A stretch of 64,000 bases of DNA from Gemmatirosa kalamazoonensis. Lineage in GTDB: Bacteria > Gemmatimonadota > Gemmatimonadetes > Gemmatimonadales > Gemmatimonadaceae. The stretch's first letter is position 1, and the number at the start of each line of letters is the position of its first letter. The translations under genes were made by a program, and so were the position numbers. The stretch lies in NCBI RefSeq assembly GCF_000522985.1, contig NZ_CP007128.1, positions 2,216,220 through 2,280,219 of the forward strand, in the 5' to 3' direction. Below, in pieces: positions 1 to 64,000 of the stretch. Under the pieces are notes generated by a model. That model saw only the letters and a list, made by a program, of their open reading frames with translations. It was not told the DNA's origin and made no database searches.

Positions 1-246
1 GACGAGCCGGCCGGCGTTCATGTGGCTGATGTAGAGGCGCCGCGCCGCGTCGTCGACGCTCTGATAGTCGAACCGGTTGGCCGGACCTGGCAGCGGGATG
101 TCGGCGACCGCGCGCAGCCCGTGCCTCGGCGCGTCCGGCGGAATCGGCGCGAGCGTCGCGCGCCAGGACGTGGGCGTCAGCGAGGTCGCGGTCGCCGCGC
201 ACGCGGGCGGCTGGGCGACTGTGAGGAGTGCGAGGAAGAGATGCAT
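1..246 (-). CDS. YncE-like secreted beta-propeller protein, N-terminal part only
   Basis: Reading the minus strand from the ATG at 246 gives an uninterrupted 82-codon frame that runs off the left edge, so only the N-terminus is visible. It opens with a short hydrophobic signal peptide (MHLFLALLTVAQPPACA). About 50 residues on comes a stretch reading RFDYQSVDDAARRLYISHMN, which resembles the first blade of YncE/YVTN-type propellers, where RFDY-x-S-D...RLY-S is recurrent. It starts 8 bases after the stop of the DUF5916 gene and is probably co-transcribed with it. Such propellers are usually periplasmic; the ligand cannot be told from this fragment. Confidence 0.6.
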   Translation of the reverse strand, partial: MHLFLALLTVAQPPACAATATSLTPTSWRATLAPIPPDAPRHGLRAVADIPLPGPANRFDYQSVDDAARRLYISHMNAGRLV

Positions 247-254
247 GGACGCCC

Positions 255-2432
255 TCAGTAGCGAAACGCGTACTGCGCCTTCACGAGCAGCTGGTTCGAC
301 GCGAACGCGAGCTCGCGCCGGAGCGTCAGCGGGTCGCGGGTGCGCAGGTTGTGATCGTACACCACGAACAGCTCGCCGAGCGGGCTGTACGTCCACCGGA
401 GGCGGGTGTTGGTGCCGAACGCGCGCGACTCGGTGTCGTACTGCAGGAAGCTCGTGAGCTGCAGGTCGGGCGAGACGTTGAGCCGCACGCGCGTGCCCGC
501 CACGTCCTGCGTGAAGCGGCCCTCGCGGAGCCGGCCCACGTCGTGCTCGCCCGTGAGCTCGACGATCACGAGCGGCGACGGCTTCCACGCGCCGGTCAGC
601 TCGTACTGGTGCAGCGTGCCGTCGTAGAAGCGTCCGAACCACCACGTCGCCTGCGCGTTCAGCCGGCGCTTCGCCGCGAGCCCGCCCTCCAGCCGGAACC
701 GCGGGAAGTGATACGTGCCCGCGGGGATCGTCACGCCGTCCGCCACGTCGAACGGCTCCGTGAGCCGCTCGCCCCTGGGCACGACGTTGAACTCGAACCG
801 GTCGCCGCTCTCCAGGCGGCAGTTGATCGGCGCCATGAAGTACTCGTAGCTCTGCCACCCGCCGGTCAGCCCGGAGACGTAACTGAGCTCGTTCTCCCAG
901 AAGCACTGCCGGATGTGGAGCGGCCCGATGGGGCGCCTCGGACGCGGTTGCCAGTTCGCGGCGAGCGACGCGACGTGCACGCCGGGGCGGGGCACGAACC
1001 CCAGCGACGGATCGAACCCGTCGCCGATTCGCTTGTAGCTCAGCGCCACGTCCCACAGGTCGTTCGGGTAGTCGACCTTGAAGCCCGCCGCGGTGCGATC
1101 GCCGCGCACGAGGTCCGCGCGTCCCGTCGCGAGACCCCACACGCCGACGAGGAAGTTTCGGTCCCCGTGGAAGCGCGACGTCGAGTACGTCAGGTCGGGG
1201 CCGACGAGCCAGCTCCCGCGACGGCCTAACGGATCGCCGACCGTCGCGATGAAGCCGGCGGACGACTCGCCAAGCACGTTCTGCTTCACGCGCACGACGC
1301 CCATCGCCGCCGCCGTCGGCAGCGTGTCGACCTGCCGCGTGCGCACCGCGAGCGCGCCGAAGTTCGTGCCGCCCGCGCGGCCGGTCACCTTCGCGCCGAC
1401 GTCGATCGGCACCTGCTCGCCCGCGAGGAGCCCGATGCGACGGCTGAAGAACGGGATGACGTCTTCCTCCAGCCCCAGCCCGAAGTCGAAGATGTCGGCG
1501 CCCTCGAGGAAGAACGTGCGCTTCTCGGGGAAGAACAGCGGGAAGCGCGTGAGGTTGACCCGCCGCGCGTCGACCTCCGTCTCGGCGAAGTCGGTGTTCA
1601 CCGTGAGCGAGGCGAGCGTGTTCGCCCCGAGGCGCTGCGTGGCGTCGAGGCTCGCGCGGCTGGAGCTGCGGAGCGGCGCGCGCGACGTATCGTGCGCGCC
1701 GCCGCCGGTCACCGAGGGGCGCACGCTGAGACCGACGCCGAGGTCGACGCGCGGCAGGTCGACGAGGCGGCCGGCGCGGCTCGTCTGCGTGACCTTGATG
1801 TCTCGCTCGGGGCTCGCCCAGCGGTCGGTCTCCTGCAGCCGCTGGATCCGCCGCTGCACGTTGAAGCCCCACTCGGTGCGCCCGGGACGGAAGAGGAGGC
1901 TCTTCAGCGGGATCAGGATCTCGGCCGACCACCCCTCCGGCGTGCGCGCGGTGGCGGCCTGCCACACGGCGTCCCAGTTCGCGTTCTCGCCGGCGCCCTG
2001 GTCGGTCACGAGCGCGTCGTAGCGCGCGCCGTTCGGGTTCACGCTGAACACGTAGCCGGAGCGGCCGTCGCGGTACGTGTCGAGCACGATCTTCACGTGG
2101 TCCTCGGCGTCGAGCGTCGCGTCGCGCTGACGGGCGTAGGCGACGATGCGCGCGGGCTCCGGATCGTCGGCGCGCACGCCGATCACCACGGCGTCGCGGG
2201 TGAACAGCACGCGCACCACCGTGCGCGCGGACGGCGCGCCGCCCTCCCGGGGCTCGACCTGCGTGAGACCGCCGATCGAATCGGCGACGCTCCACGCCGG
2301 TTCGGTGAGACGCCCGTCGACGCGCACGTCCCCCCGCGTCGTCGCCACGCGCAGCGCGGGCGCGGCACCGCGCGCGGCCTGGCCGGGCGCGGCACGCGGT
2401 GCGCACATCAGCGCGACGAGCGCCACGCGCAT
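255..2432 (-). CDS. CBM9-like / DUF5916 outer-membrane-associated protein
   Basis: A 725-residue protein. The start at 2432 is preferred over upstream in-frame codons because it gives a proper signal peptide (MRVALVALMCAPRAAPGQA) and has GGAG about 10 bases upstream. After the signal comes a domain resembling carbohydrate-binding family 9 (VDGRLTEPAW...VRVLFTRDAVVIGVRADD, roughly residues 30-180). A long C-terminal region of alternating strands ends in aromatic Tyr-Arg-Tyr, as expected of an outer-membrane beta-barrel of the DUF5916 type. These proteins are abundant in Gemmatimonadota and Bacteroidota, but their substrate is unknown. It lies between kup (upstream, same strand) and the propeller gene downstream. 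The family is confident; the role is not. Confidence 0.8.
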   Translation of the reverse strand: MRVALVALMCAPRAAPGQAARGAAPALRVATTRGDVRVDGRLTEPAWSVADSIGGLTQVEPREGGAPSARTVVRVLFTRDAVVIGVRADDPEPARIVAYARQRDATLDAEDHVKIVLDTYRDGRSGYVFSVNPNGARYDALVTDQGAGENANWDAVWQAATARTPEGWSAEILIPLKSLLFRPGRTEWGFNVQRRIQRLQETDRWASPERDIKVTQTSRAGRLVDLPRVDLGVGLSVRPSVTGGGAHDTSRAPLRSSSRASLDATQRLGANTLASLTVNTDFAETEVDARRVNLTRFPLFFPEKRTFFLEGADIFDFGLGLEEDVIPFFSRRIGLLAGEQVPIDVGAKVTGRAGGTNFGALAVRTRQVDTLPTAAAMGVVRVKQNVLGESSAGFIATVGDPLGRRGSWLVGPDLTYSTSRFHGDRNFLVGVWGLATGRADLVRGDRTAAGFKVDYPNDLWDVALSYKRIGDGFDPSLGFVPRPGVHVASLAANWQPRPRRPIGPLHIRQCFWENELSYVSGLTGGWQSYEYFMAPINCRLESGDRFEFNVVPRGERLTEPFDVADGVTIPAGTYHFPRFRLEGGLAAKRRLNAQATWWFGRFYDGTLHQYELTGAWKPSPLVIVELTGEHDVGRLREGRFTQDVAGTRVRLNVSPDLQLTSFLQYDTESRAFGTNTRLRWTYSPLGELFVVYDHNLRTRDPLTLRRELAFASNQLLVKAQYAFRY

Positions 2433-2570
2433 GGTGGTCCGCTCCAAGGGCGTCCGAAGCTCGGGGCGATACTGGCACGACACGCCGTCCATGATGCGCG
2501 ACGACGCGACGGGGCGCGATCGTCCCGCGCGTGGCGGCACCCCGACGCGTGCGTGACGCCGTTCCCCGGA

Positions 2571-4565
2571 TCAGAGCTCGACCTGCGCCCCGAGCTCCAC
2601 GACGCGGTTGGGAGGCAGCCGGAAGAACGTCGTCGCCGGCCGGGCGTTCTGCGCCATGAGCGCGAACAGCTTCTCGCGCCAGACCGCCATCCCCGGCCGC
2701 TTCGTCGCGATGAGCGTCTCGCGGCCGAGGAAGAACGTCGTGTCCATCGGCTTGAACGAGAGACCGTCGCGCTCGATCGCCGCGAGCGCCGCCGGCACGT
2801 CGGCCTCCTCCATGAAGCCGTAGCGCAGCTTCACCTGCCAGAAGCCGTGGCCGAGGTCCTCGACCGTCACGCGCTCCTCGGGCGGCACCTGCGGGATCTC
2901 CTGCGTGACGACGGCGAGGAAGACGACACGCTCGTGAAGCACCTTGTTGTGCTTCAGGTTGTGCAGCAGCGCCGGCGGCGTCCCTTTCGTGTCGCCGAAC
3001 ATGAACACCGACGTGCCCTTCACGCGGTGCGGCGGATGCGCGGCGATGCTCTCGAGGAAGCCCGCGCGCGGCAGCACCATCTCGCGCATGCGCGTCGACA
3101 GCACCTGGCGGCCCTTCTTCCACGTCGTGAGCAGCGTGAACACGACGGCGCCGATGACGAGCGGGAACCAGCCGCCGTGCGGGATCTTCAGCACGTTCGC
3201 GCCGAAGAACGCGAGGTCGATCGTCAGGAACAGCGCGGTGAGCGCGCCCGCCTTGAGGTGTCCCCAGCCCCACCGCTCGTGGGCGACGAAGTGGAAGAGC
3301 AGCGTGGTGATGGCCATCGTCGTCGTCACCGCGACGCCGTACGCGGCGGCGAGGTTCGTCGAGTTCTTGAAGCCGACGACGAGACCGATGCACGCGATCA
3401 TGAGCGCCCAGTTCACGCTCGGGATGTAGATCTGCCCGCGCTCGGTGGCGGACGTGTGGTCGATGCGCACGCGCGGGCTGTAGCCGAGCTGCACCGCCTG
3501 CAGGGTGAGCGAGAACGCGCCGGAGATGAGCGCCTGTGACGCGATCACCGTCGCCACGGTCGCGAGGATCACCGCCGGGAGCAGCGCCCACGCTGGCACC
3601 ATGTGGAAGAACGGGTTGTCGATCGCTCGCGCGTTGGCGAGCAGCAGCGCGCCCTGCCCGAAGTAGTTGAGCAGCAGCGCGGGGAGCACGAGCCCGAACC
3701 AGGCCCACCGGATGGGCCGCGCACCGAAGTGCCCCATGTCGGCGTACAGCGCCTCGCCGCCGGTGACGACGAGGAACACGGAGCCGAGCACGACGTACCC
3801 CGTCCAGCCGTTGTCGACGAAGAAGCGTACGGCGTGCGTCGGCAGCACGGCGCCGAGCACGCCCGGCGCGCCGGCGACGTGCCAGACGCCTAACGCGGCG
3901 AGCGTGGCGAACCACACCACCATGATCGGCCCGAACACGCGCCCGACCTTGGCGGTGCCGTGGCTCTGCACGAAGAACAGCGCGGCGAGGATCGCGATCG
4001 TGATCGGCTCGACGTACGGCGCGAACCGCGGCGTCAGCACCTCGAGCCCCTCCACCGCGCTCAGCACCGAGATGGCCGGCGTGATCATCCCGTCGCCGTA
4101 GAGCAGCGACGTGCCGAACAGGCCGAGGATGATGAGCCCCCACCGCCCACGGCGCAGCGCGTGCGCCGGCGTGACGAGCGAGGTGAGCGCGAGGATCCCA
4201 CCCTCGCCCCGGTTGTCGGCGCGGAGGATGAACACGAGGTACTTGACCGAGATCACCAGCACGAGCGACCACACGATCAGCGACAGCACGCCGAGCACGT
4301 TGTCCGGCGTGGGGCGAAGTCCGTGCTCGGGGAGGAACACCTCGCGCAGCGAGTAGAGGGGACTCGTGCCGATGTCGCCGTAGACGATGCCCAACGCGGC
4401 GAGCGCCAGCGTGAGCACGTAGCGTCGGTTCTGCGGGCTGCCCGCATGCGCGCCGTGCGCGCCGTGCGCGCCGTGGGCATCACCGTGCGTGTCTCCGATC
4501 GCGCGGGCGTGCGTGGCGGGGTGCGAGGTGGTCTCGAACGGGTTGGGCGCCTGCTCGACGCTCAT
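2571..4565 (-). CDS. kup: Kup-family low-affinity potassium transporter
   Basis: A 664-residue KUP/HAK/KT potassium symporter of the inner membrane. Recognisable family blocks are GIVYGDIGTSPLYSLREVF near residue 60, NRGEGGILAL, GDGMITPAISVLSAVEG, SHGTAKVGRVFGPIM and IPSVNWALM, within about 12 hydrophobic segments. They are followed by the usual hydrophilic C-terminus. The start ATG at 4565 overlaps the stop of the upstream hypothetical gene (ATGA), so the two are probably translationally coupled. The N-terminus is longer than usual and His-rich (THGDAHGAHGAHGAHAG), which is odd for Kup. A KdpD-like kinase reads away about 0.9 kb upstream, giving a potassium-related neighbourhood. Confidence 0.95.
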   Translation of the reverse strand: MSVEQAPNPFETTSHPATHARAIGDTHGDAHGAHGAHGAHAGSPQNRRYVLTLALAALGIVYGDIGTSPLYSLREVFLPEHGLRPTPDNVLGVLSLIVWSLVLVISVKYLVFILRADNRGEGGILALTSLVTPAHALRRGRWGLIILGLFGTSLLYGDGMITPAISVLSAVEGLEVLTPRFAPYVEPITIAILAALFFVQSHGTAKVGRVFGPIMVVWFATLAALGVWHVAGAPGVLGAVLPTHAVRFFVDNGWTGYVVLGSVFLVVTGGEALYADMGHFGARPIRWAWFGLVLPALLLNYFGQGALLLANARAIDNPFFHMVPAWALLPAVILATVATVIASQALISGAFSLTLQAVQLGYSPRVRIDHTSATERGQIYIPSVNWALMIACIGLVVGFKNSTNLAAAYGVAVTTTMAITTLLFHFVAHERWGWGHLKAGALTALFLTIDLAFFGANVLKIPHGGWFPLVIGAVVFTLLTTWKKGRQVLSTRMREMVLPRAGFLESIAAHPPHRVKGTSVFMFGDTKGTPPALLHNLKHNKVLHERVVFLAVVTQEIPQVPPEERVTVEDLGHGFWQVKLRYGFMEEADVPAALAAIERDGLSFKPMDTTFFLGRETLIATKRPGMAVWREKLFALMAQNARPATTFFRLPPNRVVELGAQVEL

Positions 4566-5221
4566 GGCGTGGCGTACGGGTTCGGAGACCGGCGCATCGG
4601 GACGACGGCGACCGGCTTGGTGAGCGCGCCGTACGCGTCGGCCGTGAGCCACGGCCGCAACAGGTGGGCGAGCGCGGCCTGCGCCACGACCTCGTGTGCC
4701 GCCGTGAGGACCCGGTGCTCGCCGGGCGCCTGCGACGCGCGCCACGCGTGACGCGGAGTCGCGCCGCCCGCCATCGCCGCCGAGGTCTCGACCAGGTCGC
4801 GGACGAGCCACGCCGTGACGTGCAGTCCGCGAGCGGACACGAGGGCGGCGACGGACCGACCGGCGTCGCACGCGCGGGGCGCCTCGCCCGCGGCGCGGTC
4901 GATCGCGAGCCAGACGTCCCGGGGCCAGCGCTCCACCGTGGCGAGGAACGCGTCGCACCGGGCGACGTCGCACCCGTCCGCGGCGGCGAGCGCCCAGCGA
5001 CTGTCACGGTCGACCGGACGCGGGCGCAGCCGCCGCCCCGAGCGGCGCTGCTCGACCTCGCGCCGCCCGCGCCGGCGTGGCGACGCCTCGCCGTGCGCAG
5101 GCCACGTCCACCGCTCACTCGCCGCGCCGGTGGCCACGCCAACGGCCGCGACCGCGGCGCCCCCGACGGCGACCCGGAGCGCGGGCAGCGAGAGGAGCAG
5201 GTAGGATGCTACTGCAGCCAT
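4562..5221 (-). CDS. Hypothetical membrane-anchored protein coupled to kup
   Basis: A 219-residue protein that I do not recognise. The N-terminus is one long hydrophobic stretch (about residues 3-34, VASYLLLSLPAL...), likely a signal anchor. An Arg-rich region follows, then a helical domain with four cysteines. Its stop codon overlaps the kup start by four bases, which argues that it is a real gene and is translated with kup. No catalytic motif is visible. A role connected with Kup is inferred only from the coupling. Confidence 0.55.
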   Translation of the reverse strand: MAAVASYLLLSLPALRVAVGGAAVAAVGVATGAASERWTWPAHGEASPRRRGRREVEQRRSGRRLRPRPVDRDSRWALAAADGCDVARCDAFLATVERWPRDVWLAIDRAAGEAPRACDAGRSVAALVSARGLHVTAWLVRDLVETSAAMAGGATPRHAWRASQAPGEHRVLTAAHEVVAQAALAHLLRPWLTADAYGALTKPVAVVPMRRSPNPYATP

Positions 5222-5485
5222 GCTCTAACACTGTCCAGAGCACGCCGAGCCGCGCACAAACGCGGCATAAAAAAGCGGCCGCAGCCACGCGCACGAAGGA
5301 CCCGTCGAAATGCCGCTCCGTCGTGCCGTCGCCGATTGTCAACGCGTCCTGCGCGCTCTACGGTAGATCGTCGGACGAACAGTTCGCGACAACTTCGAGT
5401 CCTCCGATCGACCTGCCATGTCGTCCTCGCTGCTCCCGACGCGGATGCCGGCGCTGCCGGCGTGATGCCACCGTGACGACGTGAC

Positions 5486-7159
5486 ATGCGCCGCGGCATG
5501 AGCGTGCCTAACGCCGCGCGATGGGCGGTGTGGCTCGGCGTCCTGGCCGGGATGACCGCGGGCATGCTGGCGGTGCGCGGCTACCTCGACAAGGCGCACG
5601 TCGCGCTCGTCTACCTGCTCGTGGTGCTCGGCGCGAGCGCCGACGTGGGGCGCCGCCTCGGGCTCGTGGTGGCGACGCTCGGCTTCCTGCTGTTCAACGC
5701 GCTGTTCCTGCCGCCGTACAACACGCTCGTCGTGGCGAACCCGCTCGACTGGATCGTCCTGTTCGCGTTCCTCGCGACGAGCATCGTCGCGGCGCAGCTC
5801 CTCGCGCGCGAGCGCGCGACGGCGGAGACGGCGACGGCGCGCGCCCGCGAGATCGACCGCCTCGCGGCACTGGGCGCCGAGACGCTCAGCGTGCCGCGCG
5901 CCGACGACGCGCTGCTCGCGATCGCCTCCGTGATCCGCAGCGCGCTCGGTGTCGACGAGTGCGAGGTTTACCAGCGCGGACTCGACGGCCGCGTGACCCC
6001 GGTCGCGCGGGCGGGTGACGTGCGCGACGGCGCCGACGCGAGCGCCCGGCCGGCGGGCGTCCCCGCCGTCGACGACGCGAGCCTCGTCGCGTTTCTCGTC
6101 GCGAATCGGGCGAGCGCGGTGGAGCTCGCGGACGGCGGCGTTCGGCTCGCCCATCCGCCGGACGACGCGCATCCGTCGGACGGCTCGGGCGTGCTGGGTG
6201 ACGCGATCGGCGAGGCCGAGTGGCTCCCGGGCGTCGCGCACGTCGTCGACGGCGCGTCGTGGGCCGGGGCGCGCGCCCTGCTGCTCTCGCTCACCGCGCG
6301 CGGGCACACCGTGGGAGTCCTGCGGCTCGCGAGCCGCGCGGGGCTGCGCTTCACGCCGGAGCAGGCGCGGCTCCTCACCGCGCTCGCGTACTACGCCGCG
6401 CTCGGCGTCGAGCGTGTGCGACTGGTGGCGAGTGCCGAGCGGGCCGAGGCGGAGCGGCGCGCCGAGCAGCTCCGGAGCGCGCTGCTCATGGCCGTGTCGC
6501 ACGACCTGCGCACGCCGCTCACGACGATCAAGGGGATCGCGCACGAGGTGGCCGACGGCGCCGATCCGATGCTCGCGCGACAGATCGAGCGCGAGGCCGA
6601 CCACCTCAACGCGCTCGTCGGCGACCTGCTCGACCTGTCGCGCATCCAGGCGGGCGCGGTGGTGCCCAACGTGGAAGTGAACACGGTGGACGATCTGCTC
6701 GGCGCCGCGCTGCAGCGGGCGGCGGGCGCACTCCGCGAGCGCGACGTGCGCGTGGAACAGCCCGAGGACGCGCTGCTCGCCGGCCGGTTCGACCTCTCGC
6801 AGACGCTGCGCATCGTGGTGAACCTGCTCGAGAACGCGGCGAAGTACGCACCCCGCGACACCCCGATCGTCGTGCGCGCCGAGCGCGAGAGCGACCGGTT
6901 GCGCGTCACGGTGCTCGACCGCGGCCCGGGCGTGCCCGAGGGAGAGGGCGAGCGGATCTTCGAGCCGTTCTACCGCCCGCCGGGCACACCGCCCGATGTA
7001 CGCGGCACGGGGCTCGGCCTCTCGATCGCGCGCGGGCTCGCCGAGGCACAAGGGGGCTCGCTGCGCTACGCCCCGCGCGACGACGGCGGCGCGGCGTTCG
7101 TGCTCGAGCTTCCAGCCGAAGTGCTCCCCGACGACGAGCAGGCCGGCGTCGAGGGCTGA
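5486..7159 (+). CDS. KdpD-like sensor histidine kinase without the KdpD sensor domain
   Basis: A 557-residue kinase. Residues about 12-105 carry four hydrophobic segments typical of the KdpD transmembrane region (DUF4118; LVYLLVVLGASADVGRRLGL, FLPPYNTLVV). Next come a GAF-like region (about 125-310), a HisKA helix with the phospho-acceptor in MAVSHDLRTPLTTIKG (His339), and an HATPase domain with N-box LENAAKYAPRD, G1 DRGPGVPEGEG and G2 GTGLGLSIARGL. The large N-terminal universal-stress/KdpD sensor part seen in E. coli KdpD is absent, and no response regulator or kdpFABC lies nearby. It reads away from kup, so a potassium role is plausible but inferred. An alternative ATG lies at 5498. The CGTTAGGC octamer (minus orientation) falls at the N-terminus. 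Confidence 0.85.
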   Translation: MRRGMSVPNAARWAVWLGVLAGMTAGMLAVRGYLDKAHVALVYLLVVLGASADVGRRLGLVVATLGFLLFNALFLPPYNTLVVANPLDWIVLFAFLATSIVAAQLLARERATAETATARAREIDRLAALGAETLSVPRADDALLAIASVIRSALGVDECEVYQRGLDGRVTPVARAGDVRDGADASARPAGVPAVDDASLVAFLVANRASAVELADGGVRLAHPPDDAHPSDGSGVLGDAIGEAEWLPGVAHVVDGASWAGARALLLSLTARGHTVGVLRLASRAGLRFTPEQARLLTALAYYAALGVERVRLVASAERAEAERRAEQLRSALLMAVSHDLRTPLTTIKGIAHEVADGADPMLARQIEREADHLNALVGDLLDLSRIQAGAVVPNVEVNTVDDLLGAALQRAAGALRERDVRVEQPEDALLAGRFDLSQTLRIVVNLLENAAKYAPRDTPIVVRAERESDRLRVTVLDRGPGVPEGEGERIFEPFYRPPGTPPDVRGTGLGLSIARGLAEAQGGSLRYAPRDDGGAAFVLELPAEVLPDDEQAGVEG

Positions 7160-7194
7160 CGTGCATGTGATCGACCTCGCCTACGGCTGATGGT

Positions 7195-7210
7195 CCGCGC
7201 CGCGGCGCGG
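7195..7210. terminator. 16-bp perfect palindrome downstream of the kinase gene
   Basis: CCGCGCCGCGGCGCGG is its own reverse complement. It lies 35 bases after the kinase stop codon, followed by CTCTGTAGTTTCC. It could form a stem at the transcript end, but there is no U-run, so terminator function is only a guess. Confidence 0.35.
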
Positions 7211-7293
7211 CTCTGTAGTTTCCGATCACACGCGCTCGGGCAGATCGCGCGTCATGACGATGTTGCGTGAGGCCTTCACCGCGAGGATCGAAC

Positions 7294-8676
7294 GTGCAGA
7301 TCGAGTTCGCCGGCGCCGCTCGGGAAGTGACCGGGTCCTGCCACATCGTCCGCGCCAACGGCAGGACCATCCTGCTCGACTGCGGCATGTTCCAGGGCCG
7401 CCGCAAGGAGGCCGACGAGAAGAACCGTCGCCTGCCGCTCCCCGTCGACGAGATCGACGCCGTGGTGCTGAGCCACGCGCACATCGACCATGCCGGGCGC
7501 CTGCCGTTCCTCGTGGCCGAGGGCTACGACAAGCGCATCTGGGCGACGGCCGCCACGCGCGACCTGTGCGCGTACATGCTGGCCGACAGCGCGCACATCC
7601 AGGAGAAGGACGCCGAGTTTCTCGTTAGGCACGGCAAGGATCCGGTGCCGCCGCTGTACGGCATGCGCGACGCCGTGCGCGTGCAGGAGCTCATGGTGGC
7701 CGTGCCGTATCATCAGGCGTGCGACGTCGCGCCGGGCATCCGCGCCACGTTCGTCGACGCCGGCCACATCCTCGGATCCGCGTCGGTGCTGCTCGACGTC
7801 ACGAGCGATGGCGCGACGAAGCGGCTCGTGTTCTCGGGCGACGTGGGCCGCTCGGGGCTCGCCATCATCCGCGATCCGCAGCCGCCCGACGGCGCGCACG
7901 CGGTGATCATGGAGTCGACGTACGGCGACCGCGACCACCAGAGCGTGGACGGCGCGCGCGAGACGCTGGGCCGCGTGGTGCGCGAGACCGCGGCGCGCGG
8001 CGGGCGTGTGCTCGTGCCGTCGTTCGCGGTGGGACGCGCGCAGGAGCTGATCTACGACCTGCACCAGCTCGCGCGCGACCGCGCGATTCCCGAGATCCCG
8101 ATCGTCGTCGACAGCCCGCTCGCCATCGACACGACGACCGTGTTCGAGATGCACCCCGAGGTGTTCGACCGCGGCGAGACGCTCGTGCGCGAAGCGCCGC
8201 GGCTGTTCCGATTCCCGCTGCTCCGCTACACGCACACCGTCGAGGAGTCGAAGGCGCTCGCGCGGCAGCCCGGGCCCATGGTGATCATCGCCGCGTCCGG
8301 CATGGTGGAGAGCGGCCGCATCCTGCACCATCTCGCGCAGGGCGCCGCCGATCCGCGCAACACGGTGCTCATCGTCGGCTTCCAGGCGGAGCACACGTTG
8401 GGGCGGCGCATCGTCGAGCGCCGCGAGACGCTGAAGATCTTCGGCGAGCTCGTGCCGCTGCGCGCGCGCGTCGAGGTGCTGAACGGCTACAGCGCGCACG
8501 CCGACCGCAACGAGCTGCGTGCGTGGCTCGACGCCGTGCGCGCGACGTCGCCCGCGCTGGGCCGCGTGTATCTCGTGCACGGCGAGCCGCCGGCGCAGGA
8601 CGCGCTGGCCGCGTCGCTGCGCGCCGCGAGCTACGACGTGCGGGTGCCCGAGCCCGGGCAGCGGGAGGAGGTATGA
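7294..8676 (+). CDS. Metallo-beta-lactamase / beta-CASP RNA-processing exonuclease family protein
   Basis: A 460-residue protein. The GTG start at 7294 is chosen because GAGGA sits 8 bases upstream; a longer GTG start at 7267 lacks this. The order is a metallo-beta-lactamase fold with the zinc motif LSHAHIDHAGRLP and later metal ligands (DAGHILGSASV, FSGDVGR), a beta-CASP insert (MESTYGDRDH, VPSFAVGRAQEL, IIAASGMVESGR) and a C-terminal RMMBL segment (VEVLNGYSAHADRNEL). This matches the bacterial YSH1/CPSF73-like family, which cleaves RNA in the cytoplasm. The stop overlaps the next gene's ATG by four bases behind a strong GGGAGGAGG site. Confidence 0.92.
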   Translation: MQIEFAGAAREVTGSCHIVRANGRTILLDCGMFQGRRKEADEKNRRLPLPVDEIDAVVLSHAHIDHAGRLPFLVAEGYDKRIWATAATRDLCAYMLADSAHIQEKDAEFLVRHGKDPVPPLYGMRDAVRVQELMVAVPYHQACDVAPGIRATFVDAGHILGSASVLLDVTSDGATKRLVFSGDVGRSGLAIIRDPQPPDGAHAVIMESTYGDRDHQSVDGARETLGRVVRETAARGGRVLVPSFAVGRAQELIYDLHQLARDRAIPEIPIVVDSPLAIDTTTVFEMHPEVFDRGETLVREAPRLFRFPLLRYTHTVEESKALARQPGPMVIIAASGMVESGRILHHLAQGAADPRNTVLIVGFQAEHTLGRRIVERRETLKIFGELVPLRARVEVLNGYSAHADRNELRAWLDAVRATSPALGRVYLVHGEPPAQDALAASLRAASYDVRVPEPGQREEV

Positions 8677-10097
8677 CGAGACGCTTCGTGAGCACGTTGG
8701 GCGTCGCGGCGCTCGCGGCGTGCGCGCACCACGTCGAGTCGAATGGACCACGCGACGTCGTGCGGGACGTCGTGCGGGTGCGCGAGGGCACACTGCGCGG
8801 CGTCGTCGACGGCGGCGTCGCGTCGTTCAAAGGCGTGCCGTTCGCCGCGCCGCCGTTGGGCGAGCTGCGATGGCACGCGCCGCGCCCGGCCGCGGCGTGG
8901 AGCGGCGTGCGCGCGGCGGACCGCTTCTCGCCGGCGTGCATGCAGCGCGCGCCCGCGGCGTTCGGGCCGTGGACGCTCGAGTTCCTGCTGCGCGGGCCGG
9001 TGAGCGAGGACTGCCTGTACCTCAACGTGTGGACCGCGGCACCGGCCGAGGGCGCGCCGCGCCCGGTACTCGTCTACGTCTACGGTGGCGGCTTCGCGAG
9101 CGGCTCGAGCGACGTGCCGGTGTACGACGGCGCGCGACTCGCCGCGAAGGGGCTCGTCGTCGTCACGATCAACTACCGCGTGGGCGCGCTCGGCTTCCTC
9201 GCGCATCCCGCGCTGTCGGCCGAGTCGCCGGACCATGCGTCGGGGAACTACGGCCTGCTCGACCAGATCGCCGCGCTGCAGTGGGTGCACGACAACGTCG
9301 CGGCGTTCGGCGGCGACCCGTCGCGCGTCACCGTGGCGGGGCAGTCCGCGGGCGCGATCTCGGTGTTCCTGCTCACCACGTCGCCACGCGCGCGGGGGCT
9401 CTTCCAGCGCGCGGTGATCGAGAGCGGGCCCGACGCGCTGGCGGCGATGGGGATGGCGACGACGCGCGCCGCGGCGCGCCCCCTCGCCGACGCCGAGCGC
9501 GCGGGCCTCGCGACGGCTCGGGCGTTAGGCACGCCGACGGTCGCCGAGCTGCGCGCGCTGCCCGCGGCCCAGCTCGTGTCGCCGCCCGGCGCCGGCCGCT
9601 TCGGCCCGGTCGTCGACGGTGCGGTGGTGCTCGACGCGCTCGCCCCCATCAACGACGTGCCGACGATCGCGGGCATGAACGCCGACGAGGGGAGCTCCGC
9701 GCCCGACTACGCCGCGGACACGGGGAAGGCGCGCGCGCGGGAGGTCGGCTTCGAGAGCCTGCGCCGCGTCCTCGCCGAGCGCTCGACGACGGCGCGCACA
9801 CCGGCGTACGCGTACTACTTCGACCGCGTGATCCCGTGGCCGGAGCACCCGGAGTTCGGCGCGTTCCACACCTCGGAGGTGCCGTACGTGTTCGGGACGC
9901 TCGACGTGCTGCCGCGTCCGTGGACGGCGGAGGACCGGCGGCTCTCCGAGACGATGATGGCGTACTGGGTCAACTTCGCCGCGCGCGGCGATCCGAACGG
10001 CCCCGGGCTCCCCACGTGGCCCGCGTTCGCGCCCGACGGCGCGACGGTCCTGGAGCTCGGCCCGCGCACCGGGCCGATCGCCGCGGCGCCGCGGTGA
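8673..10097 (+). CDS. Type-B carboxylesterase/lipase family lipoprotein
   Basis: A 474-residue alpha/beta hydrolase. It begins with a lipoprotein-type signal ending in LAAC (Cys about residue 16). Family motifs are SEDCLYLNVW, the oxyanion-loop VYVYGGGFASGSS, the nucleophile elbow AGQSAGA (catalytic Ser), an acidic residue in NADEGSS and the catalytic His in AFHTSEVPYVFG. It is slightly shorter than the usual 500 residues, missing part of the segment after DEG. Its start overlaps the RNase gene, so the two are probably co-translated. It likely hydrolyses esters in the periplasm or cell envelope; the substrate is unknown. Confidence 0.9.
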   Translation: MTRRFVSTLGVAALAACAHHVESNGPRDVVRDVVRVREGTLRGVVDGGVASFKGVPFAAPPLGELRWHAPRPAAAWSGVRAADRFSPACMQRAPAAFGPWTLEFLLRGPVSEDCLYLNVWTAAPAEGAPRPVLVYVYGGGFASGSSDVPVYDGARLAAKGLVVVTINYRVGALGFLAHPALSAESPDHASGNYGLLDQIAALQWVHDNVAAFGGDPSRVTVAGQSAGAISVFLLTTSPRARGLFQRAVIESGPDALAAMGMATTRAAARPLADAERAGLATARALGTPTVAELRALPAAQLVSPPGAGRFGPVVDGAVVLDALAPINDVPTIAGMNADEGSSAPDYAADTGKARAREVGFESLRRVLAERSTTARTPAYAYYFDRVIPWPEHPEFGAFHTSEVPYVFGTLDVLPRPWTAEDRRLSETMMAYWVNFAARGDPNGPGLPTWPAFAPDGATVLELGPRTGPIAAAPR

Positions 10098-10104
10098 CGC
10101 GGGT

Positions 10105-10133
10105 TTGACATAGGGGGAGGGGGTATCTAGACT
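10105..10133 (+). promoter_or_regulatory. Sigma-70-type promoter of the copper ATPase gene
   Basis: A perfect -35 box TTGACA (10105-10110), a 17-base spacer and a -10-like TAGACT (10128-10133) lie just upstream of the CopA gene. The spacer is a G-run (TAGGGGGAGGGGGTATC), which itself contains a GGGTAT half-site. Confidence 0.6.
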
Positions 10134-10135
10134 TC

Positions 10136-10152
10136 ATACCCATGGAGGGTAT
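10136..10152. promoter_or_regulatory. CsoR-type copper operator
   Basis: The perfect inverted repeat ATACCC-N5-GGGTAT lies immediately downstream of the promoter and overlaps the ribosome-binding site. It has the same layout (TACCC-N5-GGGTA) as the known Bacillus CsoR operator. A csoR gene follows the ATPase, so copper-relieved repression is the natural reading. Confidence 0.7.
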
Positions 10153-10159
10153 CGAAGCC

Positions 10160-12439
<2,280 letters not shown>

Positions 12440-12445
12440 AGCAAG

Positions 12446-12522
12446 ACGCATCCTTTCCATGGCGTTCCCGTACATCTCCATGGCCTTTGGGTATGATGGC
12501 AACGCCATGGACATGATGCGTC
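12446..12522. promoter_or_regulatory. Large dyad between copA and csoR
   Basis: Two nested inverted repeats fill the 108-base gap: outer GACGCAT/ATGCGTC (12446-12452, 12516-12522) and inner perfect CCATGGCGTT/AACGCCATGG (12457-12466, 12501-12510). The loop contains a -10-like TATGAT (12492-12497) preceded by GGG, giving a GGGTAT CsoR half-site. It could be an internal csoR promoter/operator or an attenuating hairpin. Confidence 0.45.
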
Positions 12523-12547
12523 CCGGCAGTCCCTCACACCCGACACC

Positions 12548-12883
12548 ATGCCCACCCACACCACCGCCTGCGCCTGCGGCCTCCACGATGCCTCTCGCAA
12601 GGCGGTCGCCGTCGATCCCGACGCGAAGGAGCGCAACCTCAAGCGCCTGCGCCGCATCGAGGGACAGGTGCGCGGCCTCCACAAGATGATCGAGGAGGAC
12701 CGCTACTGCGCCGACGTGCTGACGCAGATCTCCTCCGTGCACGAGGCGCTGCGCGCCGTCGGCCGGGAGCTGATGCGCAACCACCTGAAGCACTGCGCGA
12801 CGTCCGCCATCCGCGCCGGCGACGCCGACGCCGAGTCGATGTACGACGAGCTGGTGGATCTCATGTACAAGCACTCGCGCTGA
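12548..12883 (+). CDS. csoR: CsoR-family copper-sensing repressor
   Basis: A 111-residue DUF156 protein, an all-helical tetrameric repressor. The core LKRLRRIEGQVRGLHKMIEEDRYC is diagnostic. Cu(I) ligand positions Cys54, His79 and Cys83 reproduce the Cys-x24-His-x3-Cys spacing of Mycobacterium CsoR, which separates copper sensors from RcnR/FrmR relatives. It follows copA on the same strand and presumably represses it through the operator at 10136. The N-terminus has two extra cysteines (ACAC) of unknown use. Confidence 0.93.
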   Translation: MPTHTTACACGLHDASRKAVAVDPDAKERNLKRLRRIEGQVRGLHKMIEEDRYCADVLTQISSVHEALRAVGRELMRNHLKHCATSAIRAGDADAESMYDELVDLMYKHSR

Positions 12884-12959
12884 CGCGGCTCGTCACGCGC
12901 TGACGTGGGTTCGGCACGCGACGCTGGCCCCGCGCGCGCGCGCGGCACACCGTCGCCGC

Positions 12960-14264
12960 ATGCGACACATGCGACACATGCGACGCGTCTCCCGCCTCGC
13001 CGTGGTTCTCGCGCTCGGCGCGCACGTCGCCAGGGCGCAGAACGACTCCACCTGGCGCGACCACGATCGCGCCGCGCGCGACGCCCGCCTGCGCGGCGAC
13101 TGGCGCGGCTCGCTCGCCCACCTCGAGCGCATGGACGCGCTGCTCGGCGGGCACCCGTCGGTGGTGCTCGCGATGGCGCGGGCGCAGGCGCGCGCGGGCG
13201 ACACCGCCGCGTCGATCGCCACGCTCGACCGCCTCGCCGCGATGGGCATCGCGCACGACGTGGCGGCGGACACGCTGCTCGACGGCGTGCGCGCGCCGGC
13301 CGAGGGGCTCGACGTCGCGCGTCGGCTTCGCGAGAACGGCGCCGCCGTCGGCGCGCCGCGCGTGGTGGCGACGATGCCCGATCGCGACTTCGTGGCCGAG
13401 GGGATCGTGTGGGATCCGACCCGGCGGCAGCTCCTCGTGTCGAGCATCCGACATCGGCGCGTCGTTTCCGTGACGCTCGACGGCACCGTGACGCCGCTCG
13501 TCGATCTCGCGCGTGACGGCGCGTGGGCGGCGATGGGGATGGCCATCGATCCCGCGCGCGATCGGCTGTGGGTGGCGACGGAGTGGACGACGAACATGGC
13601 GGGCGGCTCTCGCGCCGACTCCGGCCGCAGCGCCGTGCTCCGCTACGCGCTGCGCCGCCCGAGTGCGCCGCGGCGACTGACGCTGCCGCCGGGCCGGCAC
13701 GAGCCGGGCGACATCGCCGTCGCGTCGAACGGCGACCTGTTCGTCTCCGACGGCCGCGAGGGGATGATCTTCGTCGTGCGCGACGGGCGCGAGACGCTCG
13801 ACACGCTCGTGCCGCCGGGCACGCTCGTCTCGCCGCAGGGCATCGCGCCCGACGCCGACGGCCGCCGGCTGTTCGTCGCCGACTACGTGCGCGGCATCGC
13901 CGTCGTCGACCGGGCGACCGGCGCCGTGTCGTGGCTGCCGCGCCCGCGCGACGTCGCGGTGAACGGGGTCGACGGGATGATCCTGCGCGGCGACGCGCTG
14001 CTCGGCGTGCAGAACGGGCTGAACCCGGACCGCATCGTGGCGCTCGACCTCGACGGCGCGCACGGCGCGATCACCGGCGTGCGCGTGCTCGCACGCGACA
14101 GCACGATGCTGCAGGACCCCACGCACCTCGCGCTCGTCGGCGACGATCTGTACTTCGTCGCGAACGGCGGCTACGACGCGTACGAGGCCGATGGCTCGCT
14201 GCGCGCGGGGGCCGTGCAGCGCGCGCCGGCCGTCGCGCGGCTCGCGCTCCGGCCGCCGCGGTAG
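12960..14264 (+). CDS. Secreted SMP-30/NHL-like beta-propeller protein
   Basis: A 434-residue protein with a signal peptide (RLAVVLALGAHVARA). Roughly 100 helical, TPR-like residues follow (SLAHLERMDALLGG...AGDTAASIATLD), then a propeller of strand repeats (FVAEGIVWDPTRRQLLVSS, GDIAVASNGDLFVSD, SPQGIAPDADGRRLFVADY). The latter resemble gluconolactonase/SMP-30 or NHL blades, but without the metal ligands needed to call an enzyme. The start is uncertain: a 9-base direct repeat (ATGCGACAC) gives three in-frame ATGs at 12960, 12969 and 12978. Function unknown. Confidence 0.75.
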   Translation: MRHMRHMRRVSRLAVVLALGAHVARAQNDSTWRDHDRAARDARLRGDWRGSLAHLERMDALLGGHPSVVLAMARAQARAGDTAASIATLDRLAAMGIAHDVAADTLLDGVRAPAEGLDVARRLRENGAAVGAPRVVATMPDRDFVAEGIVWDPTRRQLLVSSIRHRRVVSVTLDGTVTPLVDLARDGAWAAMGMAIDPARDRLWVATEWTTNMAGGSRADSGRSAVLRYALRRPSAPRRLTLPPGRHEPGDIAVASNGDLFVSDGREGMIFVVRDGRETLDTLVPPGTLVSPQGIAPDADGRRLFVADYVRGIAVVDRATGAVSWLPRPRDVAVNGVDGMILRGDALLGVQNGLNPDRIVALDLDGAHGAITGVRVLARDSTMLQDPTHLALVGDDLYFVANGGYDAYEADGSLRAGAVQRAPAVARLALRPPR

Positions 14265-14268
14265 CGCT

Positions 14269-14367
14269 AGGAGGACAGGAGGGCAGGCGGGCAGCGAGTA
14301 TCTTGGTGAAGGGGACCCTCCCCCCTCGCGCCCTCCTGCCCTCCTGCCCTCCTGCCCTCCTGCCCTC
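14269..14367. repeat. Purine-arm tandem-repeat hairpin element (TGCCCTCC type)
   Basis: The left arm is AGGAGGACAGGAGGGCAGG-like (14269-14293). The right arm is four to five copies of the 8-mer TGCCCTCC/CCCTCCTG (14330-14367). The arms are complementary. The element fills the gap between the propeller gene and the sulfate-permease start codon, so it could terminate the first and set the leader of the second. Confidence 0.7.
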
Positions 14368-14368
14368 G

Positions 14369-16078
14369 GTGTTCGTCCCGAAGCTCGTCACCACCCTGCG
14401 CGGCTACGACCGCGCGCAGCTCGTCCGCGACCTCACCGCGGGCGTGATCGTCGGCATCGTGGCGCTCCCGCTGTCGATCGCGTTCGCGATCGCGAGCGGC
14501 GTCACGCCCGACCGCGGCCTGTACACGGCGATCGTCGCCGGCTTCCTCATCTCCGCCCTCGGCGGCTCGCGCGTGCAGGTGGGCGGGCCGACGGGGGCGT
14601 TCGTCGTCATCGTCTACGGCATCGTGCAGCGGTACGGCGTCGGCGGCCTCACCGTCGCGACGCTGATGGCCGGCGTGATGCTCGTCGCGTTCGGCGTGGC
14701 GAAGCTCGGCGTCGCGATCCGGTTCATCCCGCGGCCGCTCGTCACCGGATTCACGTCGGGGATCGCGGTGATCATCGCCAGCGGCGAGATCAAGGACTTC
14801 CTCGGCCTGCGCATGGGCGCCGTCCCGGCGCCGTTCGTGGAGAAGCTCGCCGCGATCGGCGCGCACCTCGGCACGGTGAACGGGCGCGCGTTCGGCGTGG
14901 CGCTGCTCGCGCTCGCGATCCTGATCCTGTGGCCGCGCGTGAGCCACCGCGTGCCGGGACCGCTCGTCGCGCTGCTCGTGACGACGGCCGTCGTGCGCGG
15001 CTTCGGCCTCGACGTGGAGACGATCGGGAGCCGCTTCGGCGCGATCAGCGCGTCGCTGCCGCACCCCGTGATGCCGCACCTCACGTTCGCCGAGGCGGCG
15101 TCGCTCGTCGGGCCGGCGTTCACCATCGCGCTGCTGGGCGGCATCGAGTCGCTGCTCTCGGCCGTGGTCGCGGACGGCATGATCGGTGGGCAGCATCGCT
15201 CGAACATGGAGCTCGTCGCGCAGGGCGTGGCGAACGTCGCGTCCGCGCTGTTCGGCGGCATCCCCGCCACCGGCGCCATCGCGCGCACGGCGACGAACGT
15301 GAAGAACGGCGGCCGCACGCCGGTGGCCGGCATGGTGCACGCGGCCACGCTGCTGCTCATCACGCTGTTCTTCGGCCGTTGGGCGGGGCTCGTCCCGATG
15401 GCGACGCTCGCGTCGATCCTGCTCGTGGTGGCGTACCACATGAGCGAGTGGCGCGTGTTCCGCAACGAGCTCTCGTCGCCGCGGGGCGACGTCGCCGTGA
15501 TGCTCGTGGCGTTCCTGCTCACGGTGCTCGTCGACCTCACCGTCGCGATCGAGGTCGGGATGGTGCTCGCCGCGTTCCTGTTCATGAAGCGCATGGCCGA
15601 GGTGACGCAGGTGCGCGCCGTGGCCGTCGCCGGCGGCCCGTCGGACGACCCCGATGCCGACGAGGCGCCCGATCCCGACGCCACGGGGCACTACCGCGTG
15701 CCGCGCGGCGTCGAGGTCTACGAGATCAACGGGCCGTTCTTCTTCGGCGCCGCGGCGGCGTTCAAGGACACGCTCGCGCGCGTCGCGGGGAAGCCGAAAG
15801 TGCTCGTGCTGCGCATGCGCCGCGTGCCGACGATCGACGCGACGGGACTGCACGCGCTCACCGACGTCGTGCACCGCAGTCGCCGCGACGGCTCGCTCGT
15901 GCTCCTGTCGGAGGTGCAGCCGCAGCCGCTCCAGGCGCTCCAGCGCTCCGTGGTGCTCGACGAGATCGGCGAGGAGCACCTCTGCCCGACGCTGAAGGAC
16001 GCACTGACCGCGGCCGAGGAGCACATCGCGGCGCGCCGGCTGCTACACGGCACCGGGCGGCACGCGGCGGTGACGTGA
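14369..16078 (+). CDS. SulP-family anion transporter with STAS domain
   Basis: A 569-residue transporter. The GTG at 14369 is chosen because the protein then begins VFVPKLVTTLRGYDRAQLVRD, as in family members; no ATG or Shine-Dalgarno is available since the repeat abuts it. Family blocks are DLTAGVIVGIVALPLSIAFAIASG, GFLISALGGSRVQVGGPTGAF, and GGIPATGAIARTATNVKNGGRTPVAGM. About 11 membrane segments are followed by a C-terminal STAS domain (about residues 445-550). Substrates of bacterial SulP proteins include sulfate, bicarbonate and dicarboxylates; the sequence does not decide among them. Confidence 0.92.
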   Translation: MFVPKLVTTLRGYDRAQLVRDLTAGVIVGIVALPLSIAFAIASGVTPDRGLYTAIVAGFLISALGGSRVQVGGPTGAFVVIVYGIVQRYGVGGLTVATLMAGVMLVAFGVAKLGVAIRFIPRPLVTGFTSGIAVIIASGEIKDFLGLRMGAVPAPFVEKLAAIGAHLGTVNGRAFGVALLALAILILWPRVSHRVPGPLVALLVTTAVVRGFGLDVETIGSRFGAISASLPHPVMPHLTFAEAASLVGPAFTIALLGGIESLLSAVVADGMIGGQHRSNMELVAQGVANVASALFGGIPATGAIARTATNVKNGGRTPVAGMVHAATLLLITLFFGRWAGLVPMATLASILLVVAYHMSEWRVFRNELSSPRGDVAVMLVAFLLTVLVDLTVAIEVGMVLAAFLFMKRMAEVTQVRAVAVAGGPSDDPDADEAPDPDATGHYRVPRGVEVYEINGPFFFGAAAAFKDTLARVAGKPKVLVLRMRRVPTIDATGLHALTDVVHRSRRDGSLVLLSEVQPQPLQALQRSVVLDEIGEEHLCPTLKDALTAAEEHIAARRLLHGTGRHAAVT

Positions 16079-16091
16079 GGCGCGTGCGGCT

Positions 16092-16357
16092 CACGCGGAG
16101 GCGCGGAGCACGCGGAGAACGGCCTCTTCGTATTGAACCGCAGAGGACGCAGAGGGCCGCAGAGGACTGCCTCTTTGAATCGAACCACGGAGGGCACGGA
16201 GGACACGGAGGAAACCAATTGGAGTGGTTCTCCTCTGTGTCCTCCGTGTCCTCTGTGGTTCGGAGAAGAGAGATGGTGTTCTCTGCGGCCCTCTGCGTCC
16301 TCTGCGGTTCATTCACACAGCCAAAGCAGTTCTCCGCGTGCTCCGCGCCTCCGCGTG
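16092..16357. repeat. Three tandem-repeat hairpin elements nested inside each other
   Basis: The outer arms (16092-16120 and 16329-16357) are a perfect 29-bp inverted repeat built of CGCGGAG units. The middle arms (16135-16164 and 16281-16310) are a perfect 30-bp inverted repeat built of CGCAGAGG units. The inner arms (16183-16216 and 16226-16260) are near-perfect and built of CACGGAGG units, around a short loop. The locus separates the convergent sulP and S33-hydrolase genes. Short open frames on both strands here are by-products of the repeats. Confidence 0.9.
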
Positions 16358-16361
16358 AGAA

Positions 16362-17429
16362 TCAGAATCGCCCCGCGTCCACGTCGTGAATGAACCGGAT
16401 CACGCCGTCCATGTACGTGTGCTGGTCGTCGTACATGGCCATGTGGCTCCCGTTCGGGCAGTAGAGGTACCGCGCGTGCGGCATCGACTTCGCCATGCGC
16501 TCCATGAACGCCGGGTCCATCGTGTCGTACTTCGCGCCGATGACGAGCGTCGGCACGGTGATCTTCGGCAGGTCCGCGGTGCGGTCCCAGTGCTCGAGCT
16601 TCCCGCTCGCGCCCATTTCGCTCGGCCCCTGCATCGGGACGTACACGTCCTCGTTGATGTGGGCGAACGCGCGCTTGACGGGGTCGGGCCACGAGTCCGC
16701 CGGCATGCGCAGCAGGTGCTGCTCGTAGAAGTTCGGCGTGAGCAGCGCCATGTAGCGTGGGCTCTGGAAATCCTTCCGTGCCTCGATGGCCTGGATCTCG
16801 GCCAGCGCCTTCTGGTCCATCGCCGGCATGAGGACCTTGTGCGCGTACTCGTTGTACGCCGGGATGCTCGACATCATGTTCGAGATGACGAGCCCTTTCA
16901 GGTTCTGCTGGTACTTCAGCGCGTACTCCGTGGCGAGCAGCCCGCCCCACGACTGGCCCAGCAGGTAGAAGTTGGTGCGGTCGAGGCCTAACGCCTTCCG
17001 CACCTGCTCGACCTCCTCGACGTAGCGCGCCGTGTTCACGAGCGACGAGTCCTTCGGGTTGTCGCTGTAGAACGAGCCGAGCTGGTCGTAGTAGTAGTAC
17101 TCGACGTTCGCGGCCGGGAAGTACGAGTCGAACGCCTCCATGTACTCGTGCGTCGCGCCCGGACCGCCGTGCAACAGCAGCACCTTCACGCGCGGGTTGT
17201 TGCCGATGCGCTTCGTCCAGACGTGGAACGTGCCTTTCGGCGTCGTGATCGGGATGAGGCGTACGCCGCCGGAGAGGACGTCGGTGCGGCCGGCGGTGTC
17301 GAAGTAGGCCGCGGTCGCGTTAGGCGGCGTGGCGCCCGCGCGCGCGCTGTCGCTCGGCGTGGACGAGCCGGCGCGGCACGCGGCCGCGACGACGAGGGGC
17401 AGGAGCGCGACGAGGAGGTGGCGGCGCAT
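16362..17429 (-). CDS. Proline iminopeptidase-like (S33) alpha/beta hydrolase lipoprotein
   Basis: A 355-residue protein. The start at 17429 gives a lipoprotein signal (MRRHLLVALLPLVVAAAC, Cys18). Motifs are the oxyanion strand LLLHGGPGATHEYM, YYDQLGSFYSD, the nucleophile elbow GQSWGG, the acid in GAKYDTMDP and the catalytic His in PNGSHMAMYDD. This is the proline iminopeptidase / tricorn-factor branch of family S33, here exported and lipid-anchored. It probably acts on N-terminal residues of peptides in the envelope; the exact substrate is unknown. Confidence 0.88.
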   Translation of the reverse strand: MRRHLLVALLPLVVAAACRAGSSTPSDSARAGATPPNATAAYFDTAGRTDVLSGGVRLIPITTPKGTFHVWTKRIGNNPRVKVLLLHGGPGATHEYMEAFDSYFPAANVEYYYYDQLGSFYSDNPKDSSLVNTARYVEEVEQVRKALGLDRTNFYLLGQSWGGLLATEYALKYQQNLKGLVISNMMSSIPAYNEYAHKVLMPAMDQKALAEIQAIEARKDFQSPRYMALLTPNFYEQHLLRMPADSWPDPVKRAFAHINEDVYVPMQGPSEMGASGKLEHWDRTADLPKITVPTLVIGAKYDTMDPAFMERMAKSMPHARYLYCPNGSHMAMYDDQHTYMDGVIRFIHDVDAGRF

Positions 17430-17450
17430 GTCGGCGTGGCTGGCGGTACC

Positions 17451-17485
17451 TAGTACCCAGGGGGGCTCCCCCCCACGCCCATCAT
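17451..17485. repeat. Dispersed G-run/C-run repeat, copy 1
   Basis: The sequence TAGTACCCA-G6-CTC7-ACGCCCA is almost duplicated at 48850 (TAGTTCCCA-G7-CTC8-TTCGCCCA). Here it lies 22 bases upstream of the S33 hydrolase start, in the divergent region shared with the SDR gene. A GGTAC-CTA-GTACC inverted repeat overlaps its left end. Confidence 0.6.
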
Positions 17486-17565
17486 AGCGCCGACCGCCGA
17501 GCGGGGAAGTGCCATTCGAGCGCACGGCCGGTACGTTTGGCCGCACCCTCAACCGCGGAGATCCG

Positions 17566-18336
17566 ATGCGCCTCAAGGACAAGGTCGCGCTCATCACGGG
17601 TGCCAGCTCGGGCATCGGCGCCGGCGTGGCCGCGCGCTTCGCCGCCGAGGGCGCGTACGTCGCGCTGAACTTCCGGCCGGGGAGTGCGCCGGATCGCGAG
17701 GCCGCCGAGCGCGCGGTCGCCGGCTTCACGACGCGCGCCGTCGCGGTGGAGGGGGACGTCTCCGACCGCGCGCAGGTGGAGGCGATGGTCGACCGCGTGG
17801 TGCGCGAGCTGGGGCGCCTCGACGTCTGCGTGTGCAACGCCGGCATCGAGGTGCGGCGCGACTTCCTCGACACGACCGACGAGGAGTGGCATCGCGTCCT
17901 CGGCGTCAACCTCTTCGGCGCGTTCGCGGTGAGTCAGGCGGCGGCGCGCGTCATGGTGCGGCAGGGCGGCGGGGGGCGGCTGCTGTTCATGTCGTCGGTG
18001 CACGAGGACATCCCGTTCCCCGGGTACACGTCGTACTGCGCGAGCAAGGGCGCGGTGCGGATGCTGATGCGCAACCTGGCGATGGAGCTCGCGCCGCACC
18101 GCATCACCGTCAACAACATCGCCCCCGGGGCGATCGCGACGCCGATCAACCGCGCGGTGCTCGAGGATCCGGTGGCGTACGCCAACGCGGTGAGCGAGAT
18201 CCCGCTGGGCCGCTTCGGCACGCCGGAGGACGTCGCCGCCGTCGCGACGTTCCTGGCGAGCGACGAGGCGGGCTACGTCACCGGCAGCACGTACTACGTG
18301 GACGGCGGGCTGACGCAGCAGGTGACCCTGTACTGA
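17566..18336 (+). CDS. Short-chain dehydrogenase/reductase (glucose 1-dehydrogenase-like)
   Basis: A 256-residue classical SDR. The ATG at 17566 has GGAG 8 bases upstream. It shows the dinucleotide-binding TGASSGIG (about residues 11-18), NAG at the beta-4 position, the catalytic Ser-Tyr-Lys set in MSSVHEDIPFPGYTSYCASK, and the C-terminal YVTGSTYYVDGGLTQQ common in glucose 1-dehydrogenase-like members. A basic/polar residue pattern at the end of beta-2 (NFRPGS) would fit NADP, but this is inference. Cytoplasmic; substrate unknown. It ends 9 bases from a convergent gene. Confidence 0.9.
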   Translation: MRLKDKVALITGASSGIGAGVAARFAAEGAYVALNFRPGSAPDREAAERAVAGFTTRAVAVEGDVSDRAQVEAMVDRVVRELGRLDVCVCNAGIEVRRDFLDTTDEEWHRVLGVNLFGAFAVSQAAARVMVRQGGGGRLLFMSSVHEDIPFPGYTSYCASKGAVRMLMRNLAMELAPHRITVNNIAPGAIATPINRAVLEDPVAYANAVSEIPLGRFGTPEDVAAVATFLASDEAGYVTGSTYYVDGGLTQQVTLY

Positions 18337-18345
18337 GGTCACGCG

Positions 18346-18702
18346 TCACGCGTCGCGCGCGGCGCCGTCGGCGAGCTCCCCCGCGAGGCGCGTCCATCGC
18401 GCGAGCGACGCCGCGCGCTGCGCCCGCCGTGCCGGGCCGCGTCCGGTCGGCAGCCCCGCGTCGATCGCCGCGGCGACGAGCGAGCAGATCGTCGGCCGCG
18501 AGAAATCGGCGTCGCGCATCGAGCGCACGAACGGCGCGATGGCGGCCTCGATCTCGCTCGCGTCGGCGCGCCGCGCGCTGTCGAGCAGCACCAGGCGCGC
18601 GGCGCGGATGGCGGCGAGGTGCCGGTGCTCCAGCGTGCGGTCCGCGGCGAGCGTCGCGGACGCGCGCCCGTTAGGCGCGTCGAGGCGGGAGTCCGACATC
18701 AC
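18346..18702 (-). CDS. Hypothetical small helical protein
   Basis: A 118-residue, Ala/Arg-rich, apparently all-helical protein that I do not recognise. There is no signal peptide or membrane segment. It contains TICSLVAAAIDAGLPTGRGPARR and a PNG encoded by the CCT-AAC form of the recurring octamer. It sits convergent to the SDR gene with only 9 bases between them. Support is frame length and a position in an otherwise empty gap, so it is a moderate call. Confidence 0.45.
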   Translation of the reverse strand: MMSDSRLDAPNGRASATLAADRTLEHRHLAAIRAARLVLLDSARRADASEIEAAIAPFVRSMRDADFSRPTICSLVAAAIDAGLPTGRGPARRAQRAASLARWTRLAGELADGAARDA

Positions 18703-18863
18703 GGAAGCGGCACGATGTGGTGGCGGGAGGGAGGCGGGTCCGGTCGCGGGTCCGGTGGCGGCTCCGACCCGGAGTCGCCGCGAGCCGCACCGGCATTCCC
18801 CGGCGGCGCCGCCATCCGACCGACACCGTCGGCCGGCCGCTCCCCTATGTCGCTCCCGATGCC

Positions 18864-19244
18864 TCAGCCGCCGACGGCGAGGCCGTAGACCAGCAGCGCG
18901 AGCACCACCGCCGTGAGCAGCACGTACACGCGATCGCGCTGCAGCAGGAACGCCACGAGCGTGAGGGCCACGCGCGCGATCGGCGTCGCCACGAGGAGCA
19001 CGAGGCCGAGCTGCATGGTGGCGCGTCCGTCGAGCGACAGGGCGCCGCGCACCGCGCCGTGCACGCTCCCCAGCAGCGGCGTCGACTCGGGGTGAAAGAC
19101 GCGGAAGCTCGCCGTCGTGGGATGGCGGCCCTGCGCGAGCGCGAGGGCGGCACCGGCGAGCACCACGATCGCCGCGGCCACGACGCCGACCTGCAGCACG
19201 CGCCCGACGACGACCTCCACCCGTCGATCGCTCGGCCCGCTCAT
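18864..19244 (-). CDS. DUF1634 membrane protein, partner of TSUP transporter
   Basis: A 126-residue protein with three hydrophobic segments (VGVVAAAIVVLAGAALALAQG, TMQLGLVLLVATPIARVALTLVAF, YVLLTAVVLALLVYGLAVGG) and the pattern expected of DUF1634. The ATG overlaps the stop of the TauE/SafE-like gene by four bases. The TSUP-DUF1634 pairing recurs in many genomes, so the two probably form one transport unit. A much longer frame spanning this gene and the middle of the next is spurious. Confidence 0.82.
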   Translation of the reverse strand: MSGPSDRRVEVVVGRVLQVGVVAAAIVVLAGAALALAQGRHPTTASFRVFHPESTPLLGSVHGAVRGALSLDGRATMQLGLVLLVATPIARVALTLVAFLLQRDRVYVLLTAVVLALLVYGLAVGG

Positions 19245-20077
19245 GGCAACCCTCGCACGCCCGCGTACAGCATCTGCACCGCGAGGACGATCACGACGCC
19301 GTTGAAGAGCAGCCGCAGCGCCCGCGTGCGCGCGGCGCCGAGCAATCGCGCGCCGAGCATCGCGCCGGCGAGCACGCCGAGCATCACCGGCGCGGCGATC
19401 TCGGGGAGGATGTAGCCGCGGTGCAGGTAGACGCCGGCGCTCGCCGCCGCGGTGACGCCGATCATGAAGTTGCTCGTCGTCGTCGAGACCTTGAGCGGCA
19501 GCTTCATGTAGCGGTCCATGGCGAGCACCTTCAGCACGCCCGAACCGATGCCGAGGAGCGCGGAGAAGACGCCGGCGAGGAACATGAGCGAGAACCCGAC
19601 CGGCACCGCCTGCACGCCGTACGCGCGCGGCCCGCTCGGCGTCGGGTACCACGACTCGAGGCGCAGGCGCCGCGCCCACGGGTGCGACGGCGCGTCGGTG
19701 TCGTGGCTCGCTGGCGCCTGCAGCGAGCGCCACGTCGTGAGCAGCAGCACGACGCCGAGCAGGATGGAGAGCGCGCTCGTCGGCACGAGCGGGGCGATCG
19801 CGGCGCCGCCGAGCGCACCGATCGTCGTCCCGACCTCGAGCAGGATGCCGACGCGCACGTTCGTCCACCCCTCGCGCACGTACGCCGCCGCGGCGCCCGA
19901 CGACGTCGCGATGATCGACACGAGCGACGCGCCGATCGCGTAGCGCAGGTCGACGTGGAACAGCGTCGTGAGCATCGGCACGATGACGATGCCGCCGCCG
20001 ATCCCGGTGAGCGCGCCGAGCAGCCCCGCGGCGAGCGAGCCGACGAACACGAGCAGCGCGAACAGAGGAGCGGACAT
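19241..20077 (-). CDS. Sulfite exporter TauE/SafE (TSUP) family permease
   Basis: A 278-residue inner-membrane protein. It has two repeats of the family signature: GLLGALTGIGGGIVIVPMLT near the N-terminus and AGVFSALLGIGSGVLKVLAM in the second half. They are joined by a charged loop, with about 8 hydrophobic segments in total. TSUP proteins move small sulfur-containing or organic anions; the substrate is not evident. It is first in a two-gene unit with DUF1634 and lies downstream of treZ on the same strand. Confidence 0.9.
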   Translation of the reverse strand: MSAPLFALLVFVGSLAAGLLGALTGIGGGIVIVPMLTTLFHVDLRYAIGASLVSIIATSSGAAAAYVREGWTNVRVGILLEVGTTIGALGGAAIAPLVPTSALSILLGVVLLLTTWRSLQAPASHDTDAPSHPWARRLRLESWYPTPSGPRAYGVQAVPVGFSLMFLAGVFSALLGIGSGVLKVLAMDRYMKLPLKVSTTTSNFMIGVTAAASAGVYLHRGYILPEIAAPVMLGVLAGAMLGARLLGAARTRALRLLFNGVVIVLAVQMLYAGVRGLP

Positions 20078-20095
20078 CGAGCGGGGCGCGGGTGA

Positions 20096-20121
20096 GCGGG
20101 GAATCTACACGCGCTCCCCGC
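20096..20121 (-). terminator. Hairpin after treZ
   Basis: GCGGGG (20096-20101) and CCCCGC (20116-20121) can pair, 10 bases beyond the treZ stop on the minus strand. No U-run follows, so this is a weak terminator call. Confidence 0.3.
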
Positions 20122-20130
20122 GCCGCATCG

Positions 20131-22155
20131 CTACGCGTCGTCGTGCGCGAACAGTTCCGCCGTGAAGGGCGCGAGCCGCACCGCGTCGCCGCGCGGGCCC
20201 TCGCGAACGCACGTCGCGCCCGCGCCGCCGTACGCGACGTCGTCGGTCGACAGGATGCCGCGCCACGCGCCCCGGATCTCCGGCAGCGGCACGACGCGCG
20301 GCTCGGCTCCGAGATTGAACACCGCGCAGCACGCGTCGCCGAACGTCACGCGCACCCATCCGCGGTCCGCGTCGCCGTCGACCCGCACGCGCGCGCCGTC
20401 GGGCCGCAGCGCCGGCTCGCGCGCCCGGATCGCGAGCAGGTCGCGGTAGAGGGCCTGGAGCTGCGCGTGCGGCGCGCGCCGGCGCACGCTCCGGTCGAGC
20501 GTGGAGCGGCGGAACGTGGCCTCGTCCACCGGATCCGGCACCTCGCCGCTCCACGCGAACTCGGCGAACTCGCGGCGGCGTCCCTCGCGCACGGCGTGCA
20601 CGAGATCCGCATCGGAGTGGCTCACGAAGTACTGGAACGGCCGCGTCTCGCCGTACTCCTCGCCCATGAACAGCATCGGCACGTAGCCCGACAGCAGCAC
20701 GATCGCGGCGGCGAGCTTCTGCTGCGCGAGCCCGACGAGCGTCGCGAGCCGGTCGCCGTGCGCGCGGTTGCCGATCTGGTCGTGGTTCTGACTGCACACG
20801 ACGAACCGCTCGCGCGGGATCCCCTCCGCGCTCGCGCCGAACACGCGGTCGCGCGACGGCGCGTAGCGCCCATCGTACACGAACGGGGCGCGGAGCGCGG
20901 CGATCAGCGCCGCCACCGCTCGGCCGCGGCACTCGTCGATCGTCGTCTCCACCGTCTCCGCGTTGTCCGCGTGCGACGAACCGTAGCGGGCGAAGTCCGC
21001 GTAGTAGCCCGCCGACTCGCCGGTCAGCGCGACGTGGACGGCGTGGTGCAGATCGTCCGCCCACTGCGCGTCGAAGCCGAGGCCGTGCTCGGACGTGGGG
21101 CGCACGACGCGCGGGTCGCTGAGATCGCTCTCCGCGATGAGATGCACGCGGCGGCCTAACGATTCGGCGAGCGCGTGCACGCCGTCCGTGAGCTCCGCGA
21201 GCACGTGCCGCGCGCCGAAGTCGTAGATCCCGTGGATCGCGTCGAGTCGCAGCGCGTCGACGTGGAACTCCTCCACCCAGTAGCACGCGTTCTCGATCAC
21301 GTGGCGGCGCACGCCGTCCGCGCCGGGGCCGTCGTAGTTCACCGCGCGTCCCCACGGCGTCTGGTAGCGGTCGGTGAAGTACGGGCCGAAGCGCTCGAGG
21401 TAGTTTCCCTCGGGGCCGACGTGGTTGTAGACGACGTCGAGCACCACGGCGATGCCGTGCGCGTGCGCGGCGTCGACGAGGCGGCGCAGCGCGTCGGGGC
21501 CGCCGTACGCGCGCGACGGCGCGTACAGGTGCACGCCGTCGTAGCCCCAGTTGCGGTCGCCCGGGAACTCCGCCACCGGCATGATCTCGATCGCCGTGAC
21601 GCCCAACGCGCGCAGCTCGGCGAGGTGCGCGATCGCGGCGTCGAACGTGCCCGCGTCGGTGAACGTGCCGACGTGCAGCTCGTAGATGACGTAGTCCGCC
21701 GGCCGCGCGAGCCCCTGCCACGCCGCGTCGGTCCACCGGAACGCCGCGGGATCGACGACGCGCGACGGTCCGTGCACGCCGCGCGGCTGCCAGCGGCTCG
21801 CCGGATCGGGGAGCGCGTCGCCGCCGTCGAGCACGAGCGCGTAGTCGGCGCCGGCGCGCACGCCCGGCACGTCGATCGCGAACTCGCCGCGGTCCAGTGG
21901 CTCGAGCGGCACGTCGCGCAGCGCGTCCCCGCGCGTGTCGTAGAGCCGCAGCGCCACGTCGCGCGCGTGCGGCGCCCACACCGTGAAGCGCGTCCCGTCG
22001 GCGGTCGGCGTCGCACCGTGGGTCGGTCTGCGCCGTCCGTCGTGTCGGGCCGGGGTGGTCGTCGGAGTGGTCGCGCAGCGTGGCGCGGCGCGCTCAGGCG
22101 TGGAGGTGCTCGTCACGGGCGTGCGTCGGAGGTCGCGAATTAGTTGGGATCGCAC
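20131..22155 (-). CDS. treZ: Malto-oligosyltrehalose trehalohydrolase TreZ
   Basis: A 674-residue GH13 enzyme that releases trehalose from maltooligosyl-trehalose in the cytoplasm. An N-terminal CBM48-like domain (GTRFTVWAPHARDVALRLYD) precedes the barrel. GH13 regions are DVVYNHVGPEGNYL, the nucleophile in VDALRLDAIHGIYD, the general acid in LIAESDLSDPRV and QNHDQIGNRAHG; DQIGNRA and the 'GNYL..FGPYF' stretch are typical of TreZ. The start is uncertain: the first 13 residues could be dropped in favour of a GTG at 22116. The usual partner treY is not in the window. Confidence 0.92.
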   Translation of the reverse strand: MRSQLIRDLRRTPVTSTSTPERAAPRCATTPTTTPARHDGRRRPTHGATPTADGTRFTVWAPHARDVALRLYDTRGDALRDVPLEPLDRGEFAIDVPGVRAGADYALVLDGGDALPDPASRWQPRGVHGPSRVVDPAAFRWTDAAWQGLARPADYVIYELHVGTFTDAGTFDAAIAHLAELRALGVTAIEIMPVAEFPGDRNWGYDGVHLYAPSRAYGGPDALRRLVDAAHAHGIAVVLDVVYNHVGPEGNYLERFGPYFTDRYQTPWGRAVNYDGPGADGVRRHVIENACYWVEEFHVDALRLDAIHGIYDFGARHVLAELTDGVHALAESLGRRVHLIAESDLSDPRVVRPTSEHGLGFDAQWADDLHHAVHVALTGESAGYYADFARYGSSHADNAETVETTIDECRGRAVAALIAALRAPFVYDGRYAPSRDRVFGASAEGIPRERFVVCSQNHDQIGNRAHGDRLATLVGLAQQKLAAAIVLLSGYVPMLFMGEEYGETRPFQYFVSHSDADLVHAVREGRRREFAEFAWSGEVPDPVDEATFRRSTLDRSVRRRAPHAQLQALYRDLLAIRAREPALRPDGARVRVDGDADRGWVRVTFGDACCAVFNLGAEPRVVPLPEIRGAWRGILSTDDVAYGGAGATCVREGPRGDAVRLAPFTAELFAHDDA

Positions 22156-22222
22156 GGTATCTGCAATCGGCCGGCCATCGGTCGACGGCGGAACACCTTG
22201 TGCACCACCACCGTACGCCGCC

Positions 22223-22264
22223 GTACCGACGTCGCACCGACGTCGTACCGACGTCGTACCGATC
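22223..22264. promoter_or_regulatory. Four 11-bp direct repeats upstream of the Crp/Fnr gene
   Basis: GTACCGACGTC occurs as four consecutive 11-base units (second unit GCACCGACGTC, last unit GTACCGATC), ending 20 bases before the ATG at 22284. An 11-base period places each unit on the same DNA face, and each contains the palindrome GACGTC. A multi-site operator, perhaps autoregulatory, is plausible. Confidence 0.5.
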
Positions 22265-22283
22265 GGCGCTCTCCCACAGACTC

Positions 22284-23069
22284 ATGACTCATCGTAACAG
22301 AATCCTCGCCGCGCTTCCGCCCGAGGAGCTGGCCGTGCTGGAGCCCGTGCTCGAGCGCGTGGACCTCGTCACGCGGCGAGTGCTCTGCGATTCCGGCAAG
22401 CCGATCCCAGCCGTCTGCTTTCCCGAAGACGCCGTCATCTCGTCGCTCAGCGTGATGGCGGACGGCTCCGCCATCGAGACGGCGACGATCGGCAACGAAG
22501 GGATGACCGGGCTCGCGCTGTTCCACGGCGTCGACCAGACGCCCGAGCAGTCGTTCGTGCAGGTGCCCGGCGTGGGGCATCTCATCGCGGCCGAGGCGTT
22601 CCGCGACGTGCTGCCGCGCTGTCCGACGCTCCGCGCCCAGCTGCACCTGTTCTCCCAGGCGCTGTACTCGCTCGTCGCCCAGTCGTCGGGGTGCAACCGC
22701 AAGCACGGCGTCGACCAGCGGTGCGCGCGCTGGCTGCTGCTCGTGCACGACCGCGTGGGGCGCGATCGGATCGAGCTCACGCAGCTCTTCCTGTCGCAGA
22801 TGCTCGGCGTGCGCCGCGCGACGGTGACGGTGGCGGCGGGCGTGCTGCAGAAGGCGGGGGCGATCCGCTACAGCCGCGGCCGCATCACCGTCGTCGACCG
22901 CGCGCTGCTGGAGGCGGCGTCGTGCGAGTGCTACGCCGTCATCCGCAGCACGTTCGACCGACTGATGACCGGCCGCTCGACCCCGAGCCCGCTCGCCGCG
23001 CTGCGGCTGTCGGAAGACGGCATGACGCTCGTCGGCGACGGCGCGCCGCTGTCGCGGTCGGTGCGTTAG
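22284..23069 (+). CDS. Crp/Fnr-family transcription regulator
   Basis: A 261-residue regulator with an N-terminal cyclic-nucleotide-binding-like beta-roll (AVCFPEDAVISSLSVMADGSAIETATIGNEGMTGLALFHG, about residues 40-85), a dimerisation helix, and a C-terminal winged helix (ELTQLFLSQMLGVRRATVTVAAGVLQKAGAIRYSRGRITVVDR). The PEDAVIS...IGNEGM signature belongs to a Crp subgroup common in soil bacteria. There is no Cys cluster for an iron-sulfur centre. The ATG at 22284 matches the domain start; longer frames upstream run into the repeat array. Confidence 0.9.
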   Translation: MTHRNRILAALPPEELAVLEPVLERVDLVTRRVLCDSGKPIPAVCFPEDAVISSLSVMADGSAIETATIGNEGMTGLALFHGVDQTPEQSFVQVPGVGHLIAAEAFRDVLPRCPTLRAQLHLFSQALYSLVAQSSGCNRKHGVDQRCARWLLLVHDRVGRDRIELTQLFLSQMLGVRRATVTVAAGVLQKAGAIRYSRGRITVVDRALLEAASCECYAVIRSTFDRLMTGRSTPSPLAALRLSEDGMTLVGDGAPLSRSVR

Positions 23070-23096
23070 CCCGTCGGCCGGCGCGTTAGGCGGCCG

Positions 23097-24095
23097 TCAG
23101 GGGAGGAACGTCACGCCCCACGGCCGCCTGCCGGCGGGGACCGTGCGCACCACCTGCAGCGTCGTCGCGTCGATGAGCGAGATCGTGTCGGCGAGCCCGT
23201 TCGCCGTCGCGATCCACCGCCCGTCGCGGCTCACCGCGATCCCCCACGGCCGGCGTCCGACGGCCACGCGCCCCACGGGACGCAGCGTGCGCGCGTCGAG
23301 CACGCTCACCGCGTCGGCCGCGCCGTTCGCGACGTACACCCGGCGACCGTCGGGCGAGACCGCCACGCCGACCGGCTTGCCGGCGCCGTGCTCGAGCGGC
23401 ACGGTGCGCGCGACGGTCTTCCGCCGCACGTCGATCTCGCTCAGCGTGCCGCCGATCTCCGCGCTGACGTAGGCGCGCGCGCCGTCGACGGAGAACGCCA
23501 CGCCGCGCGGTCGTGGGTCGACGAGCACCGCGCCGGCCACCACGCGCGCACGGAGATCCACGATCGACACCGAGTTGCTCGTCTCCGCCGTGACGAGCGC
23601 CCACCGGCCGTCGGGGCTCACCGCGACGCCCTCGGGCTCGATCCCGACGACGAGCGTCGCGGCAACGCCGCCGCCGTCGAGCGCGACGACCGACGCGGCG
23701 CTCGCGTCCTCGTTCGACGCGACGAGCCATCGGTCGTCGGACGTCACCGCGAACTGCTCCGGATCGCTGCCCGCCGGCAGCCGCTCGACGATGCGCCGCG
23801 TCGCGACGTCGATCACGGCGATCGCGTCGGCGCTCGACTGCGCGTTCACCGCGTCGTCGCTGAGCGCGACGTACACGCGCTTCCCGTCGCGGCTCGCGTG
23901 GATGCCGCGCGCGCGCGCGTTCGTGGGAATCGTGGCGAGCGTCGCGCCGGTGCCCGCGTCGACGAGCCGCACCTCGTGCCCGACCTCGTCGCTCACCGCG
24001 ATCACGGGCGCGCGCGTCGCCGTCTGCGCCGGCGCGCCGCGCGCCCCGCCCGCGAGCAGCGTCGCGGCCGCGCCGAAGATCGTTAGGCGCGTCAC
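23097..24095 (-). CDS. YVTN beta-propeller protein of a PQQ-dependent catabolism system
   Basis: A 332-residue secreted protein with a GTG start at 24095 that overlaps the upstream gene's stop (GTGA). A signal-like N-terminus (LTIFGAAATLLAGGARGAPA) is followed by about seven 42-residue blades of the YVTN type (GVAVSPDGRRVYVANGAADAVSVLDARTLRPVGRV...). With the coupled substrate-binding-like gene upstream and the MoxJ-like gene in divergent orientation, this fits the beta-propeller component that accompanies PQQ-dependent alcohol dehydrogenase systems. Its biochemical role there is not established. Confidence 0.82.
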   Translation of the reverse strand: MTRLTIFGAAATLLAGGARGAPAQTATRAPVIAVSDEVGHEVRLVDAGTGATLATIPTNARARGIHASRDGKRVYVALSDDAVNAQSSADAIAVIDVATRRIVERLPAGSDPEQFAVTSDDRWLVASNEDASAASVVALDGGGVAATLVVGIEPEGVAVSPDGRWALVTAETSNSVSIVDLRARVVAGAVLVDPRPRGVAFSVDGARAYVSAEIGGTLSEIDVRRKTVARTVPLEHGAGKPVGVAVSPDGRRVYVANGAADAVSVLDARTLRPVGRVAVGRRPWGIAVSRDGRWIATANGLADTISLIDATTLQVVRTVPAGRRPWGVTFLP

Positions 24096-25165
24096 GCGCC
24101 GGCCCCGCACGCGTGCGGCTCGCGGCCGAGCGCGGCGAGCCGCGCGCGCGGGTCGCCGCCGCCGACGCGCGGCGCCGTCGCGACCACGGTGTCCGCGCCA
24201 TCGTCTCCGGCGCGCACGAGATAGAGCGGCTGCACGAGCTGTCGGTCCTCGGCGCGCACGAACAGCGGCACGCCCTTGTGCGCGTCGAAGATGAAGTCCG
24301 CGCGCGCGAGTCGCTGCGCGATCGACTCCGCGGCGCCCGCGCGCAGCGCGGCCTCGACGACGAGCTTCACCCCCGCCCACGCGGCCCACGCGCGCTCGTC
24401 CATCGGGCGATGGACCGCGCCCCGGAAGCGGTCGCCGAGCTGCGCGCCGCCGTACGGCTCGAGCGACGCGTGCCAGCCGACGGCGCGCAGCGGCCTCGCG
24501 TCGTCGGCGAGTCGCGCCTCGATCGTCGTGCCGACGTGCAGCAGCGCGTCGTGCGCCGCGCCGTCGGTGCGGGTCTGTCCCACGAGGCCGACCACCGTCG
24601 CGCCCGCGGCGCCGAGCGCGCGCGCGCCGCGCACGGCGAGCAGCATCTGCGCGTCCGACGCGTCGGCCGTCGTGACGAGCCACCGGCGCGCGCGGAGCGC
24701 CTCGGGCGCGCCGGCGCCGAGCGCATCGACGCGCATCGCGTCCGACGGCGCGACGTGCACGATCGCGCGCGCGCACCCGTCGGCGCGCCGGGTCCACGCG
24801 TCGAGCCCGCACCACGCGTCGACGTACACCGCGCCGAGCGTGCGCGCGCGCGCCGCCACCGCGCGGCAGTCCGCCGCGTCGTCGCCGCCGAACAGCACGA
24901 GCGCCGTGTCGCGCGCCGCCGTGACCGCGGCGGCGTCCGCGGCGCGCTCGAGCGCGACCGCGACACCGAACGGCTGCGCCGAGCGCGTCGCCTCGTCGAC
25001 GCCGAACGCGAGCGCGTCGGCGAGCGACGGATCGGGCGCGCCGACGAGCACGACACGCACACGCCGCGGCGCGAGGACGCGCGCGAACGGGATCGCGAGT
25101 GCGAGGCGCAGCAGTGCGCGGCGGTCGACGGGGCGATCGCCGAGGAAGGCACGGAAGTCGAGCAT
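24092..25165 (-). CDS. ABC-type substrate-binding-like protein of PQQ-dependent alcohol dehydrogenase system
   Basis: A 357-residue protein with the fold pattern of periplasmic binding proteins (VRVVLVGAPDPSLADALAFGVDEA..., then a C-terminal half ending FDAHKGVPLFVRAEDRQLVQPLYLVR). That C-terminal block is characteristic of the binding-protein family found beside PQQ-alcohol dehydrogenases. The ATG at 25165 is used; a TTG 18 bases upstream is possible. The N-terminus is only weakly signal-like (RALLRLALAIPFARVLA, resembling a Tat-like RR). No ABC permease or ATPase is adjacent. Confidence 0.75.
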   Translation of the reverse strand: MLDFRAFLGDRPVDRRALLRLALAIPFARVLAPRRVRVVLVGAPDPSLADALAFGVDEATRSAQPFGVAVALERAADAAAVTAARDTALVLFGGDDAADCRAVAARARTLGAVYVDAWCGLDAWTRRADGCARAIVHVAPSDAMRVDALGAGAPEALRARRWLVTTADASDAQMLLAVRGARALGAAGATVVGLVGQTRTDGAAHDALLHVGTTIEARLADDARPLRAVGWHASLEPYGGAQLGDRFRGAVHRPMDERAWAAWAGVKLVVEAALRAGAAESIAQRLARADFIFDAHKGVPLFVRAEDRQLVQPLYLVRAGDDGADTVVATAPRVGGGDPRARLAALGREPHACGAGA

Positions 25166-25254
25166 CACCGACGACGCGCGCAAGGATTGCGCCGGGCTCG
25201 ACGTATCGGGAACGAAAGATGCGACATCTTAGCGGCGCCAGTCCCAGGGATCCC

Positions 25255-26226
25255 ATGGTCACGCATCCGTCGCCCACTCGGCGCCGTCGCCGGCTCGTCG
25301 CCGTGCTCACGGTCGCCGCTGCACTCGTCGTCGCCGCGGTCCTCGTCGCGCGCGGCCGCGGCGCCGCCGCTGCCGCGCCGACCGCGTCCGCGGCGGACGG
25401 CGGCGCGGCCCTCTCGCCGCGCGACGCGGCGCAGGCGCCGTCCGGTCTCGCGCCCGCCGTGTGGGTCGCCGGCACCCCCGGTGCGCGCGTGCTGCGTGCG
25501 TGCGCCGACCCGAACAACCTGCCGTTCTCCGACAGCACCGGCGCGGGGTTCGAGAATCACATCGCGGAGCTGCTCGCGACCGAGCTGCACGCGCGGCTCG
25601 AGTACACCTGGTGGGCGCAGCGGCGCGGCTACGTGCGCAACACGCTCGCCGCCGGCGCCTGCGACGTGCTGCTCGGCATCCCGGCGAGCTTCGACCGCGC
25701 GCTGCGTACGCGGCCGTACTATCGCTCGACGTACGTGTTCGTCACGCAGCGCGGCGGCCCACACGTGCGGTCGTTCGACGACCCGGTGCTGAAGCGGCTG
25801 CGCATCGGCGTCAGCGTCGTCGGCGACGACTACGCGGCGACGCCGCCGGTGCACGCGCTGCTCGCGCGCGACGTGCCGCCGGACCACCTGCGCGGCTACA
25901 CGGTGTATGGCGACTACCGCGAGCCGGCGCCGCCGGCGCGCGTGGTGGACGCGGTCGCGCGCGGTGACGTGGACGTCGCGATCGCGTGGGGACCGCTCGC
26001 CGGCTACTTCGCCGCGCGCGCGCCGCGGCCGCTCGCGGTCACGCCGGTGTCGCCGCAGATCGACCTGCCGTTCCTGCCGTTCGTGTTCGACATCGCGATG
26101 GGCGTGCGGCGCGGCGACACGGCGCTGCGCGACTCGCTCGACGCGATCCTCGTGCGGCGCAAGCCGACGATCGACAGCCTGCTCGCGTCGTACCACGTGC
26201 CACGGCTCGACGTGGCGGGGCCGTGA
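25255..26226 (+). CDS. Quinoprotein-dehydrogenase-associated substrate-binding protein (MoxJ/XoxJ-like)
   Basis: A 323-residue secreted protein with an N-terminal anchor (RRLVAVLTVAAALVVAAVLVA) and a solute-binding domain (VLRACADPNNLPFSDSTGAGFENHIAELLATEL...LEYTWWAQRRGYVRNTLAAGACDVLLGIP). The CADPNNLPFS...GFEN-I-LA and YVRNTL-AG-CD blocks are diagnostic of the MoxJ/XoxJ group that assists PQQ methanol/alcohol dehydrogenases in the periplasm. It is divergent from the two genes on its left, with 89 bases between. No dehydrogenase or cytochrome cL gene is in the window. Confidence 0.88.
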   Translation: MVTHPSPTRRRRRLVAVLTVAAALVVAAVLVARGRGAAAAAPTASAADGGAALSPRDAAQAPSGLAPAVWVAGTPGARVLRACADPNNLPFSDSTGAGFENHIAELLATELHARLEYTWWAQRRGYVRNTLAAGACDVLLGIPASFDRALRTRPYYRSTYVFVTQRGGPHVRSFDDPVLKRLRIGVSVVGDDYAATPPVHALLARDVPPDHLRGYTVYGDYREPAPPARVVDAVARGDVDVAIAWGPLAGYFAARAPRPLAVTPVSPQIDLPFLPFVFDIAMGVRRGDTALRDSLDAILVRRKPTIDSLLASYHVPRLDVAGP

Positions 26227-26227
26227 C

Positions 26228-27259
26228 ATGGGCTCGGCATTCGAACCGCAGAGGACGCAGAGGAAGCCGACAGCAGTTGGTTCTCCTCTGCGTCCTCTGC
26301 GTCCTCTGCGGTCGAATCGAACGGCACGGTTCGTACTCGTCTTGCTCCTGACGGCGCCGCGCGTTGCGCTCGCCCATCCCGGTCGGCCCCCGGAGCCGCA
26401 CGATCTCGCCGGCGCATGGCTCACAGAGCCCGGCGCGGTCGTCGCCGTGCTGCTGCTCGGCCTCGCCTACGCGTGGGGCGTCGTCCGGCTGCGCCGGCGG
26501 GCGGGCCCCGACCGGGGCGTGACGCGCGGCGCCGTCGTCGCGTTCGCGCTCGGCTGGCTCGCGCTCGCCGGGGCGCTCGTGTCGCCGCTCCATCCGTTAG
26601 GCGCCGCGCTGTTCTCGGCGCACATGGCGCAGCACGAGCTGCTCATGGCCGTCGCCGCGCCGCTGCTCGTGCTCGGCCGGCCGCTCGTCGCGCTGGCGTG
26701 GGCGCTGCCGCGACGCACGCACCGCGGCGCGGCGCGGCTCGCCCGCACGGTGCGCCCGCTCCACGCGCTGGCCGAGCCGTGGACCGCGACCGCGATACAC
26801 GGGGCCGCGGTGTGGATGTGGCACGCGCCGGCGCTGTACGGGCTCGCGCTGCGCAGCGAGGCGGCGCACGCGCTGCAGCACGCGAGCTTCCTCGGCACCG
26901 CGCTGCTCTTCTGGTGGGCCGTGCTCGGCGCGCGCGGACGCGACCGGCTCGCCACGCGGCTGCTCGTGCTGTTCCTCACCGCGCTGCACACCGGCGCGCT
27001 CGGCGCGCTGCTGACGTTCGCCGACCGGCCGCTCATCGCGGCGTACCTCACCACCACCGCGCCGTGGGGGTTCACGCCGCTCGAGGATCAGGAGCTCGCG
27101 GGGCTCATCATGTGGATCCCCGGCGGCGTCGCGTACCTCGCCGCGGGGCTGTGGATCCTCTCGGGCGTGCTGCGCGCCGATGCGCCCGTCGCGACGCCGT
27201 TAGGCGCTCAGGCGTCGAGCAGCGCGCGCGCGGCGCGGGCGAGCGCGTTGCCGTCGTAG
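26228..27259 (+). CDS. CtaG-like (caa3-type) cytochrome c oxidase assembly protein
   Basis: A 343-residue membrane protein with about seven hydrophobic segments. Family blocks are SPLHPLGAALFSAHMAQHELLMAVAAPLLVLG, HGAAVWMWHAPALYGLAL, HTGALGALLTFADRPLI and LEDQELAGLIMWIPGG. It matches the caa3_CtaG family of copper-insertion factors for cytochrome oxidase. The only start codon before the signal-like segment (FVLVLLLTAPRVALA) other than a TTG at 26343 is the ATG at 26228. That makes a hairpin repeat encode residues about 5-30. The last 52 bases overlap the convergent kinase gene. Confidence 0.82.
   Translation: MGSAFEPQRTQRKPTAVGSPLRPLRPLRSNRTARFVLVLLLTAPRVALAHPGRPPEPHDLAGAWLTEPGAVVAVLLLGLAYAWGVVRLRRRAGPDRGVTRGAVVAFALGWLALAGALVSPLHPLGAALFSAHMAQHELLMAVAAPLLVLGRPLVALAWALPRRTHRGAARLARTVRPLHALAEPWTATAIHGAAVWMWHAPALYGLALRSEAAHALQHASFLGTALLFWWAVLGARGRDRLATRLLVLFLTALHTGALGALLTFADRPLIAAYLTTTAPWGFTPLEDQELAGLIMWIPGGVAYLAAGLWILSGVLRADAPVATPLGAQASSSARAARASALPS
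26240..26316. repeat. Purine-arm hairpin element (CGCAGAGG type) in the 5' end of the CtaG-like gene
   Basis: The left arm (26240-26265) is built of CGCAGAGGA units and the right arm (26281-26316) of TCCTCTGCG units, around a 15-base loop. It is the same unit family as the middle layer at 16135-16310. It lies in frame with the downstream coding region. Confidence 0.8.
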
Positions 27260-29208
27260 GGCTTCTCGAGGAAGCGCGTTCCCGGCTCCGAGCGCTCGCG
27301 CTCCACTTCGACGTCGCCCGTGTAGCCGGAGATGTAGAGCACGCGCAGGGCGGGGAACCGCTCGCGCAGGCGAGCGGCGAGCGCGGAGCCGCGCATCACC
27401 GGCATGACGACGTCGGTCGCGAGCAAGTCCACGCGATCGAGCGTCGCCGCGGTCGCGAGCGCGGTCGGGCCGTCGGGCGCGTCGACGACGTGATACCCGG
27501 CGGCGACGAGCGCGCGCCGCGCGACCCGCCGCAGCGCCTCCTCGTCCTCCACGAGCAGCACGACCTCGCCACGTCCCGCCGAGGGGCCCGTCTCGTCCTG
27601 CGCCTCGGCCGGCGCGGCGGGAGCCGCGGTCGGCGGCGGCACCTGGATGGTGAACGTCGCGCCGCGGCCCGGCGCGCTCTCCACCATGATGCGCCCTCCC
27701 AGTCGCCCGACGACGCCGTACACCGTCGACAGGCCGAGCCCCGTCCCTTTCCCCGGCTCCTTCGTCGTGAAGAACGGCTCGAAGATGCGCGACTGCGTCT
27801 CCGCGCTCATGCCCACGCCCGAGTCGCGCACGCGCAGCGTCACGCCGCCATCGGCCGCGGCGAACGTCGCGATCTCGAGCCGCCCGCCGTCGGGCATCGC
27901 GTCGCGCGCGTTCACCACGAGGTTGAGCAGCACCTGCTCGAGCTGGCCGCGGTCGGCGACGATCGCCGGCAGCCCGTCGGCGAGCCGCGTCACGAGCTCG
28001 ATGTTCTCGCCGAGCACGCGGCGCAGCAGCGACTCCGCGCCCTGCACCACGTCGTTGAGATCCAGCTCGCGCGGCGCGAACGGCTGCCGGCGGCTGAACG
28101 CGAGCAGCTGCCGCGTGAGCGCGCCGGCGCGCGCCACCGCGCCGCGGATCTCGTCGACGTCGGTGTGGCGCGCGTCGTCGGCGGCGATCGCCTGATCGAG
28201 GAACGCCGCGTTCGCGCCGATGACGGTGAGCAGGTTGTTGAAGTCGTGCGCGATGCCGCCGGCGAGCTGGCCTAACGCTTCCATCTTCTGCGCCTGCCGG
28301 TACTGCTCCTCCACGCGCACGCGCTCCGTGACGTCGCTCAGCACGACCACGAGATGGCGCAGCGCGCCGCTCGCCTCGCGGATCGGCGCGGTGCGGTACT
28401 CCAGCACGCGCCGCCCGCCGTCCGGCGCCGCGAAGTCGATGTGTCCGTTCGCCGGCTGCCCCGCGAGCAGCCGGGCCCGTGCCGCGCGCGACGCGCCGTC
28501 GCGCGCCTCGAAGCGCAGGACCGCGCGCAGCGGCAGCCCGACCAATGCCTCGACCGTGCGGCCCGTCAGGCGGCTGCACGCGGGATTTGCGAACAGCACG
28601 TGCGGTCCCTCGTCGTCGAACTCCGCGGTCGCGATGACGATCGACTCCGACGCGGCCTGCACGGCGTGGTCGAGCAGCGAGAGCCGCGCGGCGGCCTCGC
28701 GCGCCTCGGCGTAGAGCCGCTCGTTCTCCTCCGCCAGCGCCTGCGCCTCCTCCACCTGGTGCTCGAGCTCCAGCGACTGCGCGGCGAGCCGCTCGGCGCG
28801 CGCCGCCGCCTCGATCCGCTCGGTCCGGTCGCGCGTCACCTTCGCGAAGCCGACCAGCGCGCCGCGCTCGTCGCGGAGCGCGGTGATGACCACGTCCGCC
28901 CAGAAGCGCGAGCCGTCCTTCCGCACGCGCCACCCCTCGTGCTGGGCCGTGCCCGTCTCGGCGGCGACCGCCAGCAGCCGCTCGGGAAGGCCGGCGGCGA
29001 CGTCCTCCGGCGTGTAGAAGCGCGAGAAATGCTGGCCGAGGATCTCCGCGTCGTCCCATCCCTTCATCCGGCGGGCGCCGGCCGTCCACGTCACGACGCG
29101 TCCGTCGCGGTCGAGGGCGAAGATCGCGTGGTCGGCGAGATGCTCCACGAGGAGCGCCTGCAGGTCCTGCCCGGCCAGGAGAGGGCGGCGGGGCGGCGGC
29201 ATATTCAT
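27208..29208 (-). CDS. PAS-domain hybrid histidine kinase with C-terminal receiver
   Basis: A 666-residue soluble kinase. A first PAS domain (about 20-140: HAIFALDRDGRVVTWTAGARRMKGW...) is followed by a coiled coil (about 140-185, AAQSLELEHQVEEAQALAEENERLYAEA) and a second PAS (about 185-310). Then come HisKA with GGIAHDFNNLLTVIGANAAF, HATPase (NLVVNARDAMPDGG, DSGVGMS, GKGTGLGLSTVYGVV) and a receiver (VLLVEDEEALRR, phospho-Asp in LLATDVVMPVMRG, Lys in FLEKPYDG). There are no membrane segments. The FxxFYTPEDxxxGLPE motif in PAS1 is common in such soil-bacterial kinases. No dedicated regulator is adjacent. Confidence 0.93.
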   Translation of the reverse strand: MNMPPPRRPLLAGQDLQALLVEHLADHAIFALDRDGRVVTWTAGARRMKGWDDAEILGQHFSRFYTPEDVAAGLPERLLAVAAETGTAQHEGWRVRKDGSRFWADVVITALRDERGALVGFAKVTRDRTERIEAAARAERLAAQSLELEHQVEEAQALAEENERLYAEAREAAARLSLLDHAVQAASESIVIATAEFDDEGPHVLFANPACSRLTGRTVEALVGLPLRAVLRFEARDGASRAARARLLAGQPANGHIDFAAPDGGRRVLEYRTAPIREASGALRHLVVVLSDVTERVRVEEQYRQAQKMEALGQLAGGIAHDFNNLLTVIGANAAFLDQAIAADDARHTDVDEIRGAVARAGALTRQLLAFSRRQPFAPRELDLNDVVQGAESLLRRVLGENIELVTRLADGLPAIVADRGQLEQVLLNLVVNARDAMPDGGRLEIATFAAADGGVTLRVRDSGVGMSAETQSRIFEPFFTTKEPGKGTGLGLSTVYGVVGRLGGRIMVESAPGRGATFTIQVPPPTAAPAAPAEAQDETGPSAGRGEVVLLVEDEEALRRVARRALVAAGYHVVDAPDGPTALATAATLDRVDLLATDVVMPVMRGSALAARLRERFPALRVLYISGYTGDVEVERERSEPGTRFLEKPYDGNALARAARALLDA

Positions 29209-29339
29209 GCGGCAGCGGCGGGTGGCGACGGCCTGCGGGGTGAGGACTCGGCCCCGACCTCGGGGCTTCTTACCGGGCGCGACTGCGCTCCTGTCAGGGA
29301 AAAGACTATTCGGCGCCCCACCGGTTGCATAGACATTCG

Positions 29340-29366
29340 GTGCCCGCCGGGGACCGGCGGCGGCAC
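29340..29366. other. GC hairpin in the leader of the TonB-receptor gene
   Basis: GTGCC-CGCCGG (29340-29350) can pair with CCGGCG-GC-GGCAC (ending 29366) around a short loop. It lies about 80 bases before the TonB-receptor start. I saw none of the conserved boxes of the cobalamin riboswitch, so no ligand is proposed. Confidence 0.35.
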
Positions 29367-29447
29367 AACGAGCGTATCGTGCGGGACGTTATTCACGGCG
29401 GGCGCGCCACCTCGGCGGCCCCGCCGCACACCCTTCCTGGACGATCG

Positions 29448-31820
29448 ATGAGCCCTCTCCTCCGCCGCGCCCCCGCCCTCTGCGTCGCGCTGCTCGTACC
29501 GGCCGCGCCGCTCGTCGCGCAGGCCCCGGTCGCCGTGCGCGGCACGGTGACCACGGCGGAGCACCACACGCCGCTCGCGAGCGCGCGGGTCGCCGTCGAG
29601 TCGCCGGCGCGCGTCGCGGTCACCGACGCCGCCGGCGGCTACGTGCTGCGCGACCTGCCGACGGGCCGCTACGAGCTGCTCGTCACCGCGCTCGGCTACC
29701 GTCCGGTGCGGCGCACCATCCAGGTCGTGCGCGGTCAGCCGGCGACGCTCGACGTCGCGCTCGAGACGGGCTCGCTGCTGCTCTCCAGCGTCGTGACGAC
29801 CGCGACGCGCACGCCGGTCGAGGCGAACCGTGTGGCGTCGACGGTGAACGTGCTCACGCCGGAGCAGATCCGCACGACGCCGGCGCGCGAGACGCAGGAT
29901 CTGCTGCGCGAGATCCCCGGCGTGGAGCTGCCGCGCACGTCGAGCCTCGTCGGCGGCACGGCGCAGATCGTGTCGATCCGCGGCGTCGACGAAGGGCGCA
30001 CGGCGGTGCTGTTCGACGGCATCCCGGTGAACGACGCGTGGGGCGAGTGGATCGACTGGGGGCGCGTGCCGATGCGGCTGCTCGACCGCGTCGAGGTCGT
30101 GGAGGGGGGCACGTCGAGCCTCTACGGCAACGGCGCGATGGGCGGCGTGATCTCGTTCTACTCGCGGCCGCTGTCGCCGGGCGCGGCGAGCGTGACGGTC
30201 GAGGGTGGGAGCCGCGACGCCCGGCACGTGTTCGCATCGGCCGGCATCCCGATCGCCGGCGCGCTCACCGCGAACGTGAGCGGCGACTACCAGAGCGGCG
30301 GCGGCTACCGGCTCATCGGCCCGGGGAGCACGACGGTCGTGACGAACGGCGTCGCGTCGCAGGTCCCGAGCACGTCGCCGGGCGCGATCGACCAGCGCTC
30401 GGAGATCGTGCAGCGCAACCTGCACGTGCGGCTCAACTACGCGCCGTCGGCGCGGCTCTCGGCGTTCGTCACCGGCCATGGGTACGGCGACAATCGCATC
30501 GCGGGCACGGCGCTGAACTACCAGACGCGCGACATGAAGGAGCTGAACGCGGGGCTCGACGTCGGCGCGTACGCGACGGGGCTGCTCACGGTGCGGGCGT
30601 GGGACGGCCGGCAGGACGAGCACCAGCGCTCGACCGCGCCGCGCGCGAACTCCGGCACGTGCGCGGTGCCGTCGTCGCTCCCGCGGCAGTGCGAGGACAG
30701 CAACGTCGTCGCCGACATCCCGAGCCACGACTGGGGCGCGTCGGCGATGTGGACGCGCACGAACCTGTTCGGCCTCGAGTCGTTCAGCGTCGGCGGCGAC
30801 TACCGGCACTACAACGGCAACTTCGACGAGGTCGACTTCAACACCACGTGCCCCGGCGCGAGCTGCGGCCGCGTCACGCGCACGATCCTCTCCGGCGGCG
30901 ACCAGAGCCTGAGCGGCGCGTTCGTGCAGGCGATCGCGGCGCCGGTAGCGACGTTGCGCGTGGAGCTCTCCGCGCGTGTCGACGGGTGGACGAACGACAA
31001 CGGCCGCTCGGTCGACGCGGCGGCGGGCACCGTGTCGTACCCGAACCGCACGCGCGCCGCGTTCTCGCCGCGCGTCGGCGTGCGGTGGCAGGCGCTGCCC
31101 GCGCTGTCGCTCCATACCGCGGCCTACCGCGCGTTCCGCGCGCCGAACCTCGCGGAGCTCTACCGCAAGCAGATCTCGCCGACGCAGATCACGCTGCCGA
31201 ACCCGGAGCTCGCGCCGGAGACGGCGTTGGGCCGCGAGGTCGGCCTCGACTGGCAGCCGGCGGCGTGGGTGCAGCTCAAGGGCACCGCGTACGTCGCCGA
31301 CTACTACGACTTCAACGTACCGACGACGATCTCGACGAGCGGCGGCGTGACGACGCGGCAGCGGCTCAACGTCAACGCGGTCCGCAGCCGCGGCGCCGAG
31401 GCGTACCTCGCCGTGCGGCCGATCCAGGCGCTGTTCGTGAGCGGGAGCGCGAGCTACGACGACGCGCGCCAGCAGACGAACATCGCCGACCCGGATCACA
31501 AGCCGCACGTCAACCGCGTGCCCTCGCCGAAGCAGACCATCCGCGCGACGTACACGTCGCCGCTGCTCGGCGCATGGACCGGCATCTGGCGGCACGAGGG
31601 GAAGACGACGACGCTGCAGGGCGTGCCGCTCGAGCCGTTCTCGGTGCTCGACGCGAACGTGCAGCGCGAGATCGTGCGCGGCGTGACGGGCTTCGTGTCG
31701 GTCGAGAACATCACGGACGAGCAGTACCAGATCAACCTGTCGGGCGCGGGGACGGCGGCGCTGATCTCGTACGGGCTGCCGCGCACGGTGCGCGCCGGGG
31801 TGACGCTCGAGCGTCGCTGA
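29448..31820 (+). CDS. TonB-dependent outer-membrane receptor
   Basis: A 790-residue receptor. The ATG at 29448 gives a signal peptide (RRAPALCVALLVPAAPLVAQ). Residues about 25-110 form a carboxypeptidase-regulatory-like domain (GTVTTAEHHTPLASARVAVE...GYVLRDLPTGRYELLVTALGYRP). The plug follows (VNVLTPEQIRTTPARETQDLLREIPGVELPR, VVEGGTSSLYGNGAMGGVISF) and then a 22-strand-type barrel (AFRAPNLAELYRK...ENITDEQYQINLSG) ending in ERR rather than a terminal Phe. The substrate is unknown. The next genes encode a two-component system and efflux pump, but they are not obviously in the same operon. Confidence 0.93.
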   Translation: MSPLLRRAPALCVALLVPAAPLVAQAPVAVRGTVTTAEHHTPLASARVAVESPARVAVTDAAGGYVLRDLPTGRYELLVTALGYRPVRRTIQVVRGQPATLDVALETGSLLLSSVVTTATRTPVEANRVASTVNVLTPEQIRTTPARETQDLLREIPGVELPRTSSLVGGTAQIVSIRGVDEGRTAVLFDGIPVNDAWGEWIDWGRVPMRLLDRVEVVEGGTSSLYGNGAMGGVISFYSRPLSPGAASVTVEGGSRDARHVFASAGIPIAGALTANVSGDYQSGGGYRLIGPGSTTVVTNGVASQVPSTSPGAIDQRSEIVQRNLHVRLNYAPSARLSAFVTGHGYGDNRIAGTALNYQTRDMKELNAGLDVGAYATGLLTVRAWDGRQDEHQRSTAPRANSGTCAVPSSLPRQCEDSNVVADIPSHDWGASAMWTRTNLFGLESFSVGGDYRHYNGNFDEVDFNTTCPGASCGRVTRTILSGGDQSLSGAFVQAIAAPVATLRVELSARVDGWTNDNGRSVDAAAGTVSYPNRTRAAFSPRVGVRWQALPALSLHTAAYRAFRAPNLAELYRKQISPTQITLPNPELAPETALGREVGLDWQPAAWVQLKGTAYVADYYDFNVPTTISTSGGVTTRQRLNVNAVRSRGAEAYLAVRPIQALFVSGSASYDDARQQTNIADPDHKPHVNRVPSPKQTIRATYTSPLLGAWTGIWRHEGKTTTLQGVPLEPFSVLDANVQREIVRGVTGFVSVENITDEQYQINLSGAGTAALISYGLPRTVRAGVTLERR

Positions 31821-31857
31821 CCTGACGGCGTCCAACGGCGCCGCGCGCGGCGGTGGC

Positions 31858-31990
31858 GATACGGCGCGGACGGTACGGCGCGATGCTGCGCACGCACCGT
31901 TTCACACCGCTGAACCACGCAGCACGGCGCCGTGCCGCGGTGTGAGACGCCGTTCGCGCCCCATCGCGCCGTATCGTCGGCGCAGCATCG
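31858..31990. other. Intergenic RNA-like region with alternative pairings and a terminator-type hairpin
   Basis: A central hairpin (TCACACCGC 31902-31910 with GCGGTGTGA 31937-31945) can form. Around it, 31874-31885 (TACGGCGCGATG) is perfectly complementary to 31962-31973. An earlier copy at 31858-31868 can pair with 31965-31975, and 31881-31891 with 31980-31990. These pairings overlap and exclude one another. The central hairpin may end the TonB-receptor transcript. Confidence 0.5.
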
Positions 31991-32047
31991 CCCGCGCCGT
32001 CATCGGCGCCGTCACGGACCCCGGACACTTCGGCAGGGGATCCGGGG

Positions 32048-32053
32048 TATACT
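32048..32053 (+). promoter_or_regulatory. -10-like box before the DUF6624 gene
   Basis: TATACT matches the -10 consensus at five of six positions and lies 38 bases before the ATG at 32092. No good -35 is visible at normal spacing; a CCCCGGA/TCCGGGG inverted repeat lies just upstream. Confidence 0.3.
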
Positions 32054-32091
32054 CTGGCGGCCGGCCCGCGCTGGGCCGCAACGTTTCCCCG

Positions 32092-32859
32092 ATGCCGCTC
32101 CCATTCGTTAGGCCGCTGGCCGCACTGCTGCTCGCCGCGCCCGTCGCGGCGCAGACCGCGCAGCCGGTGACGAAGGCGCAGCCGCGTCGTGGCCAGGGCG
32201 CGTGCCGCGTCGACTCCACCGCGGCGTGGTACCAGGACCAGCGCGCGCGCCTCGACGAGTCGAAGGGCGGCTGGAGCGACGACGCGCTGCGCGACGCGCT
32301 CGTGCGCGGCACGTCGCTCGACATCGAGGCGCCGCTCCCCGTGCAGCTCGGCTTCGAGCTCCACGGCGCGCCGCCGGCCGGACGCGGCGACAGCGCCACG
32401 GTCGAACGGCTCCGCGCGCTCGCCGCGCAGCGCGGCGCGCGGTGGCCCACGCGCAGCGTCGTCGGCCCCGCCGGCGTGCGCGCGGTGTGGCTCGTCGCCG
32501 CCGGCGATACCGCGCTCGCGCCGGTCGTGCTGCACCGCCTCGCGGACGCCGGCCCCGACGAGTCGCTCCCCGCCGACGTCGCGGTGCTGGAGGACCGCCT
32601 GCGCGTGCGCGCCGGTCGCAGGCAGCTCTACGGCTCGCAGATGCGCGTCGTGAACGGCCGCGTCACGCCGTACCCGATCGAAGACGCCGACCGCGTGGAC
32701 CTGCGCCGCGAGAGCGCGGGGCTGCCGCCGCTCGCGCTCTCGCTCTGCCTCGCACGGCGAGGGCAGGAGGGCACGAGGGCGCGCGAAACGCGAGGGCAGG
32801 AGAGATTTCGGACTCTCCTGCCCTCGCGTTTCGCGCGCCCTCCTGCCCTCCTGCCCTGA
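32092..32859 (+). CDS. DUF6624-domain secreted protein with a repeat-encoded C-terminus
   Basis: A 255-residue protein with a signal peptide (FVRPLAALLLAAPVAAQ). Its second half matches the DUF6624 pattern: RWPTRSVVGPAGVRAVWLVA, then DVAVLEDRLRVRAGRRQLYGSQ and PIEDADRVDLRRESAGLPPLA. The domain should end near residue 220. The last 33 residues (RGQEGTRARETRGQERF...PPALLP) and the stop codon are supplied by a 45-bp-armed hairpin element, so the original C-terminus was probably replaced. Function of DUF6624 is unknown. Confidence 0.75.
   Translation: MPLPFVRPLAALLLAAPVAAQTAQPVTKAQPRRGQGACRVDSTAAWYQDQRARLDESKGGWSDDALRDALVRGTSLDIEAPLPVQLGFELHGAPPAGRGDSATVERLRALAAQRGARWPTRSVVGPAGVRAVWLVAAGDTALAPVVLHRLADAGPDESLPADVAVLEDRLRVRAGRRQLYGSQMRVVNGRVTPYPIEDADRVDLRRESAGLPPLALSLCLARRGQEGTRARETRGQERFRTLLPSRFARPPALLP
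32760..32857. repeat. Purine-arm hairpin element with 45-bp arms
   Basis: The left arm (32760-32804) and right arm (32813-32857) are complementary over 45 bases with one mismatch, around an 8-base loop. They are built of GGGCAGGA units plus a GCGCGAAACGCG core. The right arm's last T begins the TGA stop of the DUF6624 gene. The same core recurs in the element at 59934. Confidence 0.88.
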
Positions 32860-32867
32860 GGTCTCAG

Positions 32868-33545
32868 ATGCGCGTGTTGCTCGTCGAGGACGATCCGAAG
32901 ATCGCGGCCGTGCTGCGCGCGGGGCTCGCGGAGCACGAGATCCAGGTCGTGCGCGCCGGCACGTATCGCGACGGGCTCGCGCGCGCGGTCGGCGGCGGCT
33001 TCGACCTCTGTCTGCTCGACGTCATGCTCCCCGGCGGCAGCGGGTTCGATCTGTGCCGCGAGCTGCGCGCGCGCGGCGTCGGGACGCCGATCCTCATGCT
33101 CACCGCGCGCGACACGGTCGACGATCGCGTCACGGGCCTCGACGTGGGCGCCGACGACTACCTCACGAAGCCGTTCGCGTTGCGCGAGCTGCTCGCCCGC
33201 ATGCGCGCGCTCGCCCGGCGCGGCGCGCGTGGCGCGCGCGGCGCGTGGGAGACGGTGCGCGTGGCGGACCTCGAGGTGGACCTCGCCGCGCATCGCGTGC
33301 GACGCGCCGGCGCGCCGATCGAGCTGACGGCGAAGGAGTTCGCGCTGCTCGAGCTCTTCGTGCGCCACCGCGACCAGGTCGTCGACCGCGCGGCGATCAC
33401 GGCGCAGGTGTGGGACGAGAACCACGACCCGTTCACGAACGTGCTCGAGGTGCTCGTGCGCCGCCTGCGCCGCAAGATCGACGACGACTACGAGCCGAAG
33501 CTGATTCACACGCTGCGCGGCGCGGGGTACCGGTTCGGTGTCTGA
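32868..33545 (+). CDS. OmpR/PhoB-family response regulator
   Basis: A 225-residue regulator. The receiver has the acidic pair VEDD, phospho-acceptor Asp51 (LCLLDVMLPGG), LTARD and Lys in YLTKPF. The C-terminal winged helix reads IELTAKEFALLELFVRHRDQVVDRAAITAQVWD...NVLEVLVRRLRRKID...LIHTLRGAGYRFG. It overlaps the following kinase gene by 8 bases, forming a two-component pair directly upstream of the TolC/adaptor/RND operon, which it probably controls. Confidence 0.95.
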   Translation: MRVLLVEDDPKIAAVLRAGLAEHEIQVVRAGTYRDGLARAVGGGFDLCLLDVMLPGGSGFDLCRELRARGVGTPILMLTARDTVDDRVTGLDVGADDYLTKPFALRELLARMRALARRGARGARGAWETVRVADLEVDLAAHRVRRAGAPIELTAKEFALLELFVRHRDQVVDRAAITAQVWDENHDPFTNVLEVLVRRLRRKIDDDYEPKLIHTLRGAGYRFGV

Positions 33546-34869
33546 CGACCGGCGAACCGCGCGCGGGCCGTTAGGCGCGCTGCGGCGACAGCTCATCGGC
33601 TGGTACGTCGCGACGTTCTGCGCCGTGCTCGCGCTGCTGCTCGGCGGCCTCTATCTCGCCATCCGGCACCAGTTCCGCACGGACCTCGACCGCTCGCTCG
33701 CGGACGCGACGGAGGAGCTCGAGCGCGCCGCGCGCATCCGTGAGATGGAGGCGAGCGCCACCGGCCACGTCGTCGACGCGGTCGACGAGCTGCACGTTCC
33801 CGACCGCGCGCTGTACCTGCTCGACGGCGCCGGCCGCCCGGTGAAGCCCGCGCGCGTCGACGCGTGGATCCGCGCCGCCGCCGAGCGCGCGGGCCATGGT
33901 CCGGTCGACGTCGACCACGAGACGGAAGGCGCGCACCCGCGCACGCTCCGGCTGCACGCCGAGCGGTTCGCGCTCGCGAGCGGCGCGCGCATGATCGCCG
34001 TCGCCGTCGCCGACCAGGTGGAGCTGGAGGATCGCTACGCGGAGCTCATCGCCGCGTTCGGCGGCGCGTCGCTGTTCGCCGTCGTGCTCGTGACCGGCGC
34101 GGTGTGGCTGCTGCTGCGGCAGTCCACCGCGCCGGTGGAGCGCAACATCGCGCACATGCGCCGCTTCATGGCCGACGCCGCGCACGAGCTGCGCACGCCG
34201 ATCACCGTGCTGCGGAGCAGCGCCGAGGTCGCGCTGCAGCAGCCGCGCGACGCGGCCGCGTATGCCGCGGCGCTCGGCCGCATCGAGGAGGAAGGCCGTC
34301 GCATGGGGCGCATCGTCGAGGACCTGCTCACGCTCGCCCGCGCCGACGCCGGCGAGCGGCCGATCGCGCGCGCCCGCGTCTTCCTCGACGACGTGACGCT
34401 CGACGCGGTCGGTGCCGCGCGCGCGCTCGCCGCGTCGAAGGGCGTCGAGCTGTCGGTCGACGAGTTCGAGGAGGCTGCCGTCGACGGCGACGCCACGCTG
34501 CTGCGGCAGCTCGTGATGATCCTGCTCGACAACGCCGTGAAGTTCACGCCGCGGGGCGGCCACGTGCGCGTGCGCGTCGGCGACAGCGCGGGGCGCGCGA
34601 CGCTCCTCGTCGCCGACGACGGCGTCGGCGTGCCGGTCGAGCAGCTGCCGCACGTGTTCGAGCGCTTCTGGCGCGGCGAGGCGTCGCGCGATCGCGGCGA
34701 CGGAGCAGACGGCGCCGACGGCGCGGGGCTCGGCCTCGCGATCGCGCGCTGGATCACGACGGCGCACGGCGGCGACATCCGCCTCGAGCCCGCGCCCGCG
34801 GGCGGCACCGTGGTGCGCGTGACGCTCCCGCCGGCGAACGGCGCAGCGCCCGCCGTGTCATCCCCCTGA
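33538..34869 (+). CDS. Membrane sensor histidine kinase
   Basis: A 443-residue kinase with a GTG start overlapping the response-regulator gene. It has two transmembrane helices (about 20-42 and 170-192) around a periplasmic domain of about 125 residues. There is no clear HAMP. HisKA follows with His216 in DAAHELRTPITVLRSSAEVAL and HATPase with DNAVKFTPRGG, DDGVGVP and GAGLGLAIARWITTAHGG. This resembles the CusS/TctE-type sensors that control efflux operons. The signal is not identifiable; the short repeat DGADGADGAG precedes the G2 box. Confidence 0.92.
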   Translation: MSDDRRTARGPLGALRRQLIGWYVATFCAVLALLLGGLYLAIRHQFRTDLDRSLADATEELERAARIREMEASATGHVVDAVDELHVPDRALYLLDGAGRPVKPARVDAWIRAAAERAGHGPVDVDHETEGAHPRTLRLHAERFALASGARMIAVAVADQVELEDRYAELIAAFGGASLFAVVLVTGAVWLLLRQSTAPVERNIAHMRRFMADAAHELRTPITVLRSSAEVALQQPRDAAAYAAALGRIEEEGRRMGRIVEDLLTLARADAGERPIARARVFLDDVTLDAVGAARALAASKGVELSVDEFEEAAVDGDATLLRQLVMILLDNAVKFTPRGGHVRVRVGDSAGRATLLVADDGVGVPVEQLPHVFERFWRGEASRDRGDGADGADGAGLGLAIARWITTAHGGDIRLEPAPAGGTVVRVTLPPANGAAPAVSSP

Positions 34870-34916
34870 CAGCTACGCGCCGTAGCGTTCGCCCGGCATC
34901 TCCCACCCGTACGCCC

Positions 34917-36185
34917 ATGCATTCCACGACCGGCCTGGTGCTGGCCGCGTGCTGCTTGATCGCCTCGATCGCGCGCGCCGCGGCCGCGCAGGGGACACCG
35001 CCCACCACACCGACGTCGATCACGCGCACCGAGGCCGTCGCCGCGGCGCTCGCGCGCGGCGCGCGCCTGGGCGTCGCGCGCGCCGACACGTCGCTCGCGT
35101 ACGCGGGGCTGCTCGTCGCGCGCGCCCGGCCGAACCCCGCGCTCGTCGCCGGCTACTCGAAGTCCGCGCCGCAGTACCACGTGGAGGCCGAGCTGCCGCT
35201 CGACCTGCCGGGCCTCCGCGCGGCGCGCATCCGCGCGGCGCAGGTGGGACGCGACGCCGCGCAGTACCGCTTCGCGTTCGCGCGCGCGGCGGTCGCCCTC
35301 GGCGCCGACACGACGTACACGCTGGCTCTCGCGGCGCGCGAGCGCCTCCGCCTCTCGCGCCGCAACGCGCAGGACGCCGACAGCCTGCGCGTGATCGCCG
35401 AGAAGCGTCGCGACGCCGGCGATGCGAGCGATCTCGACGTGGAGCTCGCGACGGTGAACGCCGGCCAGCAGGCGAACGCCGCCGCCGCCGACTCGCTCGC
35501 CTATGTCTCCGCGGTGCTCGACCTCCAGTCCGCGCTCGGCCTCGCCGCCGACGAGGCCACGCTCGCGCCGGCGGACTCGCTCGCCGCGCCGCCCGACGAG
35601 CCGGCGCCCGCTGGGGCGTCGTTAGGCATCGGGCCTGACGTCCCGGCCGGGCCCACGCTGCAGATCGCGGCGGCGCGCGCGTCGGTGGAGTCGGCGCGGC
35701 TCGGCGCGCTGGCCGAGCGGCGGTCGGTGTGGGCGGGACCCGCGATCACCGCCGGCTTCGAGACGCGCGACCCGAAGGGCGACGAGCCCGGCGTGCTGCC
35801 GACGGTCGGCGTGACCATCCCGCTCCCGCTGCTGAACCGCAACCGCGGCCCCATCGCGCAGGCGGACGCGGAGCACGAGCGCGCGCGCGCGGAGCTCGCG
35901 CTCGCCGAGGTCGAGAACCGCACCGAGATCGCGCGCGAGCGGCGCGAGCTCGCCGTCGCGCTCGAGAAGGTGCGCCGCGACCGGCAGCTCCTCGACGCCG
36001 CGGAGCGCATCGCGGCGAAGTCGCTCGTCGCCTACCGCGAGGGCGCCGCGGCGCTCCCCGGCGCGCTCGAGGCGCAGCGCAACGCGCGCGACGTGCTCGC
36101 GCAGTACGTCGCCGATCTCTCCGACGCCTGGATCGCCGCGTCGATCCTCCGCGCGCTCACGCTCACCCCCGACGCTTCCCGATGA
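34917..36185 (+). CDS. TolC-family outer-membrane efflux protein (CzcC-like)
   Basis: A 422-residue outer-membrane factor with a signal peptide (LVLAACCLIASIARAAAAQ). It has two OEP repeats rich in long Ala/Arg helices (ARPNPALVAGYSKSAPQYHVEAELPLDLPG..., VGVTIPLPLLNRNRGPIAQADAEHERARAELALAEVENR). 'P.PLLNRNRG.IA.A' is typical of the CzcC/CusC branch. The stop overlaps the adaptor ATG by four bases. It forms the outer channel of a tripartite efflux pump with the next two genes. Confidence 0.92.
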   Translation: MHSTTGLVLAACCLIASIARAAAAQGTPPTTPTSITRTEAVAAALARGARLGVARADTSLAYAGLLVARARPNPALVAGYSKSAPQYHVEAELPLDLPGLRAARIRAAQVGRDAAQYRFAFARAAVALGADTTYTLALAARERLRLSRRNAQDADSLRVIAEKRRDAGDASDLDVELATVNAGQQANAAAADSLAYVSAVLDLQSALGLAADEATLAPADSLAAPPDEPAPAGASLGIGPDVPAGPTLQIAAARASVESARLGALAERRSVWAGPAITAGFETRDPKGDEPGVLPTVGVTIPLPLLNRNRGPIAQADAEHERARAELALAEVENRTEIARERRELAVALEKVRRDRQLLDAAERIAAKSLVAYREGAAALPGALEAQRNARDVLAQYVADLSDAWIAASILRALTLTPDASR

Positions 36186-37275
36186 CGCGGCTGACGATGA
36201 CGCGCCTCGCCCTCCTCGCCGTCGCGCTCGCGGCGGCCGCCTGCAAGCACGAGTCGGAGGCCGCGGAGGGCGAGTCGGCGGTGCCCGCCGTCGTCGGTGC
36301 GCGCACCGCCGTCGTCGCCGCGCAGCCGTTCACCGAGTCGGTGAGCGCGATCGGCACCGTCGTCGCGCAGGCGGGACACGTCGCGTCGCTCGGCGTGCCG
36401 ACGCAGGGGCGGGTGACGCAGGTGCTCGTGACCCCGGGCCAGCGCGTCGCCGCGGGGCAGCCGCTCGTCGTGCTCGATCCGGAGACGTTCGCCGCGTCGT
36501 CGCGCAGCGCGGAGGCCGCGGTGTCGGCCGCCCAGCAGAACGCCGAGCGCACGCGCCGCCTGGTCGCCGAGGGGATCGTGCCGCGGAAGGAGGCCGAGCA
36601 GGCGGCGGCGGAGCTCGAGCGCGCGCGCGCTCGGATCTCGTCGGCGCGCGGCGGCAGGAGCAGCTCGCGACGGTGCGCTCCCCGATCGCCGGCGTCGTCA
36701 CGAAGCTCGCCGCCACGCTCGGCGCCACCGTCGACCCGTCGCAGCCGCTCGTCGAGGTGGCCGACCCGTCGGCACTCGACGTCGTGCTCTACGCCACGCC
36801 GAGCGAGGCGGCGCGCGTCACGCCGGGCGCGAAGGTCGCGCTCGGCGCCGGACAGGGCGCGACCGCCGAGCCGTTAGGCATCGGCACCGTCGTCGACGTC
36901 GGCGCGGCGGTGGAGGAGGCGACGCGCAGCGTGGCGGTGCGCGTGCGCGTCCCCGCGGTGCGCCGCCCGCTCCGCATCGGCGAGACCGTGTCCGGCCGGA
37001 TCGCCGTCGCCGTGAAGCCGCGCGCCGTGGTGGTGCCGATCGACGCGCTCGTGCCGGAGGGCGACGGCTACAAGGTGTTCGTCGTCGACGCGCGGAGCGT
37101 GGCGCACGCGCGGCCGGTCACCGTCGGCGCGCGCGCCGACTCGGTGGTCGAGGTCACCAGCGGGCTCGCGGCGGGCGAGCGCATCGTGACGTACGGCGCG
37201 TACGGCGTCGCCGACAGCGCGAAGGTCGTGTCGCCGGAGCAGGCGGGTGCGTCCACCGCGCGCGAGAAGCCGTGA
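36182..37275 (+). pseudogene. RND efflux periplasmic adaptor (membrane-fusion protein) broken by a frameshift
   Basis: The N-terminal half reads in one frame from the ATG at 36182: a lipoprotein signal LALLAVALAAAAC, then VSAIGTVVAQAGHVASLGVPTQGRV and GQRVAAGQPLVVLD, and coiled-coil helices to ELERARARISSAR. The C-terminal half (QEQLATVRSPIAGVVTKLAA...LVPEGDGYKVFVVD...GLAAGERIVTYGAYG) continues in another frame from about 36655. The switch falls in GC-repeat sequence at about 36630-36657 and is explained by one missing base. Both flanking genes are intact and overlap this one (ATGA, GTGA), so a sequencing/assembly error is as likely as a true mutation. Confidence 0.82.
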
Positions 37276-40200
37276 CGACGACGTCCTCGAGCGGACTGTT
37301 CGGGCTCCTCGCGGCGCAGCGCCGCTTCGTCTACCTCGTCGTCGCGCTGCTCAGCGCGGCCGGCGTGTGGGCCGCGTTCACGCTGCCGTCGGCGATCTAT
37401 CCGGAGCTCAACTTCTCGCGCATCACCGTCGTGGTGCAGGGCTCCGCGCTCGGCGCGCGGCAGGTGCTGTTCTCGGTCACGCGCCCGATCGAGGAGGCGG
37501 TGAGCATCGTCCCCGGCGTCACGCGCGTGCAGTCGAAGTCCATCCGCGGCGGGGCGGAGATCAACGTCACGTTCGCCGAGCGCGCCGACATGCAGTACGC
37601 GCTGCAGCAGGTGCAGGCGCGCGTGAACCAGGTGCAGTCCGAGCTGCCGGCGGGCCTCGACATCCAGGTCGAGCGGCAGACGCCATCGCTCTTCCCGATC
37701 CTCTCGTACAACCTCGAGGGCGGCGACCCGGCGACGCTGTACGACATCGCGCAGTACCAGATCCGCCCCATCTTCGCGCGCGTGCCCGGCGTCGGCCGCG
37801 TCGACGTCCAGGCGAGCGACGTGCGCGAGATCGAGGTCGTCGCCGATCCCGCGCGCCTCGCCGCGCAGGGCATGACGTACGACGACCTGGCCGCCGCGAT
37901 CCGGCAGGCGACCACGGTGAACGCGGTCGGCCGCATGCCGACGGGCTACAAGCAGTACCTCGTCGTCACGACCACCGAGGCGCAGTCGGCGGAGGACGTC
38001 GCGTCGATCGTCGTCGGCCGCGGGCTCCGCGTGCGCGACGTCGCGCGCGTGCTCCCCGGCACCGAGGACCACGTGCGCGTCATCGCCGGCGACGGCAGGC
38101 CGGCCGCACTGTTGAACGTGACGAGACAGATCGGCGGCAACACCCTCGCGATCTCCGACAGCGTCGCCGCGCTCGCCGCGGAGCTGAAGGCCGCGCTCCC
38201 GCCGGGCGTGCGGCTGAAGCCCGTGTACGACCAGGCCGCGCTCGTCCGCGACGCGGTGCGCTCGGTGCGCGACGCGATGCTCGTCGGCGCGGTGCTCGCC
38301 GTGCTCGTGCTGCTCGTGTTCCTGCGCCATGCGCGCATCACCGCGATCAGCGCGTCGGCCATCCCGCTGACGATGGCGATCACCGTCTTCGTCATGGCGC
38401 GCGTGGGGCAGACGTTCAACCTCATGACGCTCGGCGCGATGGCGATCGCCATCGGGCTCGTCATCGACGACGCGGTGGTCGTCACCGAGAACATCGTCCG
38501 CCACCTGCACCTCACACCGGACCGCGCGATCGCCGTGCGCCACGCGGTGCAGGAGCTGATCTGGCCCGTGACGACGTCGACGATCACCACCGTGGTCGTC
38601 TTCCTTCCGTTAGGCCTCCTCACCGGCGTCGAGGGACAGTTCTTCCGCGCGCTGTCGATCACGCTCACCATCGCGGTGCTCGTCTCGCTCGTGCTCGCGC
38701 TGACCGTCATCCCGCTCATGGCGGAGCAGTTCCTGACGACGAGCGACGAGCGTGGAGCGTGGAGCATGGACGGCTCCGAGGAGCCCTCCACGCTCCCCGC
38801 TCCACGCTACACGCTCGCTTCGCGCTACGAGAGCGCCCTCGCAGGGGCACTGCACCACACCCGCACGATGCTCGCCGCCGCCGTGGTGCTCGTCGCCGCG
38901 GGCGCCGCGGTGTACCACTTCGTCGGCACCGGGTTCCTCCCCGAGATGGACGAGGGCGCGTTCATCCTCGACTACGTCACGCCGGGCGGCACCGCGCTCG
39001 CCGAGACCGACCGGCAGCTCCACGTCGTCGAGCGCATCCTCGCGACGACGCCGGAGGTCGCGGGCACGTCGCGCCGCACGGGTGCGGAGCTCGGGCTGTT
39101 CGCCACCGAGCAGAACACCGGCGACATCGCGGTGCGTCTGCGCTCCCCGTCGCAGCGCGACCGCAGCGTGTTCGAGGTCATCGACGAGGTGCGCACGCGG
39201 GTGCAGGCGGCGGTGCCGCGCATGCGCGTCGAGTTCGTGCAGATCCTCTCCGACGTCATCAACGACCTCGCCGGCGCGGCGAGCCCCGTCGAGATCAAGC
39301 TGTTCGGATCCGACCTCGCCGCGCTCGAGGCGTACGGCCACGCGCTCGGTGAGAAGCTCGAGAAGGTCGAGGGGCTCGAGGACGTCTACAACGGCGTGAG
39401 CGAGCCGAGCGCCGAGATGCAGATGACGATCGACGCGGCGGAGGCGAACCGCGTCGGGCTCACGCCGGACCAGGTGAGCGCGCAGGTCGCCGGCGCGCTG
39501 CTCGGCGCCGAGGGCGGCGACGTGCGCCTCTCCGATCGCGCGATCGGCATCCGCGTGCGCGCGCCCGACTCGGTGCGCTTCGACCCCGCGCAGCTCGGCG
39601 CGATCCCGATCGTCTCGCCGGAGTCGCGCGCCACCACGCCGCTCGGCGCGCTCGCGAGCTTCCACCCGACGGAGACGCGGGCCGAGCTGCTGCGGGAGAA
39701 CCAGCAGCAGATGATCGACGTCACCGCGGACATCAGCGGGCGCGCGCTCGGCCCCATCATGGACGACGTGAAGGCCGTGGTCGCCGCCACGCCGCCGCCG
39801 CGCGGCGTGCGCGTGGAGCTCGCCGGCCAGTACGCGAGCCAGCAGGCGGCGTTCCGCGCGCTGCTGCTCGTGCTCGCGATCGCCGCGCTCAGCGTCATCG
39901 CGGTGATGGTCGTGCAGTTCGAGTCGTTCGTCGAGCCGCTCGTCGTGCTGCTCGCCGCGCCGCTGTCGTTCGTCGGCGCGATGCTGGTGCTCCTCGTCAC
40001 CCACACGCCGCTGAACGTGTCGAGCTTCATGGGGCTCATCCTGCTCGTGGGGCTCATCGTGAAGAACGGCATCATCCTGCTCGACTTCACGCGGCATCGC
40101 ATGCGCACCGGCGGCCTCGCGCTCGAGCCGGCGATCCGCGAGGCGGCGCGCATCCGCCTGCGTCCGATCCTCATGACGACGCTGTGCACGCTGTTCGGCC

Positions 40201-40361
40201 TCCTGCCGCTGGCGCTGGGCCTTGGCGCCGGCTCCGAGCTGCAGCGGCCCCTCGCGCTCGCGGTCATCGGCGGCCTCGCGCTCTCCACGCCCATCACGCT
40301 GTTCGTCGTGCCGACGCTCCTCGTGGCGATTCGGGGACGGGAGTACACGCTGCAGGGCTGA
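37272..40361 (+). CDS. RND-family efflux permease (AcrB/CzcA superfamily)
   Basis: A 1029-residue inner-membrane proton-driven pump with a GTG start overlapping the adaptor. It has the two-fold RND layout: TM1, periplasmic domain 1, TM2-6, cytoplasmic linker, TM7, periplasmic domain 2, TM8-12 (LVLLVGLIVKNGIILLDF, PILMTTLCTLFGLLPLALG). The TM4 proton relay reads GLVIDDAVVVTENI, with the Asp-Asp pair of the AcrB (drug/hydrophobe) type. The metal-pumping CzcA/CusA type instead usually has a single Asp as DGAVV. So although the gene order resembles czcCBA, organic substrates are more likely. A hairpin repeat is embedded in frame in the TM6-TM7 linker. Confidence 0.92.
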   Translation: MTTTSSSGLFGLLAAQRRFVYLVVALLSAAGVWAAFTLPSAIYPELNFSRITVVVQGSALGARQVLFSVTRPIEEAVSIVPGVTRVQSKSIRGGAEINVTFAERADMQYALQQVQARVNQVQSELPAGLDIQVERQTPSLFPILSYNLEGGDPATLYDIAQYQIRPIFARVPGVGRVDVQASDVREIEVVADPARLAAQGMTYDDLAAAIRQATTVNAVGRMPTGYKQYLVVTTTEAQSAEDVASIVVGRGLRVRDVARVLPGTEDHVRVIAGDGRPAALLNVTRQIGGNTLAISDSVAALAAELKAALPPGVRLKPVYDQAALVRDAVRSVRDAMLVGAVLAVLVLLVFLRHARITAISASAIPLTMAITVFVMARVGQTFNLMTLGAMAIAIGLVIDDAVVVTENIVRHLHLTPDRAIAVRHAVQELIWPVTTSTITTVVVFLPLGLLTGVEGQFFRALSITLTIAVLVSLVLALTVIPLMAEQFLTTSDERGAWSMDGSEEPSTLPAPRYTLASRYESALAGALHHTRTMLAAAVVLVAAGAAVYHFVGTGFLPEMDEGAFILDYVTPGGTALAETDRQLHVVERILATTPEVAGTSRRTGAELGLFATEQNTGDIAVRLRSPSQRDRSVFEVIDEVRTRVQAAVPRMRVEFVQILSDVINDLAGAASPVEIKLFGSDLAALEAYGHALGEKLEKVEGLEDVYNGVSEPSAEMQMTIDAAEANRVGLTPDQVSAQVAGALLGAEGGDVRLSDRAIGIRVRAPDSVRFDPAQLGAIPIVSPESRATTPLGALASFHPTETRAELLRENQQQMIDVTADISGRALGPIMDDVKAVVAATPPPRGVRVELAGQYASQQAAFRALLLVLAIAALSVIAVMVVQFESFVEPLVVLLAAPLSFVGAMLVLLVTHTPLNVSSFMGLILLVGLIVKNGIILLDFTRHRMRTGGLALEPAIREAARIRLRPILMTTLCTLFGLLPLALGLGAGSELQRPLALAVIGGLALSTPITLFVVPTLLVAIRGREYTLQG
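38748..38816. repeat. Purine-arm hairpin element (GCGTGGAG type) inside the RND permease gene
   Basis: The left arm GAGCGTGGAGCGTGGAG (from 38748) and the right arm of CTCCACGCTCC-type units (38784-38816) are complementary around a short loop. The reading frame stays open, adding about 23 residues (ERGAWSMDGSEEPSTLPAPR...) to the cytoplasmic linker. Confidence 0.75.
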
Positions 40362-40366
40362 TCTCG

Positions 40367-40437
40367 CGCGGAGACGCGGAGCACGCGGAGAACACCGAGT
40401 GTTCCTGGAAGTTCTCCGCGCGCTCCGCGTCTCCGCG
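40367..40437. repeat. Purine-arm hairpin element (CGCGGAG type)
   Basis: The 27-base arms (40367-40393 and 40411-40437) built of CGCGGAG units pair with one mismatch around a 17-base loop. They are the same unit family as the outer layer at 16092-16357. The element starts 6 bases after the RND permease stop and may act as its transcript end. Confidence 0.85.
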
Positions 40438-40521
40438 TGAGCCCGGACGGGTACAGCCGAGCCTCGGGCCCAAGTACCTTTCAAGCCGTCCGCCCGATCG
40501 AAGTACCCGAGGGTTCGTGGA

Positions 40522-41265
40522 ATGCCGTTACGTGAGGAGTTCGTCTCGGCCGGCAACTGGCTCTTCCGCTGGCGGAGCTACTTGCCGGTCGTCCTGTTCG
40601 TTCCGGTCGTCGTCGTGACGTGGGCGCGCGCGCGCGCCGGCGAGGTGCCCGTGCCCGATCGCGGCTGGGACCTCTTCTGTCTGCTCGTGTCGATGGCGGG
40701 CGTCGCCGTGCGTGCGCTCGCCATCGGATCGGCGCCCGCCGGCACGTCGGGGCGCAACACCGCCGAGGGACAGATCGCCAGCACGGTGAACACGACCGGG
40801 ATGTACTCGATCGTTAGGCACCCGCTGTACGTCGGCAACTTCCTGAACTGGCTCGGCGTCGCGCTGTTCCCGCGGTCGGCGTGGCTCGCGCTCGTGATCT
40901 CGCTCGCGTTCTGGCTGTACTACGAGCGCATCATGTTCGCCGAGGAGGAGTTCCTGCGCGGCAAGTTCGGCGACGTGTACGAGCGGTGGGCCGCCGAGAC
41001 GCCCGCGTTCCTCCCCGACCCGCGCCGGTGGCGCGCGCCGACGCTGCCGTTCTCCGGTCGCAACGTGCTGAAGCGCGAGTACTCCGCCGTCTTCGGCGTC
41101 GTCGCGTGCCTCACCGCCCTCGACGTCGTTCGCGAGAGCGCCGCGCGCGGTGAGGCCGCGGTGGATCCGATGTGGGTCGGCATCTTCCTCGCCGGGCTGG
41201 TGCTCTATCTCCTCCTCCGCACGCTCAAGCGGCACTCGAGCGTGCTGCACGTGGAGGGGCGGTAG
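40522..41265 (+). CDS. Isoprenylcysteine/phospholipid methyltransferase-like membrane protein
   Basis: A 247-residue protein with about five hydrophobic segments. The signature is GMYSIVRHPLYVGNFLNWLGVALF followed by YYERIMFAEEEFLRGKFGDVYERWAAETPAFLPD. This RHP-LY-G...EE--L---FG--Y--Y pattern defines the ICMT/PEMT-like membrane methyltransferases that use S-adenosylmethionine. In bacteria the acceptor is usually unknown (lipids or small molecules). No partner gene is adjacent. Confidence 0.82.
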   Translation: MPLREEFVSAGNWLFRWRSYLPVVLFVPVVVVTWARARAGEVPVPDRGWDLFCLLVSMAGVAVRALAIGSAPAGTSGRNTAEGQIASTVNTTGMYSIVRHPLYVGNFLNWLGVALFPRSAWLALVISLAFWLYYERIMFAEEEFLRGKFGDVYERWAAETPAFLPDPRRWRAPTLPFSGRNVLKREYSAVFGVVACLTALDVVRESAARGEAAVDPMWVGIFLAGLVLYLLLRTLKRHSSVLHVEGR

Positions 41266-41363
41266 GCCGCTCGCGCCGGGCGTCGCTCCGGGAGCGTCAC
41301 CACTCGTCGCCGTTCGGGGCCGGCTGGCCGGCGACGGCGGGGATGGCGATGGCGCGCCGTCAC

Positions 41364-41391
41364 TTGACGGCTGCGCCGATGGATCGATACT
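41364..41391 (+). promoter_or_regulatory. Promoter candidate overlapping a palindrome, upstream of the YdhR-like gene
   Basis: TTGACG (41364-41369), a 16-base spacer and GATACT (41386-41391) make a plausible sigma-70 promoter. The -35 box is half of GCCGTCA-CT-TGACGGC, a palindrome that could bind a regulator. It would give a leader of roughly 115 bases before the ATG at 41514. Confidence 0.4.
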
Positions 41392-41513
41392 AGCCGCACG
41401 GGTCCCACGACCACCCGAGCCCGGAGGGAATCACCCCGATCACCGTCGACTCACCCCGACCAGGAGCGCAGCCTAACGACCGCGTCTTCACGACTCCCAC
41501 CTGTGAGGAAACC

Positions 41514-41822
41514 ATGCAAGCGCAAATCATCACGTATCAGCTGGATGATATCTCGCAGGCGGAATATCTGAGAAAGATGGTCGAGCCGGACGCTCCCGTG
41601 CTGGCCAATGTGAATGGCCTCATTTCAAAGGTCTGGCTGGCGGACGAGGAAAGAAACGCGTTCGGGGGCTTCTACTTGTGGGAGAGCAAGGAAGCCATGG
41701 ATGCCTTCATGCACTCGGACCTCGTGAAGGCCGTCGTAAGCAGACCGTTCGTCAAGAACGTTTCATCGGTGGACTACGAAGTGAACGAAACGGCATCGAG
41801 AATCACTCGTGGTCTGAAGTAG
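41514..41822 (+). CDS. YdhR-like monooxygenase-family small protein, AT-richer than its surroundings
   Basis: A 102-residue protein of the ferredoxin-like YdhR/ABM fold (MQAQIITYQLDDISQAEYLRKMVEPDAPVLANVNGLISKVWL...NAFGGFYLWESKEAMDAFMHSDL). 'GLISKVWL....GGFYLWES.EAMDAF' is the family core. GAGG sits about 9 bases before the ATG. A hand count over 41521-41820 gives about 54 % G+C, against roughly 70 % in its neighbours, and it uses codons such as AGA, AAA and TCA that are otherwise avoided. This suggests recent acquisition. Substrate unknown. Confidence 0.85.
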   Translation: MQAQIITYQLDDISQAEYLRKMVEPDAPVLANVNGLISKVWLADEERNAFGGFYLWESKEAMDAFMHSDLVKAVVSRPFVKNVSSVDYEVNETASRITRGLK

Positions 41823-41862
41823 TCACGGCGGCTCGACGACGTCGCGCGCGAGACCGCGCGTC

Positions 41863-42876
41863 TCACGGCTCGATCACCAGCAACGTGAACGAGTCCGGCT
41901 TCATCGCCGGCCGCGCCCCCGCGACCGCCGGCTCGAAGTCCGCGGTCACCGTGTAGAGCACGTGCGTCGTCGCGTCGAGCGTCATCGTCCGCGCTCCGCT
42001 CTTCGTCGGCACGGTCTGCACCACGCGGAACGTGCTCGGCCCGCTCTCGCGCACCACTGTGATCGTGCCGTCCTCGCCGTTCGACGCGAACACGAGCCCG
42101 CGCTCGGCGTCGAACGCCGTCGCGTCCGGGCCGCCGCCGATCTTCACCGTCGCCACCACCTTCCGCGCGTCGGGGTCGGACACCGCCATCACGTCGTCGC
42201 ACACCGAGAACAGCCGCCGGTGCTCGCGGTCGATCGCCAGCCCGCTCGGCTCCTCGCACGGCTTGATCGACCACCGCGCCGTCACCGCCATCGTGCGCGT
42301 GTCGATCGCCGCGATCTCGCCGCGGTCCTCGATGTTCACCCACAGCATCCCGCGCCCGTCGGTGACCGCGAACTCCGGCTTGCCGCCCAGTGGGATGCGC
42401 CCGAGCACCGAATCCGTCGCCGCGTCCACCACCACCGCGTCGCCGCTGCGGCCGTTGAACGCGAACACGCGCTTCGTCGCCGAGTCGTAGGTGATCGCGT
42501 CGGGGTTCACGCCGGGCTCGTGGATCCGCGCGAGCGGCACGAGCGTCGTGTAGTCGAAGACCGTGAGCGTGGAGTCGCGGCCGTTGCTCGTCCACCCGCG
42601 GCCGAGATCCGGCGCCAGCGCCACGCCGTGCACGCCCGGCGTGTCCGCGATGTCGCCCACCACCGAGTCGGTGCGCGTGTCCACCACCACGACGTGCGTG
42701 CCGTGCGTCACGAACACCCGATGCGACGCGGCGTCCGCGACCAGGTAGTCCCATCCGCCCGCGCCGCCGAGCCGCACGCGGTGCGTCACGTGATAGTTCG
42801 GCGCGTCCTTCGTCACGGGCTGGGCGTGCAGCGCGGCGGCGGACAGGAGGATGCAGAGAGGAACGAGACGTCGCAT
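41863..42876 (-). CDS. YncE-like secreted beta-propeller protein
   Basis: A 337-residue protein with a signal peptide (RRLVPLCILLSAAALHA); the ATG at 42876 is chosen for this reason. Blades of the YncE type follow: GGWDYLVADAASHRVFVTHGTHVVVVDTRTDSVVGDIADTPGVHGVALAPDLGRGWTSN, then PDAITYDSATKRVFAFNGRSGDAVVVDAAT. It is a near-relative in style of the fragment at the window's left edge. It follows the PAP2 gene on the same strand with 31 bases between. Periplasmic; ligand unknown. Confidence 0.88.
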   Translation of the reverse strand: MRRLVPLCILLSAAALHAQPVTKDAPNYHVTHRVRLGGAGGWDYLVADAASHRVFVTHGTHVVVVDTRTDSVVGDIADTPGVHGVALAPDLGRGWTSNGRDSTLTVFDYTTLVPLARIHEPGVNPDAITYDSATKRVFAFNGRSGDAVVVDAATDSVLGRIPLGGKPEFAVTDGRGMLWVNIEDRGEIAAIDTRTMAVTARWSIKPCEEPSGLAIDREHRRLFSVCDDVMAVSDPDARKVVATVKIGGGPDATAFDAERGLVFASNGEDGTITVVRESGPSTFRVVQTVPTKSGARTMTLDATTHVLYTVTADFEPAVAGARPAMKPDSFTLLVIEP

Positions 42877-42907
42877 CGTGGCAGGGGAGAGAAGGGGAGT
42901 GTCCGTG

Positions 42908-43642
42908 TCAGGTCGTCGGCGTCGTCGGCGTCGCGCGGCGGTGGCTGGCGATGCCCGCGCCGGTGACACACACCGCGAGCCACGCCGCGCCCGCGAGGAA
43001 CCCGCCGAGCACGTCGCTCGGGTAGTGCACGCCGAGGTACACGCGCGTCGCGCACACCATCGCCACGAGCAGCAGCGCCCCCGTGTACGCCGCGACGATC
43101 ACCGCGGGCCGCGGCCGCAGCTGGTGCAGGACGTAGGCGAGCATCCCGAAGCCGATCGTCGCCGCCATCGCGTGGCCGCTCGGAAAGCTGTACGAGCTGA
43201 GATGCAGGTACCCCGCGCCGTACGTCGGCCGAGTGCGGTGCACGGCGCTCTTCACCACCGCGTTCAGGATCTCGCCGCCGATCGCCGCGGCGATCCACGT
43301 GTGCGCGAGCAGGCGGTGCTTCCGCCAGAGCAGCAGCATCGCGCACAGGCCGAGCACGATCATCCCCTCCGGCGAGGCCACGTTCGTGAGCAGGAGCGCG
43401 GCGCGCGTGAGGCCCGGCGTCATCGCCTCGTGGATCCGCGCGCTCGTCGCCTGGTCCCATCGCACGAGTCCCTGGTTCTCCAGGATCTCGCCGAGCAGCG
43501 CGCCGAACGCCCACAGCGCGAGCACGAGCGCGAGCAGCCCGAGCGTGAGGTGCAGCCCGAGGTACGACGTGCGATCGAGCCGCGCCGCCACGAAGCGACG
43601 CAGCGGGCCGCGCTGCGCGTTAGGCATCGGCGCCTGGGTCAT
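42908..43642 (-). CDS. PAP2-family membrane phosphatase
   Basis: A 244-residue protein with about six membrane helices. It shows the three PAP2 (acid phosphatase/lipid phosphatase) motifs: KSAVHRTRP, SFPSGHAM (catalytic His) and RVYLGVHYPSDVLGG (nucleophile His). The ATG overlaps the stop of the next gene upstream by four bases. It likely dephosphorylates undecaprenyl-pyrophosphate or another lipid phosphate facing the periplasm. Confidence 0.92.
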   Translation of the reverse strand: MTQAPMPNAQRGPLRRFVAARLDRTSYLGLHLTLGLLALVLALWAFGALLGEILENQGLVRWDQATSARIHEAMTPGLTRAALLLTNVASPEGMIVLGLCAMLLLWRKHRLLAHTWIAAAIGGEILNAVVKSAVHRTRPTYGAGYLHLSSYSFPSGHAMAATIGFGMLAYVLHQLRPRPAVIVAAYTGALLLVAMVCATRVYLGVHYPSDVLGGFLAGAAWLAVCVTGAGIASHRRATPTTPTT

Positions 43643-44478
43643 CGCGTCGCGACACCGAGCGCGAGCCCGCGCGCCGACGGCACGACCGCGACGCGGCCGA
43701 CCAGCCGCTCGAGCCGCGACCGGGGATGCGCTCGCGCATACGCCGACACCACGTCGCCGGCGAGCGTGCCGACGCCGGCGCCGACCGCGACGTCGCTCGC
43801 CCAGTGCTTGTCGTCGAACATGCGCGCGGCGCCCACGAGCGCCGCGCCGCCGAACAGCGCCGCGCCCGTCGCCGCCGCGGCGCGCGGATGCGATCGCCGC
43901 CACTGGCTCGCGCGCACGTCCGCGCTCACCGCCGACGCGAACGCGAACGCCGCCGTCGTGTGCCCCGACGGGAACGACGCGCGCCCCTCGCTCCTGCCGC
44001 GGCCGAGCGCGAAGTCGTCGTGGTCGCCCGGCTCCAGCAGCGGCCGCTGGCGCCCCGCGGCGATCTTCAGCAGCGCCGTGGCCGAGCCACCGAGCACGAT
44101 CGCCTCCGTGGCGTGCAGCCCCGCCCGCGCGAGCGACGGGCGACGCGCCACCCACCCCGTGCCTAACATCACGACGCCGGCCGCGATGACGCCCGGGTCG
44201 CCGACCAGGTTGAAGCCGGCCGCCGCGTCGCGCGCGGCGAGGCTCCGCTGCACGCCCGGCGCGCGGAACGCGCGCTCGAGCCGACGGTCGAGCGGGTACA
44301 GCGCCGCGCCCGCCGCCACGAAGCCGGCGAACGTGCCGAGCGCGCGGCGCGACACGAGGGGCCCCGCGCTGCTGTCCGGCTGCTGCGCGACGGCGACGCT
44401 TGCGTGAAGGGCGAGCAGCGCGGGTGCGAGAACGGTCCAGCGGACCGGGCGTACGGAGCGCGACGTTGGCGATGACAT
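43639..44478 (-). CDS. Secreted PAP2-superfamily protein
   Basis: A 279-residue protein with a signal peptide (WTVLAPALLALHASVAVAQ). The PAP2 motifs are present in looser form: KIAAGRQRP, SFPSGHTTAAFAFASAV and KHWASDVAVGAGVGTLAG. It is less hydrophobic than the downstream PAP2 protein, with which it is coupled by an ATGA overlap. Two different PAP2 proteins in one operon suggest successive steps on envelope phospholipids or polyprenyl phosphates (inference). Confidence 0.85.
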   Translation of the reverse strand: MSSPTSRSVRPVRWTVLAPALLALHASVAVAQQPDSSAGPLVSRRALGTFAGFVAAGAALYPLDRRLERAFRAPGVQRSLAARDAAAGFNLVGDPGVIAAGVVMLGTGWVARRPSLARAGLHATEAIVLGGSATALLKIAAGRQRPLLEPGDHDDFALGRGRSEGRASFPSGHTTAAFAFASAVSADVRASQWRRSHPRAAAATGAALFGGAALVGAARMFDDKHWASDVAVGAGVGTLAGDVVSAYARAHPRSRLERLVGRVAVVPSARGLALGVATR

Positions 44479-44595
44479 GCGGTACGGAAGGCGGCCACGA
44501 CCGAAGATGATCACCGGAAGCTGTCGACGGCATGACAGGCGGGTCCGTCTCGCGTGGACCCCGGTGCCGGAACGCACTCTGCACGTCCGGCGCCC

Positions 44596-46587
44596 ATGAC
44601 CACCGCCGCTCTCGACAGGCCCGCCGCCGTCGCCCCCGCCCGCGCGCGCCACCCCGTCGTCGTGTTCGCCGGGCTGATGCTCGTCATGCTCCTCTCGGCC
44701 CTCGACTCGACCATCGTCGCGACCGCGCTCCCGACCATCGTGTCGGAGCTCGGTGGCCTCGAGCGGCTCGCGTGGGTCGTGACGGCGTACCTGCTCGCCC
44801 AGACCGTCGTCACGCCGCTGTACGGCAAGCTCGGGGACCTGTACGGCCGCAAGCGCGTGCTGCAGGCCGCGATCGTCGTCTTTCTCGCTGGCTCGGTGCT
44901 GTGCGGCGCGAGCCGCAGCATGCTCCAGCTCATCCTGTTCCGCGCGATCCAGGGCATCGGCGGCGGAGGACTCGTCGTCGGCACGCAGGCGGCCATCGGC
45001 GACATCGTGCCGCCGCGCGAGCGTGGACGCTACCAGGGGATCTTCGGCGCCGTGTTCGGCGTGTCCAGCATCGCGGGGCCGCTGCTCGGCGGATTCTTCA
45101 CGACGCACCTGTCGTGGCGCTGGATCTTCTACGTGAACCTCCCGCTCGGCGCCATCGCGGTCGTCGTGCTCGCGGCCACGCTCCCCTCGTCGACGAGCCG
45201 GGCGCGGCACGTCGTGGACTACCTCGGCGCCGGGCTGCTCGCCGCGGCGCTCGCCGGCGTCGTGCTGCTCACGGACCTCGGCGGCACGACGTACCCGTGG
45301 GGCTCCGCGCCGATCCTCGCGTTAGGCGCGGCGTCCGTGCTGTCCCTCGCCGCGTTCGTCCTCGTCGAGCGGCGGGCCGCGGAGCCGGTGCTGCCGCCGC
45401 GGCTGTTCCGCAACCGCGTGTTCGTCGTGAGCGGCGCCGTGGGGCTCATCGTCGGCTTCGCGATGTTCGGCTCCATCACGTACCTGCCGCTGTTCCTCCA
45501 GGTCGTGCGCGGCGCGAGCCCCACCGCGTCGGGGCTCGAGCTGCTGCCGATGATGGGCGGCATGCTGGTGACGTCGATCACCGCCGGACAGCTCATCAGC
45601 CGCAGCGGACGCTACAAGATCTTTCCCGTCGCCGGCACCGCCGTGATGACGCTCGGCCTCGCGCTGCTCTCGCGGCTGCGCGCCGACACGGGCGTCGGCA
45701 CGGCGTCGCTGTACATGCTCGTGCTGGGCATGGGCATGGGGATGACGATGCAGGTGCTCGTGCTCGCGGTGCAGAACGCGGTGGAGTACGAGGACCTCGG
45801 CGTCGCCACGTCGGGCGCCACACTCTTCCGGTCGATCGGTGGCTCGGTCGGCACGGCGGTCCTCGGCGCGATCTTCGCCGGAAGGCTCGCTGCGACGCTC
45901 GCCCGCACCATGCCGCCGGGCGGGATGGGTGGCGGCGCACACGTGAGCCCGGAGTCGCTGCGCGCGCTTCCCGCGGCGCTCCGCGAGACGTACGTCACGG
46001 CGTTCACCGGCGCGTTGGGCACCGTGTTCGTCGTCGCGGCGGCGATCGGCGCGCTCGCGTTCGTGCTGAGCTGGGCGCTCGAGGAGAAGCCGCTGCGCGA
46101 GACCGTCGCCGCGAAGAGCACGGAGGTCGGCGAGGCGATCGCCATGCCGGCGGAGGACGACTCGCTCACCCAGGTCGCGCAGGGCCTCGCCGCGCTGTCG
46201 CGTCGCGACGTGCAGAAGCGGCTCCTCGAGCGCACCGCGGAGCGTGCCGGTGTCGACCTGCCGGCCGCCGAGTGCTGGCTGCTCGCGCGGCTCGACGAGA
46301 ACCCCGCGCTCGACGTCGCCGCGTTAGGCAGGGCGCGCGGCATCCAGCCCGCGCGCCTCGCGACCGCGCTGCGCGTGCTGCTCAACCGCGGCCTCGTGAC
46401 ACGCGCGCCGCAGGGCGACGCCCACCCGCTCACTCCGTCCGGCGACGCGGTCCTCGAGCGCCTCGTCACCGCGCGTCTCGACTGGCTGCGCGACGCGCTC
46501 TCGGGCTGGGCGCCCGAGCGGCACGCGGAGCTGGCCGACCTGATGCGACGCCTGGCCGGCGAAGAGATGCGCATCTCGCCGGCGTGA
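44596..46587 (+). CDS. DHA2-family MFS efflux pump fused to a C-terminal MarR-like domain
   Basis: A 663-residue protein. Residues about 15-500 are a 14-helix drug:H+ antiporter-2 transporter (LDSTIVATALPTIVSELGG, YGKLGDLYGRKRVL, GRYQGIFGAVFGVSSIAGPLLGG). After the last helix, about 150 residues form a winged-helix-like domain (LTQVAQGLAALSRRDVQKRLLERTAERAGVDLPAAECWLLARLDENPALDVAALGRARGIQPARLATALRVLLNRGLVTRAP...LTPSGDAVLERL) that reads like a MarR regulator. The cytoplasmic tail may sense substrate or act at DNA from the membrane. The ATG at 44596 follows the family start. Confidence 0.9.
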   Translation: MTTAALDRPAAVAPARARHPVVVFAGLMLVMLLSALDSTIVATALPTIVSELGGLERLAWVVTAYLLAQTVVTPLYGKLGDLYGRKRVLQAAIVVFLAGSVLCGASRSMLQLILFRAIQGIGGGGLVVGTQAAIGDIVPPRERGRYQGIFGAVFGVSSIAGPLLGGFFTTHLSWRWIFYVNLPLGAIAVVVLAATLPSSTSRARHVVDYLGAGLLAAALAGVVLLTDLGGTTYPWGSAPILALGAASVLSLAAFVLVERRAAEPVLPPRLFRNRVFVVSGAVGLIVGFAMFGSITYLPLFLQVVRGASPTASGLELLPMMGGMLVTSITAGQLISRSGRYKIFPVAGTAVMTLGLALLSRLRADTGVGTASLYMLVLGMGMGMTMQVLVLAVQNAVEYEDLGVATSGATLFRSIGGSVGTAVLGAIFAGRLAATLARTMPPGGMGGGAHVSPESLRALPAALRETYVTAFTGALGTVFVVAAAIGALAFVLSWALEEKPLRETVAAKSTEVGEAIAMPAEDDSLTQVAQGLAALSRRDVQKRLLERTAERAGVDLPAAECWLLARLDENPALDVAALGRARGIQPARLATALRVLLNRGLVTRAPQGDAHPLTPSGDAVLERLVTARLDWLRDALSGWAPERHAELADLMRRLAGEEMRISPA

Positions 46588-46601
46588 GGGCCCATCCTGG
46601 A

Positions 46602-46738
46602 CTCCACGTACGTGTCTCTGGAGGACTGAAGGAGGACTGAAGGAGGACTGAAGGAGGACTGAAGAGGGAACCCTTCAAGTGTCCTTCTTCAGTCCCCCTT
46701 CAGTCCTTCTTCAGTCCTACGAACTCTCGTACGTGGAG
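46602..46738. repeat. Composite hairpin element between convergent genes
   Basis: Four copies of the 11-mer GGAGGACTGAA (46620-46662) face TTCAGTCC-type repeats (46682-46717). This inner hairpin is itself flanked by a perfect 11-bp inverted repeat CTCCACGTACG / CGTACGTGGAG (46602-46612, 46728-46738). The position between the MFS and cytochrome genes suits a bidirectional terminator. Confidence 0.8.
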
Positions 46739-46760
46739 CCGTGCATCGGCGCGAAAGACG

Positions 46761-47945
46761 TCAGAGCGTCTTCAGGTACGCCACGAGGTCCTGCTTCTGC
46801 GCCGCGCTGAGGTGCAGCCCACGAACCGTGTCGTAGTGCTCGACCACGTCGGCGAGCGTCTTCGCGCTGCCGTCGTGGAAGTATGGCGCGTGCTGCCACA
46901 GCCCGCGGAGCGGTGTGGTGCGGTAGCGCTTCGTCGGCGTGCGCAGCGCGTACCGCGCGTCGACGCCGGTCTCGCTCGGCGCGTGCAGCACGCCGCTGTT
47001 GTTGTCGGTGAGCGTGGCGCCGACGTGGCAGCTCGCGCAGCTCGCGTTGAACACGACCTGCCCGCGCGCGGCGGCCGCGGCGTCGAACGAGCCCGCCGGT
47101 GCCGGCGGCACCTGGAGGCTGAACTGATAGGCGCGCAGCGCCGGCAGCTTCGACGTCACGAGATCCGGCGTCTGCACGATGTTGATGCCGAGCCGCGGAT
47201 CGCTGAACGTGCCGTGCGCATGCATCTGCGTCACGGCGACGTATGCGTTCCAGTACGAGACGGGACCCTCGGCCGTGTACGTCTCGTTGCGCACCTGCGC
47301 GAGGCCGTACGCCGGCGGGATGACGAGCGGCGTGTTCTGCCCGTCGATGTTGAAGCGCGGGTCGTACATGCCCGGGCCCCACGAGTTGAACACCGCCTTC
47401 GCGCTCGCCGGCAGCACCGGCGACAGCGCCACGATCGCGCCCACGTTCAGATCGTGGTTCGGCCACCCGTCCTTGCGATGCCCGATCCCCTTCGCGAACG
47501 CGTCGTCGACCGTGGAGTGGCAGAGCGCGCAGGTGATGCCGAGGCGCGTGAGCGTGTCCCGCCCGCCGACCGACTGGACCGTCCCCTTCACGCCGACCAC
47601 CGCGTCGAGCTTGAGCAGCGCGAGCGTCGTCGCCGGGCTCTTGAGGTCCACCTTGCCGGCCTGGATCGCCTGCACGAGGTCGGCCGGCAGGGCGTCCATG
47701 TCCACCTTGAGCCCCACGGCGAGCGCGGTCGTCGGGTCGACCGCCTGCTGCACCACGCGCTCGAGATGCAGCGTGTCGGTCCAGAACTGCTCGTCGCCGA
47801 ACGTGTCCATGCGGAAGATCTGCTGTCCCTTCGCGATGTCCTCCGGTGTGGGTTCCGTTCCCGGCCCGCCCGTCGAGTCGCATCCGAGCGCGAGCGTGGC
47901 GAGAGCGAGGGTGATGATCGTACGGGTGCTGCCTGGCGTGCGCAT
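46761..47945 (-). CDS. Di-haem cytochrome c peroxidase-like lipoprotein
   Basis: A 394-residue lipoprotein (signal ending LATLALGC). The ATG at 47945 has GGGAGG 9 bases upstream. Two CxxCH haem-binding motifs are present: CALCH in the N-terminal half and CASCH in the C-terminal half. A MauG/CcpA-like block follows (RTTPLRGLWQHAPYFHDGSAKTLADVVEHYD...LSAAQKQDLVAYLKTL). An electron-transfer or peroxidase role in the periplasm is likely. The spacing of the haem sites is larger than in classic cytochrome c peroxidases, so the reaction is uncertain. Confidence 0.87.
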   Translation of the reverse strand: MRTPGSTRTIITLALATLALGCDSTGGPGTEPTPEDIAKGQQIFRMDTFGDEQFWTDTLHLERVVQQAVDPTTALAVGLKVDMDALPADLVQAIQAGKVDLKSPATTLALLKLDAVVGVKGTVQSVGGRDTLTRLGITCALCHSTVDDAFAKGIGHRKDGWPNHDLNVGAIVALSPVLPASAKAVFNSWGPGMYDPRFNIDGQNTPLVIPPAYGLAQVRNETYTAEGPVSYWNAYVAVTQMHAHGTFSDPRLGINIVQTPDLVTSKLPALRAYQFSLQVPPAPAGSFDAAAAARGQVVFNASCASCHVGATLTDNNSGVLHAPSETGVDARYALRTPTKRYRTTPLRGLWQHAPYFHDGSAKTLADVVEHYDTVRGLHLSAAQKQDLVAYLKTL

Positions 47946-47962
47946 CGCGGCCTCCCGGCGGA

Positions 47963-47988
47963 ATAAGTCCAATAGTAGTTTGACTTAT
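47963..47988. promoter_or_regulatory. AT-rich inverted repeat upstream of the cytochrome gene
   Basis: ATAAGTC-N12-GACTTAT is a perfect inverted repeat in a conspicuously AT-rich patch 18 bases before the cytochrome start. A second palindrome, TTCCCGCGCGCGGGAA, lies at about 48000-48015. Likely a promoter/operator region; the regulator is unknown. Confidence 0.5.
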
Positions 47989-48118
47989 CGGCCGCTTTAT
48001 TCCCGCGCGCGGGAACTCTCGACGCCCGCGCGGCACTCTGGTCCCGTCGGTACATCCGCCAGCGCGCGGTGTATCGTATCCCGATCGCCGTCCGACCTTC
48101 TTCGACGCGACCCGCCCC

Positions 48119-48832
48119 ATGCGTACCTCGCTCCGCTCGCGCTCCCGCTCCGGCGCTCTCGCCGCCGTCGCCTCGGCCCTCGCGGCCATCGCCATCGTCT
48201 TCGCTACGCGCAGCACTCACGCGGCATCGCCCGATGCCGGCAGCAGTGCGCCACCATCGACCGAGCGTCGAACGGCGGTGTTCGCCGGCGGCTGCTTCTG
48301 GGGGATCGAGGCGGTCTTCGAGCACGTCCGCGGCGTGACCGACGCCGTGAGCGGCTACGCCGGCGGCAAGGTGAAGAACCCCGGCTACGAGGACGTGAGC
48401 TCCGGCGAGACCGGGCACGCCGAGTCGGTTCGCGTGACGTACGACCCGGCGCAGGTGAGCTACCACGAACTGCTGAAGGTGTTCTTCACCGTCGCGCACG
48501 ATCCGACCCAGCTCAACCGCCAGGGCCCGGACGTCGGCACGCAGTACCGGTCGGCGATCTTCTACGGCGACGAGTCGCAGCGCCGCGAGGCGGCCGCGTT
48601 CATCGACTCGCTCACGAAGGTGCACGCCTACCGCGCCCCGATCGTCACCCAGGTCGTGCCGCTCGGCCCGTTCTACGCCGCGGAGGACTACCACCAGGAC
48701 TTCGCCGAGCACCACCCGAGCTACCCGTACATCGTGATCCACGACCGCCCGAAGGTGGAGGCGCTGAAGCGCCAGCTGCCGGGTCTGTGGCAGGAGCGGC
48801 TCGCGGCCGCCCGCGTCGCCTCCCGCCAGTGA
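48119..48832 (+). CDS. msrA: Exported peptide-methionine (S)-S-oxide reductase MsrA
   Basis: A 237-residue protein that reduces methionine-S-sulfoxide in damaged proteins. The catalytic motif GGCFWG places the active Cys at residue 59. Family blocks GYAGGKVKNPGYEDVSSGETGHAESVRV, PTQLNRQGPDVGTQYRSAIF and FYAAEDYHQDFAEHHPSYPYI follow. An N-terminal hydrophobic leader (about residues 11-36) indicates export, so it protects envelope proteins. It ends without the C-terminal resolving cysteines seen in some MsrA proteins. Confidence 0.95.
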   Translation: MRTSLRSRSRSGALAAVASALAAIAIVFATRSTHAASPDAGSSAPPSTERRTAVFAGGCFWGIEAVFEHVRGVTDAVSGYAGGKVKNPGYEDVSSGETGHAESVRVTYDPAQVSYHELLKVFFTVAHDPTQLNRQGPDVGTQYRSAIFYGDESQRREAAAFIDSLTKVHAYRAPIVTQVVPLGPFYAAEDYHQDFAEHHPSYPYIVIHDRPKVEALKRQLPGLWQERLAAARVASRQ

Positions 48833-48849
48833 GCCGGCGCGCCGGATCG

Positions 48850-48885
48850 TAGTTCCCAGGGGGGGCTCCCCCCCCTTCGCCCAAG
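48850..48885. repeat. Dispersed G-run/C-run repeat, copy 2
   Basis: TAGTTCCCA-G7-CTC8-TTCGCCCA closely matches the copy at 17451, including the unstructured flanks. It begins 18 bases after the msrA stop. Confidence 0.6.
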
Positions 48886-48941
48886 GTTGCACGCAGCCGA
48901 TCGACCCGCCGCATCATCCCGACGCATCCCCCGTTCGTCCC

Positions 48942-48978
48942 AACGCGCCCCGCCGTGCTCTTGACGGCGGGGCGCGTT
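48942..48978. terminator. Strong hairpin between msrA and blaI
   Basis: AACGCGCCCCGCCGT (48942-48956) pairs perfectly with ACGGCGGGGCGCGTT (48964-48978) around a 7-base loop. It probably ends the msrA transcript, although no U-run follows. Confidence 0.6.
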
Positions 48979-48988
48979 CTGCCACTGT

Positions 48989-49002
48989 ATTGACATGTCA
49001 AT
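48989..49002. promoter_or_regulatory. BlaI/MecI-type operator
   Basis: ATTGACATGTCAAT is a perfect 14-bp palindrome 18 bases before the blaI ATG. It contains a TTGACA -35-like box and the ACATGT core common in BlaI-family operators. An AGGAGG site follows at 49011. Autorepression by the downstream BlaI is likely. Confidence 0.65.
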
Positions 49003-49020
49003 GCACTGACAGGAGGCGTC

Positions 49021-49416
49021 ATGTCGACCGCACCGCACGCGGACCTCGGGCCGCGCGAGCGACAGATCATGGAGATCGTGTACCGACGCGGGCAGGCCAC
49101 CGCGGAGGAGGTCCGGGCCGAGCTCCCGGACGCGGTCAGCAACTCCGCCGTCCGCGGCATGCTCCGGCTCCTCGAGGAGAAGGGCCTGCTCCGCCACGAG
49201 CAGTGCGGCGTGCGCTACGTCTACCTGCCGACGCGCGACACCGAGCAGGTCCGCCGGTCCGCGCTCCGCAACGTCGTCGGCACGTTCTTCAACGACTCGG
49301 CCAGCGCCGCCGTCGCCGCGATGCTCGGCGTGTACGAGGATCGCCTCACCGACGACGAGCTCGAACGACTCTCCGCCATCATCGACGACGCGCGGCGGCG
49401 CGGAGGTGCGGCATGA
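49021..49416 (+). CDS. blaI: BlaI/MecI-family transcriptional repressor
   Basis: A 131-residue winged-helix repressor (LGPRERQIMEIVYRRGQATAEEVRAELPDAVSNSAVRGMLRLLEEKGLLRHEQCGVRYVYLPT), with a C-terminal dimerisation helix region (FFNDSASAAVAAML...LTDDELERLSAIIDDARRRG). In classic systems the paired BlaR1 protease triggers its cleavage. The stop overlaps the M56 peptidase gene by four bases. The gene symbol reflects family membership; a link to beta-lactam resistance is not shown, as no beta-lactamase gene is adjacent. Confidence 0.92.
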   Translation: MSTAPHADLGPRERQIMEIVYRRGQATAEEVRAELPDAVSNSAVRGMLRLLEEKGLLRHEQCGVRYVYLPTRDTEQVRRSALRNVVGTFFNDSASAAVAAMLGVYEDRLTDDELERLSAIIDDARRRGGAA

Positions 49417-51743
49417 GCACGCTCGCCATCGAGATCGTCGCCAAGGCAACGCTGCTCCTCGCGCTCGCCGGGTTGATCGCCGCTTCGCTGCGCTCCGCCA
49501 CGGCGGCCACGCGCCACGCGCTGTGGGCCGTCGCGCTCGGCGCGCTGCTCGTGCTCCCGGCGACGATCGCGTTGGGCCCGCGCTGGCGCGTGCCCGTGCT
49601 CGCCGTGCGCGACACGTCGAGCGCCCACGGCACCGCGCGGCCGCCGCTCCCGCGCGCCGTCGTCGCGCCCCTGCCCGCGGCGCTCGTCGGTGACGACGCC
49701 GGACCACCCGCGCGCCTGAAGACGCGCGGCGCCGACTCGCCGAGTGCGCCGCAGCCGATCGATCTCGCGACGCTCGCCGCCGCGATCTGGGCTGCTGGTG
49801 CGGTCGCGCTCCTCCTTCGTCTCGTCGCCGGCCACGTCGCGTTGGGCCGTCTCGCGCGCCGCGCCGAGCGCATCGACGACGCGTGGGGAGAGCTGCTCGA
49901 CGACGAGTGCGCGCGCGCCGGCGTGCGCGCGCCGGTGCGGCTGCTGCTGCACGAGGGCGCGGCGTCGCCCGCCACGTGGGGCGTGCGTGCGCCGGTGATC
50001 GTGCTTCCGGCCAGCGCCGCCGACTGGGCCGAGCCGCGTCGCCGTACAGCGCTGCGTCACGAGCTCGCGCACGTCGCGCGGCGCGACGCGCTCGTGCAGC
50101 TCGTCTCGAGCGCCGCATGCGCGCTGTACTGGTTCCATCCCGGCGCGTGGCTCGCCGCGCGCCGGCTCGTCGCGGAACGCGAGCGCGCGTGCGACGACCG
50201 CGTGCTCGCGTTGGGCAGCGCGCCGGCGGAGTACGCGTCGCAGCTGCTCGACATGGCGCGACTCGCGCGCGACTCCGGTCTCCCCGCGCTCGTCACCGTG
50301 TCGATGGCGCGGCGCTCGGAGCTCGAGGGGCGGCTGCTCGACGTGCTCGACCCGCGACGCGCGCGCGGCCGACCGTCGCGCGCCGCTGGCGCCGCCGGCG
50401 TGCTGCTCGCGTGCGCGCTCGTCGTCGGGCTCTCGGCGTTCCGCGCGGTGCCGCGCGCCGCGAGCCCGTCGACCGTCGTGCCGCGCACGCCCGTCGAGCC
50501 GCTGCGGGCCGCGCTCGTGCCCGACGTGGGCGCGCTCGCACCCGTCGTCCATACGCGCCAGCGCGACGACTCCACGTTCGAGCGTGCGCTACCCGCGTCG
50601 CGCGGCGGCACGCTCACGCTCGACCTGCGCACCGGCGGCGCGGTCGACATCACCGGCACCGACGACGACCGCGTGACGGTGCGCGGCACGCTCGCCGGCC
50701 GCGCGTGGCGCAGCACGCGCGTTTCGCTCGAGCCGTTGTTGGGCGGCGGCGTGCGGCTGCGCGCGGTGTACGACGGCACGGAGCGGATCCAGAGCTCGTC
50801 GCACCGCTTCGTCATCCGCGTGCCGCGGCGCTACGACGTGCAGCTGTCGTCGGCGGGCGGCTCCGTCACCGTGCGGGACCTCGAGGGCACGCTCACCGGA
50901 TCGACGGGCGGCGGCGAGATCGAGATCCAGCGCGTGACCGGCCATGCGCAGCTCTCCACCGGCGGCGGCGACGTGCACGTGTCCGACGCGCGGTTGACCG
51001 GTCGCGTCGCCACCGGCGGCGGTGAGGTGCTCATCGAGCGCGTCGTCGGCGGCCTCACCGGACACTCCGGGACCGGCGACGTGACCTACGCGGGCCGCGG
51101 CACGAGCGTGTCCATCGAGCCGTCGTACGAAGACGTCGTGCGGTCGCGCTCCACGACGACGTACCTGGACGCGCGCCGCAAGCTCGCCGACGTCGACACG
51201 GTGCGCGGCGTGGAGGGCGGCGCGATCCGCCGTCGCAGCTCGGGCGGCGCGATCGCGATCGAGGAGGCGCCGCGCGGCGCCGTGCTGTACACCGGCGGCG
51301 GCTCGATCACGGTCGGGCGCTCGGCGGGGCTCGTGAGCGCCACGACGGGCGGCGGCGAGATCTCGTTAGGCCCGGTGGACGGCTCGGCCGAGGGGCACAC
51401 GGGAGCCGGCGACGTCACGATCGTGGTCGTCGGCGACGGCGCGGCGCGGCACGACGTGTACGTCACCACCGGCTACGGTGCCGCCGACGTGTGGCTTCCC
51501 GCGGACATCTCCGCGCGCCTCGACCTCGAGACGGCTTACACGAACAACCTCGGACACGCCACGCACATCTACAGCGACTGGCCGATCGACCTGCGCGAGA
51601 CCGCGGACTGGGACGCGCGCGAGGGGACGCCGCGCCGCTACGTCCGCGGCAGCGCGACGCTCGGCGACGGTCGCAGCGAGGTGCGCGTGCGCATCGTGAA
51701 CGGCGACGTGCGCCTGCACCGCGGCTCGCCGCCCGGCCGCTGA
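49413..51743 (+). CDS. BlaR1-like M56 metallopeptidase fused to a DUF4097 beta-helix domain
   Basis: A 776-residue protein. Residues about 1-350 are a BlaR1/MecR1 transmembrane metallopeptidase with helices near the N-terminus, the zinc site RHELAHVARRD and the downstream ERERACDDRV. After a further helix (GAAGVLLACALVVGLSAF) comes about 350 residues of regular short strands with Gly/Thr-rich turns (LDLRTGGAVDITGTDDDRVTVRG..., STGGGEIEIQRVTGHAQLSTGGGDVHV). These match DUF4097 putative-adhesin repeats. The penicillin-binding sensor of true BlaR1 is absent, so a different extracellular signal is inferred. Confidence 0.87.
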   Translation: MSTLAIEIVAKATLLLALAGLIAASLRSATAATRHALWAVALGALLVLPATIALGPRWRVPVLAVRDTSSAHGTARPPLPRAVVAPLPAALVGDDAGPPARLKTRGADSPSAPQPIDLATLAAAIWAAGAVALLLRLVAGHVALGRLARRAERIDDAWGELLDDECARAGVRAPVRLLLHEGAASPATWGVRAPVIVLPASAADWAEPRRRTALRHELAHVARRDALVQLVSSAACALYWFHPGAWLAARRLVAERERACDDRVLALGSAPAEYASQLLDMARLARDSGLPALVTVSMARRSELEGRLLDVLDPRRARGRPSRAAGAAGVLLACALVVGLSAFRAVPRAASPSTVVPRTPVEPLRAALVPDVGALAPVVHTRQRDDSTFERALPASRGGTLTLDLRTGGAVDITGTDDDRVTVRGTLAGRAWRSTRVSLEPLLGGGVRLRAVYDGTERIQSSSHRFVIRVPRRYDVQLSSAGGSVTVRDLEGTLTGSTGGGEIEIQRVTGHAQLSTGGGDVHVSDARLTGRVATGGGEVLIERVVGGLTGHSGTGDVTYAGRGTSVSIEPSYEDVVRSRSTTTYLDARRKLADVDTVRGVEGGAIRRRSSGGAIAIEEAPRGAVLYTGGGSITVGRSAGLVSATTGGGEISLGPVDGSAEGHTGAGDVTIVVVGDGAARHDVYVTTGYGAADVWLPADISARLDLETAYTNNLGHATHIYSDWPIDLRETADWDAREGTPRRYVRGSATLGDGRSEVRVRIVNGDVRLHRGSPPGR

Positions 51744-51762
51744 TCCGCGTGTTCCAACGAGA

Positions 51763-51800
51763 CGAGGGTGGGCGGCCGATGCGTCGGCCGCCCACCCTCG
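51763..51800. terminator. Bidirectional terminator hairpin
   Basis: A perfect 17-bp stem (left arm 51763-51779, right arm 51784-51800; core GGGTGGGCGGCCGA with its complement) closes on a 4-base TGCG loop. It lies between the convergent BlaR1-like and lipoprotein genes. Confidence 0.75.
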
Positions 51801-51821
51801 CTCACGTGACGCGTCGATCGA

Positions 51822-53720
51822 TCAGAGCAGCCCGGCGCGCCAGGCGAAGCTGTTGAACAGGTGGAGATACGCCTGGTCGAACGCCTTGCCCGAGTAGGGC
51901 CACCAGTTGCGGCTCGTCGGCGACGCCAGTCCGGCGATGATCGCGTCGGTGCGGCTGCGGTACGTCGCGCTGTTTCCGCTGATCCTCGCGTACCACGCGA
52001 AGGCCGGGAGAATCAGCGCGTTGAGTCCCGGCTGCGGGCTCGCCTTGGCCTGCGTGGTGCCTCCCTCGTCCGTGCCGCGCAGGCTGTGGTACTGGAAGCC
52101 CTGCGCCGGAGCGTCCCACTCGCGCGCCCACAGGTCGTCGATGCACTTCTTCACCGCCGGGGGGATGCGCGTGTCCGCCTTGATCTCGGTGTGGTAGCGG
52201 ATCAGCGACTCGAGCAGCATGCCGACCATGTAGTTCGACTGGCCGCCCGAATCCGGGCTCCACGTGCCGTAGCTGTAGTAGCGGCCGCCGAACTGCCCGT
52301 TTGTCCGCTGCGTGGACAGTAGCGCGGTCACCCACGTGCCCAGTGTCGACTGCGTCAGGTACGAGGCGTAGTAGGTGTTAGGCGCGCCCATCGATTTGTA
52401 GTAGTTCGCAGCGTCGGCAGGTTGATTGATGATGCCGATCATCCACGCGTCCACCGCCGCCGTGAATGCCTTCGCCCGGAAGCGGTCGTCGCCGTACGTG
52501 CCACCCATGTAGGCTGCGTAGCCCGGGCGGACCATCCAGGCGAGCATCTCCGCCATCTTGCGCAGCTGGTAGCGGCTCATCTCGTCACCGGTCGCCCAGT
52601 AGTGTACGGCGACGCCCTCGGTCTGACTCCACCACGCTGTCGGCGCGCCATTCGGAATGACGTAGGTCTTCAAGTAATCCGCCGCGACTGCGGTCGCGTG
52701 GTACCAGTCGGTGGGATTGCCCGTGCGCTGCCACGCCTGATACAGGATGTAGGCCCGGTCGTACCCCGCCGTGCGGCTGCAGTCGAACTTGGGCCCGCAC
52801 GACGTCCAGTCGGCCGCCTCGAGCCGCGTGTAATCACCCTCGAACTGCGTCATCACCGCCGTCGGCGCGGTCGTCTTCGCCGCGTACGTCACACCCGTCC
52901 ATCGGGTGCTCACGAGGTAGGTCGGATCGTTCGGCAGCGCCGCGGCCGCGGGCACCGGCAGCGCCGGACGCGCCGCGAGGTCGGGCAGCGTGCGCGAGCC
53001 GCCGCCGATGACGAGCGACGCCGCGATCGGCGCCGTGCTCGGGATGTCGTAGTCGAACTGCACGAACACGGCGCGCAGCGAGCTGTCCGACCACTTGCCG
53101 GAGAGCGCGCGCACGTACACCGGCTGCTCCACGCTGCCCACCTTGACGTGGACCTGGCTCAGGTTCGCCGTCGTGAGATAGCCCTTCGCGAGCGGGATGC
53201 CGTTCGACACCATCACGACGCCCGCGCCGCCGTCGAAGCGCTGCACGGAGAGCGGGATCGTCCGCGTCGTGATCGTCGTCGTCGCGGCCTTCACCGTGAT
53301 CGTCTTGCTCGTCCCGACGGTACCGGAGATCGTCGCCGTGACGTTCGCCGTGCCGGCGGCGAGCGCCTTCAGCGCGCCCGTCACCGAGTCGACGGACAGG
53401 ATCGTGGGGCTCGTGCTCTTGAACGTCGTCGCCGGCGTCGGCGTGACGACGTTGCCGAGGGTGTCGCGCAGCGTCGCCGCGAGCTGCGCGGTCGCGCCGG
53501 CCGTCATGCTCCATGCGACCGTGTCCAGCGCACCCGAGGCGTACGTCACGCTCACCGACGCCGTGGTGGCCGACGAGTTGATGTCGTTCATGCGCGCGTT
53601 AGGCGCGCTGAACCGGCTGGTCTCCGGCGCGGTGGACGGCAGGGAATCGCACGCGGCAGCCAGGGCGGCGCACGCGAGCAGGGCGCCGGCGCGGGGCAGG
53701 CGGGGGGAGGGGTTGAACAT
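51822..53720 (-). CDS. Lipoprotein with Big2 Ig-like, RIFT-barrel-like and alpha/alpha-toroid-like regions
   Basis: A 632-residue lipoprotein (signal ending ALAAAC, Cys about 24; start at 53720). Residues about 45-145 form a Big_2-type Ig-like domain (VSVTYASGALDTVAWSMTAGATAQLAATLRDTLGNVVTPTPATTFKSTSPTILSVDSVTGALKALAAGTANVTATISG). Next is a strand-rich region reading RTIPLSVQRFDGGAGVVMVSNGIPLAKGYL...VYVRALSGKWSDSSLRAVFVQFD, which resembles RIFT-barrel domains of polysaccharide-lyase-like proteins. The last 300 residues are helical and Trp/Tyr-rich, as in alpha/alpha toroids. A surface glycan-binding or -degrading role is inferred. Confidence 0.7.
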   Translation of the reverse strand: MFNPSPRLPRAGALLACAALAAACDSLPSTAPETSRFSAPNARMNDINSSATTASVSVTYASGALDTVAWSMTAGATAQLAATLRDTLGNVVTPTPATTFKSTSPTILSVDSVTGALKALAAGTANVTATISGTVGTSKTITVKAATTTITTRTIPLSVQRFDGGAGVVMVSNGIPLAKGYLTTANLSQVHVKVGSVEQPVYVRALSGKWSDSSLRAVFVQFDYDIPSTAPIAASLVIGGGSRTLPDLAARPALPVPAAAALPNDPTYLVSTRWTGVTYAAKTTAPTAVMTQFEGDYTRLEAADWTSCGPKFDCSRTAGYDRAYILYQAWQRTGNPTDWYHATAVAADYLKTYVIPNGAPTAWWSQTEGVAVHYWATGDEMSRYQLRKMAEMLAWMVRPGYAAYMGGTYGDDRFRAKAFTAAVDAWMIGIINQPADAANYYKSMGAPNTYYASYLTQSTLGTWVTALLSTQRTNGQFGGRYYSYGTWSPDSGGQSNYMVGMLLESLIRYHTEIKADTRIPPAVKKCIDDLWAREWDAPAQGFQYHSLRGTDEGGTTQAKASPQPGLNALILPAFAWYARISGNSATYRSRTDAIIAGLASPTSRNWWPYSGKAFDQAYLHLFNSFAWRAGLL

Positions 53721-54052
53721 CTTTCGCTGGGGATTGCTGGGAGGGGCGGCCGATCGCAGGGGGAGACGCCGAGGGCGTCGAGCTGGACGGGCGCGGGGGA
53801 CGCGGCCGTGTGGTCCAGCGTGCGAGCGGTGCTGCGGGTGCCGGAGAGGCCGGCGAGGCGGGACAGCGTCGACTGAGTCACGACGACTGCACGCGAGATA
53901 CGCGTGCGAGGCCCCGCAAGTCACCCACCCCCTGTGACGCGCGTTACAGCTGAGTCGAAAATGCGACCAATACGGCCGAGGCCGTTAGGCACCTGACGCG
54001 AGAGGCCCCCGCGGAGTGCTCCGCGGAGGCCTCGCCGTGCGTGACGAACGCG
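53721..54052. other. Intergenic region between the lipoprotein gene and glnS
   Basis: This 332-base gap has no convincing gene. The part next to the lipoprotein start is its leader; a weak minus-strand promoter pair (TTGGTC 53965-53970, TGTAAC 53942-53947, 17-base spacing) may drive it. One CGTTAGGC copy lies at about 53981, and the glnS terminator hairpin is at 54002-54033. Confidence 0.4.
54002..54033 (-). terminator. Terminator-type hairpin after glnS
   Basis: GAGGCC-CCCGCGGAG pairs with CTCCGCGG-A-GGCCTC around a two-base TG turn, with one bulge. It starts 20 bases beyond the glnS stop on the minus strand. Confidence 0.6.
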
Positions 54053-55768
54053 TTACTTCGCGGCGACCTTCGCCCAGGAATCGCGCAGTGTGACGGTTCT
54101 GTTGAACACGAGCCGCTCCGGCGTCGCGTCGACCGGATCGCTCACAAAGTAGCCCGTGCGCTCGAACTGGTAGCGTGTGCCGATCGGATCGCGCGCGACG
54201 CTCGGCTCCACCTTCGCGTGCGGCACCACGACGAGCGACTCGGGGTTCAGGAAGCGGAGGAAGTCGGCCGGCGTGTCGTCGTCCGACTCCATGACCGAGC
54301 CGTCACCGTGATCGGGGTTAGGCACCGTGAACAGCTTGTCATACAGCCGCACCTCGCAGTCCACCGCGTGCGCCGCCGACACCCAGTGGATGGTGCCCTG
54401 CACGCGTCGTCCGTCGGGCGCGTCGCCGCCGCGCGTCGCCGGATCGTACGTGCAGCGCAGCTCCACGATCTCGCCGGCGGCGTCCTTCACGACCTCCTGG
54501 CACGTGATGAGGTAGCCGTAGCGCAGCCGCACCTCGCGTCCCGGCGCGAGGCGGAAGAACTTCTTCGGCGGATCCTCCATGAAGTCGTCGCGCTCGATCC
54601 ACAGCTCGCCCGAGAACGGCACCGTGCGTGAGCCCTCGAGCGGCACGTCGTGCGGGTAGTACGGCGCCTCCAGCTCGTCGACCTGCCCCGCCGGCCAGTT
54701 CGTCAGCACGACCTTCAACGGCTTCAGCACGCACATCACGCGCGGCACGCGCATGTTCAGGTCGTCGCGCACGTAGTGCTCGAACGTCGCCAGCTCGGTG
54801 CGCGCCGGCTTGCGTGCGACGCCCACCGCTTCGGCGAAGTTCCGCAGCGCCTCGGGCGTGACACCGCGGCGACGGATCCCCGAGATCGTCGGCATGCGCG
54901 GGTCGTCCCAGCCGCTCACGAGTCCCTCGTTCACGAGGCGGAGCAGCTTGCGCTTGCTGAGCAGCGTGTAGTCCAGCTCCAGCCGCGCGAACTCGATCTG
55001 CGTCGGCGGATGGTCGGTGAACCCACACTCCCGCACGAGCCAGTCGTAGATGTCGCGGTTGTCCTTGAACTCCAGCGTGCAGAGCGACCGCGTGATGCCC
55101 TCGATCGCGTCGGAGAGGCCGTGCGCGAAGTCGTACAGCGGGAACACGCACCACGCGTCGCCGCGCCGGTAGTGGTGCGCGTGGCGGATCCGCAGCAGCA
55201 GCGGATCGCGCATGATCATGTTCGGGTGCGCCATGTCGATCCTGGCGCGCAGCACGTGTGCCCCGTCGGGGAACTCGCCCGCCTTCATGCGGCGCAGCAG
55301 GTCGAGGTTCTCGTCCGGCGTGCGGTCGCGATACGGGCTGTTCGTGCCCGGCGTCGTCACGGTGCCACGGTTGGCGCGGATCTCCTCGTCGGTCTGCGAG
55401 TCGACGTACGCCTTCCCCTTCGTCACGAGCAGCTCGGCGAACTCGTACAGCTGCTCGAAGTAGTCGCTCGCGTAGTACACCGCGTCGGGCTCGTAGCCGA
55501 GCCACGCGATGTCGCGCCTCATCGCCTCGACGTACTTGATGTCCTCCGTGAACGGATTGGTGTCGTCGAAACGCAGGTTGCACCGCCCGCCGAACTCGCG
55601 CGCGAGCCCGAAGTTCAGCACGATCGACTTCACGTGCCCGATGTGCGGGAATCCGTTAGGCTCGGGCGGGAACCGGGTCGTCACGGGCCGGCCGAACCGG
55701 TTGGTCGCGACGTCTTCCTCGACGAGGTCGCGGATGAAGTTGGAGCGGGGGGTGGTATCGTTCGACAC
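54053..55768 (-). CDS. glnS: Glutaminyl-tRNA synthetase
   Basis: A class I aminoacyl-tRNA synthetase that charges tRNA-Gln; 571 residues with the GTG start at 55768. A TTG at 55798 is an alternative; neither has a strong Shine-Dalgarno. The HIGH signature is RFPPEPNGFPHIGHVKS, the KMSKS equivalent is LLSKRKL, and GlnRS-specific blocks include NLRFDDTNP, YPLYDFAHGLSDAIEGITRSLCTLEF and the C-terminal anticodon-binding barrels (PFSGELWIERDDFMEDPPKKFFRLAPG). The length is normal. Its presence shows that this organism charges glutamine directly at least in part. Confidence 0.97.
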   Translation of the reverse strand: MSNDTTPRSNFIRDLVEEDVATNRFGRPVTTRFPPEPNGFPHIGHVKSIVLNFGLAREFGGRCNLRFDDTNPFTEDIKYVEAMRRDIAWLGYEPDAVYYASDYFEQLYEFAELLVTKGKAYVDSQTDEEIRANRGTVTTPGTNSPYRDRTPDENLDLLRRMKAGEFPDGAHVLRARIDMAHPNMIMRDPLLLRIRHAHHYRRGDAWCVFPLYDFAHGLSDAIEGITRSLCTLEFKDNRDIYDWLVRECGFTDHPPTQIEFARLELDYTLLSKRKLLRLVNEGLVSGWDDPRMPTISGIRRRGVTPEALRNFAEAVGVARKPARTELATFEHYVRDDLNMRVPRVMCVLKPLKVVLTNWPAGQVDELEAPYYPHDVPLEGSRTVPFSGELWIERDDFMEDPPKKFFRLAPGREVRLRYGYLITCQEVVKDAAGEIVELRCTYDPATRGGDAPDGRRVQGTIHWVSAAHAVDCEVRLYDKLFTVPNPDHGDGSVMESDDDTPADFLRFLNPESLVVVPHAKVEPSVARDPIGTRYQFERTGYFVSDPVDATPERLVFNRTVTLRDSWAKVAAK

Positions 55769-55822
55769 GGTCTTCTTGGGGCTGGCGTGGTCCCTCAAAC
55801 CTAGCGGCGTTAGCTTCGCGCC

Positions 55823-57016
55823 ATGAACCTCTCCAAGCTCCGCGAGTGGTGGTGGAACCGCGCGGGCCTCGACGGCTCGCTGCGCGAGCGGTCACCGGCG
55901 GAGGTCCTCGAGCGCGCGGGCTGGGCGCGTTCCGTCGGCGGCGTCGGTCCGTACCTCACGCTCTTCGCCCGCGCCGGCACCTCGCGCGCCGATGCCGAGG
56001 CGGCCGTCGCGGCGCAGCGGATCCACGAGCTGCCCGCGGCGCGCGGCTGCACGTACGTCGTACCCGCGCGCGACTTCGCGCTCGCGCTCCGCGTCGGCGC
56101 CGGCTTCGGCGACGCGGAGATGAAGACCGCCGCGAAGCTCGGCGTCACCGACGACGAGATCGACCGGTTGTGCGCGGCGGTCGTGCAGTCGCTCGCCAAG
56201 AGCGGCCCGCTCGACCCCGACGGCATCCGCGCCGCCACCGGCGACGCCTCCCGCAGCCTCGGCGAGGAGGGGAAGAAGAAGGGGCTCACCACCACGCTCC
56301 CCATCGCGCTCGGCCGGCTGCAGGCGCGCGGCGACATTCGCCGCGTGCCGGTGAACGGTCGGCTCGACCAGCAGCGCTACGCGTACGTCGCCTGGTCGCC
56401 GAACCCGCTCGCCGACGGCGACTCGGTCGAGGATCCGTTCGTGACGCTCGGCCGGCGCTTCTTCGCCTGGCACGGGCCGGCCACCGTGGCCGAGTTCCAG
56501 TGGTTCTCCGGGCTCGGCGTGAAGGCGACGAAGGCGGCCGTCGAGCCGCTCGGCCTGGTGCCGGCGGAGGAGGGGAGCGACCGCCTGCTGCTCCCGGAGG
56601 ACGCCGACGCGTGGCGCCGGTTCGAGCCGGGCGGCGACAAGCGCTACGCCCTCGTCAGCTCGCTCGACCCGATCAGCGCGAACCGCCGCGACGTGCAGAT
56701 GCTGCTCGACCCGTCCGACGTCGAGCGGTTCACCGCGTTCGTCGGCACCGATCGCGCGAACAGCGGGCTGATGGATCTGCCGAGCCACGCCATCCTCGAG
56801 CGCGGCCGTCTCGTCGGGCTCTGGGAGTACTCGCCCGACGAGGGCGCGATCGTGTGGGGCGCGTTCGACCGCCGCCGCGATCGGGCCCTCGACGCCGCGA
56901 TCGAGGAGACGACCGCGTTCGTCCGCGACCAGCTCGGCGACGCGCGGTCGTTCAGCCTCGACAGCCCGAAGAGCCGCAGCCCGCGCATCGAGGCGCTGCG
57001 CGGGCTGGGCGGCTGA
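55823..57016 (+). CDS. Winged-helix DNA-binding-domain protein (HTH_42 / AlkZ-like superfamily)
   Basis: A 397-residue cytoplasmic protein divergent from glnS. It resembles the winged-helix superfamily that includes AlkZ/YcaQ DNA glycosylases: an N-terminal helical region (WWWNRAGLDGS, RIHELPAARGCTYVVPARDFALALRVG), a middle HTH (GLTTTLPIALGRLQARGDIRRVPV) and FFAWHGPATVAEFQWFSGL...RLLLPEDADAWRR...LVSSLDPI. I cannot identify the Gln-x-Gln catalytic motif of AlkZ at the expected N-terminal place, so glycosylase activity is not claimed. Confidence 0.72.
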   Translation: MNLSKLREWWWNRAGLDGSLRERSPAEVLERAGWARSVGGVGPYLTLFARAGTSRADAEAAVAAQRIHELPAARGCTYVVPARDFALALRVGAGFGDAEMKTAAKLGVTDDEIDRLCAAVVQSLAKSGPLDPDGIRAATGDASRSLGEEGKKKGLTTTLPIALGRLQARGDIRRVPVNGRLDQQRYAYVAWSPNPLADGDSVEDPFVTLGRRFFAWHGPATVAEFQWFSGLGVKATKAAVEPLGLVPAEEGSDRLLLPEDADAWRRFEPGGDKRYALVSSLDPISANRRDVQMLLDPSDVERFTAFVGTDRANSGLMDLPSHAILERGRLVGLWEYSPDEGAIVWGAFDRRRDRALDAAIEETTAFVRDQLGDARSFSLDSPKSRSPRIEALRGLGG

Positions 57017-57931
57017 TCAGGCGCGGCGCCGGCGCAGGGTGCCGATCGCGACCAGTCCGGCGGCCAGGAGCGTCCACGTCGCGGGCTCGGGGGTCGTCGT
57101 TGCCGGCGAGGCGAAGCTCTGCGTCCAGTCCGTGCCGGAGAGCGACGTCACCGAGAAGGCGACCGGGGCGCCCCCGAAGTTCACGCTCTGGATGCCGCCC
57201 CAGAAACCCGTGTTGAGGAAGTTCGCCGTCGCGTCGCCCGGGCCCACGAAGTCGAACGCCGCCTGCGCCGAGATCGTGAACTCGGCGTCGATCTGGGTCG
57301 GAACTCCGATCTGCACGGTCGCGAGGCCGAGGTACAGGCCGAGCGGGTCACCCGTGTACAGCACGGTGCCGCTGGCGTTGTTGAGTTGACCACCTCTCGA
57401 CACCTGGAACGCGCCGCCGCCCATCACGGCCTGGAGCTGCCAGCTCGCGGCGCCGATGCCCGGTGGGAAGTTGATCTGCAGCAGCCCGTCCATGCCGACG
57501 AAGTAGGGCACCGTCACGATCGTCCCCGTCGGCAGGACGGGCGAGGTGAACGTCACCTGGTCGCGGAAGATTCCGCGCGCCACCGAGTTCGTGGACGCGA
57601 ACGCGGAGGCGAACAGCTTCACTAGTCCAGGGCTGACGTCGGCGCTGGCATCGCCGGATGGCACCACCGGGCCGATCGGTCCCCCGGTCGCGCCGCCCCC
57701 GGCCAGGACGTGCCCGAACCCGTTCACGACCTGCTGGAACGGTCCCGAGCCGCCGGAGAAGTTCGGGGTGATGGCGACCTGCGCCGTGTTGAGGTTGGGC
57801 TGGCCGGTGAGGCGGGTGGGGCGTAACGCGAGCGCGCAGATCAGTGTCAGGAGGGCGACGGCAGCGCGACGGTATCTCGCGACCTCCTGCGGTCGCCCTG
57901 CGGCAGCAACGAATCGGCGCGAGGACGGCAT
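57017..57931 (-). CDS. PEP-CTERM sorted exported protein A
   Basis: A 304-residue protein. The ATG at 57931 has AGGAG 7 bases upstream; an ATG at 57946 is less well placed. The signal region is RRAAVALLTLICALALRP, the body is strand-rich and Gly/Asn/Thr-rich with no enzyme motif, and the C-terminus is a textbook PEP-CTERM signal (PEPATWTLLAAGLVAIGTLRRRRA): Pro-Glu-Pro, one membrane helix, basic tail. Exosortase would cleave this at the membrane; no exosortase gene is in the window. Shares a C-terminus and an upstream motif with the next PEP-CTERM gene. Confidence 0.85.
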   Translation of the reverse strand: MPSSRRFVAAAGRPQEVARYRRAAVALLTLICALALRPTRLTGQPNLNTAQVAITPNFSGGSGPFQQVVNGFGHVLAGGGATGGPIGPVVPSGDASADVSPGLVKLFASAFASTNSVARGIFRDQVTFTSPVLPTGTIVTVPYFVGMDGLLQINFPPGIGAASWQLQAVMGGGAFQVSRGGQLNNASGTVLYTGDPLGLYLGLATVQIGVPTQIDAEFTISAQAAFDFVGPGDATANFLNTGFWGGIQSVNFGGAPVAFSVTSLSGTDWTQSFASPATTTPEPATWTLLAAGLVAIGTLRRRRA

Positions 57932-58011
57932 TGGGTTTCTCCTCATGACGGCGTGTTTTGACGCTACAGCGCATCGCTGGGATCGCGGTCACGATGCGGC
58001 GCAGCGGTGAG

Positions 58012-58044
58012 GAAATCCCTAAGCCGCTCCAAATCCTTCATAAA
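58012..58044 (-). promoter_or_regulatory. PEP-CTERM upstream motif, copy A
   Basis: This 33-base block matches the block at 58884-58916 at 24 of 33 positions without gaps, and lies 80 bases before the start of PEP-CTERM protein A. On the minus strand it contains two GGATTT-like direct repeats about 18 bases apart. Confidence 0.6.
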
Positions 58045-58116
58045 TCGGTGGCACCCGCTTCACAGTGCCGTGAAGCGGATGCCGGCGTACCGCGCGCAAA
58101 GGTCACGGCGACTCGA

Positions 58117-58812
58117 TCAGCCGCGGCGCCGGCGCAGCGTACCCATTCCGACCAGCCCGGCAGCGAGGAGCGTCCACGTCGCCGGCTCGGGGACCGTGGC
58201 TCCGGGCCCGCCGCCCCGCACGACCGTGCCGTTCACGCCGTACGAGATGTCGTGGAAGATCGGGTCGAGGCTGCCGCCGACGTTGTTGTCGTCCGCTCCG
58301 ATCAGCCAGAGCGCCGCCCCGTCGCCCACCGCATTGATCGCGTTCACGCCGGTCGTCGCGTACGGGCCGGCACTGAGGCCGCTCGTCGCGTTCGCGTAGT
58401 CGCCGTAGATCGACAGCCAGTACGTGCCCGGGCCGAGCGTGAACGGGGACACCGGGATCGTGTACGTGGAGCCGTTCAGCGAGAAGGCGCCCGAGCCGCT
58501 GTGGACCACCGTGCCGACGCTCGAGTTCAGCGCCATCCCCGTCCGGATCTCCCACGACAGCGTCGGCGGGAAGGGGAGCAGGTTGGTGTTGAGGTTCGCG
58601 AACACCGAGCTCACCTGCCACGTCTGTCCGACGACGTCGAAGTTGTCGAACACGAGCTGGTTCGGCGCGTTCGAGAGGAAGAGGTGGATCCCGCTCGAGA
58701 AGCTGTTGTTGGTGCTGGGATCGCCGCCGTAGTAGAGCGGCTGGCCGTGGAGTGGAGCGGCGAGCGCGGCGACGGAGACAGCGACGGGAACGAGGCGGCG
58801 CCAGGACGTCAT
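58117..58812 (-). CDS. PEP-CTERM sorted exported protein B
   Basis: A 231-residue protein with a signal peptide (RRLVPVAVSVAALAAPLHG) and GGAGG upstream of the ATG at 58812. The body has the pattern of choice-of-anchor or jelly-roll-like extracellular proteins (NSFSSGIHLFLSNAPNQLVFDNFDVVGQTWQVSSVFANLN..., LGPGTYWLSIYGDY). The C-terminus PEPATWTLLAAGLVGMGTLRRRRG is a PEP-CTERM signal nearly identical to that of protein A. Likely a surface or matrix protein; function unknown. Confidence 0.87.
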   Translation of the reverse strand: MTSWRRLVPVAVSVAALAAPLHGQPLYYGGDPSTNNSFSSGIHLFLSNAPNQLVFDNFDVVGQTWQVSSVFANLNTNLLPFPPTLSWEIRTGMALNSSVGTVVHSGSGAFSLNGSTYTIPVSPFTLGPGTYWLSIYGDYANATSGLSAGPYATTGVNAINAVGDGAALWLIGADDNNVGGSLDPIFHDISYGVNGTVVRGGGPGATVPEPATWTLLAAGLVGMGTLRRRRG

Positions 58813-59151
58813 GTCTTCCTCCCTTCTCGGATGAGCCAACGGGGCACGACGGGGGTCGACCGACGTTGGCGTGCGAGGGGCGGGAAGTCCTTAGGCCGTT
58901 CCGAAATCCTCGTAAACCTTCCAAACGACGCGCTCCCCGTCACCGCCCGCGATCCGGAATCGGGGAACTTTCTTCCTCGCGTGTGGAAGCATTCGGGCGC
59001 TCGCGGGGTATGACCGACGATCGGCATTCCCGCTGCGCCGGACGTTCTCGTGGCGCGCCGCCGTGCCGCACGTCCTTCCTACGCGCCCCCCGCGCGATTA
59101 CGCCGGATCCTCCTCGGGCTCATGCAGGCATACCGACTTCGCCATCCCGTC
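58813..59151. other. Divergent intergenic region between PEP-CTERM B and the DUF3108 gene
   Basis: This 339-base gap holds the leader of PEP-CTERM gene B and the shared upstream motif (58884-58916). To the right it could encode an N-terminal extension of the DUF3108 protein from an ATG at 59050 or 59122. I see no other gene or strong promoter. Confidence 0.4.
58884..58916 (-). promoter_or_regulatory. PEP-CTERM upstream motif, copy B
   Basis: This copy of the shared 33-base block lies 71 bases before the start of PEP-CTERM protein B. On the minus strand it carries GGATTTCGG and GGACTTCC, spaced about two helical turns apart. Confidence 0.6.
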
Positions 59152-59931
59152 ATGCACCGTCTCGTCGGCGCGCTCGCGTTCAGCGCGGCCGCCGGCCTGG
59201 CCGCGCCCGCCGCGCAGGCGCAGGGCTACGCCGCGCAGCTGTCGTCGGCCGAGCGCGCGAAGATCGCGACGCGGCCGTTCGCGCCGGGCGAGGTGCTCAC
59301 GTACAACGTCCACTTCGGCTCGCTGAAGGTCGGCACGGGGGCGATGGAGGTGCGCGCGATCGAGAACGTGCGCGGCCGGCCCGCCTACCACACGGTCTTC
59401 ACGGCGAAGGGCGGCATCCCGCTCATCAAGGTCGACGACCGCTTCGAGAGCTGGTTCTCGACCGACGACCTCTCGTCGCTCCGGTTCTACCAGGACCTCG
59501 ACGAGGGCTTCAAGGAGGCCGAGCGGCGCTACGACATCTTCCCCGAGCGCGCCGCGTTCGACGACCTCACGGACAACGACGGCGAGCAGAAGTCGGTGTC
59601 CAACCCGCTCGACGACGGGTCGTTCCTGTACTTCATCCGCACCGTCCCGCTGACGGTGGGGCAGACGTACACGTTCGAGCGCTACTTCAAGCCCGACCGC
59701 AACCCCGTCACGATCCGCGTCCTGCGTCGCGAGAAGGTCACCGTCCCCGCCGGCACGTTCGACGCCGTCGTCGTCCAGCCGACGATCAAGACGACGGGCA
59801 TCTTCGGCGAGGGCGGCAAGGCGGAGATCTGGCTGTCCGACGACGACCGCCGCGTCGTGCTGCAGATGAAGTCGCAGCTGAAGTTCGGGTCCCTCAATCT
59901 GTACCTGACGTCGGCGAAGTCGGGCGCCTGA
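59152..59931 (+). CDS. DUF3108 periplasmic protein
   Basis: A 259-residue protein. The ATG at 59152 is chosen because it opens a clean signal peptide (HRLVGALAFSAAAGLAAPAAQA). The mature part is a beta-rich DUF3108 domain: FAPGEVLTYNVHFGSLKVGTGAMEV, ESWFSTDDLSSLRFYQDLDEG, TYTFERYFKPDRNPVTIRVLRREKVTVPAGTFDAVVVQP and LSDDDRRVVLQMKSQLKFGSLNLYL. Members often sit near lipid or outer-membrane export genes; the function is unknown. It is convergent with the MacB-like permease gene across a long 8-bp satellite. Confidence 0.85.
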   Translation: MHRLVGALAFSAAAGLAAPAAQAQGYAAQLSSAERAKIATRPFAPGEVLTYNVHFGSLKVGTGAMEVRAIENVRGRPAYHTVFTAKGGIPLIKVDDRFESWFSTDDLSSLRFYQDLDEGFKEAERRYDIFPERAAFDDLTDNDGEQKSVSNPLDDGSFLYFIRTVPLTVGQTYTFERYFKPDRNPVTIRVLRREKVTVPAGTFDAVVVQPTIKTTGIFGEGGKAEIWLSDDDRRVVLQMKSQLKFGSLNLYLTSAKSGA

Positions 59932-59933
59932 AG

Positions 59934-60205
59934 GGGAGGGCAGGAGGGCAGGAGGGCGCGCGCGAAACGCGCGAGGGCAGGAGAGTCCGACGCCCTCCTG
60001 CCCTCCTGCCCTCCTGCCCTCCTGCCCTCCTGCCCTCCTGCCCTCCTGCCCTCCTGCCCTCCTGCCCTCCTGCCCTCCTGCCCTCCTGCCCTCCTGCCCT
60101 CCTGCCCTCCTGCCCTCCTGCCCTCCTGCCCTCCTGCCCTCCTGCCCTCCTGCCCTCCTGCCCTCCTGCCCTCCTGCCCTCCTGCCCTCCTGCCCTCCTG
60201 CCCTC

Positions 60206-60207
<2 letters not shown>
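59934..60207. repeat. Hairpin element expanded into about 26 copies of an 8-bp satellite
   Basis: A purine-rich left arm (GGGAGGGCAGGAGGGCAGG..., 59934-59985) carries the same GCGCGAAACGCG core as the element at 32760. The right side is 26 consecutive exact copies of CCCTCCTG from 59993, ending one base inside the stop codon of the convergent permease gene (TAG complement at 60206-60208). An 8-base period is not a multiple of three, so this is not a coding repeat. Confidence 0.92.
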
Positions 60208-61426
<1,219 letters not shown>

Positions 61427-61453
61427 CGTTGGTCTCCCGTTCGCCGTTAGGCC

Positions 61454-63235
61454 TCAGCCGCCGCGCGGGCCGCCGCCACCGCCACCGCCGCCGCGCGGGC
61501 CGCCACCGCCGCCGCCCGGGCCGCCGCCCATGCCGGGGAGGCCGGAGTTGCTGCGCATCCGGTTCTGCATGTTCGTGCGGTTCTGCTGCTGCACGGCGCC
61601 GGAGACGAGCGCCACGCGCTCCCCCTCGCGCAGCCCCGACACGATCTCCACGACGTCGAAGTTGCTCAGGCCGAGCTGCACGAGGCGCGGCTCGTACGAC
61701 GCCCCGTTCTGCACGAACACGATCCCGCGCGACTGCGCGGCGCGACCGCGGCCCATCCCGCCGCCGCCGAACCCGCCGGCCCCGCCAGCCCCGCCGAAGC
61801 CGCCGGCCCCGCCGGCGCCGCCCTGGCCACCGCCGTTGCCGCCGTTGCCGCCGTTGCCGCCGTTGCCGCCGCCCTGGCCGTTGCCACGGCAGCCGCGCGC
61901 CGCGCGCGGGTCCACGCCCATGCTGTCGTACAGCGCGCGCATCGTCTCACGCGCCGTCTGGAAGTCCACCGCGCCGGAGCGCATCTGCGACATGAGCGAG
62001 TCGAGGCGCGCGCGCTGCTTCGGGTGCGCGGCGAGCGCCTTGTTCACGGAGTCGCACGCCGCGGCCGACGGCGGCGGCCCGCCGAAGTTGCCCTGGCGCC
62101 CGGCGCCGCCCTGACCTGCGTTAGGCGCACCGCGGCCGGCCTGGCCGCTCTGGGCGTTCTGTGTGCCGCGCGACGCGCCGTCGCCCGCCACCGCGACGCC
62201 GGCACCGGTGTCGCCGCCGGCCGGGCCGCCGCGATTCTGCATCTGCCCCTGCATCGCCGCGCGCACTGTGTTCGTGTCGAGGCCGAGCGCCTGCGCGGCG
62301 GTCGTCGCCTCGCGCGCCGGACGCACCGCGTCCACCGGCACCGCGAGCACGTCCTGCCGGTTGTCGACGAGGATCGCGACGTCGCTGTTCATGCCCGGCA
62401 TCAGCGCGCCGTCCATGTTGTCGATGCGGATCTTCACCGGGAACATCGTCACGCTCTGCTGCACCGTCGCGCGCGGCTCGATCTTCTCCACCACGCCGCG
62501 GAACTGCCGGTTCGGGTACGCATCGACCGTGATCGTCGCCGCCTGGCCGGGCTTCACCTTCCCGATGTCGCTCTCGTTCACGAGCGTCGAGTCGTACACC
62601 GAGCCGAGGTTCGCGAGCGTCATGAGGATCGTGCCGCCGCTCGGCGAGTTGGTCGACGACGCGATGACCTGCCCGGGCACCACGCTCGTCGCGATGATCG
62701 TCCCCGCCGACGGCGCGGTGATCGTCACGTCCTCGAGCGAGATCTGCGCGAGCTCGAGCTGCGTCTGCGCCGAGGCGACCTGCGACTGCGCGTTCGCGTA
62801 GGCGATGCGCGAGCTCTCGAGCTCCGGCGCCGTGATCACGCCCTGCTTCGCGAGCGACGAGTTGCGGTCGAACTGCGCCTTCGTGACCTGCACCGACGCG
62901 TGCGCCGCGTCGAGCGCGGCCTTCGCCTGGTTGTAGCGGTTCTGCGCGTCGCGCGGGTCGATGCGCACGAGCAGATCGCCCTGCTTCACCTGCGAGCCGG
63001 TCTGCACCGGCATCTGCACGATCTGCCCGGACGTCTTCGACCGGACGTCGACCGCGCCGATCGGCTGGATGACGCCCGTCGCCTCGACGTCGACGACGAC
63101 GCTCTGGCGCTGCACGGGCACCGTCTGCACGGGCGCCGCCTCGGCCTTCTTGTCGCTGCACGCGGCGAGAGCGGCCAGCGTGCCGAGCGCGCCTAACGTG
63201 CAGACGAGGCGGGCCGCGGAGGGGGAGATTCGCAT
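61454..63235 (-). CDS. MacA-like periplasmic adaptor lipoprotein with a large Gly-rich insertion
   Basis: A 593-residue adaptor (lipoprotein signal ending LAALAAC; start at 63235). The membrane-fusion core is clear: VDVEATGVIQPIGAVDVRSKTSGQIVQMPVQTGSQVKQGDLLVRIDPRD, coiled-coil hairpin, and TITAPSAGTIIATSVVPGQVI. After VLAVPVDAVRPA, about 190 residues interrupt the distal barrel. They comprise Gln/Gly-rich segments and a small helical module bounded by two cysteines (ACDSVNKALAAHPKQR...RGC). A GGNGG/GGAGG repeat follows before VFVQNGASYEPRLVQLGLSNFDVVEIVSGLREGERV resumes the fold. Usual MacA length is about 370-400. Confidence 0.9.
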   Translation of the reverse strand: MRISPSAARLVCTLGALGTLAALAACSDKKAEAAPVQTVPVQRQSVVVDVEATGVIQPIGAVDVRSKTSGQIVQMPVQTGSQVKQGDLLVRIDPRDAQNRYNQAKAALDAAHASVQVTKAQFDRNSSLAKQGVITAPELESSRIAYANAQSQVASAQTQLELAQISLEDVTITAPSAGTIIATSVVPGQVIASSTNSPSGGTILMTLANLGSVYDSTLVNESDIGKVKPGQAATITVDAYPNRQFRGVVEKIEPRATVQQSVTMFPVKIRIDNMDGALMPGMNSDVAILVDNRQDVLAVPVDAVRPAREATTAAQALGLDTNTVRAAMQGQMQNRGGPAGGDTGAGVAVAGDGASRGTQNAQSGQAGRGAPNAGQGGAGRQGNFGGPPPSAAACDSVNKALAAHPKQRARLDSLMSQMRSGAVDFQTARETMRALYDSMGVDPRAARGCRGNGQGGGNGGNGGNGGNGGGQGGAGGAGGFGGAGGAGGFGGGGMGRGRAAQSRGIVFVQNGASYEPRLVQLGLSNFDVVEIVSGLREGERVALVSGAVQQQNRTNMQNRMRSNSGLPGMGGGPGGGGGGPRGGGGGGGGPRGG

Positions 63236-63276
63236 GACGTGATTCGACCCTGCTGGGGAGGAGGAAGGCATGAGGG

Positions 63277-64000
63277 TTACAGGTCGCGACCGACGAGCTG
63301 CTCGAGCTGCGCGCGCGCCGTCCGCGCCGAGAAGCGCGCCTGCACCAGCGCGAGCCGCGCGTTGTTGAGCTGCGTCTGCGACGTCAACACGTCGAGCAGC
63401 GTCGAGACCCCGAGCTGGTAGCGCTCCTGCTGCACGCGGAGATCCTCTTCCGCCGCCGCCACCGACTGCTGCTGCAGCACGATCTGCTGCTGCGCCGTGC
63501 GCAGCGCGGTGATCGCCTGGACGAGCGACTGCTGCGCCAGCAGCTGTTGGTCGCGGAGCGAGGCCTCGGCGTTCGACGCCGCGATCCCCGCGTTGATGAT
63601 CGTGCGCTCGCGATTGAACTGGTTGTACAGCGGCAGCCCGACGTTCAGCCGGAAGTTGCCGCTCGTCGTGTAGTCCGAGCCGAACGGATCGAACGAGTTG
63701 TTCGACGAGCTGAGGTTGCGCCCGTAGCTCAGCGACACCGTCGGGTAGTACGCGCCGCGCGCCGAGCGGTACGAGAACCGCGCCGCCTCGAGGCTCGCCT
63801 GCGCCGAGCGGATGTTCGGGTTGTCCTGCGCGAGCGCCGCGAGCTGCGCGCTGTCGAGCGCGACGAACGCGGTGTCCGCGGTGAGCCCCGTCGGCGTCGC
63901 GCTCACCGGCACGTCGGAGCCGATCACGCGCGTGAGCGCCGCGTCGGCCGTCGCGCGATTGTTGCGCGCCTGCAGCAGCGCGAGCTGCGCCTGGCTCACC
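63277..64000 (-). CDS. TolC-family outer-membrane efflux protein, C-terminal part
   Basis: 241 codons of a TolC/OEP protein whose N-terminus lies beyond the right edge; the GTG near 63999 is internal (VSQAQLALLQARNN is a mid-protein helix in TolC-like proteins). The second OEP repeat is visible: FSYRSARGAYYPTVSLSYGRNLSSS..., LNVGLPLYNQFNRERTIINAGIAASNAEASLRDQQL, then VQQERYQLGVSTLLDVLTSQTQLNNARLALVQARFSARTARAQLEQLVGRDL. It is upstream of the MacA-like gene (41-base gap) and completes a tripartite export operon. Confidence 0.9.
   Translation of the reverse strand, partial: VSQAQLALLQARNNRATADAALTRVIGSDVPVSATPTGLTADTAFVALDSAQLAALAQDNPNIRSAQASLEAARFSYRSARGAYYPTVSLSYGRNLSSSNNSFDPFGSDYTTSGNFRLNVGLPLYNQFNRERTIINAGIAASNAEASLRDQQLLAQQSLVQAITALRTAQQQIVLQQQSVAAAEEDLRVQQERYQLGVSTLLDVLTSQTQLNNARLALVQARFSARTARAQLEQLVGRDL

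Follow-up and report, generated by a model that had tools for sequence, protein, structure and literature searches.

The window, a stretch of 64,000 nucleotides from Gemmatirosa kalamazoonensis (source genome of 7,479,215 bases on four contigs; window C2:2216220-2280219), contains three inverted repeats at positions 16090-16359, found by an inverted-repeat search and by reading the sequence, each of which encloses the next in the order 1>2>3. The outermost, type-1 hairpin consists of CGCGGAG units, and its arms (left, 16090-16123, plus strand; right, 16326-16359, minus strand) are 97% complementary. The type-2 pair (16134-16174 and 16271-16311), with CGCAGAGG units, is 90% complementary across 41 nt and belongs to a type-2b hairpin with arms at 16134-16165 (plus strand) and 16280-16311 (minus strand). 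In both types, the first 31 bp pair perfectly. The innermost, type-3 hairpin is built from CACGGAGG units, the third arm unit of the structure being CACRGAGG, and its arms (16181-16212, plus strand; 16231-16262, minus strand) are 91% complementary around an apical loop of 18 nt (16213-16230). The DNA fold of 16080-16370 has a free energy of -136 kcal/mol compared to -55.6 ± 4.1 kcal/mol for shuffled sequences (z = -19.6), which together with the inverted repeats confirms the three nested hairpins described in an earlier note on this DNA.

The hairpins encode no gene of their own and fill nearly all of the space between the stop codons of two convergent genes. The upstream gene (13523-16078, plus strand) ends 11 bp before the hairpin, and the stop codon of the downstream gene (16362-17909, minus strand) lies 2 bp beyond it; both were taken as open frames, of 851 and 515 aa, respectively, which are frame lengths with starts not fixed. 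A portion of the downstream gene (16365-17329) has homologues in relatives. In other genera, this gene alone was found, without a hairpin and with no evident common upstream sequence, and thus no inference on the history of the window locus is possible from them. No T-tract follows either arm of the window hairpin in the sequence, and an Rfam search of the window hairpins gave nothing above the gathering threshold, the sub-threshold matches being microRNA-precursor look-alikes and one sRNA.

Hairpin families across the genome

All three hairpin types are abundant in the source genome, with 201 (type 1), 242 (type 2), and 263 (type 3) matches to two-unit patterns, in which an arm with three units counts twice, vs. 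0-3 matches for the reversed patterns used as control. In the window itself, the solo copies of types 1 and 2 reported in the earlier note are present at 40367 and 26247, namely a type-1 hairpin (40364-40441) and a type-2 hairpin with two units on the left and three on the right (26239-26317). A census of an unbiased 1.2 Mb stretch (C2:280001-1480000, one sixth of the genome), which rests on unit patterns and thus misses degenerate arms, recorded 197 arms in 95 groups, 61 of which have arms on both strands.

Further hairpin kinds occur in the same stretch. A fourth kind (TGGGGATGAAAGGATC...; C2:345959, 381325, 647018, 1004650, 1135930, and 1339414; L189-L248) was seen solely inside type-1 or type-2 hairpins and has the common flank cagcaaagacc, and a fifth kind (TGGGGATCC...GGATCCCCA) is found both solo and inside other hairpins. 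Hairpins with GACTGAAGAAG units and the ends CTCCACGTACGTG / CACGTACGTGGAG have 79 two-unit matches in the 1.2 Mb (C2:354882, 368888, 403314, and others; L189-L248). Two apparently larger elements were rejected on inspection: C2:842845-844336, a candidate element of 1.4 kb, comprises two separate double hairpins around an ordinary gene, and C2:619780-621281 turned out to be a copy of IS3 that lies within a 2-3 composite. At L014:1456-3007, an IS3-like element (orfA/orfB) splits a 2-3 composite, the halves of which keep their order.

Nesting order and junctions

Nested groups are frequent in the 1.2 Mb census, and their order is always type 1 outside type 2 outside type 3; neither the reverse order nor a type nested inside itself was seen there. 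The type-3 arms all accompany type-2 arms, except in one group, in whose flank the 2-3 linker is still recognisable. For each layer there are two linker classes, both of which are represented in a complete composite, i.e. classes A and C in 3-in-2 composites (clear in 8 of 10 pairs) and classes A and B in 2-in-1 composites (4 of 4). The window composite has the same asymmetric junctions as almost every nested copy. Its 1-2 linkers are aacggcctcttcgtattgaac on the left (16118-16138, plus strand; class A of the asymmetric type-1 host loop) and the reverse complement aactgctttggctgtgtgaatgaac on the right (16308-16332, minus strand; class B), and its 2-3 linkers are gactgcctctttgaatcgaac (16165-16185, plus strand; class A) and the reverse complement aacaccatctctcttctccgaac (16258-16280, minus strand; class C, with a weaker fit). 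As judged from these sequences, each pair of linker classes represents a single asymmetric host loop seen in both of its orientations. The loops of solo type-1 and type-2 hairpins differ from the host loops of nested copies, so the empty host loop has not yet been observed. The fixed junctions, the fixed order, and the tie of type 3 to type 2 make it probable that each layer goes back to one or a few founding events, after which the composites spread as units.

The earlier note had proposed that each element inserted into the loop of the previous one. Loop insertion is still the best reading of the nesting as such, but not as a series of events at this locus, because the junctions are shared and the order is fixed. 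Three independent successive insertions here, guided by a preference for hairpin loops, would be in line with the high frequency of nesting and with the presence of further hairpin kinds (GGGGATGAAA, GGGGATCC) inside types 1 and 2. We nevertheless consider this scenario unlikely, as nearly all copies show the same asymmetric junction in two orientations, the order does not vary, and neither type 3 nor the GGGGATGAAA kind was found solo in the 1.2 Mb.

Within type 2, the two arms of a hairpin are more alike than arms of different copies, with 14 perfect pairs vs. 5.5 expected (maximum of 11 in 2000 permutations), whereas type-3 arms have no perfect pairs vs. 1.0 expected. The suggestion in the earlier note that perfect arms reflect arm correction is therefore upheld for type 2 and fails for type 3, which led us to reject it as a general rule. 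In genome G091 (L264, L262, L266), type-2 and type-3 arms alternate in tandem (2-3-2-3-2-3) with a 92-bp period. These arrays, which insertion alone does not explain, indicate that hairpins also grow by duplication. Along these lines, the layers could have arisen on the spot with no insertion involved, through duplication and template switches from one arm copy to another (quasi-palindrome correction), as the alternating arms 92 bp apart (L264) and the closeness of type-2 arms to their own partners might suggest. Such an origin is rather improbable given that entire composites are missing from congeners at the same site (see below), that the types differ systematically in unit sequence and apex, and that gene-bearing versions of types 1 and 2 occur separately.

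Placement relative to genes

The outer elements adjoin the 3' ends of genes, just past stop codons or terminators and mostly between convergent genes; the general preference for hairpin loops put forward in the earlier note was thus not borne out. With genes called by a simple rule based on open frames and codon composition, 22 of the 42 classifiable intergenic census elements lie between convergent genes vs. 25 of 154 neighbouring gene pairs (p about 7e-6 for the excess), and only 1 of 42 lies between divergent genes (vs. 25 of 154). This bias may reflect target choice, tolerance, or a use at the 3' end, which the data do not separate.

A use at the 3' end is central to the possibility that the host keeps the hairpins as bidirectional terminators or stabilisers of mRNA 3' ends and that their link to GxxExxY genes (see below) is due to chance or to a passenger role. 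The strong bias to convergent pairs and to sites just past stop codons fits such a function, but the missing T-tract beyond the window arms, the existence of whole congeners without hairpins and with empty sites, and the recurrence of the gene association across phyla make it a poor candidate.

GxxExxY genes enclosed by hairpin arms

The arm unit of the window hairpins is of the class that encloses GxxExxY (PF13366) genes in many phyla. GxxExxY proteins belong to the PD-(D/E)XK nuclease superfamily, and the nuclease-site residues D, ExK, and Q as well as the name residues G, E, and Y are invariant in 40 proteins. The predicted structure (pLDDT 92) has only weak nearest folds (lambda exonuclease and the Cas4-like SSO0001; E about 6e-3, TM about 0.5), and sequence searches found no relative with a solved structure.

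We selected 80 GxxExxY loci by their protein, not by their arms, from a one-genome-per-species collection covering many phyla. Among the loci with full flanks, 46 of 68 have an inverted repeat around them within 350 bp, compared to 4 of 248 frames displaced by 1.3-2.2 kb as a control (Fisher p about 1e-33); a third of the 68 have no enclosing arms. In 47 of 49 enclosed loci, the arms consist of C-R-C-N-R-A-G units (e.g. ACCACAGAGACACAGAGACACAGAG), and the window arms share the trait of this class, in that each inverted arm is made up of roughly three such units in tandem. In the order alone, arms enclose 26 of 47 GxxExxY genes vs. 0 of 90 control frames, and among random frames of the hairpin-rich source genome the proportion is 15 of 300. 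The last letters of the arm unit track the GxxExxY tree, which is weakly resolved, with 7 changes vs. a mean of 10.5 after shuffling (0 of 200 shuffles as low).

In the source genome, GxxExxY genes are bounded by arms of the same kinds as types 1 and 2. Type-1 hairpins stand on both sides of a decayed gene (L046) and type-2 hairpins on both sides of a frameshifted one (L051), the decay of these genes being due to deletion and frameshift, respectively. Other GxxExxY genes have CAGGATG (L045), GGGGATC (L047), or GACTGAAG (L050) hairpins on both sides; at L049, a GCGGATC hairpin flanks the gene on one side. Each of these flanking families is also represented by solo copies elsewhere in the census. 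The GACTGAAGAAG hairpins also flank the gene of L050. No GxxExxY gene with type-3 arms was found in the source genome. All eight hairpin-dense genomes of the order have a GxxExxY gene, as do 6 of the 16 hairpin-free congeners tested, yet G091, which is rich in hairpins, has no matching arms around any of its three GxxExxY genes.

The motif [AG]ACTGC occurs immediately inside 40 of the 197 census arms (1.6 expected) and 18 of 26 arms in G091, and is also found inside the arms of gene-bearing copies in G078 and G033. Its presence in both hairpins and gene-bearing copies suggests, on sequence grounds, that what is left of the inner ends of a gene-bearing element is preserved in the host loops, where the inner hairpin has taken the place of the gene.

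The size, palindromy, 3'-end location, and hairpin-flanked gene all resemble REPtrons (PMC3733652), and one could ask whether the hairpins are of the REP type and mobilised by a RAYT transposase, or whether they are MITEs that derive from an ordinary insertion sequence. This is very improbable. No RAYT gene (PF01797, Y1_Tnp) was found in the source genome, although control genomes were positive in the same search, and hence the hairpins are not REPs. Moreover, no GTAG or CGTC tag was present at a foot of the palindrome in the arms and feet that we read, the loci read contain no transposase between such arms, and the sole insertion sequence within an element is an IS3 that interrupts it.

Distribution and empty sites

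Across 151 genomes of the order (G-numbered), in which the relatives of the source genome come from other genera, the arms are patchily distributed. They are dense in G000, G152, G013, G033, G078, G153, G091, and G003 and absent from most congeners, as determined with a 9-10 bp arm pattern that overlooks arms of 8 bp, for example those in G022.

Empty sites in congeners were found for both gene-less and gene-bearing elements. A gene-less composite of about 260 bp in G091 (L263) is absent between the same two genes in G128, G018, G076, G070, G085, G136, and G152, and a gene-less hairpin of about 180 bp in the same genome (L259) is absent in G128. The gene-bearing element of G078 (L302, 481 bp arm-to-arm, with ACCACAGAGGGCACAGAGAACACAGAG arms), which directly follows a stop codon, is absent in G022, G132, and G148, and that of G022 (L040, 432 bp), which starts directly after a terminator T-tract, is absent in G078, G112, G087, G144, and G148. 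The flanks at the empty sites are roughly 70%-85% identical, so that the element ends are known to within a few bases, and the boundaries show no clear target duplication in these diverged flanks. For both L302 and L040, the genome of the element contains dozens of solo hairpins that match its arms, which ties the solo hairpins to the gene-bearing elements.

The empty sites thus indicate that gene-bearing elements and gene-less hairpins are gained or lost as units. Presence or absence at a single site fits gain and loss alike, and the absence from whole genomes of several congeners favours gain. Together with the patchy distribution, the empty sites support the claim of the earlier note that the elements are mobile. 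A search for empty-site sources yielded seven distant plasmid matches and no phage matches.

Two other features were seen at these sites. At the spot of the G022 element, G116 (L324, G116:C1:260114-263068) has a GxxExxY element with CACGAAG arms and, after it, an IS110-type-looking transposase gene. Beside the G022 element lies another dispersed palindromic repeat (L040:2525-2650) with many matches in G022 and G158.

Proposed origin of the nested hairpins

We consider it probable that three copies of GxxExxY elements without a gene make up the composite structure in the window and that such composites spread as units. A full element would consist of inverted arms, each of about three tandem 7-10 bp units (C-R-C-R-G-A-G), around one PD-(D/E)XK nuclease gene, and the solo hairpins would be the remainder without the gene, comparable to the relation of MITEs to a transposon or of REPs to a RAYT gene. 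We infer that the nuclease is the mover of these elements. It may recognise the folded arms of its own kind and aid their excision or copying, after which a copy would enter at the 3' end of a gene, just past a stop codon or a terminator T-tract. For this second step, insertion is deduced from the empty sites in related genomes, and the enzyme and its target preference are presumed. The fixed junctions suggest that, in one or a few events each, type 2 entered a type-1 loop and type 3 a type-2 loop, and fixed order and junctions likewise suggest that 1-2, 2-3, and 1-2-3 composites then spread as units. The window locus would be one three-layer copy between convergent genes.

More tentatively, and with somewhat less than even confidence, GxxExxY nucleases may represent a cross-phylum class of minimal mobile elements (one gene between hairpin arms of tandem units, about 430-580 bp in all) that move with no known transposase; in this wider proposal, S23 genes would mark a sister class built in the same way, whose known tip would be the intervening sequences of 23S rRNA, and nested hairpins would be fossil composites.

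Relation to known systems and S23 genes

The elements share with REPtrons (REP/REPIN and RAYT; PMC3733652) the short dispersed palindromes with many copies outside genes and the single small nuclease-type gene flanked by the same palindromes. In contrast to REPtrons, the partner here is a PD-(D/E)XK protein (PF13366) instead of an HUH tyrosine transposase, and the arms are tandem 7-10 bp units without a GTAG tag. Like MITEs, the solo hairpins are gene-less inverted-repeat derivatives of a larger gene-bearing element, but no transposase is known for them, their arms fold into a single near-perfect hairpin with a short loop, and target duplication was not seen at the empty sites, where the flanks have diverged.

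PD-(D/E)XK homing endonucleases and the Tn7 protein TnsA are nucleases that take part in moving DNA. The GxxExxY proteins belong to the same kind of nuclease and would likewise act in DNA movement, but differ in the lack of an intron or intein and of other transposition proteins, and in their dispersal to many non-allelic sites.

The six repeat sequences tested had no occurrence in the open-access literature searched, and the mentions of GxxExxY read there do not concern repeats. The GxxExxY element family seems to occur widely among bacteria and, judged from the open-access literature, to be previously undescribed. As GxxExxY (PF13366) is annotated in many genomes without a function, the link to a class of repeats provides a testable role, and it would account for a common, unnamed repeat of environmental bacteria.

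Intervening sequences in rRNA genes sit in the loops of rRNA hairpins. Those of the 23S rRNA with an S23 gene (PF05635) resemble the elements described here in that a long hairpin has a small gene within its loop, whereas the window hairpins carry units of the GxxExxY class instead of the S23 class and lie between two protein genes, outside rRNA genes and without PF05635. Within the order, 36 of 38 PF05635 genes, which encode a four-helix bundle, are enclosed by inverted arms vs. 2 of 76 control frames. This S23 pattern may be a more general result than the GxxExxY link, and the same architecture around S23 genes would make the rRNA intervening sequences one case of general small mobile elements. 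No joint treatment of S23, inverted repeats, and 23S rRNA was found in the open-access literature with the terms tried. The PF05635 genes (L089-L108, L065-L088) lie in the loops of long inverted arms at ordinary chromosomal sites, and these arms consist of tandem short units, with each locus having its own unit (e.g. GGGCAGGA, GACTCGG, or GCGTGGA).

Follow-up and report, generated by a model that had tools for sequence, protein, structure and literature searches.

BlaR1 is commonly presented as an antibiotic-resistance device. In the BlaI/BlaR1 and MecI/MecR1 systems of Staphylococcus (MEROPS family M56), the repressor gene lies directly before the gene of the M56 transducer, whose sensor is a class-D-beta-lactamase-like penicillin-binding domain. 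According to the available text of PMC7593790, a change in the outer domain of BlaR1 activates the cytosolic protease and BlaI is cut. Toastrack (DUF4097) domains, for which the available text of PMC11237479 gives the structures 4QRK and 4OPW as examples, occur in the Lia/PSP proteins LiaF, LiaG and VraT together with membrane segments and a link to transcription. Here we describe a locus of Gemmatirosa kalamazoonensis in which a BlaI-type repressor gene likewise directly precedes an M56 gene, but in which the predicted sensor is a Toastrack domain. No description of such a Toastrack-bearing pair was present among the matches listed in the literature that we searched, most subscription journals lying outside it; DUF4097 and M56 appeared together in no paper, BlaR1 was never paired with toastrack or DUF4097, and DUF5916, a family met below, appeared in none.

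The repressor and protease genes

The window (the whole stretch of 64,000 nucleotides analysed) lies within a 5.31-Mb contig of a 7.48-Mb genome in four contigs. The first gene of the pair, blaI (49021..49416, plus strand), encodes a 131-aa repressor of the Penicillinase_R family (PF03965, 88.8 bits, E 4.1e-25, cut-off 22.6); it overlaps by 4 bp (ATGA) the M56-Toastrack transducer gene (49413..51743, plus strand; 776 aa), the whole span of which was matched in relatives. The upstream neighbour is msrA, the downstream neighbour is a convergent ORF without clear function in the Pfam scan, and an MFS transporter with a MarR-like tail is encoded 2.4 kb upstream (44554-46587). Among the six window proteins scanned with Pfam, we found no beta-lactamase or PBP and none of the partners PspA, PspC, LiaIF and LiaRS.

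The M56 protease region, with membrane segments 1-3, covers residues 9-308 (49437..50336, plus strand; PF05569, 110.4 bits, cut-off 31), and hydropathy placed a fourth hydrophobic segment, preceded by a basic stretch, at residues 325-343 (50385..50441, plus strand). The four segments and their basic stretches are compatible with the BlaR1 topology, which would put the C-terminus outside; the full-length model was poor (pTM 0.32). The protein carries HELAH at residues 216-220 and a further zinc-site residue, E257, which we take to be zinc ligands. H216, E217, H220 and E257 were invariant in an alignment of five fusions including that of the window, and HExxH with a Glu 41 residues past the first His was present in all 17 rows checked of the tree group described below (15 Toastrack fusions and two tree neighbours). 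A profile of the five fusions matched the S. aureus-type BlaR1 structures 8EXS (E 2.4e-8) and 8EXP (E 4.3e-8) over the protease part, with E257 aligned to a Glu of 8EXS; up to E 0.1, there was no further match in the PDB.

The predicted Toastrack sensor and its recurrence in Gemmatimonadota

The sensor (residues 386-770; 50568..51722, plus strand) was assigned from models and a PDB match, as its own DUF4097 score (PF13349, 20.1 bits over residues 460-562) is below the cut-off of 22.9. A fusion from the same tree group, in genome G171 (locus L128), has a DUF4097 match above the cut-off (28.9 bits) C-terminal to its M56 domain. The fusions at L149 and L200, when given to Pfam, had no DUF4097 match at E 0.01, and matched the sensor of the window by phmmer (8e-56 and 8e-17). 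With four sequences as input, residues 346-776 were modelled in AlphaFold (mean pLDDT 73.3, pTM 0.52). Apart from an insert of low confidence near residues 561-604, the model was nearly all beta, and its best PDB match was the Toastrack structure 4QRK (E 1.2e-7, prob 1.00), with 4OPW at rank 8. The TM-scores of these matches were low (0.19 of the query for 4QRK), so that the match indicates a type of fold and not its detail; a profile of the sensor found nothing among PDB sequences at E 0.1. At the level of the model, the sensor is thus predicted to have a Toastrack beta-helix fold, and no transpeptidase or PBP family was found in the protein by Pfam at E 0.1. The preliminary description had proposed a normal BlaI repressor and a normal M56 protease, a penicillin-binding sensor replaced by DUF4097 repeats, and no adjacent resistance gene; the family scores, the retained zinc-site residues, the sensor model and the six neighbourhood proteins agree with it on these points, with the sub-threshold DUF4097 score noted above.

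Toastrack domains are predicted to be intracellular in the published analysis, as far as the available text of PMC11237479 goes, a point against an extracytoplasmic sensor. The predicted BlaR1-like topology of our protein, together with the signal-peptide-like starts (judged by eye and hydropathy) of five of the six free-standing DUF4097 matches in the same genome, the sixth giving no ORF under the filter used, points to a Toastrack domain outside the membrane. The pair may therefore serve as a direct test for the side of the membrane on which these domains work.

A survey of M56-DUF4097 fusions, as the preliminary description had suggested, found the fusion in 17 of the 395 genomes of the phylum: the genome of the window (G000), G016, G211 (AG39), G347, G363, G299, G388, G308, G389, G331, G333, G171, G296, G275, G179 (cut at the 3' side), G192 (cut at the 5' side) and G193. 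In all 16 carriers with a visible 5' side, blaI was directly 5' of the fusion gene, the gene calls in the loci of relatives coming from a simple GC-position script and not from a trained gene finder. G198 and G211 were counted as the same AG39 genome because their contig numbers, coordinates and sites agree. The fusion profile was matched in 161 of the 395 genomes, mostly over the M56 part (E 1e-20); since at most two candidates were scored per genome, the M56 numbers are lower bounds and a third-ranked fusion would escape. Our searches outside the phylum comprised a plasmid collection and one contig scan. The first, searched with the whole protein, gave one record, from Spirosoma, matched in the M56 part only, and the second gave three loci that are apparently the G016 contig, the G192 contig and AG39.

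In a tree of the M56 part with 45 rows, the 15 rows initially labelled Toastrack fell inside one 18-row group (97/92), the other three rows being G171, in which DUF4097 was found later, G254, which has a beta-propeller match, and G222, whose C-terminus is of unknown type. The Toastrack label required three changes on the tree, two of them forced, so the tree does not demonstrate a single clean origin of the fusion. The tree does not include G193 (broken frame), L199 (a fragment) or two pairs from the genome of the window, L010 and L011 (unreached by the query). Two fusions, G296 and G275, carry HEAT-like repeats C-terminal to the Toastrack part (by Pfam for G296).

The Toastrack fusion is one among several M56 sensor variants in Gemmatimonadota. 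For example, the chromosome of the window carries four further blaI-M56 pairs, one with ASDG repeats (L008), one with HEAT repeats (L009), and two with ends that by eye resemble a TonB-receptor plug and a TonB C-terminus. For the operator type of L008, TGCTAN6TAGCA, the genome contains precisely four perfect sites, and all of them lie inside the L008 island: two precede blaI, a third precedes a secreted-looking copy of the sensor domain of L008, and the fourth is within the 5' end of a called DUF5916 ORF. The M56-HEAT pairs of G016 and G363 have a different dyad, of the TGTTGAA type.

Operator and candidate targets

Just upstream of the blaI ribosome-binding site, we infer a candidate BlaI operator made up of two abutting 16-bp dyads, TGCCACTGTATTGACA (48980..48995, plus strand; matrix score 21.7; at the same place in relatives) and TGTCAATGCACTGACA (48996..49011, plus strand; 26.1). 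The preliminary description had placed the operator at ATTGACATGTCAAT (48989-49002). The site upstream of blaI was real, but judged from the relatives this sequence, its own sole match in the window with up to three mismatches (mean in shuffles, 0.16), is the junction between the two dyads, which are of the form TGYYA-N6-TRRCA. The matrix was trained on the same promoter sites that it scores, the two dyads included, and its weakest training site (16.3) is not above the best score (16.6) among the seven matches over 9 in 15 Markov copies of the window (0.96 Mb). In the window itself, only these two dyads scored over 9. A site at 34856, TGTCATCCCCCTGACA, with a score of 8.3 and a position at the 3' end of the called ORF 33538-34869, was attributed to chance. 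No sigma-70-type promoter was found around the dyads.

Two strong dyads (at least 16.3) were present in 14 of the 16 visible blaI promoters of fusions, with a period of 19 bp in 13 relatives and of 16 bp in the window. The promoter of G388 combines a strong dyad with a weak one (10.0), also at a 19-bp period, and that of G171 has only a weak site (9.5). Across the 395 genomes, the pattern TGYYA-N6-TRRCA-N3-TGYYA-N6-TRRCA, which was written after the sites had been seen, occurred at 37 places in 31 genomes and at none in the reversed control. By the gene calls, 30 of the 37 places are before blaI, and the other seven precede two DUF5916 genes and the genes of an S15 peptidase, an ASDG-repeat protein, a MacB-like permease, an M16 peptidase and an alpha/beta hydrolase, with a divergent ORF also close by in the ASDG, M16 and alpha/beta-hydrolase cases.

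A genome-wide search for further operator sites, also proposed in the preliminary description, recovered the pair itself and no other target in the genome of the window. TTGACATGTCAA with at most one mismatch occurred at one place, without a second copy, and TGTCAN6TGACA within one mismatch occurred at 24 sites, of which the two of the pair scored 26.1 and 21.7 and the next best 12.2. Since no other site found scores alike, the only visible target in this genome, for the patterns searched, is the pair itself; hybrid half-sites lie outside this genome-wide search. The count of 24 against seven in the reversed control was not taken as enrichment, because five other genomes gave 38/30, 22/20, 9/9, 9/3 and 42/28. 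A site at C2:1921793, which scored 11.5 and precedes a called ORF in L101, was not accepted as an operator.

Candidate targets were seen in relatives, the S15, paralog and DUF5916 sites being outside the training set of the matrix. AG39 has a second double operator (dyads 20.1 and 26.9) before a Peptidase_S15 gene, and one of these dyads shares 16 identical bases with the second dyad of the fusion promoter; the S15-family protein, of 758 aa, has a signal-peptide-like start and is predicted to be secreted. G347 has a gene with 72% identity to the AG39 S15 gene over 494 aa; it follows the fusion gene at a distance of 12 bp and is truncated by the contig end. The S15-family peptidase gene may thus represent one regulon candidate in relatives, by operator in AG39 and by operon in G347, these two genomes being the only ones with the link. 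At 1e-10, the S15 gene had no match in G016, G193 and G179, and the matches in the genome of the window and in G192 were distant only; the stretches around these distant S15-like genes (L211, L212 and L213) had no site over 9, nor had the stretch with the M56-HEAT pair of AG39. In G171, a single dyad (19.2) precedes a DUF5916 gene located behind the fusion. The double operator of a DUF5916 gene in G308 was not assigned to the Toastrack pair of that genome, because its dyads scored 13.9 and -1.2 on the Toastrack-type matrix. The preliminary description would have been contradicted by a regulon made up of beta-lactam resistance genes alone; no beta-lactam gene was seen as a target.

Possible mode of action and comparison with known systems

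We consider it probable, with some reserve, that the two genes form an autoregulated BlaI/BlaR1-like signalling pair in which an extracytoplasmic Toastrack sensor relays an envelope or peptide signal through the M56 protease and BlaI, with an output in two relatives that would include the predicted secreted S15-family peptidase. To judge from the sequence, BlaI would bind the two dyads and repress the blaI-M56 operon. The Toastrack domain, predicted to be outside the inner membrane, would sense a change, the likeliest signals being damage to the envelope, a partner protein in it or a peptide from outside the cell; the fourth membrane helix would relay the signal to the cytosolic M56 zinc protease. 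As in BlaR1, this protease would cut BlaI and open the promoter, so that the operon and any co-controlled hydrolase gene would be expressed. The signals suggested in the preliminary description, namely surface contact, a polymer or the envelope state in place of beta-lactams, are likewise putative. In the genome of the window, any output other than the pair itself is also putative. Two observations favour an envelope or peptide signal: Lia/PSP envelope-stress systems contain Toastrack domains, and in the wider M56 group genes for peptidases and hydrolases are repeatedly found under double operators. We regard this reading as a lead rather than a proof.

A somewhat unlikely alternative is that the Toastrack domain acts as a docking platform, on which a bound envelope protein restrains the protease and the loss of this partner is the signal. 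Toastrack sheets are proposed to assemble signalling complexes, in the available text of PMC11237479, and the long low-confidence insert of the sensor would suit such a role, but no conserved partner gene was found beside the fusions in the loci read, most of which are short contigs. It is also possible, although unlikely, that the pair persists in this genome as a remnant that controls only itself, its former target being lost and its dyad spacing having drifted. Other sites of the same type were not found in the genome, the window is alone among the 14 two-dyad promoters in having a 16-bp rather than a 19-bp period, and a near S15 gene is absent; however, neither reading frame is interrupted, the zinc-site residues are retained, and hybrid half-sites, as noted, fall outside the search. 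That the pair still reports beta-lactam or cell-wall damage, with indirect control of resistance, would fit a protease and a repressor of the BlaR1/BlaI kind, but we regard it as quite improbable, given that Pfam found no PBP family in the sensor, that NCBIfam blaR1_generic matched residues 119-311 only (69 of 400 bits), and that no beta-lactamase was among the operator targets given to Pfam. Finally, although the frame of the G193 fusion is broken inside its M56 part, the idea that the fusion is a frameshift or split-gene artefact is ruled out, with a negligible residual chance, by the single open frame here (49413-51743, without internal stops) and the full-span matches in other genomes.

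The favoured signalling pair meets its closest likeness in BlaI/BlaR1 and MecI/MecR1, with which it shares, beyond gene order, an HExxH zinc protease, a compatible hydropathy and dyad operators at its own promoter; its blaI product belongs with the BlaI/MecI family by its Penicillinase_R domain and the dyads at 48980-49011. On present evidence, and by analogy, the pair may work like BlaR1. Since the defining sensor of BlaR1 was not found, however, we do not call it BlaR1 but place it within the BlaI-M56 kind as a Toastrack-bearing variant. BlaR1 and MecR1 control beta-lactam resistance genes, whereas in the genome of the window only the pair's own promoter was found with the patterns searched, and in relatives the candidate target is a secreted S15 peptidase.

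The other blaI-M56 pairs of Gemmatimonadota, with HEAT, ASDG-repeat, TonB-like or beta-propeller ends, have the same types of repressor and protease and often the same double-dyad layout, but differ in the C-terminal domain. We tentatively suggest, as an idea that we hold to be less than even in likelihood, that BlaR1/M56 has become a plug-in chassis in this phylum, in which one repressor-protease engine can be fitted with different extracytoplasmic sensors (Toastrack, HEAT, ASDG repeats, beta-propeller, TonB-like). Every version would have a dyad operator of its own and control a small regulon encoded nearby, made up of secreted peptidases, hydrolases and DUF5916 proteins. The Toastrack version, with its domain in the periplasm, would then represent a third, proteolytic route to the sensing of envelope stress or antimicrobial peptides beside Lia-type kinases and PSP. 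In the available text of PMC11237479, the Toastrack proteins of Lia/PSP reach transcription through a two-component system or other HTH systems and their Toastrack domains are predicted to be intracellular, whereas in our pair the link would be a predicted repressor-cutting protease and the domain, by the predicted topology, would lie outside. A version that recurs with another sensor, and whose candidate target is a secreted peptidase, would show the repressor-protease engine to be a more general module of envelope signalling.

The ASDG-repeat island of the G. kalamazoonensis genome

A paralog of the window's blaI-M56 pair, carrying ASDG repeats, lies in an island elsewhere in the same genome (locus L008, 5353-12363; G000:C2 about 1658352-1665362). 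A pattern search of this genome located two dyads 5' of the island's blaI, a single dyad preceding a secreted-looking copy of the L008 M56 sensor domain (8535-9680), and a single dyad in the 5'-terminal part of an ORF called for a DUF5916+CBM9 protein. The genome has no further perfect sites of this dyad type (TGCTAN6TAGCA). The sixth BlaI-type match of the genome (L018, G000:C4:579148-579486, 70.4 bits) is on a different contig, where our M56 search of the genome found no match. In the window, one protein (44554-46587, + strand) combines an MFS transporter (Pfam PF07690, 183.9 bits) with a MarR-like C-terminal domain (PF12802, 30.4 bits).

Genes accompanying M56 pairs and double operators

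Sensor-only homolog genes (HEAT or ASDG) were found adjoining M56 paralogs in loci L009 (6006-6824), L045 (12997-14442), L156 (4275-5735), L193 (8934-9779), L192 (2797-3378) and L206 (2093-2761), and behind a double operator, composed of two TGYYA-N6-TRRCA-type dyads, in L194 (4780-5907). Most of these seven homologs have a signal-peptide-like start, and a secreted sensor copy may act as a decoy or feedback part. DUF5916+CBM9-type genes are located beside M56 pairs in L008, L009, L153/L214, L192, L200 and L201, and behind a double operator in L191 and L202. No paper on DUF5916 was found in the literature searched; its repeated association, together with CBM9, with blaI-M56 pairs or their operator type provides a clue to this domain.

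Possible sensor exchange and placement of Toastrack

Within the Toastrack group of the M56 tree, the protein of L141 (genome G254) ends in a C-terminal beta-propeller match (DUF5128) and that of L195 (G222) has a C-terminal region without a match; sensors thus seem to have been exchanged inside this group. In the G. kalamazoonensis genome, five free-standing DUF4097 proteins (L019-L023) each have a signal-peptide-like start, which is at odds with the intracellular location predicted for Toastrack in a published analysis (PMC11237479).
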